Source: Magnetovibrio sp.
Lineage (GTDB): Bacteria > Pseudomonadota > Alphaproteobacteria > Rhodospirillales > Magnetovibrionaceae
Assembly (NCBI GenBank): GCA_028281525.1
Contig: JANQJR010000057.1
Coordinates: 1-64,000 of the forward strand
DNA length: 64,000 bases
Direction of reading: 5' to 3'
Below the pieces are notes generated by a model. It saw nothing but the letters and a program-made list of their open reading frames with translations, made no database searches and was not told where the DNA came from. The first letter of the stretch is position 1. The number at the start of each line of letters is the position of its first letter. The position numbers and the translations under genes are program-made. Shown one piece after another: positions 1 to 64,000 of this stretch.

Positions 1-1
1 C

Positions 2-607
2 GATCATCACCACCCCCAACAGCAACCCCATGGCCCGGCTCCCGCGCCCCGGCTTGCCAAACCCCAACCCCAAACCGGCAAGCCTCAGGCTACCAAGCCA
101 AAGTCCCCTCCCGCCCGCGCATCCCTCCGCGCATCGGGGGACATCTCCCAGGGCGCATTCCGGCCCCAAAATGCAAAAAAGGAGCCGGGCCGCAACATCA
201 TACCGTTCGAGCCACCCGAATTGCCCGAACAGGCCGAGGCCGCGCCCCGGTCCTTGAGCGAAAGTCCGCTTAAGCGGATCCTCGCCGACATCGACGCGCG
301 CGCCATAACCCCGCGCCAAATGCAGGAGTTGAGCCTGGATCTCTACGTCGGCGGCATCCTTACTTGGGACGAATACGTCGAGCTGGCGTTCCAACCCGAC
401 CTGCACCCGGATTTCGGCCGCACCATCGGCGCGCTGACCGGTGAAAAGCCCCTGCCCGACCAACCGCGTGATTACGTGCGCGAATGGGAACGGCGCTTGG
501 ACTATGAACGCCGCTTCGCGCCCACCCAAAGCCGCGCCAAGGAACGCGCCTTGCACATCCTGTCCGTTCTCAGGCGCATCGAACAACCAGCGAGCTTGCT
601 CGCTTAG
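2..607 (+). CDS. Hypothetical protein, 5' truncated by window edge; His/Pro/Gln-rich N-terminal part followed by a compact helical-looking domain
   Basis: Frame is open from base 2 to the stop at 605-607 (DHHHPQQQPHGPAPAP...GRNIIPFEPPELPEQAEAAPRSLSESPLKRILADID...). The ORF track starts at 221 only because of an alternative start codon. Confidence 0.55.
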   Translation, partial: DHHHPQQQPHGPAPAPRLAKPQPQTGKPQATKPKSPPARASLRASGDISQGAFRPQNAKKEPGRNIIPFEPPELPEQAEAAPRSLSESPLKRILADIDARAITPRQMQELSLDLYVGGILTWDEYVELAFQPDLHPDFGRTIGALTGEKPLPDQPRDYVREWERRLDYERRFAPTQSRAKERALHILSVLRRIEQPASLLA

Positions 608-979
608 AGAAAGGGTCTTTGGCCATGTACCGCTCGTCCATGCAAACGCAACCAAGGACCCTGCGTTCCTCCCCCGGGCACAGCTCCGCTCAGCTCCCAG
701 CCCGGGGGGAACGCACCTCTTCCCTGCACGATGTCATCCAGCCACTTCGCATCGACGATGTGCGAAAACGTTCCATGCGCGCCCGCGCCCGGTTCACCTG
801 GCGCTTGACGGACAAGGGCCTGGAAACACCCGAATGCCGCATGTGCGGAATCGTCGCAAGCCCGTTCACCTGGGCGTTGGCGAAGTGTCGTTAGGAGCCA
901 AGCTTAGGAGTGGTTCGAAAAATGACGAGTGCTTCCCAAACGCGGTTCGCTGTGTGCGTTAGGCCCAGCGCACCGGAAA

Positions 980-2158
980 CTACATGAACAAACTCGCCGA
1001 TGGCTCGATCAGGCTGGAATCGTACCAACTTTGCAAGGTCGTGCTGCCCTGGAACTTGGGCCAAAGGATGACGCCCTGACTCGGTTTCCAGTCTCCGGGA
1101 GCGAGAAAAATCGTGGTGCCCCGTTTTTCGCTATAAGGAGAGGCACCATACGTCGCAATGTTCCATTTGGTCGCTTGATGGACGGCGAAATCCTGGCCGT
1201 GACGGCCTTTTGCGCCGAATCCCCGTGTCGCGATCCCAGGCCAGCCTTCCAGCTGAAAAAAACTGTTGGGCTCACTGTGGGCGGTGGTGTCGACCAGCAA
1301 CGAACAGACGAACGGACAAGGATTCGGGGCGGAATCTGCATAGAAAGCATCCGTCAATAAACCAATCGGGCCCCCTATTCCCCCGACGGTGTTGGGGTAC
1401 GCATAACCGGTGCCGGCGTTGGTCAGCCCCTTCACACCGGAATAATGAGAGTGCATATACGCCGTGGCGGAATATTCATTCAACACACCGGCATCACGCC
1501 GCCTGCAATATGAAGCCCTTTGAAACAGGCACCAAAACGGTTCGACCTGCTCCTCGCCCTGCCTCGGTTGATAGTCCAACGGGGAACTGATCACGACGAA
1601 GTGCGCTCCCGTTGCAAACTTCTTCAGAAACGCGTTGATATTTCCAAACTTCCCTTGGGCATCGTCACTCTTAGGGGCGCCAATTTCCACATCCGTCAAA
1701 AAGAGCGGCGATTGTGTATAACCTTTCAACCGGTAAACTGGCGCCGTTCCGCCGGCAGATGGACCAACGTACTTGATCACGGGCTCAAACATGAAAAGCC
1801 TGCAGTGCTGCATATAGTTTGCCATCGCGGTGAACAACGCCACGTCTGTCTGCTGCGTGCGCGCATCGATCTGTGTGTTCGCGTTTAGAACGGTTTTGCG
1901 CCAAATCTGCATCCAGGCCCCTAGGATTCTCTCGCGCGCAGCAGAATCGATAAGCCAATACCCCTCTTTATTTACCTTTGCCGCAGCAAGAATACCCTGC
2001 GTCATCGCCTCGGGATTGCGAACATCACCCGTGCCGTTCTTGAACAAATTGTCGATGAACGTTGAGACCGAATTGCCATCGGCAAGATTGTCTTGGTTAT
2101 AATCTTCGGGAAGGGCAACGGTGTTCGCTGCATTCGCAAAAATTTTTTTCCCAGCCAT
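980..2158 (-). CDS. Uncharacterised protein (about 392 aa), no recognised family
   Basis: Long ORF; MAGKKIFANAAN start preceded by an AGGAAAAAAG Shine-Dalgarno-like sequence. Probably co-transcribed with the gene at 2198-2752. Confidence 0.65.
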   Translation of the reverse strand: MAGKKIFANAANTVALPEDYNQDNLADGNSVSTFIDNLFKNGTGDVRNPEAMTQGILAAAKVNKEGYWLIDSAARERILGAWMQIWRKTVLNANTQIDARTQQTDVALFTAMANYMQHCRLFMFEPVIKYVGPSAGGTAPVYRLKGYTQSPLFLTDVEIGAPKSDDAQGKFGNINAFLKKFATGAHFVVISSPLDYQPRQGEEQVEPFWCLFQRASYCRRRDAGVLNEYSATAYMHSHYSGVKGLTNAGTGYAYPNTVGGIGGPIGLLTDAFYADSAPNPCPFVCSLLVDTTAHSEPNSFFQLEGWPGIATRGFGAKGRHGQDFAVHQATKWNIATYGASPYSEKRGTTIFLAPGDWKPSQGVILWPKFQGSTTLQSWYDSSLIEPSASLFM

Positions 2159-2197
2159 TCTTTTTTCCTGTGTTTGGCCCAAATGGGTGAAATGAAA

Positions 2198-2752
2198 TCA
2201 ATCGTCAGCCAGCCAATTGGGGGCGGGGTAATTATACTCGCTAACGGCGGCCTCAAAGGCAGTTCCGACGTGGCTTTCCGTACTGTCTTCCTCGATCAAC
2301 GCGGTTTCGGCGGTATCATCCTCTGTTCTCCCAAGTCCTGCAGAGAGCAAATCGGCCTCCATGGCGTGGAAGGCGGCGGCGATTTTCCCGTCCAGCTTCT
2401 CCAGGCCCGGATTGCAGACCTTGTCGGGGTAGTTCTGGGGCATCTGCAACGCCCCCTTGGGCGCGGCTGTATTGGCCGTCATCTGCGCACTGATTGCATC
2501 GTGCAGTGCGGACTGAGCGGCGCGAACGTCGGCAAAAGCGCCTAACGCCCTGTCCGCAAGTTGCTGTTGTGCTTTTTCTTCCTGGGCAGTATTGAACGCC
2601 GCAACGAACTGCTGATAACCGCCTACCGCCTTTTTAAGCGCCGCCAGTTGGGTGGTGACGCTGCTGTCATCGTCCTTGATTTTGATGCCGGTTTTCATGT
2701 CCTCGCTTGAGGACCATATGGCGTTCCACTCGTCTTTGAAGTCCTTCAACAT
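2198..2752 (-). CDS. Uncharacterised protein (about 184 aa), helical, Ala/Gln-rich
   Basis: ORF 2198..2887; internal ATG (MLKDFKDEWNAIW) at 2752 has a GCGGAG Shine-Dalgarno-like sequence upstream; 39 nt from the next gene on the same strand. Confidence 0.6.
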   Translation of the reverse strand: MLKDFKDEWNAIWSSSEDMKTGIKIKDDDSSVTTQLAALKKAVGGYQQFVAAFNTAQEEKAQQQLADRALGAFADVRAAQSALHDAISAQMTANTAAPKGALQMPQNYPDKVCNPGLEKLDGKIAAAFHAMEADLLSAGLGRTEDDTAETALIEEDSTESHVGTAFEAAVSEYNYPAPNWLADD

Positions 2753-2948
2753 GTGTTGCTCCGCATAGCGCACAAAGGTCGACAGCAATGGCAACCGCCC
2801 CAGCACTTGGCGGTTTGACAAACGACGTTTTGAGAAAAAAAATGTGACGCGGCGATTCAGGGAAACACATCTACAGGAGTCCCACACCGTTAAGCGGTCA
2901 GAAAGACGAAGTGCGCATCCGGAATTTGTCAGGTGTGTGCGCTAACGA

Positions 2949-3608
2949 TCAACTTTTCTTGCGCGCGCGCATCCACGCCAGTTCGTCACCTGCGTCTTGC
3001 GCCATCACCAAAGCGCTGTGCAGTTCCATCTGTTCGACCGGCTGGTTCGCACCGACGGTGCGCGCGGCAGTTTCGCCCAGGGCATCGCGCAATTGGTTGG
3101 AGCGCAGCATGCGCTCCCCATCCGCCGGGATGGGATAGCTGTGATCGCGTGTTTCGGTGGACGTGTTGCAGGCATCCAAATCCAAACTGTTGTAGCCCCG
3201 GCACGCCAACGGCCGCGCTTCGTAGACGGTACAAGACTCACTGTCGAGATCTAAAAACGCACACGGGATTTGCGCTTCCCAGCGCGACCCGGCACCCATG
3301 CCGCCGACCTTTTCGGCGGTGTTCTTGACGCCCTCCATCACGCGCGCGAAGTCCTCGGCGCTGAGCGTGTTTTTCAGGTGGCGCAACAGGGTGAAGGCTT
3401 CCGGGATTTCGACGCCGACATGGGAATAACAACACCCACCACACCCGGCACGGCACGCCAGCTCACCGGACGGCAAGGTGGCGGTGTTGAGCTCATAGAG
3501 TTGATGGGCGTACGCCCCCGCGTCGGACAATTGAAAGCGTTTGGGGCGTTTGCGCAGGTGCCCGCGAATGTCGCGTACCAGCCAATCGATGGATGGGTCG
3601 CGCTCCAC
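2949..3608 (-). CDS. YkgJ family cysteine cluster protein
   Basis: CRAGCGGCCYSH ... CAFLD..SESCTVYEARPLACRGYNSLD cysteine pattern typical of the YkgJ/CxxCxxCC family. Confidence 0.85.
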   Translation of the reverse strand: MERDPSIDWLVRDIRGHLRKRPKRFQLSDAGAYAHQLYELNTATLPSGELACRAGCGGCCYSHVGVEIPEAFTLLRHLKNTLSAEDFARVMEGVKNTAEKVGGMGAGSRWEAQIPCAFLDLDSESCTVYEARPLACRGYNSLDLDACNTSTETRDHSYPIPADGERMLRSNQLRDALGETAARTVGANQPVEQMELHSALVMAQDAGDELAWMRARKKS

Positions 3609-3611
3609 GTC

Positions 3612-5456
3612 TCAACTCGCGGCTTCGGCCTGGGATTCCCCCGCGTCTTCGCCTTCCTCGCCTTCGCTTTTCTTTTCCGCTTTGGGTAGCGGCGCGAGCT
3701 TGATGTGCAGTTCACGAAGATGCGCGGGATCCGCTTCCGCCGGGGCCTTCATCAGCAAGTCCTGCGCCTGCTGGTTCATCGGAAACGCGATGACCTCGCG
3801 GATGTTGGGCTCGTCCGCCAACAGCATCACCATGCGGTCGATGCCGGGGGCGGAGCCGCCGTGGGGCGGTGCGCCGAATTTGAACGCGCTCAGCATGCCG
3901 CCAAATTTGTCTTCGACCACGTCCGCCGGGTAGCCCGCGATTTCAAACGCTTTGTACATGATTTCCGGCAGGTGGTTCCGGATCGCGCCCGAGCTCAGTT
4001 CCACACCGTTGCAGACGATGTCGTACTGATAGGCGAGGATGTCGAGCGGATTGTCGCTGTTCAGCGCGTCCATGCCGCCCTGGGGCATGGAGAACGGGTT
4101 GTGGGAGAATTCGATCTTGCCGGTGTCTTCATCCAGTTCGTACATGGGGTAATCGACGATCCAGCAGAACTTGAACTGGCCGCTTTCACGCAAACCCAAT
4201 TCGTCGCACACCTTGTCGCGCGCAAATCCGGCGAACTTGGCGGCCAAGCTTTCGGTTTGGCAGACGAAGAACACGGCGTCGCCGTCGCCCACGCCCGCTT
4301 GCGCCTTGATCGCGGCGACACGGTCGTCGTCCAGATTCTTCGCGATGGGACCCTTGGCGGTGCCGTCCGCGTTGTAGATGATGTAGCCCAGGCCGCCCAT
4401 GCCTTCTTCACGCGCCCAGTCGTTGAGCTTGTCGAAAAAGCTGCGCGGATTTTCCGCCGCACCCGGCGCCGGGATGGCGCGCACCACCGCGCCCTTTTCG
4501 ATGTTCTTGGCGAACAGGCCGAAGCCGCCGCCGGCGAAATGCTCGGTCACGTCGGTGATGATCAGCGGATTGCGCAAATCGGGCTTGTCGTTGCCGTATT
4601 TGAGCATGCTTTCCTTGAACGGGATGCGCGGGAACGGCAGCGGCGTGACCTCACGCTCGCCGCCGAATTCTTCGAAGATGCCGTGCAGCACCGGCTCGAT
4701 GGCGTCGAATACGTCGTCCTGGGTGCAAAACGCCATTTCGTAGTCGAGCTGATAGAACTCGCCCGGCGAACGGTCGGCGCGCGCGTCTTCATCGCGGAAA
4801 CACGGCGCGATCTGAAAGTATTTGTCGAACCCGGACACCATCAAAAGCTGCTTGAACTGCTGCGGGGCCTGCGGCAACGCATAGAACTGGCCCGGATGGG
4901 TGCGCGACGGCACCAGATAGTCGCGGGCACCTTCGGGTGAGGATGCGGTCAGAATCGGGGTCTGCATTTCCAGGAAACCCTGATCCGTCATACGCCGGCG
5001 GATCGACGCGATGATCTGGCTGCGCAAAACGATGTTGGCGTGCACCTTGTCGCGGCGCAGATCCAGATAGCGGTGCGTCAGGCGCATTTCGTCGGAATAG
5101 TCTTCGCCGCCCGCGACCTGCATCGGCAACATGTCCGCCGAACTTTCCAGATGGTAAGTATCGACCACCAATTCGATTTCACCGGTGGGCAGGTCCTTGT
5201 TCACCGTTTCCTCGGTGCGCTGCACGATCTTGCCGGTCACGGTGATGACGCTTTCCGGACGCGCGGCTTCGATGTCCTTGAACGCAGCGTGGGATTCGTC
5301 AACCACCACCTGAGTGACGCCATAATGATCGCGCAAATCGACGAACAGCAGCCCTCCGTGATCGCGTTTGCGGTGGACCCAGCCCGAAAGGCGGACTTCG
5401 GAGCCCGCGTCGGAAAGGCGCAGCTCGCCACAGGTGTGCGTACGGTAGGGGTGCAT
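3612..5456 (-). CDS. aspS: Aspartate--tRNA(Asp/Asn) ligase
   Basis: [46 protein letters not shown]; class II aaRS motifs ([38 protein letters not shown]). Confidence 0.97.
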
Positions 5457-5573
5457 GGGTGGTCCTTACGTCTGAAAAAGGGATGCGGGAAAACCCCGTA
5501 ATTTTGGCGCAAAAGCACACTTTTGAAGCCTATTTGTCAAGGGCAGACTGTTATTTTCCGCCAAAAATCCTGA

Positions 5574-7388
5574 TCAAGCGGGCATCTTCATGGACAGGGT
5601 GAATTTCACCCCGCGTCCGCCCGGTCCCGGATCGACCATCATCTGACCGTCGACAAACCGCGCCACCGCGTTGGCGGCGGCCAGAAGCCCGTTGCCGGTG
5701 CCGTTCTCACGGGTCGTGAGCGCCGGATCATACTTGCGCGATTGCAAGACCTTGCGCACTTGCGACAGCTTTTCCTCGCTCATCCCCGGTCCGTCGTCCG
5801 TGACGTGCATGCACAGATGATCGCCCCTTCGCATGGCGCCCAAAAAAACCTTCTTTGCACCCTGGAGGAACGCATTGCGCACCAGTTCTTCGAACGCGTC
5901 TTCCATTTCGCCGGGCTGGGCGCTGAAGACGGTGCCCTCCACGCCGTCACAGGAAACCTCCACCTCGCCGCCCGCCTCCTGGCCGATGAGCTTGGCGCCT
6001 GCAACCCATTGGGCCACCGATTCCTGGACCTGCTTGTAGCCCCGCCGCCCGGTTTGCGCCACGATTTCCAAATCCTTGAAGCGGGTTTCGATCTTTGATC
6101 GGGTTTCGAAAAGGGCCGCCTGCACCTGATCGACGTCGGCGCGGGTCTTGACCACATACAGAACCTGGAGGTGCAAGAGCAAATTCTTGATGCCGTGAAA
6201 CATCCCGCGTACATCGACGCCCTGGTTGGTGCCAGGCAGCAACATCGCCTGCCATCCCCCATAAAGGCCCGGGCGCCCCCAAGCCTCGACATTTTGGCCG
6301 TTCACGGCGAACAGACCCAACGCGGGCTCGGTGCTGAGGTTGGAAAAGAATTCGGTCGCTGTGCGCATGGAGTTACCCTCCACCCCGATGGCGCGGACAA
6401 AATCTTCCACGTTGGTGAATTGCGTTTCCGCCGCCGGGCCGTTCAACGCAAAAATGCGCCCCTCCGCCGGGGATACGATCATGATGCTGGCCGCGTTGCG
6501 CACGAACGTGAGCGCATGATGCAGTTGCTCCGCAAGTTCGGCGACGATCGCAGGCTTGCCGTCAACGGTGCACAGCACTTCGCTGTGCAATTCATGCCAA
6601 TCGTTCACCGGCGCGCTGTGCACACCGATCACCGGGCGCAAAGCCGGGTCGAGAACGCGGGGTTGCCAATGGGCGATATCGTGACGGCTTTCGAACTCCA
6701 ACAGCATCTTCACCATACGCTCCGTCACGGCGGTGACGCGTGCGCTCAGATCCTGCGCCAAGGCCGCTATCTCCCCATCGTCCTGCAGCCCGAACAGGGT
6801 GTCCAGACCGGACAAGACATCCTGCAATTGCTGCCGTGTCCCTGCCCCGCTCTCTAGCCGGGCATCCAGGTCCGAGAGCAGGGTCTTGGCCATGGCGCGG
6901 GTGCGGTCCGAGGTTTCCTGAAACGCGGTGATATCCATCAAGGTGAATTGCACTTGGTGATCGTTGGGTTTCTGGCGTTTGCGCAGCACTAGGCGGAAAA
7001 ACCGGTCCCCCGCCCCCTTCAAGGGTTTCAAGATCGTCATGGCCGTGCCTGGGTTCAGGGCATCGGCGTCCTCCGCCACCTGGGCGAAATCTTCGCCCGC
7101 GATGCCGAAGCAGGAAAACAGCTGCATGAAGGTGGTCAGTTTGCCGGATGCGCCGGTGCGCGAATCCCCCTGGTACGGCTCCAAAACGTCATGGAATTCC
7201 GCACCGCCGGCGGTCCACTCCAAAAGTCCGTAATGGATATCCACCACCCCGAACAACGGCCGGGCATTGGTCACATGGGTCAGACACGCCAGCAAAAAGT
7301 CCGCCACATCCCAGGCTTCCTGAGGGCCCACGGGACGGTCCAGGATATCTTCCAGCTTATAGGCGGGTGGTGGATTGGTCTTCGTCAC
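5574..7388 (-). CDS. Soluble sensor histidine kinase-like protein (C-terminal HATPase domain)
   Basis: C-terminal DDGPGMSEEKL...ENGTGNGLLAAANAV ATPase motifs and a HGIKNLLLHLQ H-box-like segment; GTG start with GAGGGGACC upstream. No obvious TM segments. Confidence 0.75.
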   Translation of the reverse strand: MTKTNPPPAYKLEDILDRPVGPQEAWDVADFLLACLTHVTNARPLFGVVDIHYGLLEWTAGGAEFHDVLEPYQGDSRTGASGKLTTFMQLFSCFGIAGEDFAQVAEDADALNPGTAMTILKPLKGAGDRFFRLVLRKRQKPNDHQVQFTLMDITAFQETSDRTRAMAKTLLSDLDARLESGAGTRQQLQDVLSGLDTLFGLQDDGEIAALAQDLSARVTAVTERMVKMLLEFESRHDIAHWQPRVLDPALRPVIGVHSAPVNDWHELHSEVLCTVDGKPAIVAELAEQLHHALTFVRNAASIMIVSPAEGRIFALNGPAAETQFTNVEDFVRAIGVEGNSMRTATEFFSNLSTEPALGLFAVNGQNVEAWGRPGLYGGWQAMLLPGTNQGVDVRGMFHGIKNLLLHLQVLYVVKTRADVDQVQAALFETRSKIETRFKDLEIVAQTGRRGYKQVQESVAQWVAGAKLIGQEAGGEVEVSCDGVEGTVFSAQPGEMEDAFEELVRNAFLQGAKKVFLGAMRRGDHLCMHVTDDGPGMSEEKLSQVRKVLQSRKYDPALTTRENGTGNGLLAAANAVARFVDGQMMVDPGPGGRGVKFTLSMKMPA

Positions 7389-7556
7389 GGTCCCCTCGCG
7401 GCGGCGCTATCCCTATCAAAGATATGGCATTCCAATGTACATTGGACAACCCAGAGCGCCACCAAAACAGCCAACATCATAATTGGAATGTTCATTCCAG
7501 AATATGATATTTTTTTGACGTTCCGAATCCCCCCAAAAACGTGTAAAAGCCCCTCC

Positions 7557-8720
7557 ATGAAGCTTATTACAAAGACCCCCGACCTCGTCAAATTCTGCAA
7601 TTCCCTGAAAGGCGAAACCTTCGTCACCGTGGACACAGAGTTCATGCGGGAGAACACCTATTGGCCGCAGCTTTGCCTGGTGCAAGTGGCGGGCGCGGAT
7701 CAAGCCGCCGCCATCGACGCGTTGGCGCCGGGTATCGACCTGGCGCCGCTGTTCGACCTGATGGACGCGCCGGAAACCTTGAAGGTTTTCCACGCCGCGC
7801 GCCAGGATCTGGAAATTTTCCATCACCTCATGGGCCATGTCCCCCAGCCCCTTTTCGACACCCAAGTGGCGGCGATGGTCTGCGGTTTCGGCGATCAGGT
7901 GGGATACGAAAACCTGATTTCCAAGCTGACCAAGGCGCGCATCGACAAATCGTCGCGTTTCACCGACTGGTCGCGCCGCCCCCTGTCCGAAAAGCAAATC
8001 GCCTATGCGCTGTCCGATGTCACGCACCTGCGCGACGCATACCGCACGCTCGCCAAGCAATTGGACCAAAATGGCCGCGAAACGTGGCTGGATTCGGAAA
8101 TGGCCCTGCTCAAGTCTCCCAGCACTTATGAAGGCGACCCCGACCAGGCCTTCAAACGCATCAAGGCGCGCAACATCAAGCCCCGCGTGACGGCGTTGCT
8201 GAAAGAACTGGCGGCTTGGCGCGAACGCGAAGCGCAACGGCGCGACGTACCGCGCAATCGTGTCCTGCGCGACGATGCGTTGATGGAAATCGCCCACCAC
8301 GCCCCCAAGACGCCGGGCGATCTGGCGCGCACCCGCGGTCTGGGCGAGCGCATGGCCAAGGGACCGGGTGGCAAAGAAATCCTCAAGGCCGTTGAGCGCG
8401 GTCTTGCCGTGCCTGATGACCAACTGCCCCGCACACCGAAAAAACCGGACCTGCCTCAAGGAATCGGCCCGGTGGCGGATTTGCTCAAGGTCTTTTTGAA
8501 AATGATCTGCGAACAAACCGGCGTGGCGCAAAAGCTGATCGCCAACGCCGCCGATATCGACCAGATCGCCGCCTTTGGACAAGACGCCAATGTCGAGGCC
8601 ATGAAGGGTTGGCGCTACGAGCTGTTCGGTGAAGCGGCGGTGAAGCTGCGCAACGGTGAAATGGGCTTGGCGATCAAAAACAAGAAGGTCGTGCTGCTCG
8701 ACAATCCCAATGGGGACTAA
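7557..8720 (+). CDS. rnd: Ribonuclease D
   Basis: FVTVDTEFMRENTYWPQLCLVQVA DEDD exonuclease motif plus HRDC-like C-terminus; ATG at 7557. Confidence 0.95.
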   Translation: MKLITKTPDLVKFCNSLKGETFVTVDTEFMRENTYWPQLCLVQVAGADQAAAIDALAPGIDLAPLFDLMDAPETLKVFHAARQDLEIFHHLMGHVPQPLFDTQVAAMVCGFGDQVGYENLISKLTKARIDKSSRFTDWSRRPLSEKQIAYALSDVTHLRDAYRTLAKQLDQNGRETWLDSEMALLKSPSTYEGDPDQAFKRIKARNIKPRVTALLKELAAWREREAQRRDVPRNRVLRDDALMEIAHHAPKTPGDLARTRGLGERMAKGPGGKEILKAVERGLAVPDDQLPRTPKKPDLPQGIGPVADLLKVFLKMICEQTGVAQKLIANAADIDQIAAFGQDANVEAMKGWRYELFGEAAVKLRNGEMGLAIKNKKVVLLDNPNGD

Positions 8721-8809
8721 CGCCCCAAACTTGGCCCAACGGCGAATAAGGTTTCTTCCGCGCCCCGGTGCTTCCTATATAGGGTAAATACCCCGACGAG
8801 GAGGTCCCC

Positions 8810-9661
8810 ATGCGCGCCTTGATTCTGCCCGTCCTGCTGTTCGCCGCCTTGCCTGTATGGGCCGACGACACGCCGATCGGACCGGAGGGTGCGGCGGCGC
8901 TGCCCCTGTTCGATGCGCACATGCATTACTCGGAACCGGCCTGGGCGAATTACCCACCGGCCACCGTGATCGAACTGATGGACAAAAACGGCGTCGCCAT
9001 GGCGTTGGTGTCGTCCTCGCCCGACGAAGGCACGATCAAGCTGTGGGAACACGCGCCTGAGCGCTTCGTGCCGGAAGTCCGCCAATACCGGGGGCAATGG
9101 GGTCCCGGCAACTGGACCCGCGACCCGAATGCATTCGAATACATCCTGGACCGCCTGGACGCCTATCCGCATGAAGGCATCGGCGAATTCCACATCCACC
9201 GTCTCAACCGCCAGGACGAGCCATTGCTGCGCCAGATCGTCAAGGCCGCGAAGACGCGCGATCTTTACATTCACATCCATTCCGACAAAGGCCCGGTGGA
9301 GTTACTCTTCTGGCTGGAGCCCGCATCAAAGATCATCTGGGCGCACGCGGGCATGTCCGAACCTGCGGACGTGGTGGAAGAGATGATGGCGAAATACGAT
9401 ACGCTGTACGCCGACACGTCGTACCGGGAATACGACATTCTCAGCCGCGAAGGTGGCCTCAACCCCGATTGGAAGCGCGTTCTGCTGCGCTTTCCCGACC
9501 GCTTCATGATCGGGTCCGACACCTGGGCCAATGAGCAGTGGAACATTTACGACCGTCTGATTGCCGAAAACCGCCGCTGGCTCGCCCTGCTGCCCCGCGA
9601 CGTGGCGGAGAAGATCGCCTACAAAAACGCAGAGCACCTGTTCAAGCGCAAGATCAAGTAA
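8810..9661 (+). CDS. Secreted amidohydrolase family (TIM-barrel metal-dependent hydrolase) protein
   Basis: N-terminal signal peptide (MRALILPVLLFAALPVWA), LFDAHMHY metal-binding motif, IIWAHAGMS and MIGSDTW motifs. Confidence 0.8.
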   Translation: MRALILPVLLFAALPVWADDTPIGPEGAAALPLFDAHMHYSEPAWANYPPATVIELMDKNGVAMALVSSSPDEGTIKLWEHAPERFVPEVRQYRGQWGPGNWTRDPNAFEYILDRLDAYPHEGIGEFHIHRLNRQDEPLLRQIVKAAKTRDLYIHIHSDKGPVELLFWLEPASKIIWAHAGMSEPADVVEEMMAKYDTLYADTSYREYDILSREGGLNPDWKRVLLRFPDRFMIGSDTWANEQWNIYDRLIAENRRWLALLPRDVAEKIAYKNAEHLFKRKIK

Positions 9662-9664
9662 GCA

Positions 9665-11056
9665 TCATGCGCCGGGCAGCTGAAACGGCGGGCGGTCTTT
9701 CAATACCATCGGCGCCACCGGTTGACCGGTGATAGCGAGATAGCTCTCATCCCCGATGGCGGCGGCATACGCCAACCAGGTCCGCATCACGGCCACGTCT
9801 TTCAAGCTCAAGTTGGGGTGGTTGTGGCTGTCGAACGCCAATGGCGGAGAATAGACGTTCATGTGCCGGTCCACATGGTCTTCGTGCCGCCGCCACTCTT
9901 CGGGATAGGCCATCATACCCGCGCCGTCTTCGGTGATCTTGGCGTATTCGGGATAAGCGATGGGAAATTCAGAACAGCCGCGTTTCAGCGCCACTAAAGC
10001 GTCCGCAGAAACGCCCGCCTCCACCGCGTTTTTGACGGTTTGAAAGGTTACGTGCGGGTCGCTCCCGTTTTCGCAGTAGATCAGCCCCTTATAAAACCCG
10101 GGCATCCCCGGGCGGGTTTCAACGATGCATTTGCGCGTGCTGTCACCGGGCAATTCGACGCGGTCGAACACGAAAAACAACTTGAACAGATCGACCACCG
10201 TCGGAACTTCGATCTGCACCTTGAAACACGAAAAACAATATTCGGGGATGGCGTTGAAGGTCTTGAACACCTTCATGTGCCGTTGGCACCCGGGGTCGTC
10301 CGTCACGCCCCGCCACAGTTGCGTCGGCCGGATCTCCGGATGAAAGCTTTGCCCCTCCAAAACCTCTTTCGCATGCCGATAAAGCACGCCCACATCCTCG
10401 CCCGAAACCGGCCCACCCCTGTTCAGGCCAACCGCCACGCCCTGCAAAACCGATTGGGCTTGGGCCAATGGTCCGCGCGCATCCGGCGGCGGCATATAAC
10501 CGTTCAGAAGCTCAACCAGAGATTTGGTCAGCAAGGCATTGTCCGGGTGGCGCGCCAGGGCGGATTGCAAAACAGACGCCGCTTCGTCGAAACGCTTCAG
10601 GAGTTTCAGGACTTCCGCCAGATTGTTTTCGGCTTCCGGGTAATCGGCGCGAAGCTCCAACGCCTTTCGAAAATACTGGGCCGCATCTTCCAACTTCCCG
10701 GTCGCCAAAAGCGCATTGCCCAGATTGAAAACCGCATTGACGTAACCGGGCGACAAGCGCACCGCCGTGTGCAATACGGCTACGGCTTCGTCGAAGCGCT
10801 CGAGCCGGTAGAGTGCACCGCCTAGGTTGCTGAGGCACTTGAAATGCTTCGGCTCCCGCGTGAGCGCCTCGCGAAACAACGCGACCGCGTTCTCCAACCG
10901 GCCCTGTTGCATCTCCACCACCCCCAAAAGATGCCAGGGCTCCGCCAGTTCCGGCTGGTTTTGCGTGAAATCCCGATACACGGCGGCGGCCTCGTCCAAC
11001 GCCCCTTGGCGGTGGCGGGCGATGGCGTTTTCCAGGGCTGGCGCATGACTGTTCAT
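9665..11056 (-). CDS. Tetratricopeptide repeat protein with uncharacterised C-terminal domain
   Basis: Tandem TPRs (EPWHLLGVVEMQQGRLENAVALFREALTREPKHFKCLSNLGGALYRLERFDEAV...) followed by a non-TPR domain containing YCFSCFK. Confidence 0.8.
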   Translation of the reverse strand: MNSHAPALENAIARHRQGALDEAAAVYRDFTQNQPELAEPWHLLGVVEMQQGRLENAVALFREALTREPKHFKCLSNLGGALYRLERFDEAVAVLHTAVRLSPGYVNAVFNLGNALLATGKLEDAAQYFRKALELRADYPEAENNLAEVLKLLKRFDEAASVLQSALARHPDNALLTKSLVELLNGYMPPPDARGPLAQAQSVLQGVAVGLNRGGPVSGEDVGVLYRHAKEVLEGQSFHPEIRPTQLWRGVTDDPGCQRHMKVFKTFNAIPEYCFSCFKVQIEVPTVVDLFKLFFVFDRVELPGDSTRKCIVETRPGMPGFYKGLIYCENGSDPHVTFQTVKNAVEAGVSADALVALKRGCSEFPIAYPEYAKITEDGAGMMAYPEEWRRHEDHVDRHMNVYSPPLAFDSHNHPNLSLKDVAVMRTWLAYAAAIGDESYLAITGQPVAPMVLKDRPPFQLPGA

Positions 11057-11091
11057 GGCTCATAGATATGTCACGGCAGGCGAATTGTTAA

Positions 11092-12984
11092 ATGCTTTTT
11101 CCCCGCTTGCCCCGCCCGATGTGCAGGGCCATATTCAAGCGAAACCTCAACCGGTGGAAAACGATCTTGGCGAACAATGCACGGGCCTTCGACCGGCCCA
11201 AGGGCAAAGACCTGAAATACCTGCGGCGCACGGTGGGCTTTTTGAAGCCCTACACCGGGCGCGTGGTGCTGGCTGCGGTGGCGCTGATCGTGACGGGATT
11301 GGCGGTTCTGGGCTTGGGGCAAGGGCTCAAGCAGCTCATCGACGGCGGTTTCGCGGACGGCAACGCCGAAGCTTTGGACAACGCCCTGTATCTGCTGTTG
11401 GCCTTGTCCGTGATCATGGCGGTGGGCACGTTCGCGCGTTTCTACCTGGTGTCCTGGCTGGGCGAACGGGTGGTGGCGGACCTGCGCAAAGCGGTGTTCG
11501 ACCGAGTGCTGAGCCTGCACACCGGGTTTTTCGAAATCACCAAGACCGGGGAAGTGCTGTCCCGCCTCACCACCGACACCACGTTGTTGCAGTCCGTGAT
11601 CGGCTCTTCGGCCTCCGTCGCGCTGAGAAATCTTTTGAATCTGGTCGGCGGCATCATCATGCTGTTCGTCACCAACCCGCAACTCACCGCCATGGTTCTG
11701 TTGGTGGTGCCGGTGGTGGTGGTGCCGATTTTGATTTTCGGGCGGCGCGTGCGCAGACTGTCGCGCGCCAGCCAGGACCGCGTCGCCGATGTCGGCGCAT
11801 TCGCTGAAGAATCCATCAACGCCATGTCCACGGTCCAGGCCTTCACCCACGAATCCGAGGACCGCAAACGCTTCGGTGAAGAAGTCGCCAATGCTTTCGA
11901 TACGGCCATCGCCCGCATCCGTACGCGGGGCGCGTTGATGGCGGTGGTGATCTTGCTGGTGTTCGGCGCCATCGGCATCGTGTTGTGGGTCGGTGGACGC
12001 CAAATGCTGGCGGGCGAAATCAGCGGCGGTGAATTGGCGGCGTTCCTGTACTACGCGGCCCTGGTGGCGGTTTCCGTCGGCGTGATGAGCGAAGTCTACG
12101 GCGAACTATTGCGCGCCGCCGGCGCGACGGAACGCCTGATCGAACTTTTGGAAGCCGAAAGCGACATCCGCGCGCCCGCGAACCCGGTGCCCCTGCCTGC
12201 ACCACAAGGACGGGTCAGCTTCGAAGACGTCACCTTCCATTACCCATCGCGCCCCGACACGGCGGCGTTGGATGGTTTGACGCTCGATGTCGAACCGGGC
12301 GAGACCGTGGCTCTGGTGGGACCGTCAGGCGCAGGCAAGTCCACCGTATTCCAGATGCTGTTACGCTTTTACGACCCTTCGATCGGCCAAGTGAAACTCG
12401 ACGGTGTGAACGTCAAGGACGCCGATCCGGAAGCCGTGCGCGCGCGCTTCGCCCTGGTACCCCAGGACGCGGTGCTGTTCGGCGCATCGGGCATGGAAAA
12501 CATCCGCTATGGCCGCCCCGGCGCCACGGACCAGGAAGTCCGCGATGCCGCGGATGCCGCCGCCGCATCGGACTTCCTGGATGCCTTGCCGGAAGGTTTC
12601 GCGACATTCTTGGGCGAAAAGGGCGTGCGCCTGTCCGGCGGACAGCGCCAGCGCATATCTCTCGCCCGCGCCCTGTTGCGTGATCCGTCTGTGTTGCTGT
12701 TGGACGAAGCCACCAGCGCGCTGGACGCGGAAAGCGAACGGTTGGTGCAGCAAGCCCTGGAAAAGCTCAAACAGGGCCGCACCACTTTGGTGATCGCGCA
12801 CCGTCTCGCCACCGTGGTGAACGCGGACCGCATTGCGGTGATGGAGCACGGTCGCATCGTCGCCACCGGTACGCACGAACAGTTGCTGACCACCAGCCCA
12901 CTGTACGCGCACTTAGCGGCGTTGCAATTCGACGTGGACGCAACACCAAAGTCCATGGATGGGGACCAGAGCCATGTCGCCTGA
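11092..12984 (+). CDS. ABC transporter, fused permease/ATP-binding protein (MsbA/exporter-like)
   Basis: ABC transmembrane domain followed by VALVGPSGAGKST Walker A and RLSGGQRQRISLARALLRDPSVLLLDEATSALD. The start may be 11119 (MCRAIF) rather than 11092. Confidence 0.92.
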   Translation: MLFPRLPRPMCRAIFKRNLNRWKTILANNARAFDRPKGKDLKYLRRTVGFLKPYTGRVVLAAVALIVTGLAVLGLGQGLKQLIDGGFADGNAEALDNALYLLLALSVIMAVGTFARFYLVSWLGERVVADLRKAVFDRVLSLHTGFFEITKTGEVLSRLTTDTTLLQSVIGSSASVALRNLLNLVGGIIMLFVTNPQLTAMVLLVVPVVVVPILIFGRRVRRLSRASQDRVADVGAFAEESINAMSTVQAFTHESEDRKRFGEEVANAFDTAIARIRTRGALMAVVILLVFGAIGIVLWVGGRQMLAGEISGGELAAFLYYAALVAVSVGVMSEVYGELLRAAGATERLIELLEAESDIRAPANPVPLPAPQGRVSFEDVTFHYPSRPDTAALDGLTLDVEPGETVALVGPSGAGKSTVFQMLLRFYDPSIGQVKLDGVNVKDADPEAVRARFALVPQDAVLFGASGMENIRYGRPGATDQEVRDAADAAAASDFLDALPEGFATFLGEKGVRLSGGQRQRISLARALLRDPSVLLLDEATSALDAESERLVQQALEKLKQGRTTLVIAHRLATVVNADRIAVMEHGRIVATGTHEQLLTTSPLYAHLAALQFDVDATPKSMDGDQSHVA

Positions 12985-13618
12985 TTTGAACGAAATCGAA
13001 GACCGCACCCTGGCGCATTACGACCGTTCCGCCGAAGGCTTTCGGGAAGGCACATGGGACCACGACGTGACGCAGAACTATCAAGCGCTCCTGGACGCCA
13101 TCGCCGAACACCCCGGGGCCGAACCGCCTTACACCATCTTGGACATCGGCTGCGGGCCGGGGCGCGATCTGGCGTACTTCAAATCCCTTGGTCACATCGC
13201 CGTGGGTCTGGACGGATCGCGCGAATTCGTTCAGATGGCGAAGGCGGAGACCGGCTGCGAAGTCTTGAACCAGCACTTCCTGTCCATGGCGCTGGACGAT
13301 GAGCGCTTCGACGGTGTGTTCGCCAACGCCACCTTGTTTCATGTACCCAGCCGCGAACTGCCTCGCGTGCTCAGAGAACTGCACGCCGCCCTCAAACCCG
13401 GCGGCATTTTGTTTTCGTCCAACCCCCGCGTGATGGACCCAAACGGTGTAATGGAGGAAGGCTTCTCAGGTGAACGGTTCTGTTGTTACCACACGCTGGA
13501 AAGCTGGCGGCACTATTGCACGGACGCGGGCTTTGAAGAGCTTCACCACTACTACCGCCCCGACGGCAAACCCTTGAGCCAGCAACCCTGGCTGGCGAGC
13601 GTTTGGCGCAAGCCATAA
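12974..13618 (+). CDS. Class I SAM-dependent methyltransferase
   Basis: ILDIGCGPGRDLAYFKSLGH SAM-binding motif; overlaps the end of the ABC transporter gene, suggesting translational coupling. Confidence 0.88.
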   Translation: MSPDLNEIEDRTLAHYDRSAEGFREGTWDHDVTQNYQALLDAIAEHPGAEPPYTILDIGCGPGRDLAYFKSLGHIAVGLDGSREFVQMAKAETGCEVLNQHFLSMALDDERFDGVFANATLFHVPSRELPRVLRELHAALKPGGILFSSNPRVMDPNGVMEEGFSGERFCCYHTLESWRHYCTDAGFEELHHYYRPDGKPLSQQPWLASVWRKP

Positions 13619-13682
13619 ACGCCCCCACAAAAAAACCTTAACACCGAGACGTTATCGTGTTTCGGCGCCAAAGGAGATCCGC

Positions 13683-14717
13683 ATGCGCCACCGCATTTTG
13701 ACGTCCCTGTTAGTCGGAACGCTTCTGGCCTTACTTGGGCATAACCCGAGCCATGCAGCGATGCCGATGCAATCCCCAATCGACACGATCGTGTTCGGCT
13801 CCTGCATCCGTGGTGACGAAGATCAGACATTCTGGAAAACCCTGTCGGACGAAGATCCCGACCTGGCGCTGTTTCTGGGCGACAACGTCTATGGCGACGA
13901 CGAAGACCCAGACCTTCCGGTGCTGCGTGCGGCCTACCGGGCACTCGAAAACCAAAAAGGATTTCAGCAGCTCAGGGCCCAAACGACCATGCTGGCGACT
14001 TGGGACGATCACGACTATGGCCGCAACGACGGCGGTGCGGATTATCCTTTGAAACGCGCCTCCGAACACTTGTTCGAAACGTTTTGGAACTACGGCCCCG
14101 ACAGCGACGTCGCGAGCCGGGACGGCATCTATCACGTCCGCCATTTCGGCCCCGTGGGCCAGCGCGTTCAGGTCATCTTGCTCGACACGCGGTTCTTTCG
14201 CTCCGCCCTCACGCGCAAAGAATGGAACGATCCGATACTCGGCAGATACCAGCCCAACCCCGACCCGTCGGCAACCCTGCTGGGGCCCGATCAATGGGCG
14301 TGGCTGGAAAAGACGCTCAGTGAACCGGCGGACCTGCGGATCTTGGCCTCTTCGATCCAGGTCATTGCGGAGGGACACGCCTGGGAGCGGTGGGGCAACC
14401 TGCCCTTAGAGCGCCAACGTCTCTACGATGCGCTGTCCAAAGCGTCTGGGGCGACGGTCGTCCTGTCCGGCGACCGGCACCGGGGCGCGATTTACAAAAA
14501 GGACATCGGCGCGAACGCACCGTTGATCGAAATGACATCCAGTTCGCTGAACGCCAGCCTGCCCTGGGGTGAACCCGGCCCTTTCCGGCTGGGCGATATG
14601 GTCGGGATCAACAACTACGGCACGGTCCGCATCGATTGGCAGGCCAGGACGGTGCTGCTGTCGCTGCACGCAACATCCGACGGCGAAACGCTTCGCAGCA
14701 TCGCAGTCGATTTCTGA
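13683..14717 (+). CDS. PhoD-like alkaline phosphatase/phosphodiesterase, exported
   Basis: Signal peptide; GSCIRGDEDQTFW, LALFLGDNVYGDD, ATWDDHDYGRNDGG, VVLSGDRHRG motifs. Confidence 0.88.
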   Translation: MRHRILTSLLVGTLLALLGHNPSHAAMPMQSPIDTIVFGSCIRGDEDQTFWKTLSDEDPDLALFLGDNVYGDDEDPDLPVLRAAYRALENQKGFQQLRAQTTMLATWDDHDYGRNDGGADYPLKRASEHLFETFWNYGPDSDVASRDGIYHVRHFGPVGQRVQVILLDTRFFRSALTRKEWNDPILGRYQPNPDPSATLLGPDQWAWLEKTLSEPADLRILASSIQVIAEGHAWERWGNLPLERQRLYDALSKASGATVVLSGDRHRGAIYKKDIGANAPLIEMTSSSLNASLPWGEPGPFRLGDMVGINNYGTVRIDWQARTVLLSLHATSDGETLRSIAVDF

Positions 14718-14748
14718 CATCCTGGTTGGTGCGCGTGTGGCGGAAGGC

Positions 14749-15333
14749 TTAATCCACCAGTGCCCGTTTGAGCAGCAGTTTTAAACGTTTGATGTAATTC
14801 GCCTGGGACCAGCCTTCTTCGACGGTCAGTTGTTCCCACGTCTGGATGGACAATTGGGTGAGCAGCATCTCCGTCGCCGCATCGCGGGTCCAACCCTGGG
14901 CAAGTCTCTTTTCGGCTTTAAGCGTATCGATGACGTCGCGACATGCCGCGCGCAAACAGTCGATGCAGCCGCGCCATGCGGCGGCGTGCGCTTCATCTGT
15001 GTCGCGGGTTACCATGACCGCCTTGGCGATGCCGTAGATTTCCGGGATGTAGCCACCCCAGACCTCGATGATCTTTTCCAGCAATTCAACACTGTCTCGC
15101 GCCTTGTCCAAGGCCTTGAAACGTTCATCCAAACCTTTGACGTCATCCACGTATTTGATCGTGGCGAGCATCAGATCCGTGCGGTTCGCAAAGTGCAGAT
15201 ACACCGCCTGGCGGGAAATGCCGGTGGCCCTGGCGATGTCGCTCATACGCACGCCCTGGCCCCGGTTTTGTTCCATCAGCCTCCAGGTGGCGTCGAGAAT
15301 TTTTGTGCGGGTGTTCGAATCATCACTTGACAT
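14749..15333 (-). CDS. TetR/AcrR family transcriptional regulator
   Basis: N-terminal HTH: TKILDATWRLMEQNRGQGVRMSDIARATGISRQAVYLHFANRTDLM. Confidence 0.92.
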   Translation of the reverse strand: MSSDDSNTRTKILDATWRLMEQNRGQGVRMSDIARATGISRQAVYLHFANRTDLMLATIKYVDDVKGLDERFKALDKARDSVELLEKIIEVWGGYIPEIYGIAKAVMVTRDTDEAHAAAWRGCIDCLRAACRDVIDTLKAEKRLAQGWTRDAATEMLLTQLSIQTWEQLTVEEGWSQANYIKRLKLLLKRALVD

Positions 15334-15384
15334 GGTGTCAATTTATGACCATCTTGACGCCATGTCAACTTGACACAGTGTAAA
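15327..15384. promoter_or_regulatory. Three TTGACA-N3-TGTCAA-type inverted repeats in the TetR/DUF1330 divergent promoter region
   Basis: TTGACATGGTGTCAA at 15327-15341, TTGACGCCATGTCAA at 15354-15368, TTGACACAGTGTAAA at 15370-15384. Confidence 0.75.
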
Positions 15385-15405
15385 CTTAATCAAAAGGGGT
15401 GCATC

Positions 15406-15720
15406 ATGCCCGCCTATATGATCGCCACCTACGATATCGAAGATCAAGATGCCCTTGAGCGTTACGCCCAGGCCGCGGATTCACTCCTGCAGCGCCACGG
15501 CGGCCGCCTGCTTGCCGCCGATGTCGAAGCGAAGCGATTGGAAGGCCAAGGCGGCCACGTTGGCGTGGTCATCGCATTTCCCACCCAGGCTCAGGCCATC
15601 GGCTTCTACAACGATCCGGACTATGCCGCCCTGAAAGGCATACGCATCGCCGCGACCACCAACACCAACATCGTTTTGGCGGGACCGCTCCCCCAAACCT
15701 CCGAACAAGGAACACCGTGA
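15406..15720 (+). CDS. DUF1330 domain-containing protein
   Basis: MPAYMIATYDIEDQDALERYAQAADSLLQRHGGRLLAAD...; dimeric ferredoxin-like DUF1330 pattern. Confidence 0.85.
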   Translation: MPAYMIATYDIEDQDALERYAQAADSLLQRHGGRLLAADVEAKRLEGQGGHVGVVIAFPTQAQAIGFYNDPDYAALKGIRIAATTNTNIVLAGPLPQTSEQGTP

Positions 15721-16346
15721 TGAAAATCGTCGTTTTCGGCGCGACCGGCGGCACCGGCCGCTTGATTGTGGAACAGGCCCTCGCCCTGGGTCACGCCGTC
15801 ACCGCGTTCGTGCGCGACCCTGCCCGCATGAACGTCGCACATCCAAACCTTCGCCTCGTTCAGGGGGATATCCTCGACCCCGCCGCCGTGATCCAAGCCC
15901 TGCAGGGTCAAGACGCGGTGCTGTGCGCACTGGGCATGCCGCTGATGAACAAAGACGGCCTGCGCGCAGCAGGCACCCGGAACATCATCGATGCGATGCA
16001 GACCTGCGATGTGAGGCGGCTTATCTGCCTGTCATCATTCGGCGTGGGCGACAGTTACGCCTTGCTGCCGATTTCGTACCGTTTTCTCGTTGCGCCGTTG
16101 GTGTTGCGCCACGTCCTCGCAGATCACGCACGCCAAGAAACATATATCCGGGACAGCGACTTGGACTGGACCATTGTACGGCCCGTCAACCTCACGGACG
16201 GTCCCGCTGCAGGCGTGTATCTGCAGGGCACCCAGCGACCCAACAGACGGTTGAAAATGAAGGTGTCCCGCGCGGATGTGGCGGCATACATGCTGGAACA
16301 ATTAGACGGCGGGTACCTACATCAGACGCCATACCTCTCGTACTGA
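15720..16346 (+). CDS. NAD(P)-binding oxidoreductase (NmrA/atypical SDR-like)
   Basis: MKIVVFGATGGTGRLIVEQALALGHAVTAFVRDP Rossmann motif; start overlaps the DUF1330 stop. Confidence 0.88.
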   Translation: MKIVVFGATGGTGRLIVEQALALGHAVTAFVRDPARMNVAHPNLRLVQGDILDPAAVIQALQGQDAVLCALGMPLMNKDGLRAAGTRNIIDAMQTCDVRRLICLSSFGVGDSYALLPISYRFLVAPLVLRHVLADHARQETYIRDSDLDWTIVRPVNLTDGPAAGVYLQGTQRPNRRLKMKVSRADVAAYMLEQLDGGYLHQTPYLSY

Positions 16347-16378
16347 CGGATCATACCAGCGGGTCGTACTGGCGGGGA

Positions 16379-17875
16379 TCAATCCACCCGGCCCTTAAGC
16401 CCCAGCGCCCGGCCAAGGGTTTTGATGCGGCGTGTGACGGCTTCGGAGACCAGCGCGTCCTTGTCTTCGTCCGCCACGCACAGCAAAAGCTTCTCCTTGT
16501 TCACCACCAACTGGGTTTTGGTCAACACGCCGGGCGCGCTGCCGGAAATGGTGTGGGCCAAGCGCAACGCCAGTCCCGTGACCTTGATCCACGACAATTG
16601 GCCCACGTCCAGCAGTCCCATGATCGGGCGGGTCACCGGATCACCCAAATCGCCGTTCTGGCGCACGTAGACGGTGGACGCCAGCAACGCGCGTTCCGCA
16701 TGGGTCAAGCCCGCGAACGGCACGCGCAGAACGCGGATAAAGGAATGTTCCGCACGGTAATCGGGATGTTCGTTCCATCCAATGTCGCTCAGCAGACACG
16801 CGGCGTAGCGCAAACGGTGTTCTTCGGCGCTTTCGTCCGGATACAGCGGCACCATCCATTCCAACATTTCGCGCCCCTTGACGGAAAAGCGCCCGGTGCG
16901 TTCCGACATGGTCTTGCACGCACTCAACAACGGGTCTTGATGGCGCAGCTCATCCGGCAGGCTTTCAAGCAGCACCCCTTCGCGCATGCCGAAACCGCTG
17001 AACTGCAACCTCGACGCCCTAGACACGGTGAGCATGCCTTCCAGCGCCGCCGCCGCGAACGGCAAGGTGTCGATGCGTTTTTTCGGAACGCCGGGAATGA
17101 GGTCCAGGGAATGGCGCCCCGCCCCACTGATCAGATGGAGGATTTTCAGCGCGTCTTCGGCGTCGATGGTGAAGTTGTCCACCACGTGCAACGGGTGGCT
17201 GGTCTGGTCGATCAGGATGCGCGCCAGCGCCCGCCACGACCCGCCCGCGGCGTAAAGCGTCTTGCCCTTCACGCCTTTGAGCCATTTGAGCTTGCCCATG
17301 GCCTTGGCGACCATATCCCGTGCGGTTTCCGGATTACCCTCGGCGGCTTCGGACAACAGAATGTGGCCGAAGGGAAACGTCGCGGAGTGCGTAAATGTGC
17401 CATTATCGAGCCCCACCAAGTCGAGCGAGCCGCCGCCCAGATCGCCGATCACCCCGTCGGCGTGGGGCACGCCCATGAGCAGGCCGAGGGCTGCGTATTT
17501 GGCTTCGTCCTCGCCGCTGAGCACCAAAATGTCCGCGTCGATTTCATTTTTGATTTGACCGACGAAGTCGGGGCCGTCCTTGGCGTCGCGCACGGCCGCC
17601 GTGGCGACCAGTTCCAAGGTCTCCACCCCCATGGCGCTCGCAAGACCCGCGAAGCGCTTCACACTTTTGAGCGCGCATTCCACACCCTGCGGATTGAGCT
17701 TGCCCGTCGCGCCCAGGCCCCGGCCCAGCGCACACTGGGCCTTTTCGTTGTACATGGGAATCGGCAAGCGGGTGGGCGCATCGTAGACCACCAGACGCAC
17801 CGAGTTGGAGCCGATGTCGACGACGGCGACGCGGCCATGCGCGCCGCTGGTGATAGCGGAAATAATCTTATTCAT
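16379..17875 (-). CDS. ppx: Ppx/GppA family exopolyphosphatase
   Basis: VAVVDIGSNSVRLVVYD ... GVIGDLGGGSLDLVGL; adjacent to ppk. Confidence 0.92.
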   Translation of the reverse strand: MNKIISAITSGAHGRVAVVDIGSNSVRLVVYDAPTRLPIPMYNEKAQCALGRGLGATGKLNPQGVECALKSVKRFAGLASAMGVETLELVATAAVRDAKDGPDFVGQIKNEIDADILVLSGEDEAKYAALGLLMGVPHADGVIGDLGGGSLDLVGLDNGTFTHSATFPFGHILLSEAAEGNPETARDMVAKAMGKLKWLKGVKGKTLYAAGGSWRALARILIDQTSHPLHVVDNFTIDAEDALKILHLISGAGRHSLDLIPGVPKKRIDTLPFAAAALEGMLTVSRASRLQFSGFGMREGVLLESLPDELRHQDPLLSACKTMSERTGRFSVKGREMLEWMVPLYPDESAEEHRLRYAACLLSDIGWNEHPDYRAEHSFIRVLRVPFAGLTHAERALLASTVYVRQNGDLGDPVTRPIMGLLDVGQLSWIKVTGLALRLAHTISGSAPGVLTKTQLVVNKEKLLLCVADEDKDALVSEAVTRRIKTLGRALGLKGRVD

Positions 17876-17929
17876 AGGCTCCCCAACTCAACCGCCCAAC
17901 TCAACCGCCACGTTCGTGCGGCTGCCTTC

Positions 17930-20080
17930 TTATTTTGTCTTACGGCCCTTCGTCGGCCGTTTCAGTTTGGCGCCCTTCGCCGCCTTGTTCTTGCCCGCCG
18001 TGCCGCGGCCCGAGAAGCTCGGGTTCGTCATGAAGTAATGGTGCACGTTGACGATATCATCCGATTGAATTCGATCGTAGGACCCATCCGGGTTCAGCGT
18101 CCAGCTCTGATCCGTATCGCGCAAGTTCATACCCATCACTTCGTCGAGCACTTGGCGGTGCACGGTCGAGTTTTCGATGGGCACCAACGTTTCCAAGCGG
18201 CGATAGAGGTTGCGCGGCATCCAGTCGGCGGATGAAATGTAGACCTTGGCGCTGCGCGAAGGCAGGTCCTGGCCGTTGGCAAAGGCGATGATACGTGAAT
18301 GCTCCAAATAGCGCCCGACGATGCTTTTCACCCGGATGTTTTCCGACAGCCCCTTGATGCCGGGGCGCAGGCAACAAATGCCGCGCACCACCAGTTCGAT
18401 CTGCACACCAGCGTTCGAGGCCTTGTACATGGCGTCGATCAGCACCGGATCGACGACGGAATTCATTTTCGCCCACATGCCCGCGGGCTTTCCGGCCTGG
18501 GCGTTCTTGATTTCATCCTCGATGCGGTCTACCAGGAAGTCGCGCAGCGTCAACGGCGAATAGCTGAGCTTCTCCATCCCTTCCGGGCTGGCGTAGCCGG
18601 TCATGTAATTGAACAGGCGCGCAGCGTCAGCCGTCAGCGCCGGATCACAGGTGAAGAACGACAGGTCGGTATAAACCTTCGCCGTGTGTGGATGATAGTT
18701 GCCGGTTCCATAGTGCACGTAAGAGCGCAGCCCCTTGGTTTCGCGACGCACCACCAAGTTGACCTTGGCGTGGGTCTTCATGTCCATGAAGCCGTAGATC
18801 ACCTGCACGCCCGCACGCTCCAAGTCGCGGGCCCAGCGGATGTTGGCTTCTTCGTCGAAGCGCGCCTTGAGTTCCACCATCGCGGTGACCGACTTGCCGG
18901 CCTCGGCGGCTTCGATCAAGGCTTCGACGATGGGGCTGTCGTTAGAGGTGCGGTACAAGGTCTGCTTGATGGCGACGACTTTCGGGTCCCGCGCGGCCTG
19001 ACGCACGAACTGTACCACCACGTCGAAACTTTCATACGGGTGGTGGACGACCATGTCCTTCTTGCGGATGGCCTGGAATACGTTACCGCCGAAATCGCGC
19101 ACCCGTTCGGGGAAACGCGCGTTGAACGGTTCGAACAGCAAGTCCGTGCGCTCCTTGACGATCAATTGCGACAAATCCGCCATGCCGAGAATACCGCGCA
19201 GGCGGAACACGTCGCCTTCATCCGCGCCGCTTTCGTCGATGATGATGGAACTGAGTTCGTCCGGCATGTTCTGATTGATGGTCAGGCGGATGACGGACCC
19301 CCGGCGGCGGCGTTTCAGCGCCGTTTCAAAGGTGCGCACCAGATCTTCGGCTTCTTCGTCAATTTCCATCACGCTGTCGCGGATGATGCGGAAGTTGGCG
19401 ATCTGCACCAGCTCGTAATCGGGAAACAAACGGTCCAGGAACATTTCGATCACTTCTTCGATGAGAATGAAGCGGATCGCCGCGCCCGGGAGACGCACAA
19501 AACGTTCGATCAAGTGCGGAATCGGCAACAATGCACGCAAATGTTCTTCTGTGCCGCGCTTTTGCAGCAACATGACCAAAGAGAAGCCCAGGTTTGGAAT
19601 GAACGGGAACGGGTGCGCCGGATCGATGGCCAACGGGGTCAGCACCGGGAAAATATGTTCCATGAAGTGACTTTCCAGCCACTTGGTGTCGCGTTCCGAC
19701 ATCTCTTCATGCTCGAGAACCTTGATCCCTTCTTTGTTGAGCAGATCCTTGAGCACGATCCAACAATCTTGCTGGTGCTGCATCAATTCATGCGCGGCCT
19801 TGTTGATGGCTTCGAGCTGCTGCGCCGGGGTCAGGCCATCATCCGAAATGGTGGAAATGCCCGCACGGTCTTGGCCTTTCAGGCCAGCGACACGAACCAT
19901 ATAGAACTCGTCAAGGTTGGCCGCCGAAATGCTCAAGAACCGCACCCGCTCCAACAACGGATGCTTATCGTTCATGGCTTCTTCCAACACGCGGGTGTTG
20001 AACGCCAACCACGACAGCTCACGGTTGATGAAACGGTCACTGGATTTCGGGTTCACTCGGGGAAAGTCGATGGTGCTCAT
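17930..20080 (-). CDS. ppk: Polyphosphate kinase 1
   Basis: [20 protein letters not shown]...; [57 protein letters not shown]. Confidence 0.95.
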
Positions 20081-20386
20081 GCGCTGGCCCTTTGCGCTTG
20101 GAAAACGAAGATGCCCCCGCATACCGGGGCGTGATTGTAAAGAACATGACGGCGGACGCACAAACCGCGCCGTTGGCCTTAGGATCATGAAATTCCTCCG
20201 CTAGTTTAATCGGTTAGCTTGTCTTTGTCATGTCCGCCATGTCCAAACCGCGTATTGACGCAAAAAATTCAAAAATCGTACAATTATACATTGAAATATG
20301 AAATCCTTACCCCACATGGGGATATAACTGAGCGCAAGACTTGGAGGGAGCGAGAGTGGGCACCGTTAACACATATTCGAAGGAGT

Positions 20387-21886
20387 ATGACGATGCTCAA
20401 GAAAAGTCCGATTTCCAGCAAACTGTACGAACAAATGGTCAACGACATGCCGGTCGCAGTGATGATCTGCGACTTGCGTGATTTTCGCATCAACTACATG
20501 AACGAAACCAGCCGCAAGACCTTAAAGCAGATCGAACATCTGCTGCCGATCAAGGTCGCTGACATGGTCGGTACATCCATTGACGTGTTCCACAAGAATC
20601 CCGAACACCAACGCAAGCTGCTGTCCGATCCGTCCAATTTGCCCTACAACACACTGATCCACTTGGGCGAGGAAACCCTGGACCTGCTGGTGACGCCGAT
20701 TATGGATGGCGGCAAGTACGTCGCACCTATGCTGACGTGGTCCATCGTCACCGACAAGGTCCGCTCCGAGCAAGAAGCGAACCGTCAGGGCCAAATGATC
20801 GACCAGTTGCCCATCAACGTGATGTTCATGGAGCCGGAAAACTTCACCATCACCTACGCCAACAAAACCAGCCTAAAAACTCTGAAGACCTTGGAGCATT
20901 TGTTGCCGTGCACAGCCGACGATCTGGTCGGTCAATGCGTGGATATCTTCCACAAGCACCCGCAGCACCAGCGCGGCATTCTGGCCGATCCGAAAAACCT
21001 GCCCCATCAAGCGCAAATCCAGTTGGGCGACGAGCACTTGGATTTGTTGGTCTCTCCGGTCTTCGGCTCTGAGGGCGAATACACCGGCGCAATGTTGAGT
21101 TGGAGCGTCATCACCGAGCGCATCAAGCTTGCCGACGACTTCGAAACCAACATCGGCACCGTTGTGGGCACGGTTTCCAGCGCTTCGACGGAACTGCAAT
21201 CCACCGCCGAAGGCATGGCTTCAATCGCCGAAGAAACCTCCAGCCAGGCCTCGGCTGTGGCCGCGGCGGCGGAACAGTTGTCCGGCTCGGTTCAAGAGAT
21301 CTCCAGTCAGGTGGCACGCTCCGCTTCCATCGCTTCGGAAGCGGTCACAGAAGCCGAACGCTCCAACGATATGGTCCAGGGTTTGAACGAAGCTGCCAAC
21401 AAGATCGGTGACGTGGTCAACCTGATCAACGACATCGCGTCTCAAACCAACCTGCTGGCGCTCAATGCCACCATTGAGGCGGCGCGCGCGGGCGAGGCGG
21501 GCAAGGGCTTCGCCGTGGTGGCGTCCGAAGTCAAGAACCTCGCCAACCAGACCGCCAAGGCGACCGAGGAAATCTCCGCCCAGATCGGCGGCATCCAGGG
21601 CGCAACCCAGGACACCGTCGGCGCAATCGAAAGCATCGGCACCACGATCCGCGAAATCAGCGAGATCTCAACCACCATTTCGTCCGCCGTCGAGGAACAA
21701 AACGCCTCGACCCAGGAAGTGGCGCGCAACATCCAAGGCGTAACCAGCGCTTCCTCTGAAGCCGGACACTCCGCTTCCCAGGTTTTGGAAGCCGCGCGCG
21801 AACTGTCCCAGCAATCCGAAATGCTGGGCACTCAGGTACAAGGCTTCATGGTGGATATCCGCAGCGGGGGCGCGAACAAGACGTAA
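20387..21886 (+). CDS. Soluble methyl-accepting chemotaxis protein with two tandem PAS-like domains
   Basis: Two homologous PAS-like repeats, then the MCP signalling hairpin ([49 protein letters not shown]); AAGGAG before ATG; no TM segments seen. Confidence 0.9.
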
Positions 21887-21942
21887 CCCAATTCCAGAAG
21901 GAATAATGTGCGCATAGAGCATACATGCCCACCCTCAACTTC

Positions 21943-21984
21943 AGCCGTCACCACGTGCCTCCCCTCGGTGACGGCTGTTTTTTT
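21943..21984 (+). terminator. Rho-independent terminator of the MCP gene
   Basis: AGCCGTCACC-loop-GGTGACGGCT followed by GTTTTTTT. Confidence 0.88.
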
Positions 21985-22001
21985 GTCCTGGAATTTGAAT
22001 C

Positions 22002-22367
22002 CTAGTGTTGGTGGGCGATCTGGACGTCGGCGGCGGAAACGATTTCGACAGCGCCCAGCGTACCATCCAAGTCGATGATGACGATATCGCCTTCGATCAC
22101 CCGCGCCGCCTCGGGGTGAGTGTTGAAGAAGTTCCAAATGAAACACGCCGCCAGCACTTCGTCGGGTCCTTGCTCGATGTCCTGGTCTTCCCGGGCGCGA
22201 GCCATGAAGATGTCTAAAATGCTGCGCGCCTTCATCAGATCGTCCTCGTCGTGACGATCGATTTCCGCCCCGGCGTCGCTTAAGTCGTTCAAAAATTTTT
22301 CGAAGGCGGGCCCACTGATAGCAAAGTCCGCGACCAACCCGGCGCTGAAGTAGGTGACGTTGCGCAT
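22002..22367 (-). CDS. Hypothetical protein, 121 aa
   Basis: Compact ORF immediately downstream of hdaA on the same strand (2 nt apart). Confidence 0.65.
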   Translation of the reverse strand: MRNVTYFSAGLVADFAISGPAFEKFLNDLSDAGAEIDRHDEDDLMKARSILDIFMARAREDQDIEQGPDEVLAACFIWNFFNTHPEAARVIEGDIVIIDLDGTLGAVEIVSAADVQIAHQH

Positions 22368-22369
22368 CC

Positions 22370-23056
22370 TTACAAATCCTCGAGCACCTGGCGCACCAGG
22401 GGAATGGTGATGGCGCGCTTTTGCGCCAAGGCCTGCTCATCGACAGTGCGGATCAAGTCGCGCACGGCCGCGAACGACCGGTCCATACGCGCCAGCATAT
22501 ACGTCAATACGTCTTGGTCCACCGTCAATTGCCGGTCCGTGAATTGTTTTACGATCAAGGCGCTCAGAAGCGTATCGTCCGGCGGGCTGATTTCCGCCAC
22601 CGGCGCGGTCTTGAGACGCGAGCTTAAATCCGCCAATTCCAGTTTCCAGCGCGACGGCGGGGTTTCGGCGGTCATCAAGATTTTCACATCCTCTTCCCGC
22701 GCCAGATTGTAAAGATGCAGCAGTTCTTCTTCGAGCGCGGCGGCCAAAAATCTTTCCGCATCGTCCAAAATCAGCGCCGGCGCACCCACCAGCACACCGT
22801 CCGCGCGCCGGGTGCGGAGTGCTTCCACCGCCACCACACGCGCACCGCTACGGCCTTGAAACACATGGGCCAAATGGGTCTTACCCGCGCCCCGGGGCGC
22901 TGAGATGACCAGCACAGGGCCGGGCCAATCGGGCCAACGCTCCACCCAGCCCACGGCGTCGGCGTTGCTGGGCGCGACCAGGAAGTCCTCGCCCCCCATG
23001 GCCGGGCGGTGATCGAATTCGAAGGGAATTTGTTTGGGCGGCACGGAATCAACCAC
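22370..23056 (-). CDS. hdaA: DnaA-like regulatory inactivator HdaA
   Basis: IPFEFDHRPAMGGEDFLVAPSNADAVGWVERWPDWPGPVLVISAPRGAGKTHLAHVF; short AAA+ DnaA-like protein. Confidence 0.88.
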   Translation of the reverse strand: MVDSVPPKQIPFEFDHRPAMGGEDFLVAPSNADAVGWVERWPDWPGPVLVISAPRGAGKTHLAHVFQGRSGARVVAVEALRTRRADGVLVGAPALILDDAERFLAAALEEELLHLYNLAREEDVKILMTAETPPSRWKLELADLSSRLKTAPVAEISPPDDTLLSALIVKQFTDRQLTVDQDVLTYMLARMDRSFAAVRDLIRTVDEQALAQKRAITIPLVRQVLEDL

Positions 23057-23060
23057 CGGG

Positions 23061-24116
23061 TCAACCCGTATACAGGATGCTGGCGCGGTAGCGTCCGATG
23101 GCGAAACGCACCAGCACGCCGACGACGGACGCCACCGGCACCGCCAGCAAAATGCCCGCGAACCCGAACAACGCGCCGCCCGCCAACAGGGCGAAGATGA
23201 TCCACAGCGGGTGCAGCCCGACGCGTCCGCCCACCAGATTGGGGGTCAGAAACGCGCCTTCTATGACTTGGCCGACGGCGAACACCCCCGCCACCATCAC
23301 GAACGACAGCACGTCATTGAATTGCATCAAGGCCACGCCGAACGCCACCAGCAGCCCGATAATCATGCCCACGTACGGCACAAATGCTAGAAACCCGGTG
23401 CCAAGCCCGATCAGCAGGCCGAATTCCAGTCCCACCAGGGTCAATCCGGTGGCGTAAATAGTACCCAGCGCCAGACACACGGTCGCTTGGCCACGCACAA
23501 ACCCGGCAATGGTTTCGTCGATTTTACGGAACTGTTCACGGATGGTCTCTGCGGATGCGCGCGGCAACAAGTCATCGATTTTGGCGACCAGGATGTCCCA
23601 ATCGCGCAGCAGGAAAAACGCCACCACCGGTGTGATGAACAGCAAGGACAGCGCATTGACCACCGCTTTGCCGCCCAGGAACAGGCCTTGCAGCAGTTCG
23701 ATCAGCCACGTCACGGCCTTGCCCGCGAACGAGCCCGCGTTCGCTTTAAGCTTTTGGATTTCCTCGGCGCCGAGTTGGCTTTCAATTTGCGCCACCAATG
23801 GGCCCAGCAGTTCGTGCGCGGCGTTCACCGCATCCGGGATGCGCGAAATCAACCCCGTCACCTGGGCTTGCAACAAGGGAAACAAAGCCATGCCGAGCGC
23901 GATCACCACAACAAAAAAGGCGAGTAGGATCAAAGCTGTCGCAGCGGTGCGCGATTTCAAGGCCGCTTCCAGCCTGTCGGCCAGAGGATCGAGGAAATAG
24001 GCCACCGCCAGCCCTGCGACAAACGGGGTGAGCACGTCGCTTAAAAGATAGAGCAGGCCCAGAAAAACGGCAAAGCCGCCGATCCAGAACCACATCTGCT
24101 TTTCCCGGGTCATCAC
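23061..24116 (-). CDS. AI-2E family transporter (PerM-like)
   Basis: Polytopic membrane protein with VPYVGMIIGLLVAFGVALMQF and LTPNLVGGRVGLHPLWIIFALLAGGALFGFAGILLAVPVASV. Confidence 0.9.
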   Translation of the reverse strand: MMTREKQMWFWIGGFAVFLGLLYLLSDVLTPFVAGLAVAYFLDPLADRLEAALKSRTAATALILLAFFVVVIALGMALFPLLQAQVTGLISRIPDAVNAAHELLGPLVAQIESQLGAEEIQKLKANAGSFAGKAVTWLIELLQGLFLGGKAVVNALSLLFITPVVAFFLLRDWDILVAKIDDLLPRASAETIREQFRKIDETIAGFVRGQATVCLALGTIYATGLTLVGLEFGLLIGLGTGFLAFVPYVGMIIGLLVAFGVALMQFNDVLSFVMVAGVFAVGQVIEGAFLTPNLVGGRVGLHPLWIIFALLAGGALFGFAGILLAVPVASVVGVLVRFAIGRYRASILYTG

Positions 24117-24140
24117 CTTCCCCTTTGCCGCTTATGGGCC

Positions 24141-24281
24141 CTAGAGCCGGATCGACTTAATCTGAATCGCTTTAGCGATGCAGATTAAGACGTGAATCCG
24201 TCTCTCATCAAATGTTTAGAGGGCGATTTACGACTTAATCTTGTGCACAAAGTGACCAAGATTAAGTTGATCGCGCTCTAG
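24141..24281. repeat. Composite inverted-repeat (BIME/MITE-like) intergenic element
   Basis: Ends CTAGAGC...GCTCTAG; two internal palindromes (CTTAATCTGAATCGCTTTAGCGATGCAGATTAAG and CTTAATCTTGTGCACAAAGTGACCAAGATTAAG) on arms that are imperfect reverse complements of each other. Confidence 0.85.
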
Positions 24282-24823
24282 CGGTCCTCTTCCATCCGGC
24301 CCCATAGGCGTATCCACACCACCGCGTAGGTCACCCCGGACGAAGCCGTGGTCAAGGCCGTGAGAATCACCAAAGCGTCCATGGCCCCGTCCAATTCAAT
24401 GCCGTAACCGATATTGGCCATCACCGCCGCCGCCAGGGTGATCTGCAGAACCGTGTTCAGCTTGCTGACCATCAGCGGCTGCATGGTAAGCGAATGCGTC
24501 ATGGTTTCAAAGAGCAACGCGCCGCCGACGATGAACACATCGCGAAACACCACCAAAATCACCAACCAATTGGGCACGTAGCCCTCAATTCCCAGCGTCA
24601 CGTAAACGGAAACCAGCAGCGCCTTATCGGCGATGGGATCCAGGTATTTACCCAAATCGGTTTCCATGTCGAAACGCTTGGCGAGAAAGCCGTCCAACGC
24701 ATCGGACACGCCCGCCGCGACGAACACCCAAAACGCCCAAATCAAATGACCTTCGACGATCAGCCATACGGTGATCGGCGTAACGGCGATGCGCAGCAGC
24801 GTGATGAAATTGGGGATATTCAA
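24278..24823 (-). CDS. pgsA: CDP-alcohol phosphatidyltransferase family protein (PgsA-like)
   Basis: LNIPNFITLLRIAVTP and DALDGFLAKRFDMETDLGKYLDPIADK CDP-alcohol motif; TTG start inferred. Confidence 0.88.
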   Translation of the reverse strand: MNIPNFITLLRIAVTPITVWLIVEGHLIWAFWVFVAAGVSDALDGFLAKRFDMETDLGKYLDPIADKALLVSVYVTLGIEGYVPNWLVILVVFRDVFIVGGALLFETMTHSLTMQPLMVSKLNTVLQITLAAAVMANIGYGIELDGAMDALVILTALTTASSGVTYAVVWIRLWGRMEEDR

Positions 24824-24833
24824 GGCGTGTCTC

Positions 24834-25961
24834 TTACTGGGTCGCGGTCTGGGACGCTTTTTGCGCCAGGTACCAGCTGCCCGCTTCTTCCCACAGCACC
24901 AGATCGGCCTGATCCAGCGACAGAGCCAGCTGTTCCGCGTCGCCAATGAAATGCAGATTGAGTCGCACCTCGTCACGGCGCAAAAGCACCATTTCAGCGC
25001 GGCGCACGATGGCGACGCCGTTCAAACGATCGCGCACTTTCACCCAATCGCCCAAGCCCACCACGGGCACGGAAATGGGGAACACCTGCGCCGCGCCGGT
25101 TTGGATCAGGTTGTCCTGTTTCCAGTTGTCTTCGACTTGGGCGACCAGTTGCCCCACCGCGCGATTCAGCAAGGCCGAAATGTCGTCACCGGGTTCTGAG
25201 GTAAAGCTTTTGACCACGGTGTGTTCCTGAAGCGCCGAGCCGAAACGCGTCAGGTAAACCTCCAGTTCCGGCAGGCCGTTATACGAATCCATGCGCAAAA
25301 TGCCGTGCGCCACCACCACATCGCCCGCGTCGTAACGCTGGGCGATGGCCTCCAAGCGCTGCATGTCGCCTTCGATGGCCTGCTCCGCGCCGATGGTGCG
25401 CACATCGTTCAGATCACCCACCGGCAACACGGTCGGCACCAATCCCTGACTGATTCCTTCGGCGGCGAATCGGTCCCACGCCGTGCGCCACGGGTTGGGA
25501 TCGTCCCACAACAAAAGCGCGCCCGCGGCCTGATAGACCGGCAACATCAGCACCGGCTTGGACACCGTTTCGGCGTACGGCAAACCGTATTCATCCAGCA
25601 ATGCACGCACGCCTTCGGCGCGGAAGCGGTAGTTGAGCTTGGCGATATAGCGCACCGAGGACGCCTTTTCCTCCTGGACCGCGAAATCTTGGACCAATTC
25701 GGTGATGTCGGTGGGGGCGAGTGTGGGCAGACGCTTGTGATAGGCCTGTAGGGTCAAGCGCTCCAACAGCAGGCGGAACGCCTTCTGTTCGCCCTGGGCC
25801 ATGGCCTGTTCGCGCGCGCTGGCGGCCGAATCGGCGGTGACATCGACGGTGATGTTGGACACTTCGAACAAGCGCGGCGCCGCAGCCTCTGCGGAACCGC
25901 TCAAAACCGCGAACAGCACGGCAAATACAAATCTGTGCGCGATCCCAGTCCTCAATGCCAA
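24834..25961 (-). CDS. DUF2066 domain-containing protein, exported
   Basis: RFVFAVLFAVLSGSAEAAAPRLFEVSNITVDVTADSAASAREQAMAQGEQKAFRLLLERLT; TTG start at 25961 or 25955 after AAGGGG. The longer track ORF is antisense to purM upstream of this point. Confidence 0.8.
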   Translation of the reverse strand: MALRTGIAHRFVFAVLFAVLSGSAEAAAPRLFEVSNITVDVTADSAASAREQAMAQGEQKAFRLLLERLTLQAYHKRLPTLAPTDITELVQDFAVQEEKASSVRYIAKLNYRFRAEGVRALLDEYGLPYAETVSKPVLMLPVYQAAGALLLWDDPNPWRTAWDRFAAEGISQGLVPTVLPVGDLNDVRTIGAEQAIEGDMQRLEAIAQRYDAGDVVVAHGILRMDSYNGLPELEVYLTRFGSALQEHTVVKSFTSEPGDDISALLNRAVGQLVAQVEDNWKQDNLIQTGAAQVFPISVPVVGLGDWVKVRDRLNGVAIVRRAEMVLLRRDEVRLNLHFIGDAEQLALSLDQADLVLWEEAGSWYLAQKASQTATQ

Positions 25962-26099
25962 AGTCCCCTTGCTTAAGCGCCATTGCAAAGCGCCCCCAAA
26001 TGGGTATGTTTCACCTTCTGCGCTCAAGTTTTTACCACGTTGAGCCGTCAATTCCAGTGCGGCGTTGCAATCCGCCGCCGAAACCCGAGGGAGGCCGCC

Positions 26100-27227
26100 A
26101 TTTCCGGGGCAAGCTACAAGGACGCCGGTGTCGACATCGATGCGGGTAATGCGTTGGTCGAAGCCATCAAGAACGACGCCAAATCCACTACGCGTGCCGG
26201 TGTAGCATCCGGATTGGGCGGCTTTGGGGCAATGTTCGACTTGAAGGCCGCAGGCTTCAAGGACCCGATTCTGGTGGCGGGCACCGACGGCGTCGGCACC
26301 AAGCTGAAAATCGCCATTTCCACCGGCGAACATTCGACCGTCGGCATCGATCTGGTCGCCATGTGCGTGAACGACCTGGTGGTGCAAGGAGCGGAGCCAC
26401 TGTTCTTCCTGGATTATTACGCCACCGGCAAACTGAATGTTCAAGCGGGTAAGGCCATCGTCTCCGGCATTGCCGAAGGCTGCCGCCAATCGGGCTGCGC
26501 GCTGATCGGCGGAGAAACGGCGGAAATGCCCGGCATGTACGCTGGCGGCGATTATGATCTCGCAGGCTTTTGCGTCGGCGCGGTGGAACGCGATCAAATT
26601 CTCACCGGAGACAAGGTCAACGAGGGTGACGTGATTTTGGGCTTGGCATCGAACGGTCTGCATTCCAACGGCTTTTCCCTGGTGCGCAAAGTGGTCTCGG
26701 ACTCTGTGATCGGCGGTCCGGCGGACACCCGCCTACAAGCGGCCGTGCGCGACCACATCGTCGACAAGGCGCGCTTGGCCTACAATGCAGAAGCGCCCTT
26801 CGCCTCTGGACAAACCCTGGGCGAAGCCCTGCTCGCCCCGACCCGCATTTATGTGAAATCCTGCTTGGCCGCAATCCGTGCAGGCGGCGTTCATGCGCTC
26901 AGCCATATCACCGGCGGCGGCGTCTTGGAAAACATTCCGCGCGTGCTGCCCAATACTTTGGCCGCCGAAATCGACGCGACCCGTTGGGAGACGCCCGAAG
27001 TGTTCCGCTGGCTGCAATCCGAAGGTAACATCGCAGCAGAAGAAATGGCGCGCACCTTCAACTGCGGCGTCGGCATGGCCGTAGTGGTGGATGCTTCTCA
27101 GGCTCAAGTTCTCAAAGTCGTGTTCGAATCTGAGGGCGAAACCGTTTATGAGATCGGGCGCATCGTGTCCCGTCCTGACGGCAACGACGGCGTGATCCTC
27201 AACAACGCCGAGCAGGCCTGGGGCTGA
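26100..27227 (+). CDS. purM: Phosphoribosylformylglycinamidine cyclo-ligase
   Basis: [28 protein letters not shown]...[12 protein letters not shown]; probable ATT start at 26100, 5 nt after GGGAGG. Confidence 0.93.
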
Positions 27228-27238
27228 GGACGGGGCGG

Positions 27239-27883
27239 ATGATGAAGCTCGCCGTTCTCATCTCCGGCCGGGGGTCCAATCTGCAGGCGTTAATCAACGC
27301 CTGCGCGGAAGACGGCTTTCCCGCCGAAATCGTTCTGGTGCTGTCCAACAAGGCCGACGCCTATGGGCTGGAGCGCGCACAAAACGCGGGCATCCCCACC
27401 ACAGTGCTGAACCACAAGGATTTCGACGACCGCGAAAGCTTCGATGCGGCGATGAGCGCGAAGATCGAAGAGGCGGACGCGGAACTGGTGTGCCTCGCGG
27501 GTTTCATGCGGCTGCTGTCCGACAGTTTCGTGCGTCAATGGCGGGACCGCCTGATCAACATCCATCCCTCCCTGCTGCCCGCCTACAAGGGCCTGCACGT
27601 GCACGAACGGGTGGTGGAGGACGGCGCGCGTTTTTCCGGCTGCACCGTGCACTTCGTACGCCCCGCGATGGACGAGGGCCCGATCATCGCCCAAGCGGTC
27701 GTCCCGGTTTTGCAGGACGACACTGCCGACGATCTGGCCGCGCGCATCTTGGAACAGGAACACGTGATCTATCCCCAAGCGGTGAGAGCCATCAGCGAGG
27801 GCCGGGTGCGGGTCAGCGCGGAACGCGTCCTGATCGAAGGCAGCGACCTGCCCGACGGCGCGATGCGCAATCCGGCGGGTTAA
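27239..27883 (+). CDS. purN: Phosphoribosylglycinamide formyltransferase
   Basis: KLAVLISGRGSNLQALINAC ... LINIHPSLLPAYKGLHVHERVVEDGARFSGCTVHFV. Confidence 0.96.
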   Translation: MMKLAVLISGRGSNLQALINACAEDGFPAEIVLVLSNKADAYGLERAQNAGIPTTVLNHKDFDDRESFDAAMSAKIEEADAELVCLAGFMRLLSDSFVRQWRDRLINIHPSLLPAYKGLHVHERVVEDGARFSGCTVHFVRPAMDEGPIIAQAVVPVLQDDTADDLAARILEQEHVIYPQAVRAISEGRVRVSAERVLIEGSDLPDGAMRNPAG

Positions 27884-27891
27884 CTCCCCCC

Positions 27892-28563
27892 TCACCCATC
27901 GATACTCAACCCCAGCACCCGGCTGATGTGGGCGTAGGGTTTGGCGCTTTCCGTATGCCAGACGTTGAAAGCGTTTTGCACTTGGCGCATGGCCTTTTGC
28001 GAAGTCGGAACCTTGTCCACCACGCCCGCATGGATGAGAGCGGCGGCAACGTCCTTGGAGAGGATGAAGCTGTCCTTGCCCATCATGCGCAGGCCATAGG
28101 GTCCGGTGTTGCCGCCCAGACGCGCCCCCCGCTTTTTGAGGATATCCAACAGGCCGATGAAATCATCCATGGGCCAGCCGGCGAAAAACGCGGACGCCGA
28201 GCCATGTTCGTTGGCCAGATCGCACAGGAACTGGGCGTTGGCGCGAACGGACACGACCTTCTGGCCGTTGCGCACGATGCGTTCGTCCTTGAGCAGCTTG
28301 TCGATATCTTCGTCGGAAAGGTGCGCGCAATGTACCGGATCGAAGCCCCTGAACGCGTCCTCGAACCCCGGCCACTTGTTTTCAATGACGTTCCAATTGA
28401 AGCCCGCCTGGAAGATGCGCTTGGTGAAGTCCGCAAGCCACCGGTCATCCGAAATCTTCTTGAGTTGAGCCGCCGTCTTGATCACCGGCATCTCGGCTTC
28501 CAGCGCCTTCGCACCGCCATGGCGCTTGGCCGCCCGCCCGTAAATCGCTTTGAACGTTTCCAT
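27892..28563 (-). CDS. DNA-3-methyladenine glycosylase I family protein
   Basis: METFKAIYGRAAKRHGGAKALEAEMP...DDRWLADFTKRIFQAGFNWNVIENKWPGFEDAFRGFDP; Tag-like helical pattern. Confidence 0.75.
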   Translation of the reverse strand: METFKAIYGRAAKRHGGAKALEAEMPVIKTAAQLKKISDDRWLADFTKRIFQAGFNWNVIENKWPGFEDAFRGFDPVHCAHLSDEDIDKLLKDERIVRNGQKVVSVRANAQFLCDLANEHGSASAFFAGWPMDDFIGLLDILKKRGARLGGNTGPYGLRMMGKDSFILSKDVAAALIHAGVVDKVPTSQKAMRQVQNAFNVWHTESAKPYAHISRVLGLSIDG

Positions 28564-28686
28564 TGATCCCTCCACTACCAACAACAGGTATATGGGAGTG
28601 GTTGCAAAGCGGTGAAACACCCCTTTTCTCCTCATAATCCGGTTCCCATATGGGTACGGGTTCCATTCGGCTAAAAAGGATTGGTC

Positions 28687-29121
28687 ATGGTGAATATCTG
28701 TTCGATGATCGGCACCTCCGCCGCCCCGGATCAAGTCATGGCGGCGTTGAACACCATAGAAGGTCTATCGAGCTGGTGGACAGTACACACGTCCGGCTCG
28801 ACCGCCCCCGGTGAAGTTGTTCAATTCCGCTTTCCCGACGGCGGACCTGACATGAAAGTTCTGGAAAGCTCGGAACATCGGGTGGTCTGGGAAAGCATTG
28901 GGGAACCTGACGAGTGGTTGGGCACTCAATTGTTTTTTGATGTCTCACATCAAGACGGCCAAACCATCTTGATGTTCAAACATTCAGGGTGGGCCGCCGA
29001 AACACCTTTTTTCCACCACTGCTCCACCAAATGGGCGGTGTTCATGCTGAGTTTGCGAGAATATCTGGAAACCGGCAAGGGCCGCCCCTTCCCCAACGAT
29101 GTACAGATTACCGTCGATTAG
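28687..29121 (+). CDS. SRPBCC (AHSA1/START-like) family protein
   Basis: SAAPDQVMAALNTIEGLSSWWT...GEVVQFRF...VVWES pattern. Confidence 0.75.
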   Translation: MVNICSMIGTSAAPDQVMAALNTIEGLSSWWTVHTSGSTAPGEVVQFRFPDGGPDMKVLESSEHRVVWESIGEPDEWLGTQLFFDVSHQDGQTILMFKHSGWAAETPFFHHCSTKWAVFMLSLREYLETGKGRPFPNDVQITVD

Positions 29122-29465
29122 GCCGAATGCGCTTCCCGGGAATCGCCGGGCGCTTCGTCTCGTTCCGCCATCCCGTAATCGCGGATCACGCCGGCCACCC
29201 TTAAACGGTAATTTTGAAACACGCCGTCGCGGCCCTGGGATTGCGCGGCGCGGTGGGCTTCCAAGTTGCGCCACTGTTCGACCGCCGCTTCGTCCCGCCA
29301 AAACGACAACGACAGGATTTTTCCGGGCTCGGTTAAACTCTCGAACCGCTCGATGGAAACGAACCCGTCGATCCCGTCCAACAACGGCCCCAGTTCGGCA
29401 GCCAAGTCCAGGTACTTCTGTTTATTGTCCGGATCGGGCCAGACTTCGAAGATTACGGCGATCAT
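29118..29465 (-). CDS. Antibiotic biosynthesis monooxygenase (ABM) domain protein
   Basis: MIAVIFEVWPDPDNKQKYLDLAAELGPLLDGIDGFVSIERFESLTEPGKILSLSFWRDEAAVEQWR. Confidence 0.85.
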   Translation of the reverse strand: MIAVIFEVWPDPDNKQKYLDLAAELGPLLDGIDGFVSIERFESLTEPGKILSLSFWRDEAAVEQWRNLEAHRAAQSQGRDGVFQNYRLRVAGVIRDYGMAERDEAPGDSREAHSA

Positions 29466-29502
29466 GCGTCCCTCCCGATCAGTCCCTTGATTAGTCCCCA
29501 GA

Positions 29503-30120
29503 TCAATCCCAAGACACCGTCTCCACGGCGGCGGCGCGTTGTTCCGGCGACAGTGAAAAAATCGAGCCGGGCACGCGGCCTTGCTCGATCACCACGGCGC
29601 TGCCCGGCTCCGTCAGCGTCACGGTACCACCACCGGCGTCGATGGTGATTTCGCCTTCATCCAGCAGAGCCATGAGCAGCTTTTCGGACGTTTGTTGTCC
29701 CCAAAAGTCCGTGCCCCGCACGCCGATGGTCGCCACCGGGGTGAACAGCGTGAGCCGTCCGTTCGGCACCTTGTTGACTTGGCCGGAGACCATGCGAAAC
29801 ACCCCTTGGGTCAAGCGCAGCGCCATATCGCCCTTGGTGCCCGGTTCGTAGACCATTTCGTCCACGGTCAACTCCGAGTGATCGCCGAGCGTCAAGGCCG
29901 AGCCGTCGATGAAAGCCACGGACAAGCGCGAATCTTTTCCGGTGAGCAGGGTATCGAGCCATTTCACCGTACCGCGCGTTTCGAGTGCACGCTCCTCCCC
30001 GCCATGGCTGATGCGGGTGTCGCCGCGCGCGCGGTCCACCGCACCGACGGTCTCCGCCGCCAGTGCGTCCACGCTGAAAAACAACGCGCCGAAAACCAAG
30101 ATGGATTTGAAGCTGGCCAT
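29503..30120 (-). CDS. FecR domain-containing exported protein
   Basis: Signal peptide then GAVDRARGDTRI...LLTGKDSRLSVAFIDGSALTLGDHSELTV...TPVATIGVRGTDF. Confidence 0.85.
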   Translation of the reverse strand: MASFKSILVFGALFFSVDALAAETVGAVDRARGDTRISHGGEERALETRGTVKWLDTLLTGKDSRLSVAFIDGSALTLGDHSELTVDEMVYEPGTKGDMALRLTQGVFRMVSGQVNKVPNGRLTLFTPVATIGVRGTDFWGQQTSEKLLMALLDEGEITIDAGGGTVTLTEPGSAVVIEQGRVPGSIFSLSPEQRAAAVETVSWD

Positions 30121-30159
30121 GCCTAAAGACGTAAGCGCCCCGGGCGGCGTTGTCACGAC

Positions 30160-30190
30160 AAAAAAAGGCCGCCCCGGTGGGGACGGCCCT
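30160..30190 (-). terminator. Rho-independent terminator downstream of ndk
   Basis: On the minus strand: GGCCGTCCCCACCGGGGCGGCC followed by TTTTTTT. Confidence 0.85.
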
Positions 30191-30214
30191 TTCGAAATCA
30201 TGCGGCGTTCAGAA

Positions 30215-30637
30215 TTAGCCGACCACTTCGATCTCCGAGAAGAAGAAGGCGGTTTCCACCGCTGCCGTTTCCGGCGCATCGGAGCCGTGCACCGAGTTGT
30301 TCTGCACGTCGATGGCGAAGTCCTTGCGGATCGTGCCTTCGTCGGCGTTGGCCGGGTTGGTCGCGCCCATCACTTCGCGGTACTTGGTGATGGCGTCTTC
30401 GCCTTCCAAGATTTGCACCACGACGGGACCGGACACCATGAAGTCCACCAGTTCGCCAAAGAACGAACGTTCGGCGTGGACCGCATAGAAAGCTTCGGCC
30501 TGTTCACGGGTGAGGCGGATGCGCTTTTGCGCGATGATGCGCAGGCCCGCTTCTTCAATGTAAGAATTAATCTTGCCGGTCAAGTTGCGTTCGGTCGCGT
30601 CCGGCTTGATGATCGAAAGTGTACGTTCGACAGCCAT
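30215..30637 (-). CDS. ndk: Nucleoside diphosphate kinase
   Basis: [60 protein letters not shown]; [15 protein letters not shown]. Confidence 0.97.
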
Positions 30638-30846
30638 GCTCAAGAGCCTTTTGCTGTTAATAGGAATCTCGTTACCGGCGCCGATTGGGCCGGGTCGCGG
30701 GGTTATAACCGGATCATCATCCCCATGCAAGGGAAGGTTTTTCGGAGAGGCGAACCGTTCCAAACTGACGTTTCACGCCGGATCACAACCCGAGGGGGGC
30801 GCACCGGCGGTTCCCCGGGCGCACGGCGCGTGCTACAAGCGCGTCC

Positions 30847-32739
30847 ATGCTGCACATCAACGACCTTACATACCGTATTGGAGGACGGGTGTTGCTGGAA
30901 GCCGCCACGACCCATGTGCCCAAGGGCCACAAGGTCGGGCTGGTGGGGCGCAACGGCACCGGTAAATCCACGCTGTTCAAACTGATCGCGGGGGAACTTC
31001 ACGCGGACGCGGGCAGCCTCAACGTGCGCCCCGGCGCGCGCATCGGCATGGTCGCACAGGAAGCCCCCGGCGGCCCGGACAGTCTGGTCGACACGGTTTT
31101 GGCGGCGGATCAAGAACGCACGGCTCTGCTCGCCGAGTCTGTGACCGCCACGGACCCGCACCGCATCGCCGAGGTTCACACCCGGCTCGCCGACATCGAC
31201 GCGCACGGCGCGCCCGCGCGCGCGGCCCGGATTCTGTCCGGCCTGGGCTTTGACGAAGACGCCCAGCAGCGCCCCTGTTCCGACTATTCCGGCGGCTGGC
31301 GCATGCGCGTCGCCTTGGCGGCGGTGCTGTTCGCCGAGCCGGATCTGTTGCTGTTGGACGAACCCACCAACCACCTGGATTTGGAAGCGACCCTGTGGCT
31401 GGAAGGTTATCTGGCAAGCTGGCAAGGCACGGTGCTGGTGATCTCCCACGACCGCGCATTGCTCAACACAGCCGTGGACGAAATCTTGCACCTGGAAGAG
31501 CGCAAGCTCACCCGTTACGCAGGCAACTACGATTTTTTCGAGAAAACCCGGCGCGAACGGCTGAGCCAGCAAGCCAAACACAGATCGAAACAATTGGCCG
31601 AGCAACGGCGCATCCAAGCCTTCGTGGACCGCTTCCGCGCCAAGGCGACCAAGGCCCGCCAGGCGCAAAGCCGGCTCAAGATGCTCGAAAAGATGGAACC
31701 CATCGCCACAGTGATCGAGGACAAGACCATCGCTTTTACTTTTCCGGACCCCTCTCCGCTCTCGCCGCCGCTGGTGGCGCTGAATGACGTGGCGGTCGGA
31801 TACGGAGAAGCGCCGGCGGTACTGAAGGGGCTGGATTTGCGCATCGACATGGATGACCGCATTGCGCTTCTGGGCGCCAACGGCAACGGCAAGTCGACCA
31901 TGATGAAGTTGTTGGCGGGCCGCCTGAAGCCTCAGGCCGGCAAGGCGGTTAAATCCACCAAGCTGGAAGTCGGTTACTTCGCCCAACACCAGGCCGAAGA
32001 ACTGCCCGCATCCGAAACCCCTTACGAATACATGCAGGCCCTGATGGAGGACGTGATCGAAGCTAAGGTCCGCGCGCATTTGGGCCGCTTCGGTTTTGAA
32101 CAACTCAAGGCCGACACCCCTATCCAAAATCTGTCGGGCGGGGAAAAAGCGCGCCTGCTGTTCGCCAACATGAGCCGCACGGCCCCGCACATCATGCTGC
32201 TGGACGAACCCACCAACCACTTGGACGTGGACGCCCGCGAAGCTTTGGTCGAGGCGCTCAACACCTACGACGGGGCGGTGGTCCTGGTCAGCCACGATCC
32301 TCATCTGGTGGAATTGGTGTGCGACCGGTTGTGGCTGGTGGACGACGGCGCATGCAAGGTTTTCGACGGCGATTTGGAAGATTACAAGCGCCTGTTGATC
32401 GAAACCCGGCGCACCCGCCGCGATGCCTCCCAGGCTGCCCGCGGGCGCGAATCAGGTGAAAAAAGCGATAAAAAAGCGGATCGCAAGGCCCGCGCGGACG
32501 CCCGCGCCGCAACCAGTCATTTGCGCAAAGCGGTACAAAAAGCGGAAAAACAAGTCAATCAATTGACCTTGGACAAGGTAAAAATCGAAAAAAAATTAAC
32601 CGATCCAGGTATATATTCTGGGCCCAGCGAGACGCTGACACGCCTACAAATCGAACTTGGGCAAGTTGAAAAAAAGCTCAAAAACGCAGAGCACGCTTGG
32701 CTTGAAGCCGAATCCGCATTGGAAGACGCCAACAAATAG
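30847..32739 (+). CDS. ABC-F family ATPase
   Basis: Two ABC ATPase modules (GRNGTGKSTLFKLIAGE; GANGNGKSTMMKLLAGR), LDEPTNHLD twice, charged C-terminal coiled coil. Confidence 0.93.
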   Translation: MLHINDLTYRIGGRVLLEAATTHVPKGHKVGLVGRNGTGKSTLFKLIAGELHADAGSLNVRPGARIGMVAQEAPGGPDSLVDTVLAADQERTALLAESVTATDPHRIAEVHTRLADIDAHGAPARAARILSGLGFDEDAQQRPCSDYSGGWRMRVALAAVLFAEPDLLLLDEPTNHLDLEATLWLEGYLASWQGTVLVISHDRALLNTAVDEILHLEERKLTRYAGNYDFFEKTRRERLSQQAKHRSKQLAEQRRIQAFVDRFRAKATKARQAQSRLKMLEKMEPIATVIEDKTIAFTFPDPSPLSPPLVALNDVAVGYGEAPAVLKGLDLRIDMDDRIALLGANGNGKSTMMKLLAGRLKPQAGKAVKSTKLEVGYFAQHQAEELPASETPYEYMQALMEDVIEAKVRAHLGRFGFEQLKADTPIQNLSGGEKARLLFANMSRTAPHIMLLDEPTNHLDVDAREALVEALNTYDGAVVLVSHDPHLVELVCDRLWLVDDGACKVFDGDLEDYKRLLIETRRTRRDASQAARGRESGEKSDKKADRKARADARAATSHLRKAVQKAEKQVNQLTLDKVKIEKKLTDPGIYSGPSETLTRLQIELGQVEKKLKNAEHAWLEAESALEDANK

Positions 32740-32909
32740 TCCATTCGTATAGCTCAAAACCAAGATCGTTACGATTTACAAACGATCAGACGCGTCATAG
32801 ATTTATTATTGCGTGTAAATTAGAATCAGGTAAAACACGCAGAGATGACAATCGAATACGATTGCGGGCGCTGGTAACGCTTTTTTCACCGTCGACAGAC
32901 AATATCAAG

Positions 32910-33095
32910 GTGAGGAGCGTGTACCGATTCGTAGAAGTACCGTCAGCGCATGTTGAAATGCAGCCAGCAAAGGGTTGGAGATTGATTGGTCAATCTCCAT
33001 ACTATGTGGAATCACTTGAACGCTCAAAGCAGCGTTCGGTTTACGCGGTCTTAAATGACCAATATGGAGGACGGCCATGGCAGAAGCATACCTAG
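32910..33095 (+). CDS. Small hypothetical protein
   Basis: In-frame GTG starts at 32910/32919; VYRFVEVPSAHVEMQPAKGWRLIGQSPYYVESLERSKQRSVYAVL; overlaps the start of the next gene. Confidence 0.4.
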   Translation: MRSVYRFVEVPSAHVEMQPAKGWRLIGQSPYYVESLERSKQRSVYAVLNDQYGGRPWQKHT

Positions 33096-33562
33096 AGCTG
33101 CTCAAGGCCTTTAACTTTACGGAAATGCAAGCTTGGATCGCGGTTATCAGCGCGGTCCTGTTCACCTCGTGCTTTCTCGGCGGCATTTTGAGCGCGCTGT
33201 CGTTCGTCAATTCGAACTTGGTGAAGCCCCGGCCGCTATCGGAACGGATTTCGTTTCGTCTGTTCATCCTCGCGGAAGTCGTCCTTTGGATTTTCGTCTT
33301 CTTCTATCACGTGTTCATGATTGAAGAGATGATTCTGGCTCACATGGTCTACTGGGTCTCCGCCACCTTGATGGCGCCACTGCTTGCCATCATTGGCAGC
33401 CAGTTGATTATGGTGGTCTTCGGCGGCAAGATTCGCGCCAAGGAAGAAGCATACAGACGCCGCCAAAAAGCCATGCGTGCGCAACGCGCGCGGGAAATGG
33501 AGGGGCAGGGAGAAAACCCTGCGGAACGCAACATGACCCGGCGCAAGGGCAAGACGGCTTAG
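33077..33562 (+). CDS. Hypothetical membrane protein (about three TM helices, basic C-terminal tail)
   Basis: Hydrophobic segments AVISAVLFTSCFLGGILSAL, FILAEVVLWIFVFFYHVFM, LMAPLLAIIGSQLIMVVFGG; GGAGG upstream of the ATG. Confidence 0.7.
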   Translation: MAEAYLELLKAFNFTEMQAWIAVISAVLFTSCFLGGILSALSFVNSNLVKPRPLSERISFRLFILAEVVLWIFVFFYHVFMIEEMILAHMVYWVSATLMAPLLAIIGSQLIMVVFGGKIRAKEEAYRRRQKAMRAQRAREMEGQGENPAERNMTRRKGKTA

Positions 33563-33582
33563 TTCACGTTCCACAAAGAATC

Positions 33583-33614
33583 AAAAAGCGGTGCCTTAAG
33601 CACCGCTTTTTTTA
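33583..33614 (+). terminator. Rho-independent terminator
   Basis: AAAAAGCGGTGC-CTTAA-GCACCGCTTTTTTTA. Confidence 0.92.
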
Positions 33615-33629
33615 TGTCCGGCGGTTCGT

Positions 33630-34082
33630 TCAAGTGTCTTTCTTTTGCCACCCGCCGTTTTCAGTTTGCTGCCAATAGGTCAGTGTGTGGCCAGCGTCCT
33701 TATATGCCTTCCAGCGTTCACGCGCTGTTTGCACGCTGTCTTCGCGGGTGCCGTCGAACAGCTCGAAACATCGTTCATACGCCCCCAAGTTGGCGCACGA
33801 GGCCCCATCGGTCAGAAACAGAAATTGGGCCTCGGACGGGTTTTCGTCCATTTCCGTCAGCCACACAGGCTGATCGTCGGGACGGCCGTCCTTGGCGGAC
33901 CCATGCGGCAACCAGGACGCCGAATCGTAGGACCAGAGCGCGGCGTTGAGGTGCTCCACCCGCTCAGCCGAGCCCGCCATCACCACAGCGCGCTTGCCCG
34001 CCGCCAAGGTCTTCTCCAATAGCTTCGGCAAAGCCCTTTCCAGGGGTGAACGCGTCAGGTGATAAAAGGCGATTTCGGCCAC
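33630..34082 (-). CDS. holC: DNA polymerase III chi subunit
   Basis: IAFYHLTRSPLERALPKLLEKTLAAGKRAVVMAGSAERVEHLNAALWSYDSASWLPHGS; next to pepA as commonly seen. Confidence 0.9.
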   Translation of the reverse strand: MAEIAFYHLTRSPLERALPKLLEKTLAAGKRAVVMAGSAERVEHLNAALWSYDSASWLPHGSAKDGRPDDQPVWLTEMDENPSEAQFLFLTDGASCANLGAYERCFELFDGTREDSVQTARERWKAYKDAGHTLTYWQQTENGGWQKKDT

Positions 34083-34088
34083 GCGCGC

Positions 34089-35600
34089 TTACTTCTCGAT
34101 CTTGTTCTTCACCCAGCGGTCCAACAGCCGCACACCAAACCCGGTGCCACCCTTGGGGTGAGTCGGCTTGCCGGACTTCGACCACGTTACACCCGCGATG
34201 TCCAGGTGCACCCACTTGGTATCGCCGACGAAGCGTTTCAGGAATTGCGCCGCGGTGATGCTTCCGCCCCAACGCGGGCCGATGTTCTTCATATCCGCAA
34301 TGTCGGAATTGATCATCTTGTCGTATTCCGGGCCCAGCGGCAGGGACCATACCCGCTCGCCCACTTCGCGGCCCGCGGCGATCAGGTCCCACGCCAAATC
34401 GTCGTCGTTGGAGAACATACCGGCATATACGCCCTCGCCGAGCGCGACCATAATCGCGCCGGTCAACGTCGCCAAGTCGATCATGATGCGCGGTTTGAAG
34501 CGTTCGTTGGTGTAGTGCATCGCGTCCGCCAACACCAAACGGCCTTCGGCGTCGGTATTCAGCACCTCGATGGTCTGGCCCGACATGGACGTGACAACAT
34601 CACCGGGCCGCTGCGCGGTGCCGGACGGCATGTTTTCCACCAGACCGACCACACCGACCGCATTGAGCTTGGCCTTGCGGCCGGCCAGCGCCTTCATCAA
34701 ACCGAGGACAACGCCCGCACCGCCCATGTCCCATTTCATGTCTTCCATGCCCCCCGACGGCTTGATGGAAATGCCGCCGGAATCGAACGTCACACCCTTG
34801 CCGATGAAGGCAACCGGCGCATCGGCCTTGGTCGCTTTCGCGCCACGCCGTTTGGGCTTACCGGTGTATTGCATCACCACAAGCTTGGGCTCGTTGGCAC
34901 TTCCTTGGGCGACGCCCAACAGCGCGCCCATGCCAAGCCGTTTCATCTGCGCCTGGCCTAAGACTTCGACCTTGACGCCCAACTTGGCGAGCTTCTTGGC
35001 TTCTGCTGCCAACGTCGCCGGATACATCACATTGGCGGGCTCAGACACCAGATCGCGGGTGAAGAACACGCCGTCGGCAACTTTGTCCTCGTGCGCGAAC
35101 AACGCTTGCGCTTTGGCGGATTGCTTGGCGTGAAATTTGATTTCCTTGAGTTTGTTATCCGAATGGCCCGTCTTCTTGGTCTTGTATTTGTCGAAGCTGT
35201 AGGAGCCCAGCCGCGCGCCGAGGGCCATTTCGGCGGCCATTTCATGGGGCTTGAGATCGCAGCCATCCAGCACGTCCACCAACACCTGGGCTGTAGCGGC
35301 ATGAGCCTTCAGGTTCGCTTGAATGCGTGCGCCCAAAGTTTGTAAGGATAAGGCATCCACGTCTTTTGCTTTGCCAAGTCCGACGCACAACACACGCGCC
35401 AGACGCCCAACCGGGGCCAACACCGTCAGGGAATGGTTTTTCGTGCCCTTGAAACTGCTGGCCTTGATCGCGCGCATCACCGCGCCACCGGTTGCATCGT
35501 CCATGGCTTGCGCGCTGGCGGTCAGCTTGCGCCCTTCCAATACGCCGACAACAACGGCACCGGTTTTCGGAACGGCGAGATTGGCAAACGAGATCTTCAT
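34089..35600 (-). CDS. pepA: Leucyl (cytosol) aminopeptidase
   Basis: GKGVTFDSGGISIKPSGGMEDMKWDMGGAG ... NTDAEGRLVLADAM. Confidence 0.96.
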   Translation of the reverse strand: MKISFANLAVPKTGAVVVGVLEGRKLTASAQAMDDATGGAVMRAIKASSFKGTKNHSLTVLAPVGRLARVLCVGLGKAKDVDALSLQTLGARIQANLKAHAATAQVLVDVLDGCDLKPHEMAAEMALGARLGSYSFDKYKTKKTGHSDNKLKEIKFHAKQSAKAQALFAHEDKVADGVFFTRDLVSEPANVMYPATLAAEAKKLAKLGVKVEVLGQAQMKRLGMGALLGVAQGSANEPKLVVMQYTGKPKRRGAKATKADAPVAFIGKGVTFDSGGISIKPSGGMEDMKWDMGGAGVVLGLMKALAGRKAKLNAVGVVGLVENMPSGTAQRPGDVVTSMSGQTIEVLNTDAEGRLVLADAMHYTNERFKPRIMIDLATLTGAIMVALGEGVYAGMFSNDDDLAWDLIAAGREVGERVWSLPLGPEYDKMINSDIADMKNIGPRWGGSITAAQFLKRFVGDTKWVHLDIAGVTWSKSGKPTHPKGGTGFGVRLLDRWVKNKIEK

Positions 35601-35761
35601 GGAAAACTCCGTCATCGAATATAGGGTGGCTTCTTCCTGAGATGGGAAGCGCGGGAAGGCTTTACAAATACTCTAACAACACGAACACTCTAACAATCCA
35701 TGCGGCAAAGAAAAGGGGATTGTCTCGTGAGGCAGTGCAGATCTGTCCCGTCGGGAAAGAT

Positions 35762-36724
35762 CTAGCGGCTGTCCGCGAATGCTTCCGCATCCTCAGCGCG
35801 CGCACCCGTGGATAACCACAGCGCCGCGCCCGGCAAACTCACCAGGGCGAGCACGATGCCGTAGAGAATGGAGATCACCAACGCACTTTCACCGCTAACG
35901 CCGACCAGCGCGAACATCGCTACCATCGCACCTTCACGCACGCCCCACCCAGCCAGTGAGATCGGCACCGTCTGCGCCAAAAGCACGGGTGGAAACAACA
36001 GCAAGCAATCCGCGATGGAGACAGAAACCTCCAACCCTTGCGCAATGGCGAACACCACCATCGACAAGTTCGCATGCCCCGCCAGCGACAACGTCATCAC
36101 CCATGCGCCACGCCAGGGATGCAACAGCACGCGTCGGGCGTCCACGGCTAAAGCGCACAATCCGGCGATCAACCGGAACCGCTGCAAAGTCTCCGGCAAG
36201 CGATCCAACACCATGATGGTGGCGGTGCCGGCAATGGCGAGCACCAGGAAAATCCACACCGCTCGGACAAACCACGTCCCCTCTTCCAGCCCCTGCGCGG
36301 CAAACGGCGTCATCACCACCGTCAGCACCATCAACGCCAGCACCGTGGCGACCCGGTCGAGCAGCAAGCCGTTGACCGCCGCGCCCAACGTCAACCCCGA
36401 TTTGTAACCCAGATAGCCCCGCACCGCGTCCCCCCCTGCGGCGGACGGCAGAGTCTGATTGAAAAAACCGCCGATGTAGGTGATGCGGAACAGCTGGCCA
36501 ATAGGTAATGTCTCGTCGATGGCGTCCAAGACCGCATACCAACGCAGCGTACCGATCACCATTTGGACAAGGCAGAGAAACGCAGCAGCAGCCAACCACG
36601 ACGGATCGACCCCCAAAAGACGGGCGAACGCATCCTCGGTGCCCACCGCATCCAGCAAGAACCAGATCAGGGCCAAGGATACAACAAGTTTCAAGAAGAC
36701 GCCGATCCGGCGGCGGGTGATCAT
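35762..36724 (-). CDS. Lysylphosphatidylglycerol synthase TM region (flippase-like) family membrane protein
   Basis: Polytopic; TYIGGFFNQTLPSAAGGDAVRGYLGYKSG and AQTVPISLAGWGVREGAMVAMF motifs of the UPF0104/LPG synthase TM family. Confidence 0.85.
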   Translation of the reverse strand: MITRRRIGVFLKLVVSLALIWFLLDAVGTEDAFARLLGVDPSWLAAAAFLCLVQMVIGTLRWYAVLDAIDETLPIGQLFRITYIGGFFNQTLPSAAGGDAVRGYLGYKSGLTLGAAVNGLLLDRVATVLALMVLTVVMTPFAAQGLEEGTWFVRAVWIFLVLAIAGTATIMVLDRLPETLQRFRLIAGLCALAVDARRVLLHPWRGAWVMTLSLAGHANLSMVVFAIAQGLEVSVSIADCLLLFPPVLLAQTVPISLAGWGVREGAMVAMFALVGVSGESALVISILYGIVLALVSLPGAALWLSTGARAEDAEAFADSR

Positions 36725-36759
36725 CGTTCGTTTGTCTCTGTATACCACCCCATACGCAC

Positions 36760-37857
36760 TCAACCCATGCGAACAGGCATGCGTTTGGAGCCCCACGTCC
36801 CGGCGGGGCCATCAAAAACGCCGCCGCAAGATTCGCCGCATTTTGTGCAGCACCCGTCGTCAGTCAAGTTCCAATCCGACAGGACATACCAATCCCGCCC
36901 GATCAGACGCTGACCGCAGCTGTGACAATAGGTGCTTTCCGCCTCCAGGTCATGCACATTTCCCACATAAGCATAGCGCACACCGTTGGCGCGGGCGATA
37001 TCGCGCGCCGCCAACAACGTTGCGTGCGGTGTGCGCGGAAGATCACGCATCTTCCAGTCGGGATGGAAAGCGGTGAAATGCATCGGTACGTCCGGGCCCA
37101 GTTCCGCCACCACCCACTTTGTCATCGTGTCGATTTCTTCGGCGCTATCGTTCTGGCCGGGGATCAGCAAAGTGGTCAGTTCGAACCACACCTGTGTCTC
37201 ATGCTTGAGATAGGCCAACGTATCCAACACGTCTTGCAAGTGTCCTGTGCAGAGTTTCTGGTAGAAATCTTCCGTAAAGCACTTCAGATCCACGTTGGCG
37301 GCGTCCATGTGCGCGAAAAATTCCTTGCGCGCTTCCGGCGAAATGTAGCCTGCCGTCACAGCCACGGTCTTGATTCCCAATTCATGACACGCAATGGCCG
37401 TGTCCACGGCGTATTCCAGGAAGATGACCGGGTCGTTGTAGGTGAACGCAACGCTTTTACAGCCAAGTTCGTGAGCGGTCTTGGCGATCCGTTCCGGCGT
37501 CGCGCGGGCCGCAAGCACGTCGAATTCGCGGGCCTTGGAGATATCCCAGTTCTGGCAGAACTTGCACGTCAAATTGCACCCCGCCGTCCCGAACGACAAA
37601 ACCGGCGTGCCCGGTAAAAAATGATTCAGCGGTTTCTTTTCGATGGGATCGACGCAAAAACCAGACGAACGGCCATAGGTGGTCAAAACCACCTTTCCGT
37701 CTTGGGCGGCGCGCACGAAACACAAACCCCGTTGACCATCACGGATTTTGCACGCGCGCGGACACACGTCACACTGCACCCGGCCATCGTCGAGCGTGTG
37801 CCAATACCGACCCGGCACTGCGCCGGGAAACGGCGTCATGGAATCGTGCGCCGTCAT
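36760..37857 (-). CDS. amrS: AmmeMemoRadiSam system radical SAM enzyme
   Basis: CDVCPRACKIRDGQRGLCFVR; GTAGCNLTCKFCQNWDISKA (CxxxCxxC); overall layout matches the PflA-like AmrS family. Confidence 0.92.
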   Translation of the reverse strand: MTAHDSMTPFPGAVPGRYWHTLDDGRVQCDVCPRACKIRDGQRGLCFVRAAQDGKVVLTTYGRSSGFCVDPIEKKPLNHFLPGTPVLSFGTAGCNLTCKFCQNWDISKAREFDVLAARATPERIAKTAHELGCKSVAFTYNDPVIFLEYAVDTAIACHELGIKTVAVTAGYISPEARKEFFAHMDAANVDLKCFTEDFYQKLCTGHLQDVLDTLAYLKHETQVWFELTTLLIPGQNDSAEEIDTMTKWVVAELGPDVPMHFTAFHPDWKMRDLPRTPHATLLAARDIARANGVRYAYVGNVHDLEAESTYCHSCGQRLIGRDWYVLSDWNLTDDGCCTKCGESCGGVFDGPAGTWGSKRMPVRMG

Positions 37858-37905
37858 CGAAAAATCCCATTTATCCGCGTTCTACAATCAGTATACCATG
37901 CCTCC

Positions 37906-39705
37906 ATGATGGTCATGTCATTCTCCCCTTTGCGATTTGCGATGGTCTGCCTGGCCCTGACCGGACTGCCGTGTTTGACCGCCCACGCCCAGGCGCCGCA
38001 GCCGTTGGAGCGGGTTTCCCTACAACTGAAGTGGACGCATCAATTTCAATTCGCCGGGTATTACATGGCGAAGGAAAAGGGGTATTACGCCCAAGCCGGT
38101 CTGGACGTCGACATTCGCGCAGCCATGCCGGGACAAGAACCCATGGAAGACGTAATCAAAGGCAATGCCGATTTCGGCGTCGGCACCACGGATCTGCTGT
38201 TGATGCGCGATCGTGGAATTCCCGTGGTGGTGTTGGCCGCGATTTTTCAGCATTCCCCCTTGGCCATGATGGCACGGGCAGACAGCGGTATTCTCAATGT
38301 CCATCAACTGGGCGGCAAGCCGTTGATGATCGAACCCCATTCGGCGGAACTGTGGGCCTATTTCACCAAGGAAGGCATGGACGCGGACGACATCGACTAT
38401 ATCGACCACACCTTCGACACGCAGGAACTGCTGGGCGGCCAAGTCAGCGCGATGTCGGTATATGTCACGGATGAGCCGTTCATGTTGGAACAAACCGGTG
38501 TCGACTACCACCTGCTGCGCCCCATCGCCAGCGGCATCGATTTCTATGGCGACAATTTATTCACTTTGCAAAGCGCCATCGATAACCACCCCGGACGGGT
38601 TCAGGCCTTTGTCGCCGCCACTTTACGGGGATGGCGCTATGCGTTTGAGCATGTTCATGAAACCATCGATGTGATCTTGCGCGATTATCCGACGACCAAA
38701 AGCCGTGAACACCTGCTGTTCGAAGCGCAGCGCACCAAAGAACTGGTGCTGTCCGACATTGTCGAGGCCGGTTATATGAACCCCGACCGCTGGCAGCGCA
38801 TCGCCGAAGTCTATCAGGAACTGGGCCTGATCTCGCAAAGTCTGCGGCTGGACGGTTTTCTTTATGACACAGACCCCAAGCCCCTGCCCGCGTGGGTCTG
38901 GCAAGCCATATGGGGGGCGCTGTTCGTCGCATTGGTCGGGACTGCGTTCACCATCTACGTTGTCCGCACCAACCGCGCCTTGCGTCACAAGGAACGTCAG
39001 CTTGTGGCATCCAATCGTCACAAAGAGGTTTTGTTGGCCATCATCGGGCACGATCTCAAAAACCCGATTTACGCAGTCCGCAATTACAGTGATTTTCTAA
39101 GCAACACGGACAAGAACGTTTCCCGCGAAGAACTGACTCGATATGGGCAACTGATCACGGCCGGCGTCGATTCCGCCATGGGCGTTTTGGACAATCTACA
39201 GCAATGGGCGGCGCTGCAGTCGGAACACATCGACAAGGAAAACATACCCGTTCACCTCGCCCCCATTATTGAGCGCAGCGTCGAACTTTTGCGCCCGCAA
39301 ATGACACGGGAAAACATCGCCGTAAATGTGATGGGGTTCGAAAACACCTGGGTGATGGGCAACGAATGGCGCATCGATACGGTGGTGCGCAACGTGTTGA
39401 CCAACGCGTATAAGGCTTGCCCGAACGGAGGGCGGATTGACATCTACGCCGTGCCCAACGCTCACGACTTGGACGTGGTGATCGAAGACACCGGCCCAGG
39501 CATGAGTGCGGAAAATCTCGCCAAGTTCGCCGAGATGGAAGCCGATATTGGAAACTTGGCGGAAAAAACCGGCTCCGGTTTCGGCCTGCCGTTGTGCAAA
39601 CGGCTGATCCAGATCAACGGCGGCGAGATGCACCTGGAAAATCGCAAAGACGGTGGATTGCGCGCCACCATACGCCTGCCCAACGGCAAAACGAAAAGCA
39701 CTTAA
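37906..39705 (+). CDS. Sensor histidine kinase with N-terminal NMT1/THI5-like periplasmic binding domain
   Basis: Signal sequence; VSLQLKWTHQFQFAGYYMAKEKGYYAQAGLDVDI (NMT1/THI5-like); TM near 38893-38975; IIGHDLKNPIYAVRNYSDFL H-box; EDTGPGMS...GSGFGLPLCKRLIQINGGEM. Confidence 0.9.
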   Translation: MMVMSFSPLRFAMVCLALTGLPCLTAHAQAPQPLERVSLQLKWTHQFQFAGYYMAKEKGYYAQAGLDVDIRAAMPGQEPMEDVIKGNADFGVGTTDLLLMRDRGIPVVVLAAIFQHSPLAMMARADSGILNVHQLGGKPLMIEPHSAELWAYFTKEGMDADDIDYIDHTFDTQELLGGQVSAMSVYVTDEPFMLEQTGVDYHLLRPIASGIDFYGDNLFTLQSAIDNHPGRVQAFVAATLRGWRYAFEHVHETIDVILRDYPTTKSREHLLFEAQRTKELVLSDIVEAGYMNPDRWQRIAEVYQELGLISQSLRLDGFLYDTDPKPLPAWVWQAIWGALFVALVGTAFTIYVVRTNRALRHKERQLVASNRHKEVLLAIIGHDLKNPIYAVRNYSDFLSNTDKNVSREELTRYGQLITAGVDSAMGVLDNLQQWAALQSEHIDKENIPVHLAPIIERSVELLRPQMTRENIAVNVMGFENTWVMGNEWRIDTVVRNVLTNAYKACPNGGRIDIYAVPNAHDLDVVIEDTGPGMSAENLAKFAEMEADIGNLAEKTGSGFGLPLCKRLIQINGGEMHLENRKDGGLRATIRLPNGKTKST

Positions 39706-39739
39706 GCCCCCCCGCCAAAACGTCTAAAATGGATGGGCT

Positions 39740-40564
39740 ATGAGCACGATCCGTCCCCCCGCCGTCGCGGGCCAGTTTTATCCCGCCGACGCCGTCACGC
39801 TTTCCGGCCAGATCAAAGCTTTTCTGGGTGAAGCCGGCGAAGACGTCGTGCGCGCGCCCAAGGCGATCATCGCACCGCATGCGGGTTATATCTATTCCGG
39901 CCCTGTCGCGGCGCATGCGTATGCGCATATCCAACCCCTGAAGAACACGGTCAAGCGCGTGGTGCTGTTGGGGCCGTGCCACAGTGTGCCGGTCAAAGGC
40001 ATAGCGCTGTCCAGCGCGGACGCGTTCGCCACGCCGCTGGGAAATGTCGTCCTCGACCATAGCCTGGATGAGAAATTACAGACGCTGCCTCACGTGCAAA
40101 CGTTCGACGTAACCCACGCCCAGGAACATAGCCTGGAAGTCCACATTCCGTTCTTGCAGGTGCTGTTGGATGACTTCAAGCTGCTGCCCATGGTGGTCGG
40201 CGACGCCACGCCCGACCAAGTCGCGGATGTGTTGGAGCGCGTCTGGGGCGGGCCGGAAACCCTGATCGTTATTTCGTCGGACCTGAGCCACTATCTGGAT
40301 TACGAAGCCGCCAAGGCCATCGACCAACAAACCTGCACCGCCATCGAGCACTTGGATTTCGACGCCATCAGCGGCGGCCAAGCCTGTGGACGGGTTCCGG
40401 TCAAGGGACTGCTGGCGCTGGCTAAGCGCCGTGGGCTCAATGTGCGCACGCTGGATTTGCGCAATTCCGGCGATACCGCCGGCCCACGCAACCAAGTGGT
40501 CGGCTACGGCTCTTGGGCTTTTTGGGAAGCTGATGGGAGCGTGGCGCATGAACCAAACGTCTAA
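39740..40564 (+). CDS. amrB: AmmeMemoRadiSam system protein B (MEMO1 family)
   Basis: RPPAVAGQFYPADAVTLSGQIKAFL ... APHAGYIYSGPVAAHAYAHI ... EHSLEVHIPFLQ. Confidence 0.93.
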   Translation: MSTIRPPAVAGQFYPADAVTLSGQIKAFLGEAGEDVVRAPKAIIAPHAGYIYSGPVAAHAYAHIQPLKNTVKRVVLLGPCHSVPVKGIALSSADAFATPLGNVVLDHSLDEKLQTLPHVQTFDVTHAQEHSLEVHIPFLQVLLDDFKLLPMVVGDATPDQVADVLERVWGGPETLIVISSDLSHYLDYEAAKAIDQQTCTAIEHLDFDAISGGQACGRVPVKGLLALAKRRGLNVRTLDLRNSGDTAGPRNQVVGYGSWAFWEADGSVAHEPNV

Positions 40565-41183
40565 GGACGACGCTTTCGCGGCCAAGACCCGCGCGTTGCT
40601 GGACGCGCATGGCGACGTGTTTTTACAGATCGCCAAGGGCTCCATCGAACACGGGCTTAAGACCAAGCAGCCCTTGGAGCCGGCGCTCGGCACCTTGCCG
40701 CCGGAGATGGCGCAAACCGGCGCGTGTTTCGTGACCTTGAAAAAGGAGAGCCGCTTGCGCGGTTGCATCGGTTCACCCGAAGCGTGGCGGGCGTTGGCCA
40801 CCGACGTCGCGCAAAACGCCTTTCGCGCGGCCTTTCAGGACCCGCGTTTCCCCCCTCTGACACCTCCCGAGACGGAGGAACTGGGCATGCACATTTCGGT
40901 CCTGAGCCCCGCCGCCCCCTTCGACTTTGACGATGAAGGGGACCTGCTTTACAAACTCCGCCCCGGCGTGGACGGGCTGATCATCGAAGATCAGGGCCGG
41001 CGCGCGCTGTTCCTGCCGTCCGTTTGGGAGCAACTACCCGAGCCTCAGCAGTTCCTCGCGCATCTGAAAGCCAAGGCCGGCCTCGGCACGCAGCATTGGT
41101 CCGACACCTTCAAGGGCTGGCGTTTCATCGCCGCCGAAACCGGCGCCGATTGGGCGGATATCCGCAGTGACGAAGCAGCCTAG
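40548..41183 (+). CDS. amrA: AmmeMemoRadiSam system protein A (AMMECR1 family)
   Basis: GACFVTLKKESRLRGCIGSPEAWRALATDVAQNAFRAAFQDPRFPPLTPPETEELGMHISVLSP; start overlaps the MEMO1-like stop. Confidence 0.93.
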   Translation: MNQTSKDDAFAAKTRALLDAHGDVFLQIAKGSIEHGLKTKQPLEPALGTLPPEMAQTGACFVTLKKESRLRGCIGSPEAWRALATDVAQNAFRAAFQDPRFPPLTPPETEELGMHISVLSPAAPFDFDDEGDLLYKLRPGVDGLIIEDQGRRALFLPSVWEQLPEPQQFLAHLKAKAGLGTQHWSDTFKGWRFIAAETGADWADIRSDEAA

Positions 41184-41258
41184 TCATTGCACTGGGTCGC
41201 GGGGCGGCTTACCCTCCTTTGAGCCCAACCCGATTCTTGCGCCCGAAGGACCCCCGCC

Positions 41259-42041
41259 ATGACCGTCAACATCCCGTTTTCGCTTCTCGACAGCCTGCAC
41301 ATGATCGCGGTGCATGCCGGTCAGAAGGTTATGGAGGTCTACAACTCCGATTTCGCCGTGGAAGTGAAAGGCGACAATTCACCCGTCACCCGCGCCGATA
41401 AGGAAGCCGAGGCCTTGATCCGCAAGGCCATCGCCCAAGAGATCACGGCGGACTTCCCCTTCGTCGGCGAAGAGGCCTTTAGCGATGGGGAAGAGCCGGA
41501 ATTGGGCAACACACCGTTCTGGCTGGTCGATCCGCTGGACGGCACCAAGGAATTCATCAACCGCTCAGGCGAGTTCACGGTCAACATCGCGCTGATCGAC
41601 GCGGGCCGACCTGCGGTGGGCGTGGTGCATACCCCGGCCAACGGACATGTCTACATGGGCAGCCCCCTGGGCGCGTCCCTCGACTTGGGCGACGGTAACG
41701 GTCCGAAACGCATCAAATGCCGCATCCTACCCACCCAAGGCCTCACCGCCCTGGTCAGCAAAAGCCACAAGAGCCCGGAAACCGACACATACCTGGAACA
41801 GTTCAACATCCTCAAAGAAGTCAGCGCAGGCAGTTCACTTAAGTTCTGCCGTATCGCCGAAGGCAGCGCCGACATCTATCCGCGCCTGGGCCGCACCATG
41901 GAATGGGACACCGCGGCCGGACACGCGGTGCTGCGCGCGGCGGGCGGCACCGTCACGGATTTGAACGGCGGCGAACTGCTCTACGGCAAACCCGGCTTCG
42001 AAAACCCCCACTTCGTCGCCAAGGGCCCGGAAATGGCCTAA
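41259..42041 (+). CDS. cysQ: 3'(2'),5'-bisphosphate nucleotidase
   Basis: SPVTRADKEAEALIRKAI; FWLVDPLDGTKEFINRSGEFTVNIALI; EWDTAAGHAVLRAAGG. Confidence 0.94.
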   Translation: MTVNIPFSLLDSLHMIAVHAGQKVMEVYNSDFAVEVKGDNSPVTRADKEAEALIRKAIAQEITADFPFVGEEAFSDGEEPELGNTPFWLVDPLDGTKEFINRSGEFTVNIALIDAGRPAVGVVHTPANGHVYMGSPLGASLDLGDGNGPKRIKCRILPTQGLTALVSKSHKSPETDTYLEQFNILKEVSAGSSLKFCRIAEGSADIYPRLGRTMEWDTAAGHAVLRAAGGTVTDLNGGELLYGKPGFENPHFVAKGPEMA

Positions 42042-42164
42042 TTCGGCCAGCCCAGCCCTTAACCTTGGTTAAACGGCAGCAGTTCTGACCGGAAAACCTC
42101 CCAAAACCCACCCGTTTCAGGACATCTGGCATGTCGATCGGCCTATGTTCTTATCCAGCCGTAT

Positions 42165-42456
42165 TGACGGTCCTAGCCTGTGGGCGCACACTTTTTGAGC
42201 CGGTGTAAGGGAGGGGGCTCCCCCAAGCCGCGATAGAGCCGCGGCACCTCTGTGCCGTGACTGCAGGCTGGGCCATCACCTGGGACCCGGAGACGGGGCC
42301 GGAAAGAGGCAGGGGCATTGAGAGAGGCCATTGTTGGAGCAATTGGCGCAAGCCATAGCTGAAGTCCGGGCCGGCGTCCGGGAAGAGGCGACCCAAGCCA
42401 GACGCAGAATAAGTGAACCCCAAGGAAGCCGCCGGTGCGTATGCCCGGCGGTTTTC
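42165..42456 (+). ncRNA. Candidate structured non-coding RNA with terminal hairpin
   Basis: Non-coding gap containing several hairpins (GCCGCG-ATAGAGC-CGCGGC; GGCAC-CTCT-GTGCC; GCCATTG-loop-CAATTGGC) and ending in a terminator-like hairpin GCCGCCGG...CCGGCGGTTTT. Boundaries approximate; no family recognised. Confidence 0.4.
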
Positions 42457-42494
42457 CATTGAAGCGGCCAGGTTGAGGCGATAGAACAGGCCGC

Positions 42495-43553
42495 ATGAAC
42501 GAAAACCCCGAACTCCCGAATTTCAAGGTCGCGGACGCCTCTCCGGACGCCGCCAGCGAAGGCGGCGATATCCTACGCGCGGGCGGGCTGGTGGCGTTTC
42601 CCACCGAAACCGTCTACGGACTGGGCGCGGACGCGACCAACGACAAGGCCGTGGCCAGCATCTTCGACATCAAGGAGCGGCCCGAATTCAATCCCCTTAT
42701 CGTGCATGTGAAAGACGAATTCAAGGCCGCCGAACTGGTGGAGTTCAATGAAACCGCCCAGAAACTCGCCCACGCCTTCTGGCCCGGCGCGCTGACCTTG
42801 GTGCTCAAACGCAAGGACGGCTGCCCACTTTCGTTGCTGGCCACCGCCGGGCTGGATACGGTTGCTGTACGTGTACCCGCGCATCCCGTCGCCCAGGCCT
42901 TGCTGCACGCCGCAAACGTCCCCATCGCCGCACCCAGCGCGAATAAATCCGGCTACATCAGTCCCACCCAGGCGGTGCACGTGCTGATGCAATTCAAGGA
43001 CGGCCAGGGCCTGAACATGATCATCGACGGCGGCGCGTGTCCCGTCGGCGTGGAAAGCACCATCATCGACGTAACCGGCAGCACACCCAAGTTGTTGCGC
43101 CCGGGCGGCGTGGCGCTGGAAGACATCGAAGCGACGGTGGGCCCGGTCGAAATCGCCGAGGAATCGAGGGATACGGATGAGAACGCACCCGTCAATGCGC
43201 CGGGGCAACTTAAAAGCCACTATGCGCCGTCGATCCCGCTGCGCATCAACGTCGATCCCAAAGACCGCCAGCGTGGCGAAAGCATGCTGACCTTCGGCCC
43301 CGACATGCCCAAACGCGCGGCCATCAACCTGTCCAAAACGGGCGATCTGAAAGAAGCGGCGGCGAACCTGTTCACCATGATGCGTTCCTTGGACATGCCC
43401 GGCATCCGCGGCATCGCCGTGGCGCCGATCCCGGATGAGGGCCTGGGCCGCGCCATCAACGACCGGCTGCGCCGCGCGGCCGCGCCCAAGGACGGTGAAA
43501 ACACGAATGGTCCACCCAAGGCCTTCGATCCCATCGCCAATATCGAAATTTAA
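42495..43553 (+). CDS. L-threonylcarbamoyladenylate synthase (Sua5/YwlC/TsaC)
   Basis: GGLVAFPTETVYGLGADATNDKAVASIFDIKERPEFNPLIVHV; C-terminal Sua5 domain. Confidence 0.95.
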   Translation: MNENPELPNFKVADASPDAASEGGDILRAGGLVAFPTETVYGLGADATNDKAVASIFDIKERPEFNPLIVHVKDEFKAAELVEFNETAQKLAHAFWPGALTLVLKRKDGCPLSLLATAGLDTVAVRVPAHPVAQALLHAANVPIAAPSANKSGYISPTQAVHVLMQFKDGQGLNMIIDGGACPVGVESTIIDVTGSTPKLLRPGGVALEDIEATVGPVEIAEESRDTDENAPVNAPGQLKSHYAPSIPLRINVDPKDRQRGESMLTFGPDMPKRAAINLSKTGDLKEAAANLFTMMRSLDMPGIRGIAVAPIPDEGLGRAINDRLRRAAAPKDGENTNGPPKAFDPIANIEI

Positions 43554-43559
43554 GTCCTC

Positions 43560-43735
43560 CACCTCCGTCATGGCGAGCGCAGCGAAGCCATCCAGAACCC
43601 AGATCGCCGCGCGGGCTCATGCCCGCTCGCAATGATGCTTCTTTGACTTCTCCTATCCAATCCCCCTTCATCGTCATTCCCGTACCCGCCTGCGCGGGCA
43701 CAGGCTCCAGCGGGAACATGACACCTACCCCCACG
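43560..43735. repeat. Intergenic palindromic repeat cluster (left side of AT-rich islet)
   Basis: CGTCATGGCGAGCGCAGCGAAGCCATCCAG... and CGTCATTCCCGTACCCGCCTGCGCGGGCACAGGCTCCAGCGGGAACATGAC. Confidence 0.75.
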
Positions 43736-43779
43736 CCGTGACGGCCATAGGCTCCCGCCTACACGGGCGCGACACCACT

Positions 43780-43836
43780 ATATACAATGTAGAAATACGC
43801 CTTGACCGCCCTGCCTCAAAATATACAATGTAGAAA
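43780..43836. promoter_or_regulatory. Two exact direct copies of ATATACAATGTAGAAA upstream of padR-like gene (candidate PadR operators)
   Basis: Copies at 43780-43795 and 43821-43836, each containing the palindrome TACA-A-TGTA. Confidence 0.7.
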
Positions 43837-43860
43837 CTAGTAGCAGATTCGGAAAGACCG

Positions 43861-44211
43861 ATGGGCAAAGACGGCTACCTGGGCGAGTTCGAGATGAAAG
43901 TCATGATGGCGCTGATCCGCCTGGGCTCCAATGCCTACGGCATGACCATCCGCCGCGACATTTCCGAACGCACCGGCCGCGACGTGTCCATCGGCGCGAT
44001 CTACGCCACCTTGGACCGGATGGAGCGCAAAGGCTACGTGTCGTCGCACAAAGGCGAAGCCACGCCGGAACGCGGCCACCGCGCCAAGCGCTATTTCAAG
44101 ATCGAAGCTCCCGGCAAACGCATCTACGCAGACTCCTGGAATGCGCTGGACAACATGCGCGAAGGCTTAGATGACGGCCTCGTCACCACCTTCGAACCGG
44201 TGGGGGTGTGA
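43861..44211 (+). CDS. PadR family transcriptional regulator
   Basis: LGEFEMKVMMALIRLGSNAYGMTIRRDISERTGRDVSIGAIYATLDRMERKGYVSSHKGEATPERGHRAKRYFKIEAPGKR. Confidence 0.93.
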   Translation: MGKDGYLGEFEMKVMMALIRLGSNAYGMTIRRDISERTGRDVSIGAIYATLDRMERKGYVSSHKGEATPERGHRAKRYFKIEAPGKRIYADSWNALDNMREGLDDGLVTTFEPVGV

Positions 44212-44212
44212 G

Positions 44213-44866
44213 ATGGCTGCACAATCCCCATTTAAAAATTCTCAATCGTTCGCAATCAGAGCACAACAACGCAATTTACTCTCTTATATCGAAAGTTTTG
44301 ACCTACTTATTAAAGATGCCAGGGTCGAACAAAACTCAGACTCGTATGAAATACATATAATTGATGTAATCACGCCTATTGGAACTGAGTACAGAGTGCG
44401 CCTTAGCAATAAGCCTGGACACAGATTCAATTTTTATGACTTTCGCACACAATTACAAAATGAGAATCAGTATACGCTTCCATTTGACGCACCCTCACGT
44501 GAAGTTTCTAACGCTAACGCGTCACATAAAGCTAACACCACCACAAAACATGACGAAGAAAAACAAGTAGGTGATGAATATTCACATAAACACACGAACA
44601 ACAACATAAAAAATGAAAAATGCAATTGCGAAGCACCAAAAAATGCAAAGTTAATTTTGACATTCCTTTTACCTAGAAAAAATAGAGATTATATACTAGG
44701 TGATCTAGATGAGGATTTTTTACATAATATTATTCCAGATTATGGTGAGAAAATTGCTAAACGCTGGTATTGGTTTCAAACGATCCGCACGATCCTTGAA
44801 CACAACAGCCTAACCGCTCGAATCATCAATATCATCGACGCGTTCAAGAAGAGCAACGGGTCGTAA
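44213..44866 (+). CDS. Uncharacterised AT-rich-encoded protein with permease-prefix-like C-terminal motif
   Basis: ATG at 44213, 1 nt after the padR stop; C-terminal LILTFLLPRKNRDYILGDLDEDFLHNIIPDYGEKIAKRWYWFQTIRTI; visibly AT-rich relative to flanks. Confidence 0.7.
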   Translation: MAAQSPFKNSQSFAIRAQQRNLLSYIESFDLLIKDARVEQNSDSYEIHIIDVITPIGTEYRVRLSNKPGHRFNFYDFRTQLQNENQYTLPFDAPSREVSNANASHKANTTTKHDEEKQVGDEYSHKHTNNNIKNEKCNCEAPKNAKLILTFLLPRKNRDYILGDLDEDFLHNIIPDYGEKIAKRWYWFQTIRTILEHNSLTARIINIIDAFKKSNGS

Positions 44867-44892
44867 TCTCTTTTTGTCGCCCCTGAACCCTC

Positions 44893-45110
44893 CATTGTCA
44901 TGGCCGGACGTGTTCCGGCCATCCACGACTTTGGGGCGTGGCACATTAAGTAAGACGTGGATGCGCGGGACAAGCCCGCGCATGACGGATAAAAATTTCC
45001 GCTACCCCGGCACAGGCCGGGGCCTATGAGCGTTTCAGCTAAAAGCAGTGAAAGTTATGGATTCCCGCCGGAGCCTGTGCCTGCGCAGGCGGGTGCGGGG
45101 GTGACGATAT
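44893..45110. repeat. Intergenic palindromic repeat cluster (right side of AT-rich islet)
   Basis: GTCATGGCCGGACGTGTTCCGGCCATCCACG; CGTGGATGCGCGGGACAAGCCCGCGCATGACGG; GATTCCCGCCGGAGCCTGTGCCTGCGCAGGCGGGTGCGGGGGTGACG. Confidence 0.78.
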
Positions 45111-45161
45111 TTTGTGGTCCGGCTTTTGTCCCCTCCCCGCCCCGTGCTAAGGTCCGCGGCC

Positions 45162-46580
45162 ATGAGCGATGCATTGATCCAGGACCTGAAAGCCGCTTTG
45201 GGCGAACGCGCCGTGCTCACGGACGCGGGCGATCTGGCCCCGGTGCTGGAGGAACAGCGCGGCCTTTACCGGGGCGCGTCCCCCGCCCTGGTCAAACCGG
45301 CGAGCACGGCGGACGTCGCCGAAACGGTCAAAATTTGCGCGGCGCACGATGTCGCCATCGTACCCCAAGGCGGCAACACCGGACTGGTCGGCGGCGGTGT
45401 GCCGGACGGTGGTGTGGTCTTGTCCCTGGAACGCATGAACACTGTGCTCTCCGTTGATCCCGTCAACCTCACCATGGAGGTCGAGGCCGGTGCAATCCTC
45501 GCCACCATCCAAGATGCGGCGCAAGAGGCCGGTGCATATTTTCCCTTGAGCCTCGGCGCGGAAGGCAGCTGTCGCATCGGCGGAAATCTGTCCACCAACG
45601 CCGGCGGCGTGCACGTGGTGCGCTACGGCAACGCCCGCGATCTAGTGTTGGGCCTGGAAGTGGTGCTGGCCGACGGAAGGGTGTGGGACGGGATGCGCGC
45701 GCTGCGCAAGGACAACACCGGGTATGATCTGAAATCGCTGTTTTTGGGCGCGGAAGGGACGCTCGGCATCATCACCCGCGCGGTGTTGCGCCTCTATCCG
45801 AAACTGCAGAGCAAAACAGTGGCTCTGGCGGGCTGCGGATCGTTCGACCAGGCATTGGAGCTGTTCCACATGGCCCGCACGCGTGCGGGCGACGTGTTGA
45901 TGGCCTGCGAGGCGATGAGCGGCTTCGCGCTCAGTCTTGCGGAAAAACATGTGGAAGGCGTGGCGAGCCCCCTGGAAGGGCGGCACGAGGTTTATGTACT
46001 CTTGGAATTCGGCTCAACGGACCCCAATGCGGATCTGCCCGCGCTGATGGAAGCGGCGCTGACGGATGCATATGAGGCCACAGTGATCGAAGACGCGGTG
46101 ATTGCGCACAGCGGGGCTCAATCCGAGGCCATCTGGAAAATCCGCGAAACCATCCCCGAAGCGCAGAAAAAGGAAGGGGGCTCCATCAAACACGACGTTG
46201 CCGTGCCGGTCTCCCAAACCCCGGAGTTTATCGCACGCGCCAACGCATTGGTGGCGGACCTGATCCCCGGGGTGCGCCCCGTGGCGTTCGGGCATTTGGG
46301 CGACGGCAATATCCATTTCAACCTCACACAGCCCGAAGGCACTGATAAAAAAGAGTTTTTAGACCACTGGCACGCGATGAACGAAAAAATCCACGATCTG
46401 GCGGCGTCCATGGGCGGCAGTTTTTCCGCCGAGCACGGCATCGGCCAACTTAAAACCGGCGAAATGGCGCGCCTCAAGTCCGGAACCGAGTTGGATTTGA
46501 TGCGCGCCGTGAAAACCGCCCTGGATCCGGAAAACCGTCTCAACCCGGGTAAGGTTATCCCGCCCAAAGACGCTTCATAG
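45162..46580 (+). CDS. FAD-binding oxidoreductase (GlcD / D-2-hydroxyglutarate dehydrogenase-like)
   Basis: IVPQGGNTGLVGGGVPDGGVVLSLERMN; GGNLSTNAGGVHVVRYGNARDLVLGLEVVLADG; SAEHGIGQLK. Confidence 0.92.
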   Translation: MSDALIQDLKAALGERAVLTDAGDLAPVLEEQRGLYRGASPALVKPASTADVAETVKICAAHDVAIVPQGGNTGLVGGGVPDGGVVLSLERMNTVLSVDPVNLTMEVEAGAILATIQDAAQEAGAYFPLSLGAEGSCRIGGNLSTNAGGVHVVRYGNARDLVLGLEVVLADGRVWDGMRALRKDNTGYDLKSLFLGAEGTLGIITRAVLRLYPKLQSKTVALAGCGSFDQALELFHMARTRAGDVLMACEAMSGFALSLAEKHVEGVASPLEGRHEVYVLLEFGSTDPNADLPALMEAALTDAYEATVIEDAVIAHSGAQSEAIWKIRETIPEAQKKEGGSIKHDVAVPVSQTPEFIARANALVADLIPGVRPVAFGHLGDGNIHFNLTQPEGTDKKEFLDHWHAMNEKIHDLAASMGGSFSAEHGIGQLKTGEMARLKSGTELDLMRAVKTALDPENRLNPGKVIPPKDAS

Positions 46581-46678
46581 GGCCTCTTTTCCTTGATTTT
46601 GCCGCACTTTTCGCGCACTTTGCGCGCTCATCCGGCCCATTGGGGCCGGGGACCGGATTGAGGGAATTTGCAGGGGTC

Positions 46679-47812
46679 ATGAACGGTCTCACCCGTTACA
46701 TGTTTTGGCAGCTTTTCGTCGGCATGATGCTGGTCACCACCGCGTTGGCTTGCGTCGTATGGCTGATCAAATCGTTGAGCATCGTCGAGTTGATCGTCAA
46801 CACCGGCCTGTCGGCGGGAACCTTCGTCTATCTGACCGGGCTGATGATGCCCAATTTCCTGTCCATGATCCTGCCTTGGGCCATCTTCATCATCATCACC
46901 TTCGCCTATCACCGCATGATCATGGACCGTGAATTGGTGGTCATGCGTGCCGCCGGATTGGGCCAGATGGCGCTGGCCAAGCCCGCCATCATCCTATCCC
47001 TGCTGGTGGTTTTTGTCGGCTATGCCCTATCCACTTATCTGGTGCCGACATCTTGGTCTCAGTTTCGCGAGTTGCGTTGGGATGCGCGTTACAATTTTTC
47101 CCACGTGCTGTTGCGCGAAGGCACCTTCAACGACGTCTCGCGGGGCATCACCGTATACGTGCGCGAACGCACCGAAGACGGCCAATTGCTGGGTGTCATG
47201 GCCCACATTGAAAAACCAGATGGCAAGAACGAAACCTGGATGGCCGAACGCGGCGCCTTGGTGGAAAACGAGGATAGCGCACGGGTGGTCATGTTCAATG
47301 GATCACGCCAACAGCTGACCTTAGATACGAAACAGCTCACCATTCTCTATTTCGACCAGTCGGTACTGGATCTTGCTTCGCCGCCGGAGCAGGGCCATAC
47401 ACGGCACCGCGAACCCCGTGAACGCACCATGGCGGAGCTGTACGACCTGGACACCACCGGCTTGGACCAAAGGTCAATCGGCCGTTACAAAACGGAAATC
47501 CATACCCGTCTGGCCTTCCCGTGGAGCTCGCTCGGCTTTGCCTTCATCGCCTTGAGCGTCTTGATTTCCGGAAGCTTCAGCCGCCGCGGCGAAGGCCGGC
47601 GCGTGATCGCCGCCGTACTTTTGGCCGGCTGTTACCAAGGCGCAATGCTCAGCATCGCCAACGCCGCAGGCAAAAACGATGCGCTCTACCCCCTGATCTA
47701 CGCCATCACCGCCCTGCCCATTCTTTTGGGGCTGCTGGCGCTGATCATGCCGGGACGCTTGCGTCCCCAAGCCCGCCAAAACACCCTGCCCACAACCGGG
47801 CAAACGGCGTGA
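46679..47812 (+). CDS. lptF: LPS export ABC transporter permease LptF
   Basis: MNGLTRYMFWQLFVGMMLVTTALACVVWLIKSL; YjgP/YjgQ family; followed by a second paralogue and lptD. Confidence 0.92.
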   Translation: MNGLTRYMFWQLFVGMMLVTTALACVVWLIKSLSIVELIVNTGLSAGTFVYLTGLMMPNFLSMILPWAIFIIITFAYHRMIMDRELVVMRAAGLGQMALAKPAIILSLLVVFVGYALSTYLVPTSWSQFRELRWDARYNFSHVLLREGTFNDVSRGITVYVRERTEDGQLLGVMAHIEKPDGKNETWMAERGALVENEDSARVVMFNGSRQQLTLDTKQLTILYFDQSVLDLASPPEQGHTRHREPRERTMAELYDLDTTGLDQRSIGRYKTEIHTRLAFPWSSLGFAFIALSVLISGSFSRRGEGRRVIAAVLLAGCYQGAMLSIANAAGKNDALYPLIYAITALPILLGLLALIMPGRLRPQARQNTLPTTGQTA

Positions 47813-47822
47813 GGAGGGGCGC

Positions 47823-48923
47823 GTGAAACTTTCCGGCACCCTGTCAATTTACATCGGGCGAAACTTTCTGCTGAGTTTTCTGGCTTTTTTCCTAGGGCTA
47901 TTGGCGCTGATTTTGTTGCTGGACACCATCGAATTGCTGCGCCGGGCATCATCCAAGCCTCACGTGACGCTCATGCTGGTCATCCAGATGGCATTGTTTA
48001 AACTGCCCTATATGGGCCAGTTACTGTTCCCTTTTGCGGCCCTGTTCGGCGGCATGACCGCGTTCTGGCGCATGTCTCGCAGCCAAGAACTGGCGGTAAC
48101 CCGTGCCGCCGGCATTTCAGTCTGGCAGTTCCTCTTGCCGGTTCTGGTCATCGCTCTGCTGCTAGGTGCCTTCAAAGTAACCGCATTCAATCCGTTGGCG
48201 TCCGCCACCTTGACCCGATTTCAGGCACTGGAAGCGATTCACTTAAAAGGCCAAAAAAGCATCTTGGAGATTTCCGGGAACGGGTTGTGGCTGCGTCAAG
48301 GCACCGCCGAAGGCCACGCCGTTGTACATGCCGCCAACCTGTTGAGCCAAGAGGACAGGGTGGAATTGATCGATACCGTTACATTTCTGTACCAGGGCCA
48401 AGACACCTTCATCGGCCGCGTGGACGCAGACCGCGCTATTTTGGGTGAGGGATTTTGGCGCATGGAAAATGCGTGGGTGAATTCCCCCGAAACGCCGCCG
48501 GAACGCTTGAATGAATATTGGCTGGAGACGGATCTGACTTTCGCGCGCATCCAAGACAACTTCGCCTCCCCCGAAACCATGTCTTTTTGGAAACTGCCTG
48601 ATTTCATACAAACACTTGAAGATGCTGGGTTTTCTGCTGTTCGCCACCGGCTTCAATGGCATGCGCTTCTGGCCACGCCGCTGTTGATGTGCGCCATGGT
48701 GCTGATCGCCGCGACTTTTGCCCTACGTCATGCCCGGCGCGGCGCAACGACTGCGGTGATCGCATCGGGCGTGTTCGCAGGATTCGTTTTGTACTTCTTC
48801 TCCGACGTGGTCTTTGCGCTCGGCCTTTCGGAAAGCATCCCCGTAACATTGGCCGCCTGGGCACCTTCCGGCGTTGCGCTCATGTTGGGGCTTGCCATGT
48901 TGCTCCATCTTGAGGATGGTTAG
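47823..48923 (+). CDS. lptG: LPS export ABC transporter permease LptG
   Basis: GTLSIYIGRNFLLSFLAFFLGLLALILLLDTIELLRRAS; YjgP/YjgQ family. Confidence 0.92.
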   Translation: MKLSGTLSIYIGRNFLLSFLAFFLGLLALILLLDTIELLRRASSKPHVTLMLVIQMALFKLPYMGQLLFPFAALFGGMTAFWRMSRSQELAVTRAAGISVWQFLLPVLVIALLLGAFKVTAFNPLASATLTRFQALEAIHLKGQKSILEISGNGLWLRQGTAEGHAVVHAANLLSQEDRVELIDTVTFLYQGQDTFIGRVDADRAILGEGFWRMENAWVNSPETPPERLNEYWLETDLTFARIQDNFASPETMSFWKLPDFIQTLEDAGFSAVRHRLQWHALLATPLLMCAMVLIAATFALRHARRGATTAVIASGVFAGFVLYFFSDVVFALGLSESIPVTLAAWAPSGVALMLGLAMLLHLEDG

Positions 48924-48929
48924 GCCCCC

Positions 48930-51107
48930 ATGAAGATGAAACGCACCCTGATTGTTTTTCTGACCATTGCCGCCGCGATTTTTAGCGGCGGCGTGTTGTC
49001 GGCTGTCCCCGCACAGGCCCAAACGACCACCCCGCCCGAAGAAACGGAGGACCAGCCCGCAACCTTCGCAGCGGACGAAATGACCCATGACCAGGAATTG
49101 GGAATCATCACCGCGCGCGGTAATGTCGAGGTCAACCACGGGGGGCGAACGCTGCTGGCCGACAGCATCAGCTACAACCGAAATACGGATACTATCCGCG
49201 CATACGGGAATGTCGCGCTCCATCAACCGTCGGGCGACATCCTCTTCGCCGATTCTATGGATGTGAAAGGCGATTTGAAGAACGGCCTGATTTCGGACTT
49301 GCGGGCGGTCATGGCCGACCGGTCGCGTTTTGCCGCACAACGGGCGGAATTGGTCAACGACGAAACCCTGACCATGAACCGGGCAGTCTATTCCCCGTGT
49401 GAACCTTGCAAGGAGGACCCGACCCGGCCACTGTTGTGGCAGCTCAAGGCCGTCAAGGTCGTGCATGACCGCCCGCGTAAAATCATCAAGTATTACGATG
49501 CCTGGATGGAAGTTGCGGGCTTCCCGGTCGCCTATACGCCATACCTCAGTTTCCCGGATCCCACCATTAAACGCAAAAGCGGATTTCTGCCGCCAAGGTG
49601 GGGTGGGTCCAGTGACTTGGGCTTCGTGGCGCGGACACCTTATTTTTACGTCATCGATGATTATTCCGACGTCACCATCACGCCGGTGTTCACGTCTCAG
49701 GAAAACGGCGGTCTCGCTGCCGAATACCGCGAAAAATTCACCGATGGCGAAATCGAAGCCGAAGCCAGCGTCGCAGTCGATTCTGAAACGAACGTACTCT
49801 CACACATCAAATCGGAGGCCCGCTTCGATATCGACCGCACTTGGCGTTGGGGGGCTGACATCAATCGTTCGTCATCGGATACATACATGCGCCGTTACGG
49901 GTACGGTGGTGAAAGCACTTTAACCAGTGAGGTGTTTCTGGAGGGCTTTCGCGGCAACAACTACACATCGATTTCGACCATGGCATTCCAGGGCCTAGCC
50001 GCCGAAGATGATCCGGGCGAATCCCCTATCGTCTTGCCGTTGATCCAATTCAACCACCAAAGCGATCCCAATAAGTACGGCGCATACCAAGCCGTTGACG
50101 TCAATATCGCCACGCTGACACGGACCGAAGGCACAGATTCCACGCGGATCAGTGTCCGCCCCAGTTGGAATATTTCGCACATCGCGCCCAAAGGCGACAT
50201 TTACGCACTCCGCGCCACCATGGGTCTGGATTTCTTCAATGCGCAAGGACTATCGGTACCCGCCGAGCGCGGCGAGACCTATGACGGGTCGGCCCTGCGG
50301 GCATATCCCGAATTGTCATTCGATTGGCGATGGCCCTTTGCGCGGCGTTCCGGCACGGTGACGGAAGTGTTGGAGCCCATCGGCCAGGTGATCTTAAGCC
50401 CGTACGGCGGTAATTCCTACAAAATGCCCAACGAGGACAGCCAGGATTTCGACTTCAACGACGCCAATCTGTTCAGCGCCAACCGTTTCACGGGCTATGA
50501 CCGGGTTGAAAGCGGCCCACGCGCAAACTACGGCTTAAAATGGTCCCTCATCGGGGATGGCGGAGGCACCACCACCATTGTGCTGGGCCAAAGTTACCGC
50601 TTGAAGGACGACAGCACGTTCCAATCGGGCTCTGGGCTGGAAGATCATTTTTCGGATTACGTCGGTAAAATCCATGTGTCCCCGGGAGATCACCTGGACA
50701 TGACCTACCGTACCCGAATGGATAAGAATTCCCTGGAGTTCCGCCGCCATGAACTGGAATTCGACGGCGAATATTCCATCCTCGATTACAGCGCGAACTA
50801 CGTCTATTTCGGTCGCCAGGAAGGCAGCGAGCACGAAGGACGTGAGGAATTGAGCTATTCCTTGGGTGGCGACATTACTGAATACTGGCGCACAAAATTT
50901 TCCGGTGTAACCGATTTGAGCGACGACGGCGGGCAACGCTCCATGAGGCTTGGCTTTATCTACGAGGATGAGTGCTTGACCTTCGATGCGACTATGAGCC
51001 GTACTTTCTACCAGGACCGCGAGCTCCGTCCCACGGATGCCATATTGTTCCGAGTATACTTCAAGAACTTAGGCGAAGTGACCACAGACGTCACCGCCAG
51101 CAACTGA
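48930..51107 (+). CDS. lptD: LPS-assembly protein LptD
   Basis: Signal peptide, OstA-like N-terminus (ELGIITARGNVEVNHGGRTLLADSISYN), beta-barrel C-terminus; next to surA. Confidence 0.93.
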   Translation: MKMKRTLIVFLTIAAAIFSGGVLSAVPAQAQTTTPPEETEDQPATFAADEMTHDQELGIITARGNVEVNHGGRTLLADSISYNRNTDTIRAYGNVALHQPSGDILFADSMDVKGDLKNGLISDLRAVMADRSRFAAQRAELVNDETLTMNRAVYSPCEPCKEDPTRPLLWQLKAVKVVHDRPRKIIKYYDAWMEVAGFPVAYTPYLSFPDPTIKRKSGFLPPRWGGSSDLGFVARTPYFYVIDDYSDVTITPVFTSQENGGLAAEYREKFTDGEIEAEASVAVDSETNVLSHIKSEARFDIDRTWRWGADINRSSSDTYMRRYGYGGESTLTSEVFLEGFRGNNYTSISTMAFQGLAAEDDPGESPIVLPLIQFNHQSDPNKYGAYQAVDVNIATLTRTEGTDSTRISVRPSWNISHIAPKGDIYALRATMGLDFFNAQGLSVPAERGETYDGSALRAYPELSFDWRWPFARRSGTVTEVLEPIGQVILSPYGGNSYKMPNEDSQDFDFNDANLFSANRFTGYDRVESGPRANYGLKWSLIGDGGGTTTIVLGQSYRLKDDSTFQSGSGLEDHFSDYVGKIHVSPGDHLDMTYRTRMDKNSLEFRRHELEFDGEYSILDYSANYVYFGRQEGSEHEGREELSYSLGGDITEYWRTKFSGVTDLSDDGGQRSMRLGFIYEDECLTFDATMSRTFYQDRELRPTDAILFRVYFKNLGEVTTDVTASN

Positions 51108-51176
51108 GTACCGCCATTTGCGCGTCACTCCCGGACAACGCTATGATGGCTTTCCTCATGAACGCAATGCTTTGTA

Positions 51177-52502
51177 ATGTTTGATACGACTATTGGAATG
51201 CTTGATCACGTTTTTGGCGAAGTTTCGGCTCGCATCAACCGCGTATTTTCAGTGCTCGGACTGATTGTATTTGGCAGCATTTTTGTACCGCCCCATGCAT
51301 CGGCGCAATCCGGTCTCGGCATTGCCGCAGTGGTGAACGACGATGTGATTTCGATGCTTGATCTCAATGCCCGCACGACGATGGTCATCGATTCTTCAGG
51401 CATCAATTCCACACCCGAGACCCGGACGCGCATCGCCCGGCAAGTTCTTCGCGGACTCATTGACGAAAAGCTCAAGCTTCAGGAAACGCGCAAATCCGGT
51501 ATCAAGGTCTCTCAAGCCGATCTCGAACGCGCACTCCAAGACATTGCCAACAACAACAACATCACGGTCGTCGAACTCACCAATAATTTCAACAGGATGG
51601 GAATCCCCATTACGGCGCTGACCGCAAAGCTCGAATCGGATATTGCCTGGCAGACTTACGTCAGCCGCCGCTTGGCCAAGCGCATTCAGGTCGGCGCGGA
51701 GGAAATCAAGGATGAAATCGCCCGCATCGAGGCTGCTGCGGGCAAGCCGGAATACCGCTTAGGCGAAATTTTCCTGCCTGTGGACACGCCGTCGCGGGAC
51801 ACCGAAGTCCGCACCATGGCCGAACGTTTGGTGCTGCAGTTGCAAAAAGGCGCACCCTTTAGCGCCTTAGCGCAAAACTTTTCCGCAGCGCCCTCCGCAG
51901 CTGTTGGTGGAGACATGGGCTGGGTGCAACTGTCCAGCCTGGACCAGGCCCTGCAGAACGTCATCCAACGCATGAAACCGGGAACCGCCAGCATCCCCAC
52001 GCGTTCACTCGGCGGTTATTACATTATGTTCGTGCGCGAGGTTCGCACCAGCCCCGGTCTCGGTGGCGGAGACGCGACGATCCGACTGTCGCAGTACCAC
52101 GTCCCCTTCACGGATATGCAAAACACGGCCGCTTTGCGGCAGCTCACCGACAAGATGACAGCCTACACACGGGGCATGACCAGTTGCCAGCAGCTCGAAG
52201 CCGCAGGCACCAAGGATGGTTCACTGATGTCCGGTTCGTTGGGCGAGATGAAGCTGTCCAACCTACCGGACAACATGCGCGCAATCCTCGCCACGCTCCC
52301 GCCCGGACAGCCCAGCCAACCGGTCGCCACCGGCGGCGGTTTGGCGGTGATGATGATCTGTCAACGCCAAGATGAAGGCCGGGACATGGAGATAATCCGC
52401 ACGACGATCCGCAAAAAGCTGGTCAATCAGCGCCTCGAGGTCACCGCACAACGCAAATTGCGCGATTTGCGGCGCGCCGCCTTCGTGGACATCCGTCTAT
52501 GA
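51177..52502 (+). CDS. surA: Peptidylprolyl isomerase SurA
   Basis: IAAVVNDDVISMLDLNARTTMV; parvulin domain YRLGEIFLPVD...GGDMGWVQLSSLDQALQNVI. Confidence 0.93.
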   Translation: MFDTTIGMLDHVFGEVSARINRVFSVLGLIVFGSIFVPPHASAQSGLGIAAVVNDDVISMLDLNARTTMVIDSSGINSTPETRTRIARQVLRGLIDEKLKLQETRKSGIKVSQADLERALQDIANNNNITVVELTNNFNRMGIPITALTAKLESDIAWQTYVSRRLAKRIQVGAEEIKDEIARIEAAAGKPEYRLGEIFLPVDTPSRDTEVRTMAERLVLQLQKGAPFSALAQNFSAAPSAAVGGDMGWVQLSSLDQALQNVIQRMKPGTASIPTRSLGGYYIMFVREVRTSPGLGGGDATIRLSQYHVPFTDMQNTAALRQLTDKMTAYTRGMTSCQQLEAAGTKDGSLMSGSLGEMKLSNLPDNMRAILATLPPGQPSQPVATGGGLAVMMICQRQDEGRDMEIIRTTIRKKLVNQRLEVTAQRKLRDLRRAAFVDIRL

Positions 52503-53518
52503 GCAAGACGCACGCGCCGGTCCGGCCCTTGGCATTGACCATGGGCGAACCTGCGGGTGTGGGTGGTGACATCACGCTCAAATCCTGGCAGCGCCGCGGG
52601 GAAGGCTTGCCGCCCTTTTTCGCCATCGACGACCCCGAACGCCTCAGCGCCTTGGCCGAAGCCTTGAAGCTGAATGTACCCGTGCGCGAAATCGAAGCGC
52701 CCGAAGAAGCGCTAACGCACTTTCCCGAACACTTACCGGTATTGCGCGAATCGTTGAGCGCGACAAACACCCCCGGCCGTCCCAATTCCAACAACGCAAA
52801 GCATGTGATCCGTTCCATCGAACGCGCCGTGACGCTCACCCAGTCCGGTGACGCGGCGGCGGTGGTCACCAATCCCATCGCCAAGGACGCGCTCTACGGC
52901 GCAGGCTTTGAATTTCCCGGCCACACCGAATTCCTGGCGCACCTGAGCGGCGATAAAAAACCGGTGATGATGCTGGCATGCGACAAACTGCGCGTGGTGC
53001 TCGCCACCGTGCACGTGTCCATCCGCGATGCTGCGGAACACCTGAACACGGCCACGATCTGCGACGTGGCGCGCATCACCCATACGGCCCTCAAGCGTGA
53101 TTTCGCCATCCCTGCGCCCATCATCGCGGTGGCGGGGCTCAACCCGCATGCAGGCGAAGGGGGCGCGATGGGACGCGAAGAAATCGATATCATCTCTCCC
53201 GCCATCAAGCGCTTGCGCGCGGACGGCATCGATGCCCAAGGCCCCTTCCCTCCCGACACCATGTTCACCGCCAAGGCCTTGCCGACTTACGACGCGGCGC
53301 TGTGTATGTATCACGACCAGGGCCTGATCCCGCTCAAGACCTTGGATTTCGAGCGCGGCGTTAACGCCACCTTAGGCCTGGATTTCGTGCGCACGTCGCC
53401 CGACCACGGCACCGCCTTCGACATCGCAGGCACCGGCCAAGCATCCGAAGAAAGCCTCATGGCGGCGCTGACGATGGCGGCGAACATGAGCCAGGCGCGG
53501 ACCCAGGGCACAGTGTGA
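52499..53518 (+). CDS. pdxA: 4-hydroxythreonine-4-phosphate dehydrogenase
   Basis: PLALTMGEPAGVGGDITLKSW; GLNPHAGEGGAMGREE; MYHDQGLIPLKTL. Confidence 0.96.
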   Translation: MSKTHAPVRPLALTMGEPAGVGGDITLKSWQRRGEGLPPFFAIDDPERLSALAEALKLNVPVREIEAPEEALTHFPEHLPVLRESLSATNTPGRPNSNNAKHVIRSIERAVTLTQSGDAAAVVTNPIAKDALYGAGFEFPGHTEFLAHLSGDKKPVMMLACDKLRVVLATVHVSIRDAAEHLNTATICDVARITHTALKRDFAIPAPIIAVAGLNPHAGEGGAMGREEIDIISPAIKRLRADGIDAQGPFPPDTMFTAKALPTYDAALCMYHDQGLIPLKTLDFERGVNATLGLDFVRTSPDHGTAFDIAGTGQASEESLMAALTMAANMSQARTQGTV

Positions 53519-53519
53519 C

Positions 53520-54359
53520 ATGGCGGGCGAGTTGGACGACTTGGCGCCGCTGCGCGACATCATCGCCGAATACGGCCTGGCGGCGAAAAAACAGCTCGGC
53601 CAGAATTTCCTGTTGGATTTGAACCTCACGTCGCGCATCGCGCGCACAGCGGGGGACTTGTCCGACACCACCGTGATCGAAGTCGGCCCTGGACCAGGTG
53701 GTTTGACCCGCGCCATTTTGGCCGCGGGTGCGAAAAAACTGATCGCGGTAGAGCGGGACGCGCGTTGCATCGACGCACTGAGTGCTTACCTCACCCCGGC
53801 CTACCCGGAACAATTTGAAATCATCGACGGCGACGCGTTGGATCAGGATTTCGAAGCGCTCGCGCCTCAGCCCCGGCGGGTCATGTCGAACCTGCCTTAC
53901 AACATCGCCACGCCTTTGCTGATCGGCTGGCTCAAGATCGTCGCCAAAGACCCGGCCGCGTTCACCGGCTTCACCTTGATGTTCCAAAAGGAGGTGGCGG
54001 ACAGGATCGCCGCCAAGCCCCGCACCAAGGCCTATGGGCGGCTCAGCATCATGAGCCAGTGGCTATGCGAGGTGCGCCCCGAATTCAACATCGACAAGCG
54101 CGCGTTCACGCCTCCGCCCAAAATCATGTCCACGGTGGTCACCCTCACGCCCCGGCCCCAACCGCTCGCCCCCGCCACGTGGGATGCGATGGAGACCGTC
54201 GCGCAGGCGGCCTTCGGCCAGCGGCGCAAGATGCTGCGTCAAAGCCTCAAGGCGCTCGGCATCAATCCGGCGGATGCGGGGCTCCAAGAAACCGCACGGG
54301 CGGAAGAACTGTCCGTCGAAGACTTCGCCAAGTTGGCGCGATTGCTGGACGGAAGATAA
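53520..54359 (+). CDS. rsmA: 16S rRNA (adenine(1518)-N(6)/adenine(1519)-N(6)) dimethyltransferase
   Basis: KKQLGQNFLLDLNLTSRIARTAGDLSDTTVIEVGPGPGGLTRAIL; SNLPYNIATPLL. Confidence 0.96.
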   Translation: MAGELDDLAPLRDIIAEYGLAAKKQLGQNFLLDLNLTSRIARTAGDLSDTTVIEVGPGPGGLTRAILAAGAKKLIAVERDARCIDALSAYLTPAYPEQFEIIDGDALDQDFEALAPQPRRVMSNLPYNIATPLLIGWLKIVAKDPAAFTGFTLMFQKEVADRIAAKPRTKAYGRLSIMSQWLCEVRPEFNIDKRAFTPPPKIMSTVVTLTPRPQPLAPATWDAMETVAQAAFGQRRKMLRQSLKALGINPADAGLQETARAEELSVEDFAKLARLLDGR

Positions 54360-54365
54360 TTCAGC

Positions 54366-55031
54366 TTAGCCGTTGTCTTCACCGCTCATGCTCGCGACGA
54401 ATTCAGGCAGGCCCGTTTGGCGGGTGCGTTTGAGTCGTTCCGCCATAAGAATCGCTTCAACCTGCGCGACACTTTCATCAATCTCGGTATTGACGACGAT
54501 GTAGTCATATTCACCCCAGTGGCTCATTTCAGAGCCCGCCTTGGCCATACGCTTCTTGACCACTTCCTCGCTGTCCTGGGCGCGGTTATAGAGGCGGCGT
54601 TCCAATTCATCATGGGAGGGGGGCAGGATGAAAATAGACATCTGGTCATCGCGTGCGGCATGGCGCAAATCACGGGCACCTTGCCAATCCACATCGAACA
54701 ATACATCTTTGCCCGCCGCCAAGGCATCATCCACCGGCTTCTTGGGCGTGCCGTAATAATTGTCGAAAACCTTGGCGTGCTCCAGAAACTCGCCGTTTTC
54801 GACCATGGCTTCGAACTTATCCTTTTCGATGAAAAAATAGTCTTTGCCATCCACTTCGCCCGGCCTCGGCGGACGCGTAGTGGCGGAAATGGACATGGAG
54901 AGGTCGACGTCCTTTTCCAACAAGGCGCGGGTGATGGTGGTTTTGCCCGCACCCGATGGCGACGACATCACCAACATCAGGCCCCGACGTTTGATGTTCT
55001 GTGGATCATTCAATGTTTTGTACCTGTTCAC
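54366..55031 (-). CDS. gmk: Guanylate kinase
   Basis: MLVMSSPSGAGKTTITRALLEKD; SISATTRPPRPGEVDGKDYFFIEKDKFEAMVENGEFLEHAKVFDNYYGTP. Confidence 0.96.
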   Translation of the reverse strand: MNRYKTLNDPQNIKRRGLMLVMSSPSGAGKTTITRALLEKDVDLSMSISATTRPPRPGEVDGKDYFFIEKDKFEAMVENGEFLEHAKVFDNYYGTPKKPVDDALAAGKDVLFDVDWQGARDLRHAARDDQMSIFILPPSHDELERRLYNRAQDSEEVVKKRMAKAGSEMSHWGEYDYIVVNTEIDESVAQVEAILMAERLKRTRQTGLPEFVASMSGEDNG

Positions 55032-55896
55032 GGAATTGCTCGATCACGGCTTTGAGGTCCAGGCCGACACGGGTGAGTTCGGTGTCGGATGATTTGGAGC
55101 ACAGCGTGTTGGCTTCGCGGTTGAATTCCTGACACAGGAAGTCGAGCCGCCGGCCCACCGGGCCGTCCCCCGCCAGCAACTCGCGCGCGGCTTCCACATG
55201 GGCGGCCAGACGGTCCAGCTCCTCGCGCACATCGGCTTTGGTCATCGCCACAGCGGCTTCCTGAGCCAGACGGTCCGGATCGATGGCTGCGAAATCGTCG
55301 ACCAAGGCCTGGACCTGTTCGTTCAAGCGGGTGCGGATGGCGTCCGGCTGCATTGCGGCCAGTTCCACGGCTTCGTCGCTCAAATTTTCGATGTCGGCCA
55401 AATGATCGTGCAGCACGCCGCCCATACGCTCCCCCTCCGCATCGCGCACTTCGGCCAATTGGTCGAGCAACTGATCGAGTCCCGCCATCAACGCGCCTTC
55501 CAGGGCGCGGGCGTCGTCGCCGCTGAATTCTTCGTCGCTTTGCTCCAAGACGCCGCGCAGCCCCAGGATTCCATCCACGGATGGGGGCTCGACTTCGGGC
55601 ACGGCGGCTTGGATTTTGGGGATAGCATCCAGCACTTGGGCCAGGATGTCTTCGTTCACCGTCACAGCGGCGTGGGGTTTGGTCCAGTTGATGTCCAGGT
55701 TGAGCGAGACGTTGCCGCGCTTGAAGCGCCGGGCCACCCGTTCGCGCACCGCGATGTCGAGAAAATCGAAGCCGCGCGGATAGCGCAGTCGGACATCGAG
55801 CCCTTTGCCATTGACGCTCTTGGCCTCCCACCCCCAGGTGCACGTGTCCGTGGCCCCTTCGGCGCGGGCAAAGCCGGTCATGCTGGAAACGCTCAC
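55006..55896 (-). CDS. yicC: YicC family endoribonuclease-like protein
   Basis: MSVSSMTGFARAEG...WEAKSVNGKGLDVRLRYPRGFD; C-terminal GRRLDFLCQEFNREANTLCSKSSD. Confidence 0.94.
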   Translation of the reverse strand: MSVSSMTGFARAEGATDTCTWGWEAKSVNGKGLDVRLRYPRGFDFLDIAVRERVARRFKRGNVSLNLDINWTKPHAAVTVNEDILAQVLDAIPKIQAAVPEVEPPSVDGILGLRGVLEQSDEEFSGDDARALEGALMAGLDQLLDQLAEVRDAEGERMGGVLHDHLADIENLSDEAVELAAMQPDAIRTRLNEQVQALVDDFAAIDPDRLAQEAAVAMTKADVREELDRLAAHVEAARELLAGDGPVGRRLDFLCQEFNREANTLCSKSSDTELTRVGLDLKAVIEQFREQVQNIE

Positions 55897-56027
55897 GAGA
55901 ATCCCCCTGTTGGTTTTGGCTATTAGTTATAGCCCCGCCACCGCCCGCCAACAAGGCATGCCGCGCCCGCAAGCGGCCTTGTCACGGATCGGGAAAGCGG
56001 GCATCCTGCGCTCTAAGGAACCTGACC

Positions 56028-56282
56028 ATGGCTGATTTTCCCATCCCAGAAGACGCATACCAAGAACCTGGACCCTGCCCTAAATGTGGCGCGGATGCGC
56101 CGGTTTTAACGGTGCGCAGCAAAACGGACCGCAATTGGTGGGACGAGTGGAAGGGTTGCATGGAATGCATCGACCCCGTCGTCTATCTGACACAATTCAT
56201 GGACAAGCATGGCGAATATACCATCGCCGTTCCCGGTGGGCCCTTGCCGCGTGAATTGCGGCGCAAAAAGAAAAAGCCCTAA
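56028..56282 (+). CDS. Small hypothetical protein with zinc-ribbon-like cysteine pairs
   Basis: GPCPKCGADAPVLTVRSKTDRNWWDEWKGCMECIDP (CPKC...CMEC). Confidence 0.65.
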   Translation: MADFPIPEDAYQEPGPCPKCGADAPVLTVRSKTDRNWWDEWKGCMECIDPVVYLTQFMDKHGEYTIAVPGGPLPRELRRKKKKP

Positions 56283-56371
56283 GCCTCTGGTAGGAGTATC
56301 ACAGGGCCCGCACTGACGGCACCTCATCACTCTGCCTTATCAAAGACGCGAGAATCAGGCACTCTGGCCAC

Positions 56372-57130
56372 ATGAAGAACCCGAAATCGATTCTCATCAC
56401 CGGGGCCAGCAGCGGCATCGGCGAGGCCCTGGCTGTGGAATACGCTGCTCCCGGCGTGTGCTTGGTGTTGACCGGGCGCAACCTCACGCGCCTGGAAGAT
56501 GTGGAACGACGTTGCCGCGATTTGGGGGCAAACGTCACCGCCGCCGTCCTGGACGTCACCGACCGCACCGCCATGGCCGCCTTGATTGCGGAAGCGGACG
56601 CCATCACCCCTTTGGACTTGGTCATCGCCAACGCGGGTATATCCGCCGGAACCAGCGGCGAAGGCGAAGACGAGACCCAGGCCCGCGCGATTTTCGACGT
56701 GAATTTTTCCGGCGTGCTCAACACCATTTGGCCCGCGATCACGCGCATGAAAGGACGCAGGCGAGGCCAGGTCGCGGTGATGAGTTCCATGGCCGGTCTG
56801 GTGCCGATGCCGGGCGCACCAGCCTATTCTGCATCCAAGATCGCCGTCAAAGCCTATGCGGAAGCCCTGAACGGCGCGCTGAGGCCGGATGGCGTCACCG
56901 TCAGCGCCATCTGCCCCGGTTTTGTCGAAAGCCGCATCACGGCTGGGAACGATTTTGCCATGCCGCTGTTCATGGATGCGCCGAAGGCGGCGAAGATCAT
57001 CCGCCGGGGCCTATCCGAAGGGCGCATCAGTGTGATCTTTCCGCGCCGGTTGGCGGTGGCGGCGTGGCTGGCCGGTTTTCTGCCGCCCTCCCTGCGTGTC
57101 TGGGTGCTGTCACGTACACCCAAAAAATAA
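56372..57130 (+). CDS. SDR family oxidoreductase
   Basis: SILITGASSGIGEALAVEYA; ANAGIS; SSMAGLVPMPGAPAYSASKIAVKAYAEAL. Confidence 0.93.
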   Translation: MKNPKSILITGASSGIGEALAVEYAAPGVCLVLTGRNLTRLEDVERRCRDLGANVTAAVLDVTDRTAMAALIAEADAITPLDLVIANAGISAGTSGEGEDETQARAIFDVNFSGVLNTIWPAITRMKGRRRGQVAVMSSMAGLVPMPGAPAYSASKIAVKAYAEALNGALRPDGVTVSAICPGFVESRITAGNDFAMPLFMDAPKAAKIIRRGLSEGRISVIFPRRLAVAAWLAGFLPPSLRVWVLSRTPKK

Positions 57131-57202
57131 ATTATTTCCAGACAGTTAATACCCATCCTGACAAACATGATATACTCATATAATCGTGTGGGAGGATGGG
57201 TT

Positions 57203-57580
57203 ATGTCCAAATTTACCCCTTGGGTCGCGGCGGGCGCCTTGGTTGCGTCCATGGCCGTTTGCGCCCCGGCAGCCGCCCCCACGGAAGCTTTTTCCGGCGG
57301 CGCCGATCTCAAACTCTGGTGCGACAATATGGACCGGGACGACATCTATTGGGGATTGTGCGTCGGCTCCATAACCGCCGCCCATGACATGATCATGAGC
57401 TACCAGAACTTCGAAAACGTACACGAAATGGTGTGCATCGATCCCGTCACCTCACGAGGCGATATCGTTTTCGCCGTGCGTGAACACATGAACGAGCACC
57501 CGGAGCAGTTGGATTACAGCCTGGGCGACTTGGTGCTCACGGCGCTGATCAACAAGTTTCCCTGTATCGACGCGCTTTAA
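57203..57580 (+). CDS. Rap1a/Tai family protein, exported
   Basis: Signal peptide; LKLWCDNMDRDDIYWGLCVGSITAAHDMI...VCIDPVTSRGDIVFAVREHMNEHPEQLDYSLGDLVLTALINKFPC; four-Cys pattern of the Rap1a/Tai domain. Confidence 0.8.
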   Translation: MSKFTPWVAAGALVASMAVCAPAAAPTEAFSGGADLKLWCDNMDRDDIYWGLCVGSITAAHDMIMSYQNFENVHEMVCIDPVTSRGDIVFAVREHMNEHPEQLDYSLGDLVLTALINKFPCIDAL

Positions 57581-57594
57581 AAAAACAAAGAACC

Positions 57595-58587
57595 TCAGCT
57601 ACCGCCTTGGGTTTGGGCACGCTTGATCTTGCGCCATTCGCGAACGTTGCGATTGTGCTCTTTCAGCGTTCTGGCGAACACATGTCCGCCGCTGCCATCG
57701 GCCACGAAATAGAGCGCATCGGTCGTTTCCGGGCGGATCACCGCTTCCAAGGCAGCCAAGCCCGGATTGGCGATGGGCGCGGGCGGAAGGCCCTTGATCC
57801 GATAGGTGTTGTAAGGGCTTTGGATTTTCAGATCGTCCCGCGTCAAGGCGCGGCCCAGCGCCCCGGAACCATTGGTCAGCGCGTAGACCACCGTCGGGTC
57901 GGATTGCAACCGCATGCCCTTTTTCAGCCGGTTAAAGAACACGCCCGCGATCTTGGCGCGTTCTTCGGCCACGCTGGTTTCTTTTTCCACAATGGAGGCA
58001 AGAATCAACACCTCCTTCGGTGTTTTGAGGACGTGATCCTTGGGCCGTTCCCGCCACAGCCTGGATAGCGCTTCACCCATGTCGTCGGCCATGCGTCCGA
58101 TCAAGGCATTGCGCGTATCGCCCCAGGAATAATGATAGGTCTCCGGCAACAGCCAACCTTCGTCGGGGATATCAGTGATCTCGCCGCTGAGGCCTTCAGC
58201 GTCTTGCACCACCAACAGCGCTTCCGTCACCGTCAAGCCTTCGGCCAAAGTCAGCTTGCGCACCACGGTCTTGCCACTTTGCAAGATGTTCAGCACATCG
58301 ACAATGCGCGCGCGCGCCGGAATGTCGTATTCGCCCGCACGCAGCTTGGTGTGCGCCTTGGTCAACCGCGCCCAGATGCGCAACATCAACGGGTCCTGGA
58401 TCACGCCTGCATCCTGAAAACGCGCTGCAATGGCGCTCACGCCCAAACCCGGCTTGATGTAGATGCGCAACGGTTCCGCGTTCAAGCCCGGCGCATGGGC
58501 CTGGGCCTTGAGATAGAAAAAACCGCCCCCGCCGGCCATCAGGCCTGCGAGGGCAATCGTGAACAGGGCCAGTAGGGCGCGTTTCAT
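57595..58587 (-). CDS. mltG: Endolytic transglycosylase MltG (YceG-like)
   Basis: Single N-terminal TM; GWLLPETYHYSWGDT; ILASIVEKETSVAEERAKIAGVFFNRLKKGMRLQSDPTVVYAL; SPYNTYRIKGLPPAPIANPG. Confidence 0.95.
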   Translation of the reverse strand: MKRALLALFTIALAGLMAGGGGFFYLKAQAHAPGLNAEPLRIYIKPGLGVSAIAARFQDAGVIQDPLMLRIWARLTKAHTKLRAGEYDIPARARIVDVLNILQSGKTVVRKLTLAEGLTVTEALLVVQDAEGLSGEITDIPDEGWLLPETYHYSWGDTRNALIGRMADDMGEALSRLWRERPKDHVLKTPKEVLILASIVEKETSVAEERAKIAGVFFNRLKKGMRLQSDPTVVYALTNGSGALGRALTRDDLKIQSPYNTYRIKGLPPAPIANPGLAALEAVIRPETTDALYFVADGSGGHVFARTLKEHNRNVREWRKIKRAQTQGGS

Positions 58588-58606
58588 ACGAACCCCTGCG
58601 TCTGGA

Positions 58607-59872
58607 TCAGTCGAACTTTTTGACGATCAACGATGCGTTTGTGCCGCCAAAGCCGAAGGAGTTGCTCAGCGCCGCACGTACGGTGCGTTCCTTGGCCTGA
58701 TGCGGCACCAGATCGATATCGCAACCTTCGTCGGGATCGTCCAGATTCAAGGTCGGCGGTACCACGTCGTTCTTGACTGCGAGGATGGAGAAAATCGCCT
58801 CCACCGCGCCGGCGGCACCCAATAGGTGGCCAATGGCCGACTTGGTCGACGACATGGACAAGCTGTTCACCGCATCGCCAAAGCTGCGCTTGACCGCACC
58901 CAGTTCGATCACATCCGCCATGGTCGAGGTGCCATGTGCGTTGATGTAGTCGATGTCTTCTGGGTTGAGTTCCGCACGCTTCATCGCCGCGTTCATGCAG
59001 CGGAACGCGCCGTCGCCGTCCGGGGTCGGCGCGGTGATGTGATAGGCGTCGCCGGTCAAGCCGTAGCCCACCACTTCGGCGTAAATCTTCGCGCCGCGCG
59101 CCTTGGCATGTTCCATTTCTTCCAGAACCACCACGCCCGCGCCTTCGCCCATGACGAAACCGTCGCGGTCCTTGTCCCACGGGCGGCTTGCGGCGGTGGG
59201 ATCGTCGTTGCGTTTGGTGGACAAGGCCTTGGCCGAAGCAAAGCCCGCCATGCCGACGCGGCAGCACGCGGCTTCGGCACCGCCCGCGACCATGATGTCG
59301 GCGTCGTCCCACATGATCAGACGCGCGGCGTCGCCGATGGCGTGCGCGCCGGTGGAACAGGCCGTGACCACCGCATGGTTGGGGCCCTTGAAACCATATT
59401 TGATGGAAACCTGGCCGGACACCAAGTTGATCAAGCTCGCCGGAATAAAGAACGGGCTGACGCGGCGCGGACCGCCGCCCCCTTCGCAATCCACCGTCAG
59501 CGATCCTCGTGACAGTTCCGGCAGACCGCCGATGCCCGAGCCGATCAGAACGCCGCTGCGGCATTTCTGCTCTTCGCTTTCGGCGACCCAACCGCTGTCT
59601 TCCACCGCTTGCTGGGCGGCGGCCATGCCGTAGACGATGAAGTTGTCAACGCGGCGGCGGTCCTTGGCGGACATATAGGTGTCGGGGTTGAATTCACCCG
59701 GCCCCTCACCTTCCGGCACCTGACCGGCGATTTTCGCGGCGATGTCGGACACATCGAAGTTTTCGATCGCCCCGATGCCGGATTCGGCATTGAGGAGCTT
59801 GTTCCAGCTGGCCTCGACTCCGTCCGCCAATGGCGAAACCATGCCCAGACCGGTAACCACTACACGACGCAT
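58607..59872 (-). CDS. fabF: Beta-ketoacyl-ACP synthase II
   Basis: MRRVVVTGLGMVSPLADGVEASWNKLLNAESGI; VVTACSTGAHAIGDAARLI; HGTSTMADVIE. Confidence 0.97.
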   Translation of the reverse strand: MRRVVVTGLGMVSPLADGVEASWNKLLNAESGIGAIENFDVSDIAAKIAGQVPEGEGPGEFNPDTYMSAKDRRRVDNFIVYGMAAAQQAVEDSGWVAESEEQKCRSGVLIGSGIGGLPELSRGSLTVDCEGGGGPRRVSPFFIPASLINLVSGQVSIKYGFKGPNHAVVTACSTGAHAIGDAARLIMWDDADIMVAGGAEAACCRVGMAGFASAKALSTKRNDDPTAASRPWDKDRDGFVMGEGAGVVVLEEMEHAKARGAKIYAEVVGYGLTGDAYHITAPTPDGDGAFRCMNAAMKRAELNPEDIDYINAHGTSTMADVIELGAVKRSFGDAVNSLSMSSTKSAIGHLLGAAGAVEAIFSILAVKNDVVPPTLNLDDPDEGCDIDLVPHQAKERTVRAALSNSFGFGGTNASLIVKKFD

Positions 59873-60011
59873 TCTGACCTCAAGTCGTATGGGGAAATGT
59901 CACGAAGTATGACACACAACTCAACGGGCATCACCCGGATACGGAAAAGGCGGAAGATCGCAGCAGAAATCGCGCAATCCCCCGCCCATAAACCGCACAC
60001 GAACCTCCAAA

Positions 60012-60245
60012 TCAGGAGTTCGCGGTGATGTAATCGATGGCATCCTTGATGGTGAGGATCTTTTCAGCGGCATCGTCCGGGATTTCGCAACCGAACTCTT
60101 CCTCGAAAGCCATCACCAATTCAACGGTGTCCAGGCTGTCGGCGCCCAAATCATCAATAAAGCTGGCATTTTCGCTCACCTTGGATTCGTCCACACCCAG
60201 GTGCTCGATGACGATTTTCTGAACGCGCTCTGCGACATCACTCAT
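60012..60245 (-). CDS. acpP: Acyl carrier protein
   Basis: [57 protein letters not shown]. Confidence 0.98.
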
Positions 60246-60462
60246 GTCTGAAATCCTCGAACTAAGTCGTTATAGATACTTAAGAATCCTTGCCCCGCAC
60301 TCCATCTGCCACGGCTATGACAAACAGTTTCCCGCGCGGCACGGGCTCAAAAACTAGGGGGCTTTCTTATCGAAAGCACCGTTTCGTAACACACTTTACC
60401 GGGCATTGCCAGTACCCGAATCCTCAAGTTTTCCCAGGCTTCGGGGCCATGTTACGCCTAAG

Positions 60463-61200
60463 TTAAATCATCGCCATGCCGCCGTTGACGTGCAGGGTCT
60501 GGCCGGTGACGTAGTTGGCTTCCGCACTCGCCAAATAGACCACCGCGCCGGCAATATCCTCGGGCGTGCCCATGGCGCCCGACGGGATCGCGGACAGGAT
60601 CGCTTCGGATTGCTGTTCGTTCAGCGCATCCGTCATCGGCGTGGCGATAAAACCGGGCGCGACGCAATTGACCGTGATGCCGCGTGTGGCCACTTCCTGG
60701 GCGAGCGACTTGGACATACCGATCAAACCGGCCTTGGAAGCCGCGTAGTTGGCTTGGCCCGGATTGCCGGTGACGCCGACGATGGAGGTGATGGAGATGA
60801 TGCGCCCGAAGCGCGCCTTCATCATGCCCTTCAAGCACGCGCGGGACAGTTGGAACGCGGACTTCAAGTTCACGTTCAAGACCGTGTCCCAGTCTTCGTC
60901 CTTGAGCCGCATCGCCAGCGTATCGCGGGTGAGACCGGCGTTGTTGATCAGGATGTCCACACCGCCCATGGCATTGGTGGCGTCCGCGATCAACTGATCC
61001 GCCGCGCCCTCTTCGCCCAAACGCGCTGGCGTGACGTGGGCGCGCTCGCCCAGTTCCGCCGCCAGCGCACGCAGCGCATCTTCGCGCGTGCCGCTCAGCG
61101 CCACGTCAGCGCCCTGGGCGTACAGGGCCTTGGCGATGGCGCCGCCGATGCCGCCGGACGCGCCGGTGACCAGCGCTTTTTTGCCGCTCAAATCAAACAT
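60463..61200 (-). CDS. fabG: 3-oxoacyl-ACP reductase
   Basis: MFDLSGKKALVTGASGGIGGAIAKAL; INNAGLTRDTLAMRLKDEDWDTVLNVNL; YAASKAGLIG. Confidence 0.96.
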   Translation of the reverse strand: MFDLSGKKALVTGASGGIGGAIAKALYAQGADVALSGTREDALRALAAELGERAHVTPARLGEEGAADQLIADATNAMGGVDILINNAGLTRDTLAMRLKDEDWDTVLNVNLKSAFQLSRACLKGMMKARFGRIISITSIVGVTGNPGQANYAASKAGLIGMSKSLAQEVATRGITVNCVAPGFIATPMTDALNEQQSEAILSAIPSGAMGTPEDIAGAVVYLASAEANYVTGQTLHVNGGMAMI

Positions 61201-61275
61201 GGAAAGTTCCCCCATTGTCAGGACCATTATCAGGAATCGATAGGTTGAGAAGGATTGTGCCGATTACAGGACCAA

Positions 61276-62211
61276 TTACAAGGACGCGAGGAAGGCCTCG
61301 ATATCATCCGGGCCGGCGATGTTGGAACCTTCGATCCCAGGGTTGCGCCGCACCATACCGCTGAGCACCTTGCCCGCGCCGATCTCGACCATCCGGTCCA
61401 CGCCCAGCTCCACCATCTTCGCCACGCTTTCGCGCCAGCGCACGGTGCCGGTGACCTGTTGGACCAGGAGCTTCTTGATTTCATCCGGATCGGTTGTGGG
61501 TGCAGCGGTGACGTTGGCGATCACCGGGACTGAAGGGGCGGACATGTCCGCATTCGCCAGCGCTTCTTGCATGGCGTCGGCGGCGGGCTGCATGAGCGCG
61601 CAATGGAACGGCGCGCTGACCGGCAACATCACGGCGCGCTTGGCACCTTTTTCTTTCGCCAGCTCGGCGGCGCGCTCCACCGCGCCTTTGTGGCCGGAGA
61701 TCACCACTTGGCCTTCGACGTTGTCGTTAGCGGCGGAGCAAACTTCATCGCCTGCAGCTTCGACTGCGACAGCCGACGCGGTTTCCCAATCCAGGCCCAA
61801 CAACGCAGCCATCGCGCCTTTGCCCACCGGCACGGCGGCCTGCATGGCGGACCCGCGGGTGCGCAAAAGCTTCGCCGCATCGCCCACGCTGAAGGTGCCG
61901 GCCGCGGCCAAGGCGGAGTATTCGCCCAAAGAGTGCCCCGCGACGTACGCGGCGCTGGACGCCAGATCGAAGCCTTTTTCCTTGAGAACTGCGAAAGCCG
62001 CCAAGGAAACGGCCATCAGCGCCGGTTGGGTGTTGGCCGTCAGGGTCAATTGGTCCTCGGGGCCGTTGAAGATGACGTCGCTGAGCTTTTCACCCAGCGC
62101 CTCGTCCACTTCGTCGAACACGGCCTTGGCGGCGGGAAAGGCGTCGTAAAGCTCCTTGCCCATGCCCACGGCCTGCGAGCCCTGCCCCGGAAAAACCAAT
62201 GCGCGTGTCAT
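61276..62211 (-). CDS. fabD: Malonyl CoA-ACP transacylase
   Basis: MTRALVFPGQGSQAVGMGKELYDAF; AGHSLGEYSALAAAGTFS; PVSAPFHCALMQPAADAM. Confidence 0.97.
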   Translation of the reverse strand: MTRALVFPGQGSQAVGMGKELYDAFPAAKAVFDEVDEALGEKLSDVIFNGPEDQLTLTANTQPALMAVSLAAFAVLKEKGFDLASSAAYVAGHSLGEYSALAAAGTFSVGDAAKLLRTRGSAMQAAVPVGKGAMAALLGLDWETASAVAVEAAGDEVCSAANDNVEGQVVISGHKGAVERAAELAKEKGAKRAVMLPVSAPFHCALMQPAADAMQEALANADMSAPSVPVIANVTAAPTTDPDEIKKLLVQQVTGTVRWRESVAKMVELGVDRMVEIGAGKVLSGMVRRNPGIEGSNIAGPDDIEAFLASL

Positions 62212-62353
62212 ATGCGATCCCCTGTATGATAGAATGTCTAGACTGCTTGGCTGTTCCTACACCAGCGCGGGCCAGAGTCAAGCATGAGTCAGATATACCC
62301 GTGCATGTAACCAATCTTGTAACCATTTGGGGAGAGCGTGCGAATTGGGTTTT

Positions 62354-63085
62354 ATGCGCTCAAAGCTTCTATTCCTGCCGTTTTTGATCGCCATCGTGGG
62401 ACTGTCCATGATGGGCGAAAAAGCGCCCGTGCAGATGGTCGGTTCCGCCAAGGCCGATGGCCCGGTGGTGGTGGAGCTGTTCACCTCGCAAAGCTGCTCA
62501 AGCTGCCCGCCCGCCGACAAACTTCTGGGCGAACTGGCCGCCCGGGACATCGATATCATCGCGTTCAGTTGCCACGTGACCTATTGGGACCATTTGAACT
62601 GGCGCGACACTATGAGCCTTAAGGCCTGCACCAACCGCCAACGGGCCTATGCGGGCTTCATGGGCAAACGCCAGGTCTACACCCCGCAAATGGTGGTCAA
62701 CGGCGAACATGAATTCGTCGGCTCCAACCGCGCGGAGACGGCGCGCACCATTTCGACGCGCGCCGTGGCCCCGATCCAGCTGACGCTGAGCGGCGAAGAC
62801 CTCGCCGCGGCCCTGCCTGCACTGCCCCCAGGCACGCCGAAACAGACGTTGTGGCTGTTGAGCTACAAACCCAGCCACACCCAAGACATTCCATCCGGCG
62901 AGAACCGGGGGCGCACCATCAGCTATACGAATTCAGTTTTGACGCTCGATCAGGTCGGCGTGTGGGACGGCCAAGCGGACCAGCGCACCTTCAAAAAACC
63001 CCAGAGTTCCGTGCCGGATACCGGCTATGCGCTGATCGCCCAACCCCAGGGCTTCGGCACCGTCAGCGCGGCGGGAAAACTCTAA
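62354..63085 (+). CDS. DUF1223 domain-containing exported protein
   Basis: PVVVELFTSQSCSSCPPADKLLGELAARDIDIIAFSCHVTYWDHLNWRD...GKRQVYTPQMVVNG thioredoxin-fold-like CSSCP motif. Confidence 0.88.
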   Translation: MRSKLLFLPFLIAIVGLSMMGEKAPVQMVGSAKADGPVVVELFTSQSCSSCPPADKLLGELAARDIDIIAFSCHVTYWDHLNWRDTMSLKACTNRQRAYAGFMGKRQVYTPQMVVNGEHEFVGSNRAETARTISTRAVAPIQLTLSGEDLAAALPALPPGTPKQTLWLLSYKPSHTQDIPSGENRGRTISYTNSVLTLDQVGVWDGQADQRTFKKPQSSVPDTGYALIAQPQGFGTVSAAGKL

Positions 63086-63128
63086 GCCTAAGCCTCAGTT
63101 TACGGTGGCGGACAGCCATAGCCCCAGT

Positions 63129-63163
63129 CCAAAATTGGTTATCAACCGACCCAAAATTGGTTA
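63129..63163. promoter_or_regulatory. Direct repeat CCAAAATTGGTTA x2, 22 bp apart, upstream of the GGDEF-protein gene
   Basis: Exact copies at 63129-63141 and 63151-63163; GGTT-ATC-AACC palindrome between them. Confidence 0.6.
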
Positions 63164-63242
63164 CAAATATATGTAAGGCCGAACCGGGCGCGCACACAAA
63201 TGAGTTCAGCCAACAAAACTGCTCACAACGGGGGACGGCCAC

Positions 63243-64000
63243 ATGGGTGCGGATGTCTTACGGTTCCTGAAGAACCCCTTTAAAATCTTCAGCTTATCCC
63301 GCGAAGACCTGGATCAACTCATCCACGCGGGCAATCACTCTCATTACCTCAGCCGTCATCGCGCGAACATCATGATCGAACGCGTGCGGATTGTCGCCGC
63401 GGCCTTTTCGGCCTTGACGTTCCTGTGGATCGGCCTCGACTACATCGCCTTCGATCCCGAAACCTGGGAAACGCTGGCCTACATGCGGCTGGTGTCCACC
63501 GCCATCTTCTTAGGTCTGGCGTGGCGCTGGAACGTGGAAAACAGTCTGGGACTCGGCTTTGTCATGTTGGTCGTCCTCATGATTAACCCGCCGGTGTTTT
63601 ATGTGGCGTCGCATTTCCTGCTCCAGGGTCAGGAGCAGTCCGGCCTCGCCTCAATCATCGCCACCGTTTATACGATGCTGCCTTACATCATCATCGCCGG
63701 GCTCAGCATTTTCCCGCTGACCGCCTTGGAGGCAACGCTGTTCGCCCTGCCCATTCTGGTCATGACGGTGGTGACCCCACAGTTGGCGGGCAGCGGCACG
63801 ATCGCGCAATCGCTGGCCACGGTGTGGATTTTGGCCCTGATCCTGGGCATTTATCTGTTGGCGGGGATGAGCCAGCTGCATTCCATGATTTCCCTGGTGC
63901 ACCGCGCCAGCAAGGACCCGCTGACAAATCTTCTGACGCGCCGCACCGGGGCGGAAATCATCGACCTCTACTTTCGCGTTTCGGTTCTGCACAACACGCC
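63243..64000 (+). CDS. Membrane-anchored GGDEF (diguanylate cyclase-like) protein, 3' truncated by window edge
   Basis: Frame open from ATG 63243 to the window end (missing from the ORF track because it has no stop); multiple TM segments then HRASKDPLTNLLTRRTGAEII, the start of a GGDEF domain. Confidence 0.82.
   Translation, partial: MGADVLRFLKNPFKIFSLSREDLDQLIHAGNHSHYLSRHRANIMIERVRIVAAAFSALTFLWIGLDYIAFDPETWETLAYMRLVSTAIFLGLAWRWNVENSLGLGFVMLVVLMINPPVFYVASHFLLQGQEQSGLASIIATVYTMLPYIIIAGLSIFPLTALEATLFALPILVMTVVTPQLAGSGTIAQSLATVWILALILGIYLLAGMSQLHSMISLVHRASKDPLTNLLTRRTGAEIIDLYFRVSVLHNT

Follow-up and report, generated by a model that had tools for sequence, protein, structure and literature searches.

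PadR repressors working together with a partner protein have been described in Bacteria. The HAAS–PadR dyad, which includes the DUF1700, DUF1129 and DUF1048 families, has been proposed as an alternative to two-component systems in which a signal is passed to PadR (PMC11237479). HAAS is a small helical domain that is always found beside a stand-alone PadR and is fused to diverse transmembrane or intracellular modules, including FtsX/MacB (PMC11237479). In Listeria, mutation of the PadR encoded in a padR–DUF1700 operon leads to strong derepression of that operon (PMC6624303). Here we have analyzed a 64,000-nucleotide stretch of Magnetovibrio sp. DNA (the window), in which a padR gene is followed by a gene for a protein ending in a domain that databases call permease prefix domain 2 (prefix-2), a term ('permease prefix') for which no use was found in the literature searched. 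The pair adds a new variant to the architectures of PadR-linked prefix proteins, and three aspects are new: an operator common to part of the loci, the conservation of PadR and of the domain next to unrelated N-termini, and a probably recent insertion.

The padR gene (43861..44211, + strand, as are all features of the pair given below) encodes a short winged-helix repressor of 116 aa that matches Pfam PF03551 at 41.8 bits against a cut-off of 27, and its profile also matches PadR crystal structures such as 1xma. As had been pointed out in the earlier note, the second gene begins 1 nt after the padR stop (TGA at 44209-44211, ATG at 44213); its start codon is preceded by GGTGGGGG, a plausible ribosome site. 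In a PadR tree the window protein is closest (60%) to the PadR of a Kiloniellaceae locus, L047, where the partner likewise has the stand-alone layout, that is, no permease; the forks of the tree that bear on a single or repeated origin of the stand-alone form are poorly resolved.

The partner ORF (44213..44866) is an open frame of 217 aa. At its composition, a frame of 217 codons would stay open by chance with a probability of about 4e-7, and the other five frames contain 7-29 stops. Residues 1-85 (44213..44467) form an N-terminal region with low-confidence helices, for which no relative was found. It is followed by a low-complexity linker, residues 86-139 (44468..44629), predicted to be disordered, with pLDDT values that stay mostly under 50 as far as residue 120, and then by the domain itself, residues 140-196 (44630..44800), and a C-terminal tail helix modeled by AlphaFold at residues 201-216 (44813..44860). 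The earlier note had seen a resemblance of the C-terminus to the permease prefix motif, with the proviso that the motif might not align to that domain; both of our profile comparisons do align it. NCBIfam NF038404 (perm_prefix_2) matches with 27.7-30.2 bits (E 2.4e-6 to 4e-7), a score below the curated cut-off of 35 bits, which is exceeded by four stand-alone relatives, and in hhalign residues 140-196 align to 23 MacB/FtsX-type permease prefixes with 98.8% probability (E 1.1e-16). Judged by sequence, these residues are permease prefix domain 2. For the domain, AlphaFold gives a confident model of three helices and a less certain tail helix (pLDDT 86 overall and ~95 over the domain, pTM 0.69). 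Elsewhere in the window protein confidence is low, and the middle is largely disordered. The domain has no significant Foldseek match of any kind in the PDB, nor any sequence match to solved structures. No Pfam domain, including MacB_PCD and FtsX, was found in the ORF, and its translation contains no transmembrane segment; a permease is absent both from the ORF and from the DNA directly downstream, in agreement with the initial description.

How general is this pairing? Profile scanning of 84,980 species genomes for the prefix-2 domain alone returned 66 loci, which belong to six or more phyla, and in 66/66 padR lies immediately upstream on the same strand, whether the domain belongs to a MacB/FtsX fusion, a small transmembrane fusion or a stand-alone protein. 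At about 32 loci, three of them cut by contig ends, the domain forms the N-terminus of MacB/FtsX-like proteins of 750-1000 aa; Pfam domains were checked in one of these (L046), which carries MacB_PCD and FtsX. At about 28 loci it forms the N-terminus of proteins of 130-260 aa with 2-4 predicted transmembrane segments. These small multi-membrane-spanning proteins, found in Alteromonas, Pseudoalteromonas and others (L063, L065, L076 and relatives), are a second non-ABC form of 'permease prefix' proteins, and one of them, L041 (5487-6218), shows weak similarity to MotA/PomA. At the remaining six loci of the scan the domain is C-terminal. The same layout had emerged from a first search of related genomes, where a short prefix protein was found behind PadR in G043; G116, G295, G358, G387, G406, G673 and G690 came from searches by family and by profile. 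In all eight genomes the domain is C-terminal in a protein of 150-265 aa. Taken together, the scan loci, the genome-search finds and G1025 amount to 14 stand-alone cases, window included, from Alpha- and Gammaproteobacteria and one Acidobacteriota, each with an unrelated N-terminal region and a C-terminal domain, whereas the permeases carry the domain N-terminally. The suggestion that the window protein is a stand-alone PadR partner rather than a transporter is thereby supported, as a search for permease-free, PadR-linked proteins with this C-terminus yields 13 besides the window. The word 'soluble' is not valid for all of them, since the N-terminal region of L045 has two predicted transmembrane segments. 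Within the family of G043 and G387, which comprises 48 genomes here, searching for padR and searching for the prefix domain lead to the same 3 genomes. Two domain matches lack an adjacent padR, namely L037 (5700-6254), a prefix-like domain protein close to a serine-recombinase-like gene, and L040, where a contig end cuts off the upstream side. Four weak matches (L038, L039, L042 and L043) overlap other genes or contain stops and are apparently due to chance. Querying genome contigs with the window partner as a single protein gave no match because the partner protein diverges too fast, and plasmid, phage and viral collections contained no relatives.

The N-terminal regions of the 14 stand-alone proteins show no mutual relationship by BLAST or phmmer. 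Some are coiled-coil-like by eye, L031 has a zinc-ribbon-like segment, and tandem repeats occur in L033 (5428-6219; about six copies of the SFASQARAILENQN type) and L054 (227-1012; KNALGSMAAFKAVADS type). In a Methylomonadaceae pair, L057 and L115, whose modules sit at different genomic places, the PadR proteins are 81% identical and the domain plus tail 65%, with pN of 0.24 and pS of 0.92, a ratio that is only qualitative since pS is saturated. The N-terminal regions of the same two proteins align at 22% with no detectable homology and with pN > pS. Qualitatively, then, the prefix domain appears to be under purifying selection in this pair. G043 and G387 represent two genera of one family; in both, the module sits next to dnaJ at the same position, the flanks are conserved and the partner gene is open. 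The flanks and padR align as DNA, but the partner gene does not.

In the window, the module lies within a stretch (43554..45161) between sua5 (42495-43553) and a gene for a FAD-linked oxidase (ATG at 45162). The site is empty in the congeners G002 and G005, where the sua5 stop and the oxidase ATG are 3-4 nt apart, whereas G003 has two other genes beside sua5 and G004 a transposase-like sequence, their identities being read from sequence; among six congeners, the insertion was found only in the window's species. Therefore, the module is most likely a recent insertion at a spot that has been used repeatedly. Palindromic repeats are interspersed on both flanks of the module (43560-43800 and 44889-45100; GTCATGGCGAGCGCAGCGAAGCC and CATGGCCGGACGTGTTCCGGCCATCCAC), and a copy of the second repeat follows sua5 in G004. 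No other 650 bp of the window are as AT-rich as the partner ORF, whose GC content is 0.37, compared with 0.62 in padR and 0.59 in the window overall. More generally, stand-alone partners average 13 GC points below their surroundings, unlike the permease and transmembrane forms (Mann-Whitney p 1e-6), which is consistent with recent transfer. At L036, a TIR-like candidate defence protein (6783-7691; PADLOC PDC-S35) is encoded directly 5′ of the stand-alone module; for the loci in general, a defence-island setting was not supported by an uncontrolled scan of 96 neighbouring ORFs.

Upstream of the window padR, a 16-nt direct repeat (ATATACAATGTAGAAA) holds ATACAATGTAG twice, one mismatch away from the palindrome CTACAWTGTAG. 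The first copy is predicted operator 1 (43782..43792); the second, predicted operator 2 (43823..43833), encloses the −10 hexamer (43824-43829) of a predicted sigma-70 promoter (43802..43829; TTGACC, 16 nt, TACAAT; 10/12 matches). The palindrome recurs 5′ of padR in members of Methylomonas, Alteromonas, Pseudoalteromonas, Marinicaulis, Kiloniellaceae and Acidobacteriota, and in all three layouts. Its core, TACAWTGTA, was counted 14 times in the 250-nt stretches upstream of padR (0.87/kb) versus once elsewhere in the same loci (0.0022/kb), and is thus about 400-fold denser 5′ of padR. An operator is present at 12 of the 65 padR genes of the scan set, so CTACAWTGTAG would serve a subgroup of these systems; as the four sites in Pseudoalteromonas are almost copies of one another, the independent cases number about nine. 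From its position over the −10 box, autorepression of padR can be straightforwardly inferred. An exact TACAWTGTAG-type site outside the padR upstream region, at L054 (1975-1985), is a possible second target. In the literature searched, the operator string occurs as letters in four papers, none of whose titles points to a PadR operator.

We consider it fairly probable that the locus is a mobile, autoregulated PadR–partner signalling dyad in which the prefix-2 domain is constant and the N-terminal region variable. PadR would bind CTACAWTGTAG-type operators, one of them over its own −10 box, and repress the padR–partner operon; the prefix-2 domain would bind PadR and alter its hold on DNA; and the N-terminal region may supply the input (a ligand, a protein or a membrane state) or carry the output. 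A signal, a direction of effect on PadR and any targets beyond the operon itself are likewise presumed. This reading is favored because padR linkage holds at all 66 loci regardless of the fusion partner, because padR and prefix-domain searches single out the same genomes, because the domain has profile identity with permease prefixes, because PadR and the domain are kept in L057 and L115 next to N-terminal regions without homology, and because the enriched operator core overlaps the window promoter; the HAAS–PadR (PMC11237479) and Listeria padR–DUF1700 (PMC6624303) systems offer precedents for the mechanism. Several points count against it: unrelated N-terminal regions could mean weak constraint rather than sensing, the fold of the window N-terminal region is of low confidence, the operator is found at only 12/65 padR genes, and L037 and L040 lack padR.

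The sporadic, mobile and AT-rich character of the module and its unrelated N-terminal regions would also fit a toxin–antitoxin-like or anti-phage unit in which PadR silences a rapidly diversifying effector, and two loci do adjoin PADLOC candidate defence genes. We regard this as unlikely, however: the pair itself has no PADLOC match, most genes around the 14 loci are of a housekeeping kind (dnaK-dnaJ and metabolic genes, for instance), and the stable part of the partner is the domain that it has in common with permeases. Since the domain is fused to permeases or transmembrane proteins at most loci, it could also be that the partner is a detached prefix domain which assembles in trans with a MacB-like permease or channel encoded elsewhere, PadR providing expression control only. 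Yet the seven genomes with the stand-alone layout that were searched have one prefix-2 domain each and no prefix-2-bearing permease in trans, the operon lacks a permease, and the constant neighbour is PadR rather than a transporter, all of which makes such assembly quite improbable. That the ORF is a decayed remnant of a PadR-linked permease or small transmembrane protein, open by chance, the pseudogene reading that the earlier note had named as a refutation, would fit the low GC, fast divergence, patchy distribution and, among six congeners, confinement to the window's species. This reading is strongly contradicted, and very improbable: the domain is C-terminal and preceded by a long additional N-terminal region, opposite to the arrangement in permeases; the next gene is only ~290 nt away from the ORF; intact cases number 14 and come from several classes; the domain is under purifying selection in one pair; and the gene is kept open at a conserved dnaJ site in another.

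Returning to the signalling dyad, the recurring pairing suggests that the domain belongs to repressor signalling rather than to transport. More tentatively, and with slightly less than even confidence, we propose that 'permease prefix domain 2' is misnamed: distinct from HAAS, it would serve PadR repressors generally as a partner domain, as anti-repressor or co-repressor, and plug interchangeable input or output modules into one repressor–operator pair, its stand-alone form with fast-changing modules spreading as a mobile, self-regulated one-step signalling unit. Because databases name the domain after transporters, stand-alone members wrongly receive a transporter annotation. Among the versions of this widespread PadR-linked architecture, the soluble pair is the smallest. 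Its predicted operator and its domain of 57 residues make it possible to test in vitro, without membrane proteins, by what route signals from a partner gene reach PadR.

Compared with known systems, the window pair has in common with the PadR-linked MacB/FtsX-like permeases (NF038404) the domain, the immediate padR linkage and a related PadR, the operator being present at 1/30 of them, but its domain is C-terminal and without a membrane domain, whereas theirs is N-terminal. With the PadR-linked prefix-2 proteins of 2-4 transmembrane segments, one of them MotA/PomA-like, it shares the domain and the upstream padR (operator at 8/29); these differ in being membrane proteins with an N-terminal domain. 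The Listeria LltR operon (padR, a DUF1700 protein and a DUF4097 protein; PMC6624303) has the same order of padR and partner gene and strong autorepression, although its partner is a multi-spanning membrane protein (PMC6624303). Membership of prefix-2 in HAAS is not supported: PF22564 has no match in the window protein and, of the 23 permease prefixes, matched only three, the best with E 0.015; a protein that clearly belongs to HAAS gave 0.3-1.4% in hhalign; and the GxP motif is absent from the prefix-2 consensus. The HAAS fold has three helices with a kinked third, as in 2O3L; for prefix-2 three helices are confidently predicted, with no significant Foldseek match in the PDB. Since the sequence tests do not place it there, we file the pair as HAAS–PadR-like and not as a member. 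Like HAAS, prefix-2 always adjoins a stand-alone PadR at the scanned loci and is fused to diverse modules, and the best reading, by analogy, is that the padR–partner pair would work in the way of a HAAS–PadR dyad.
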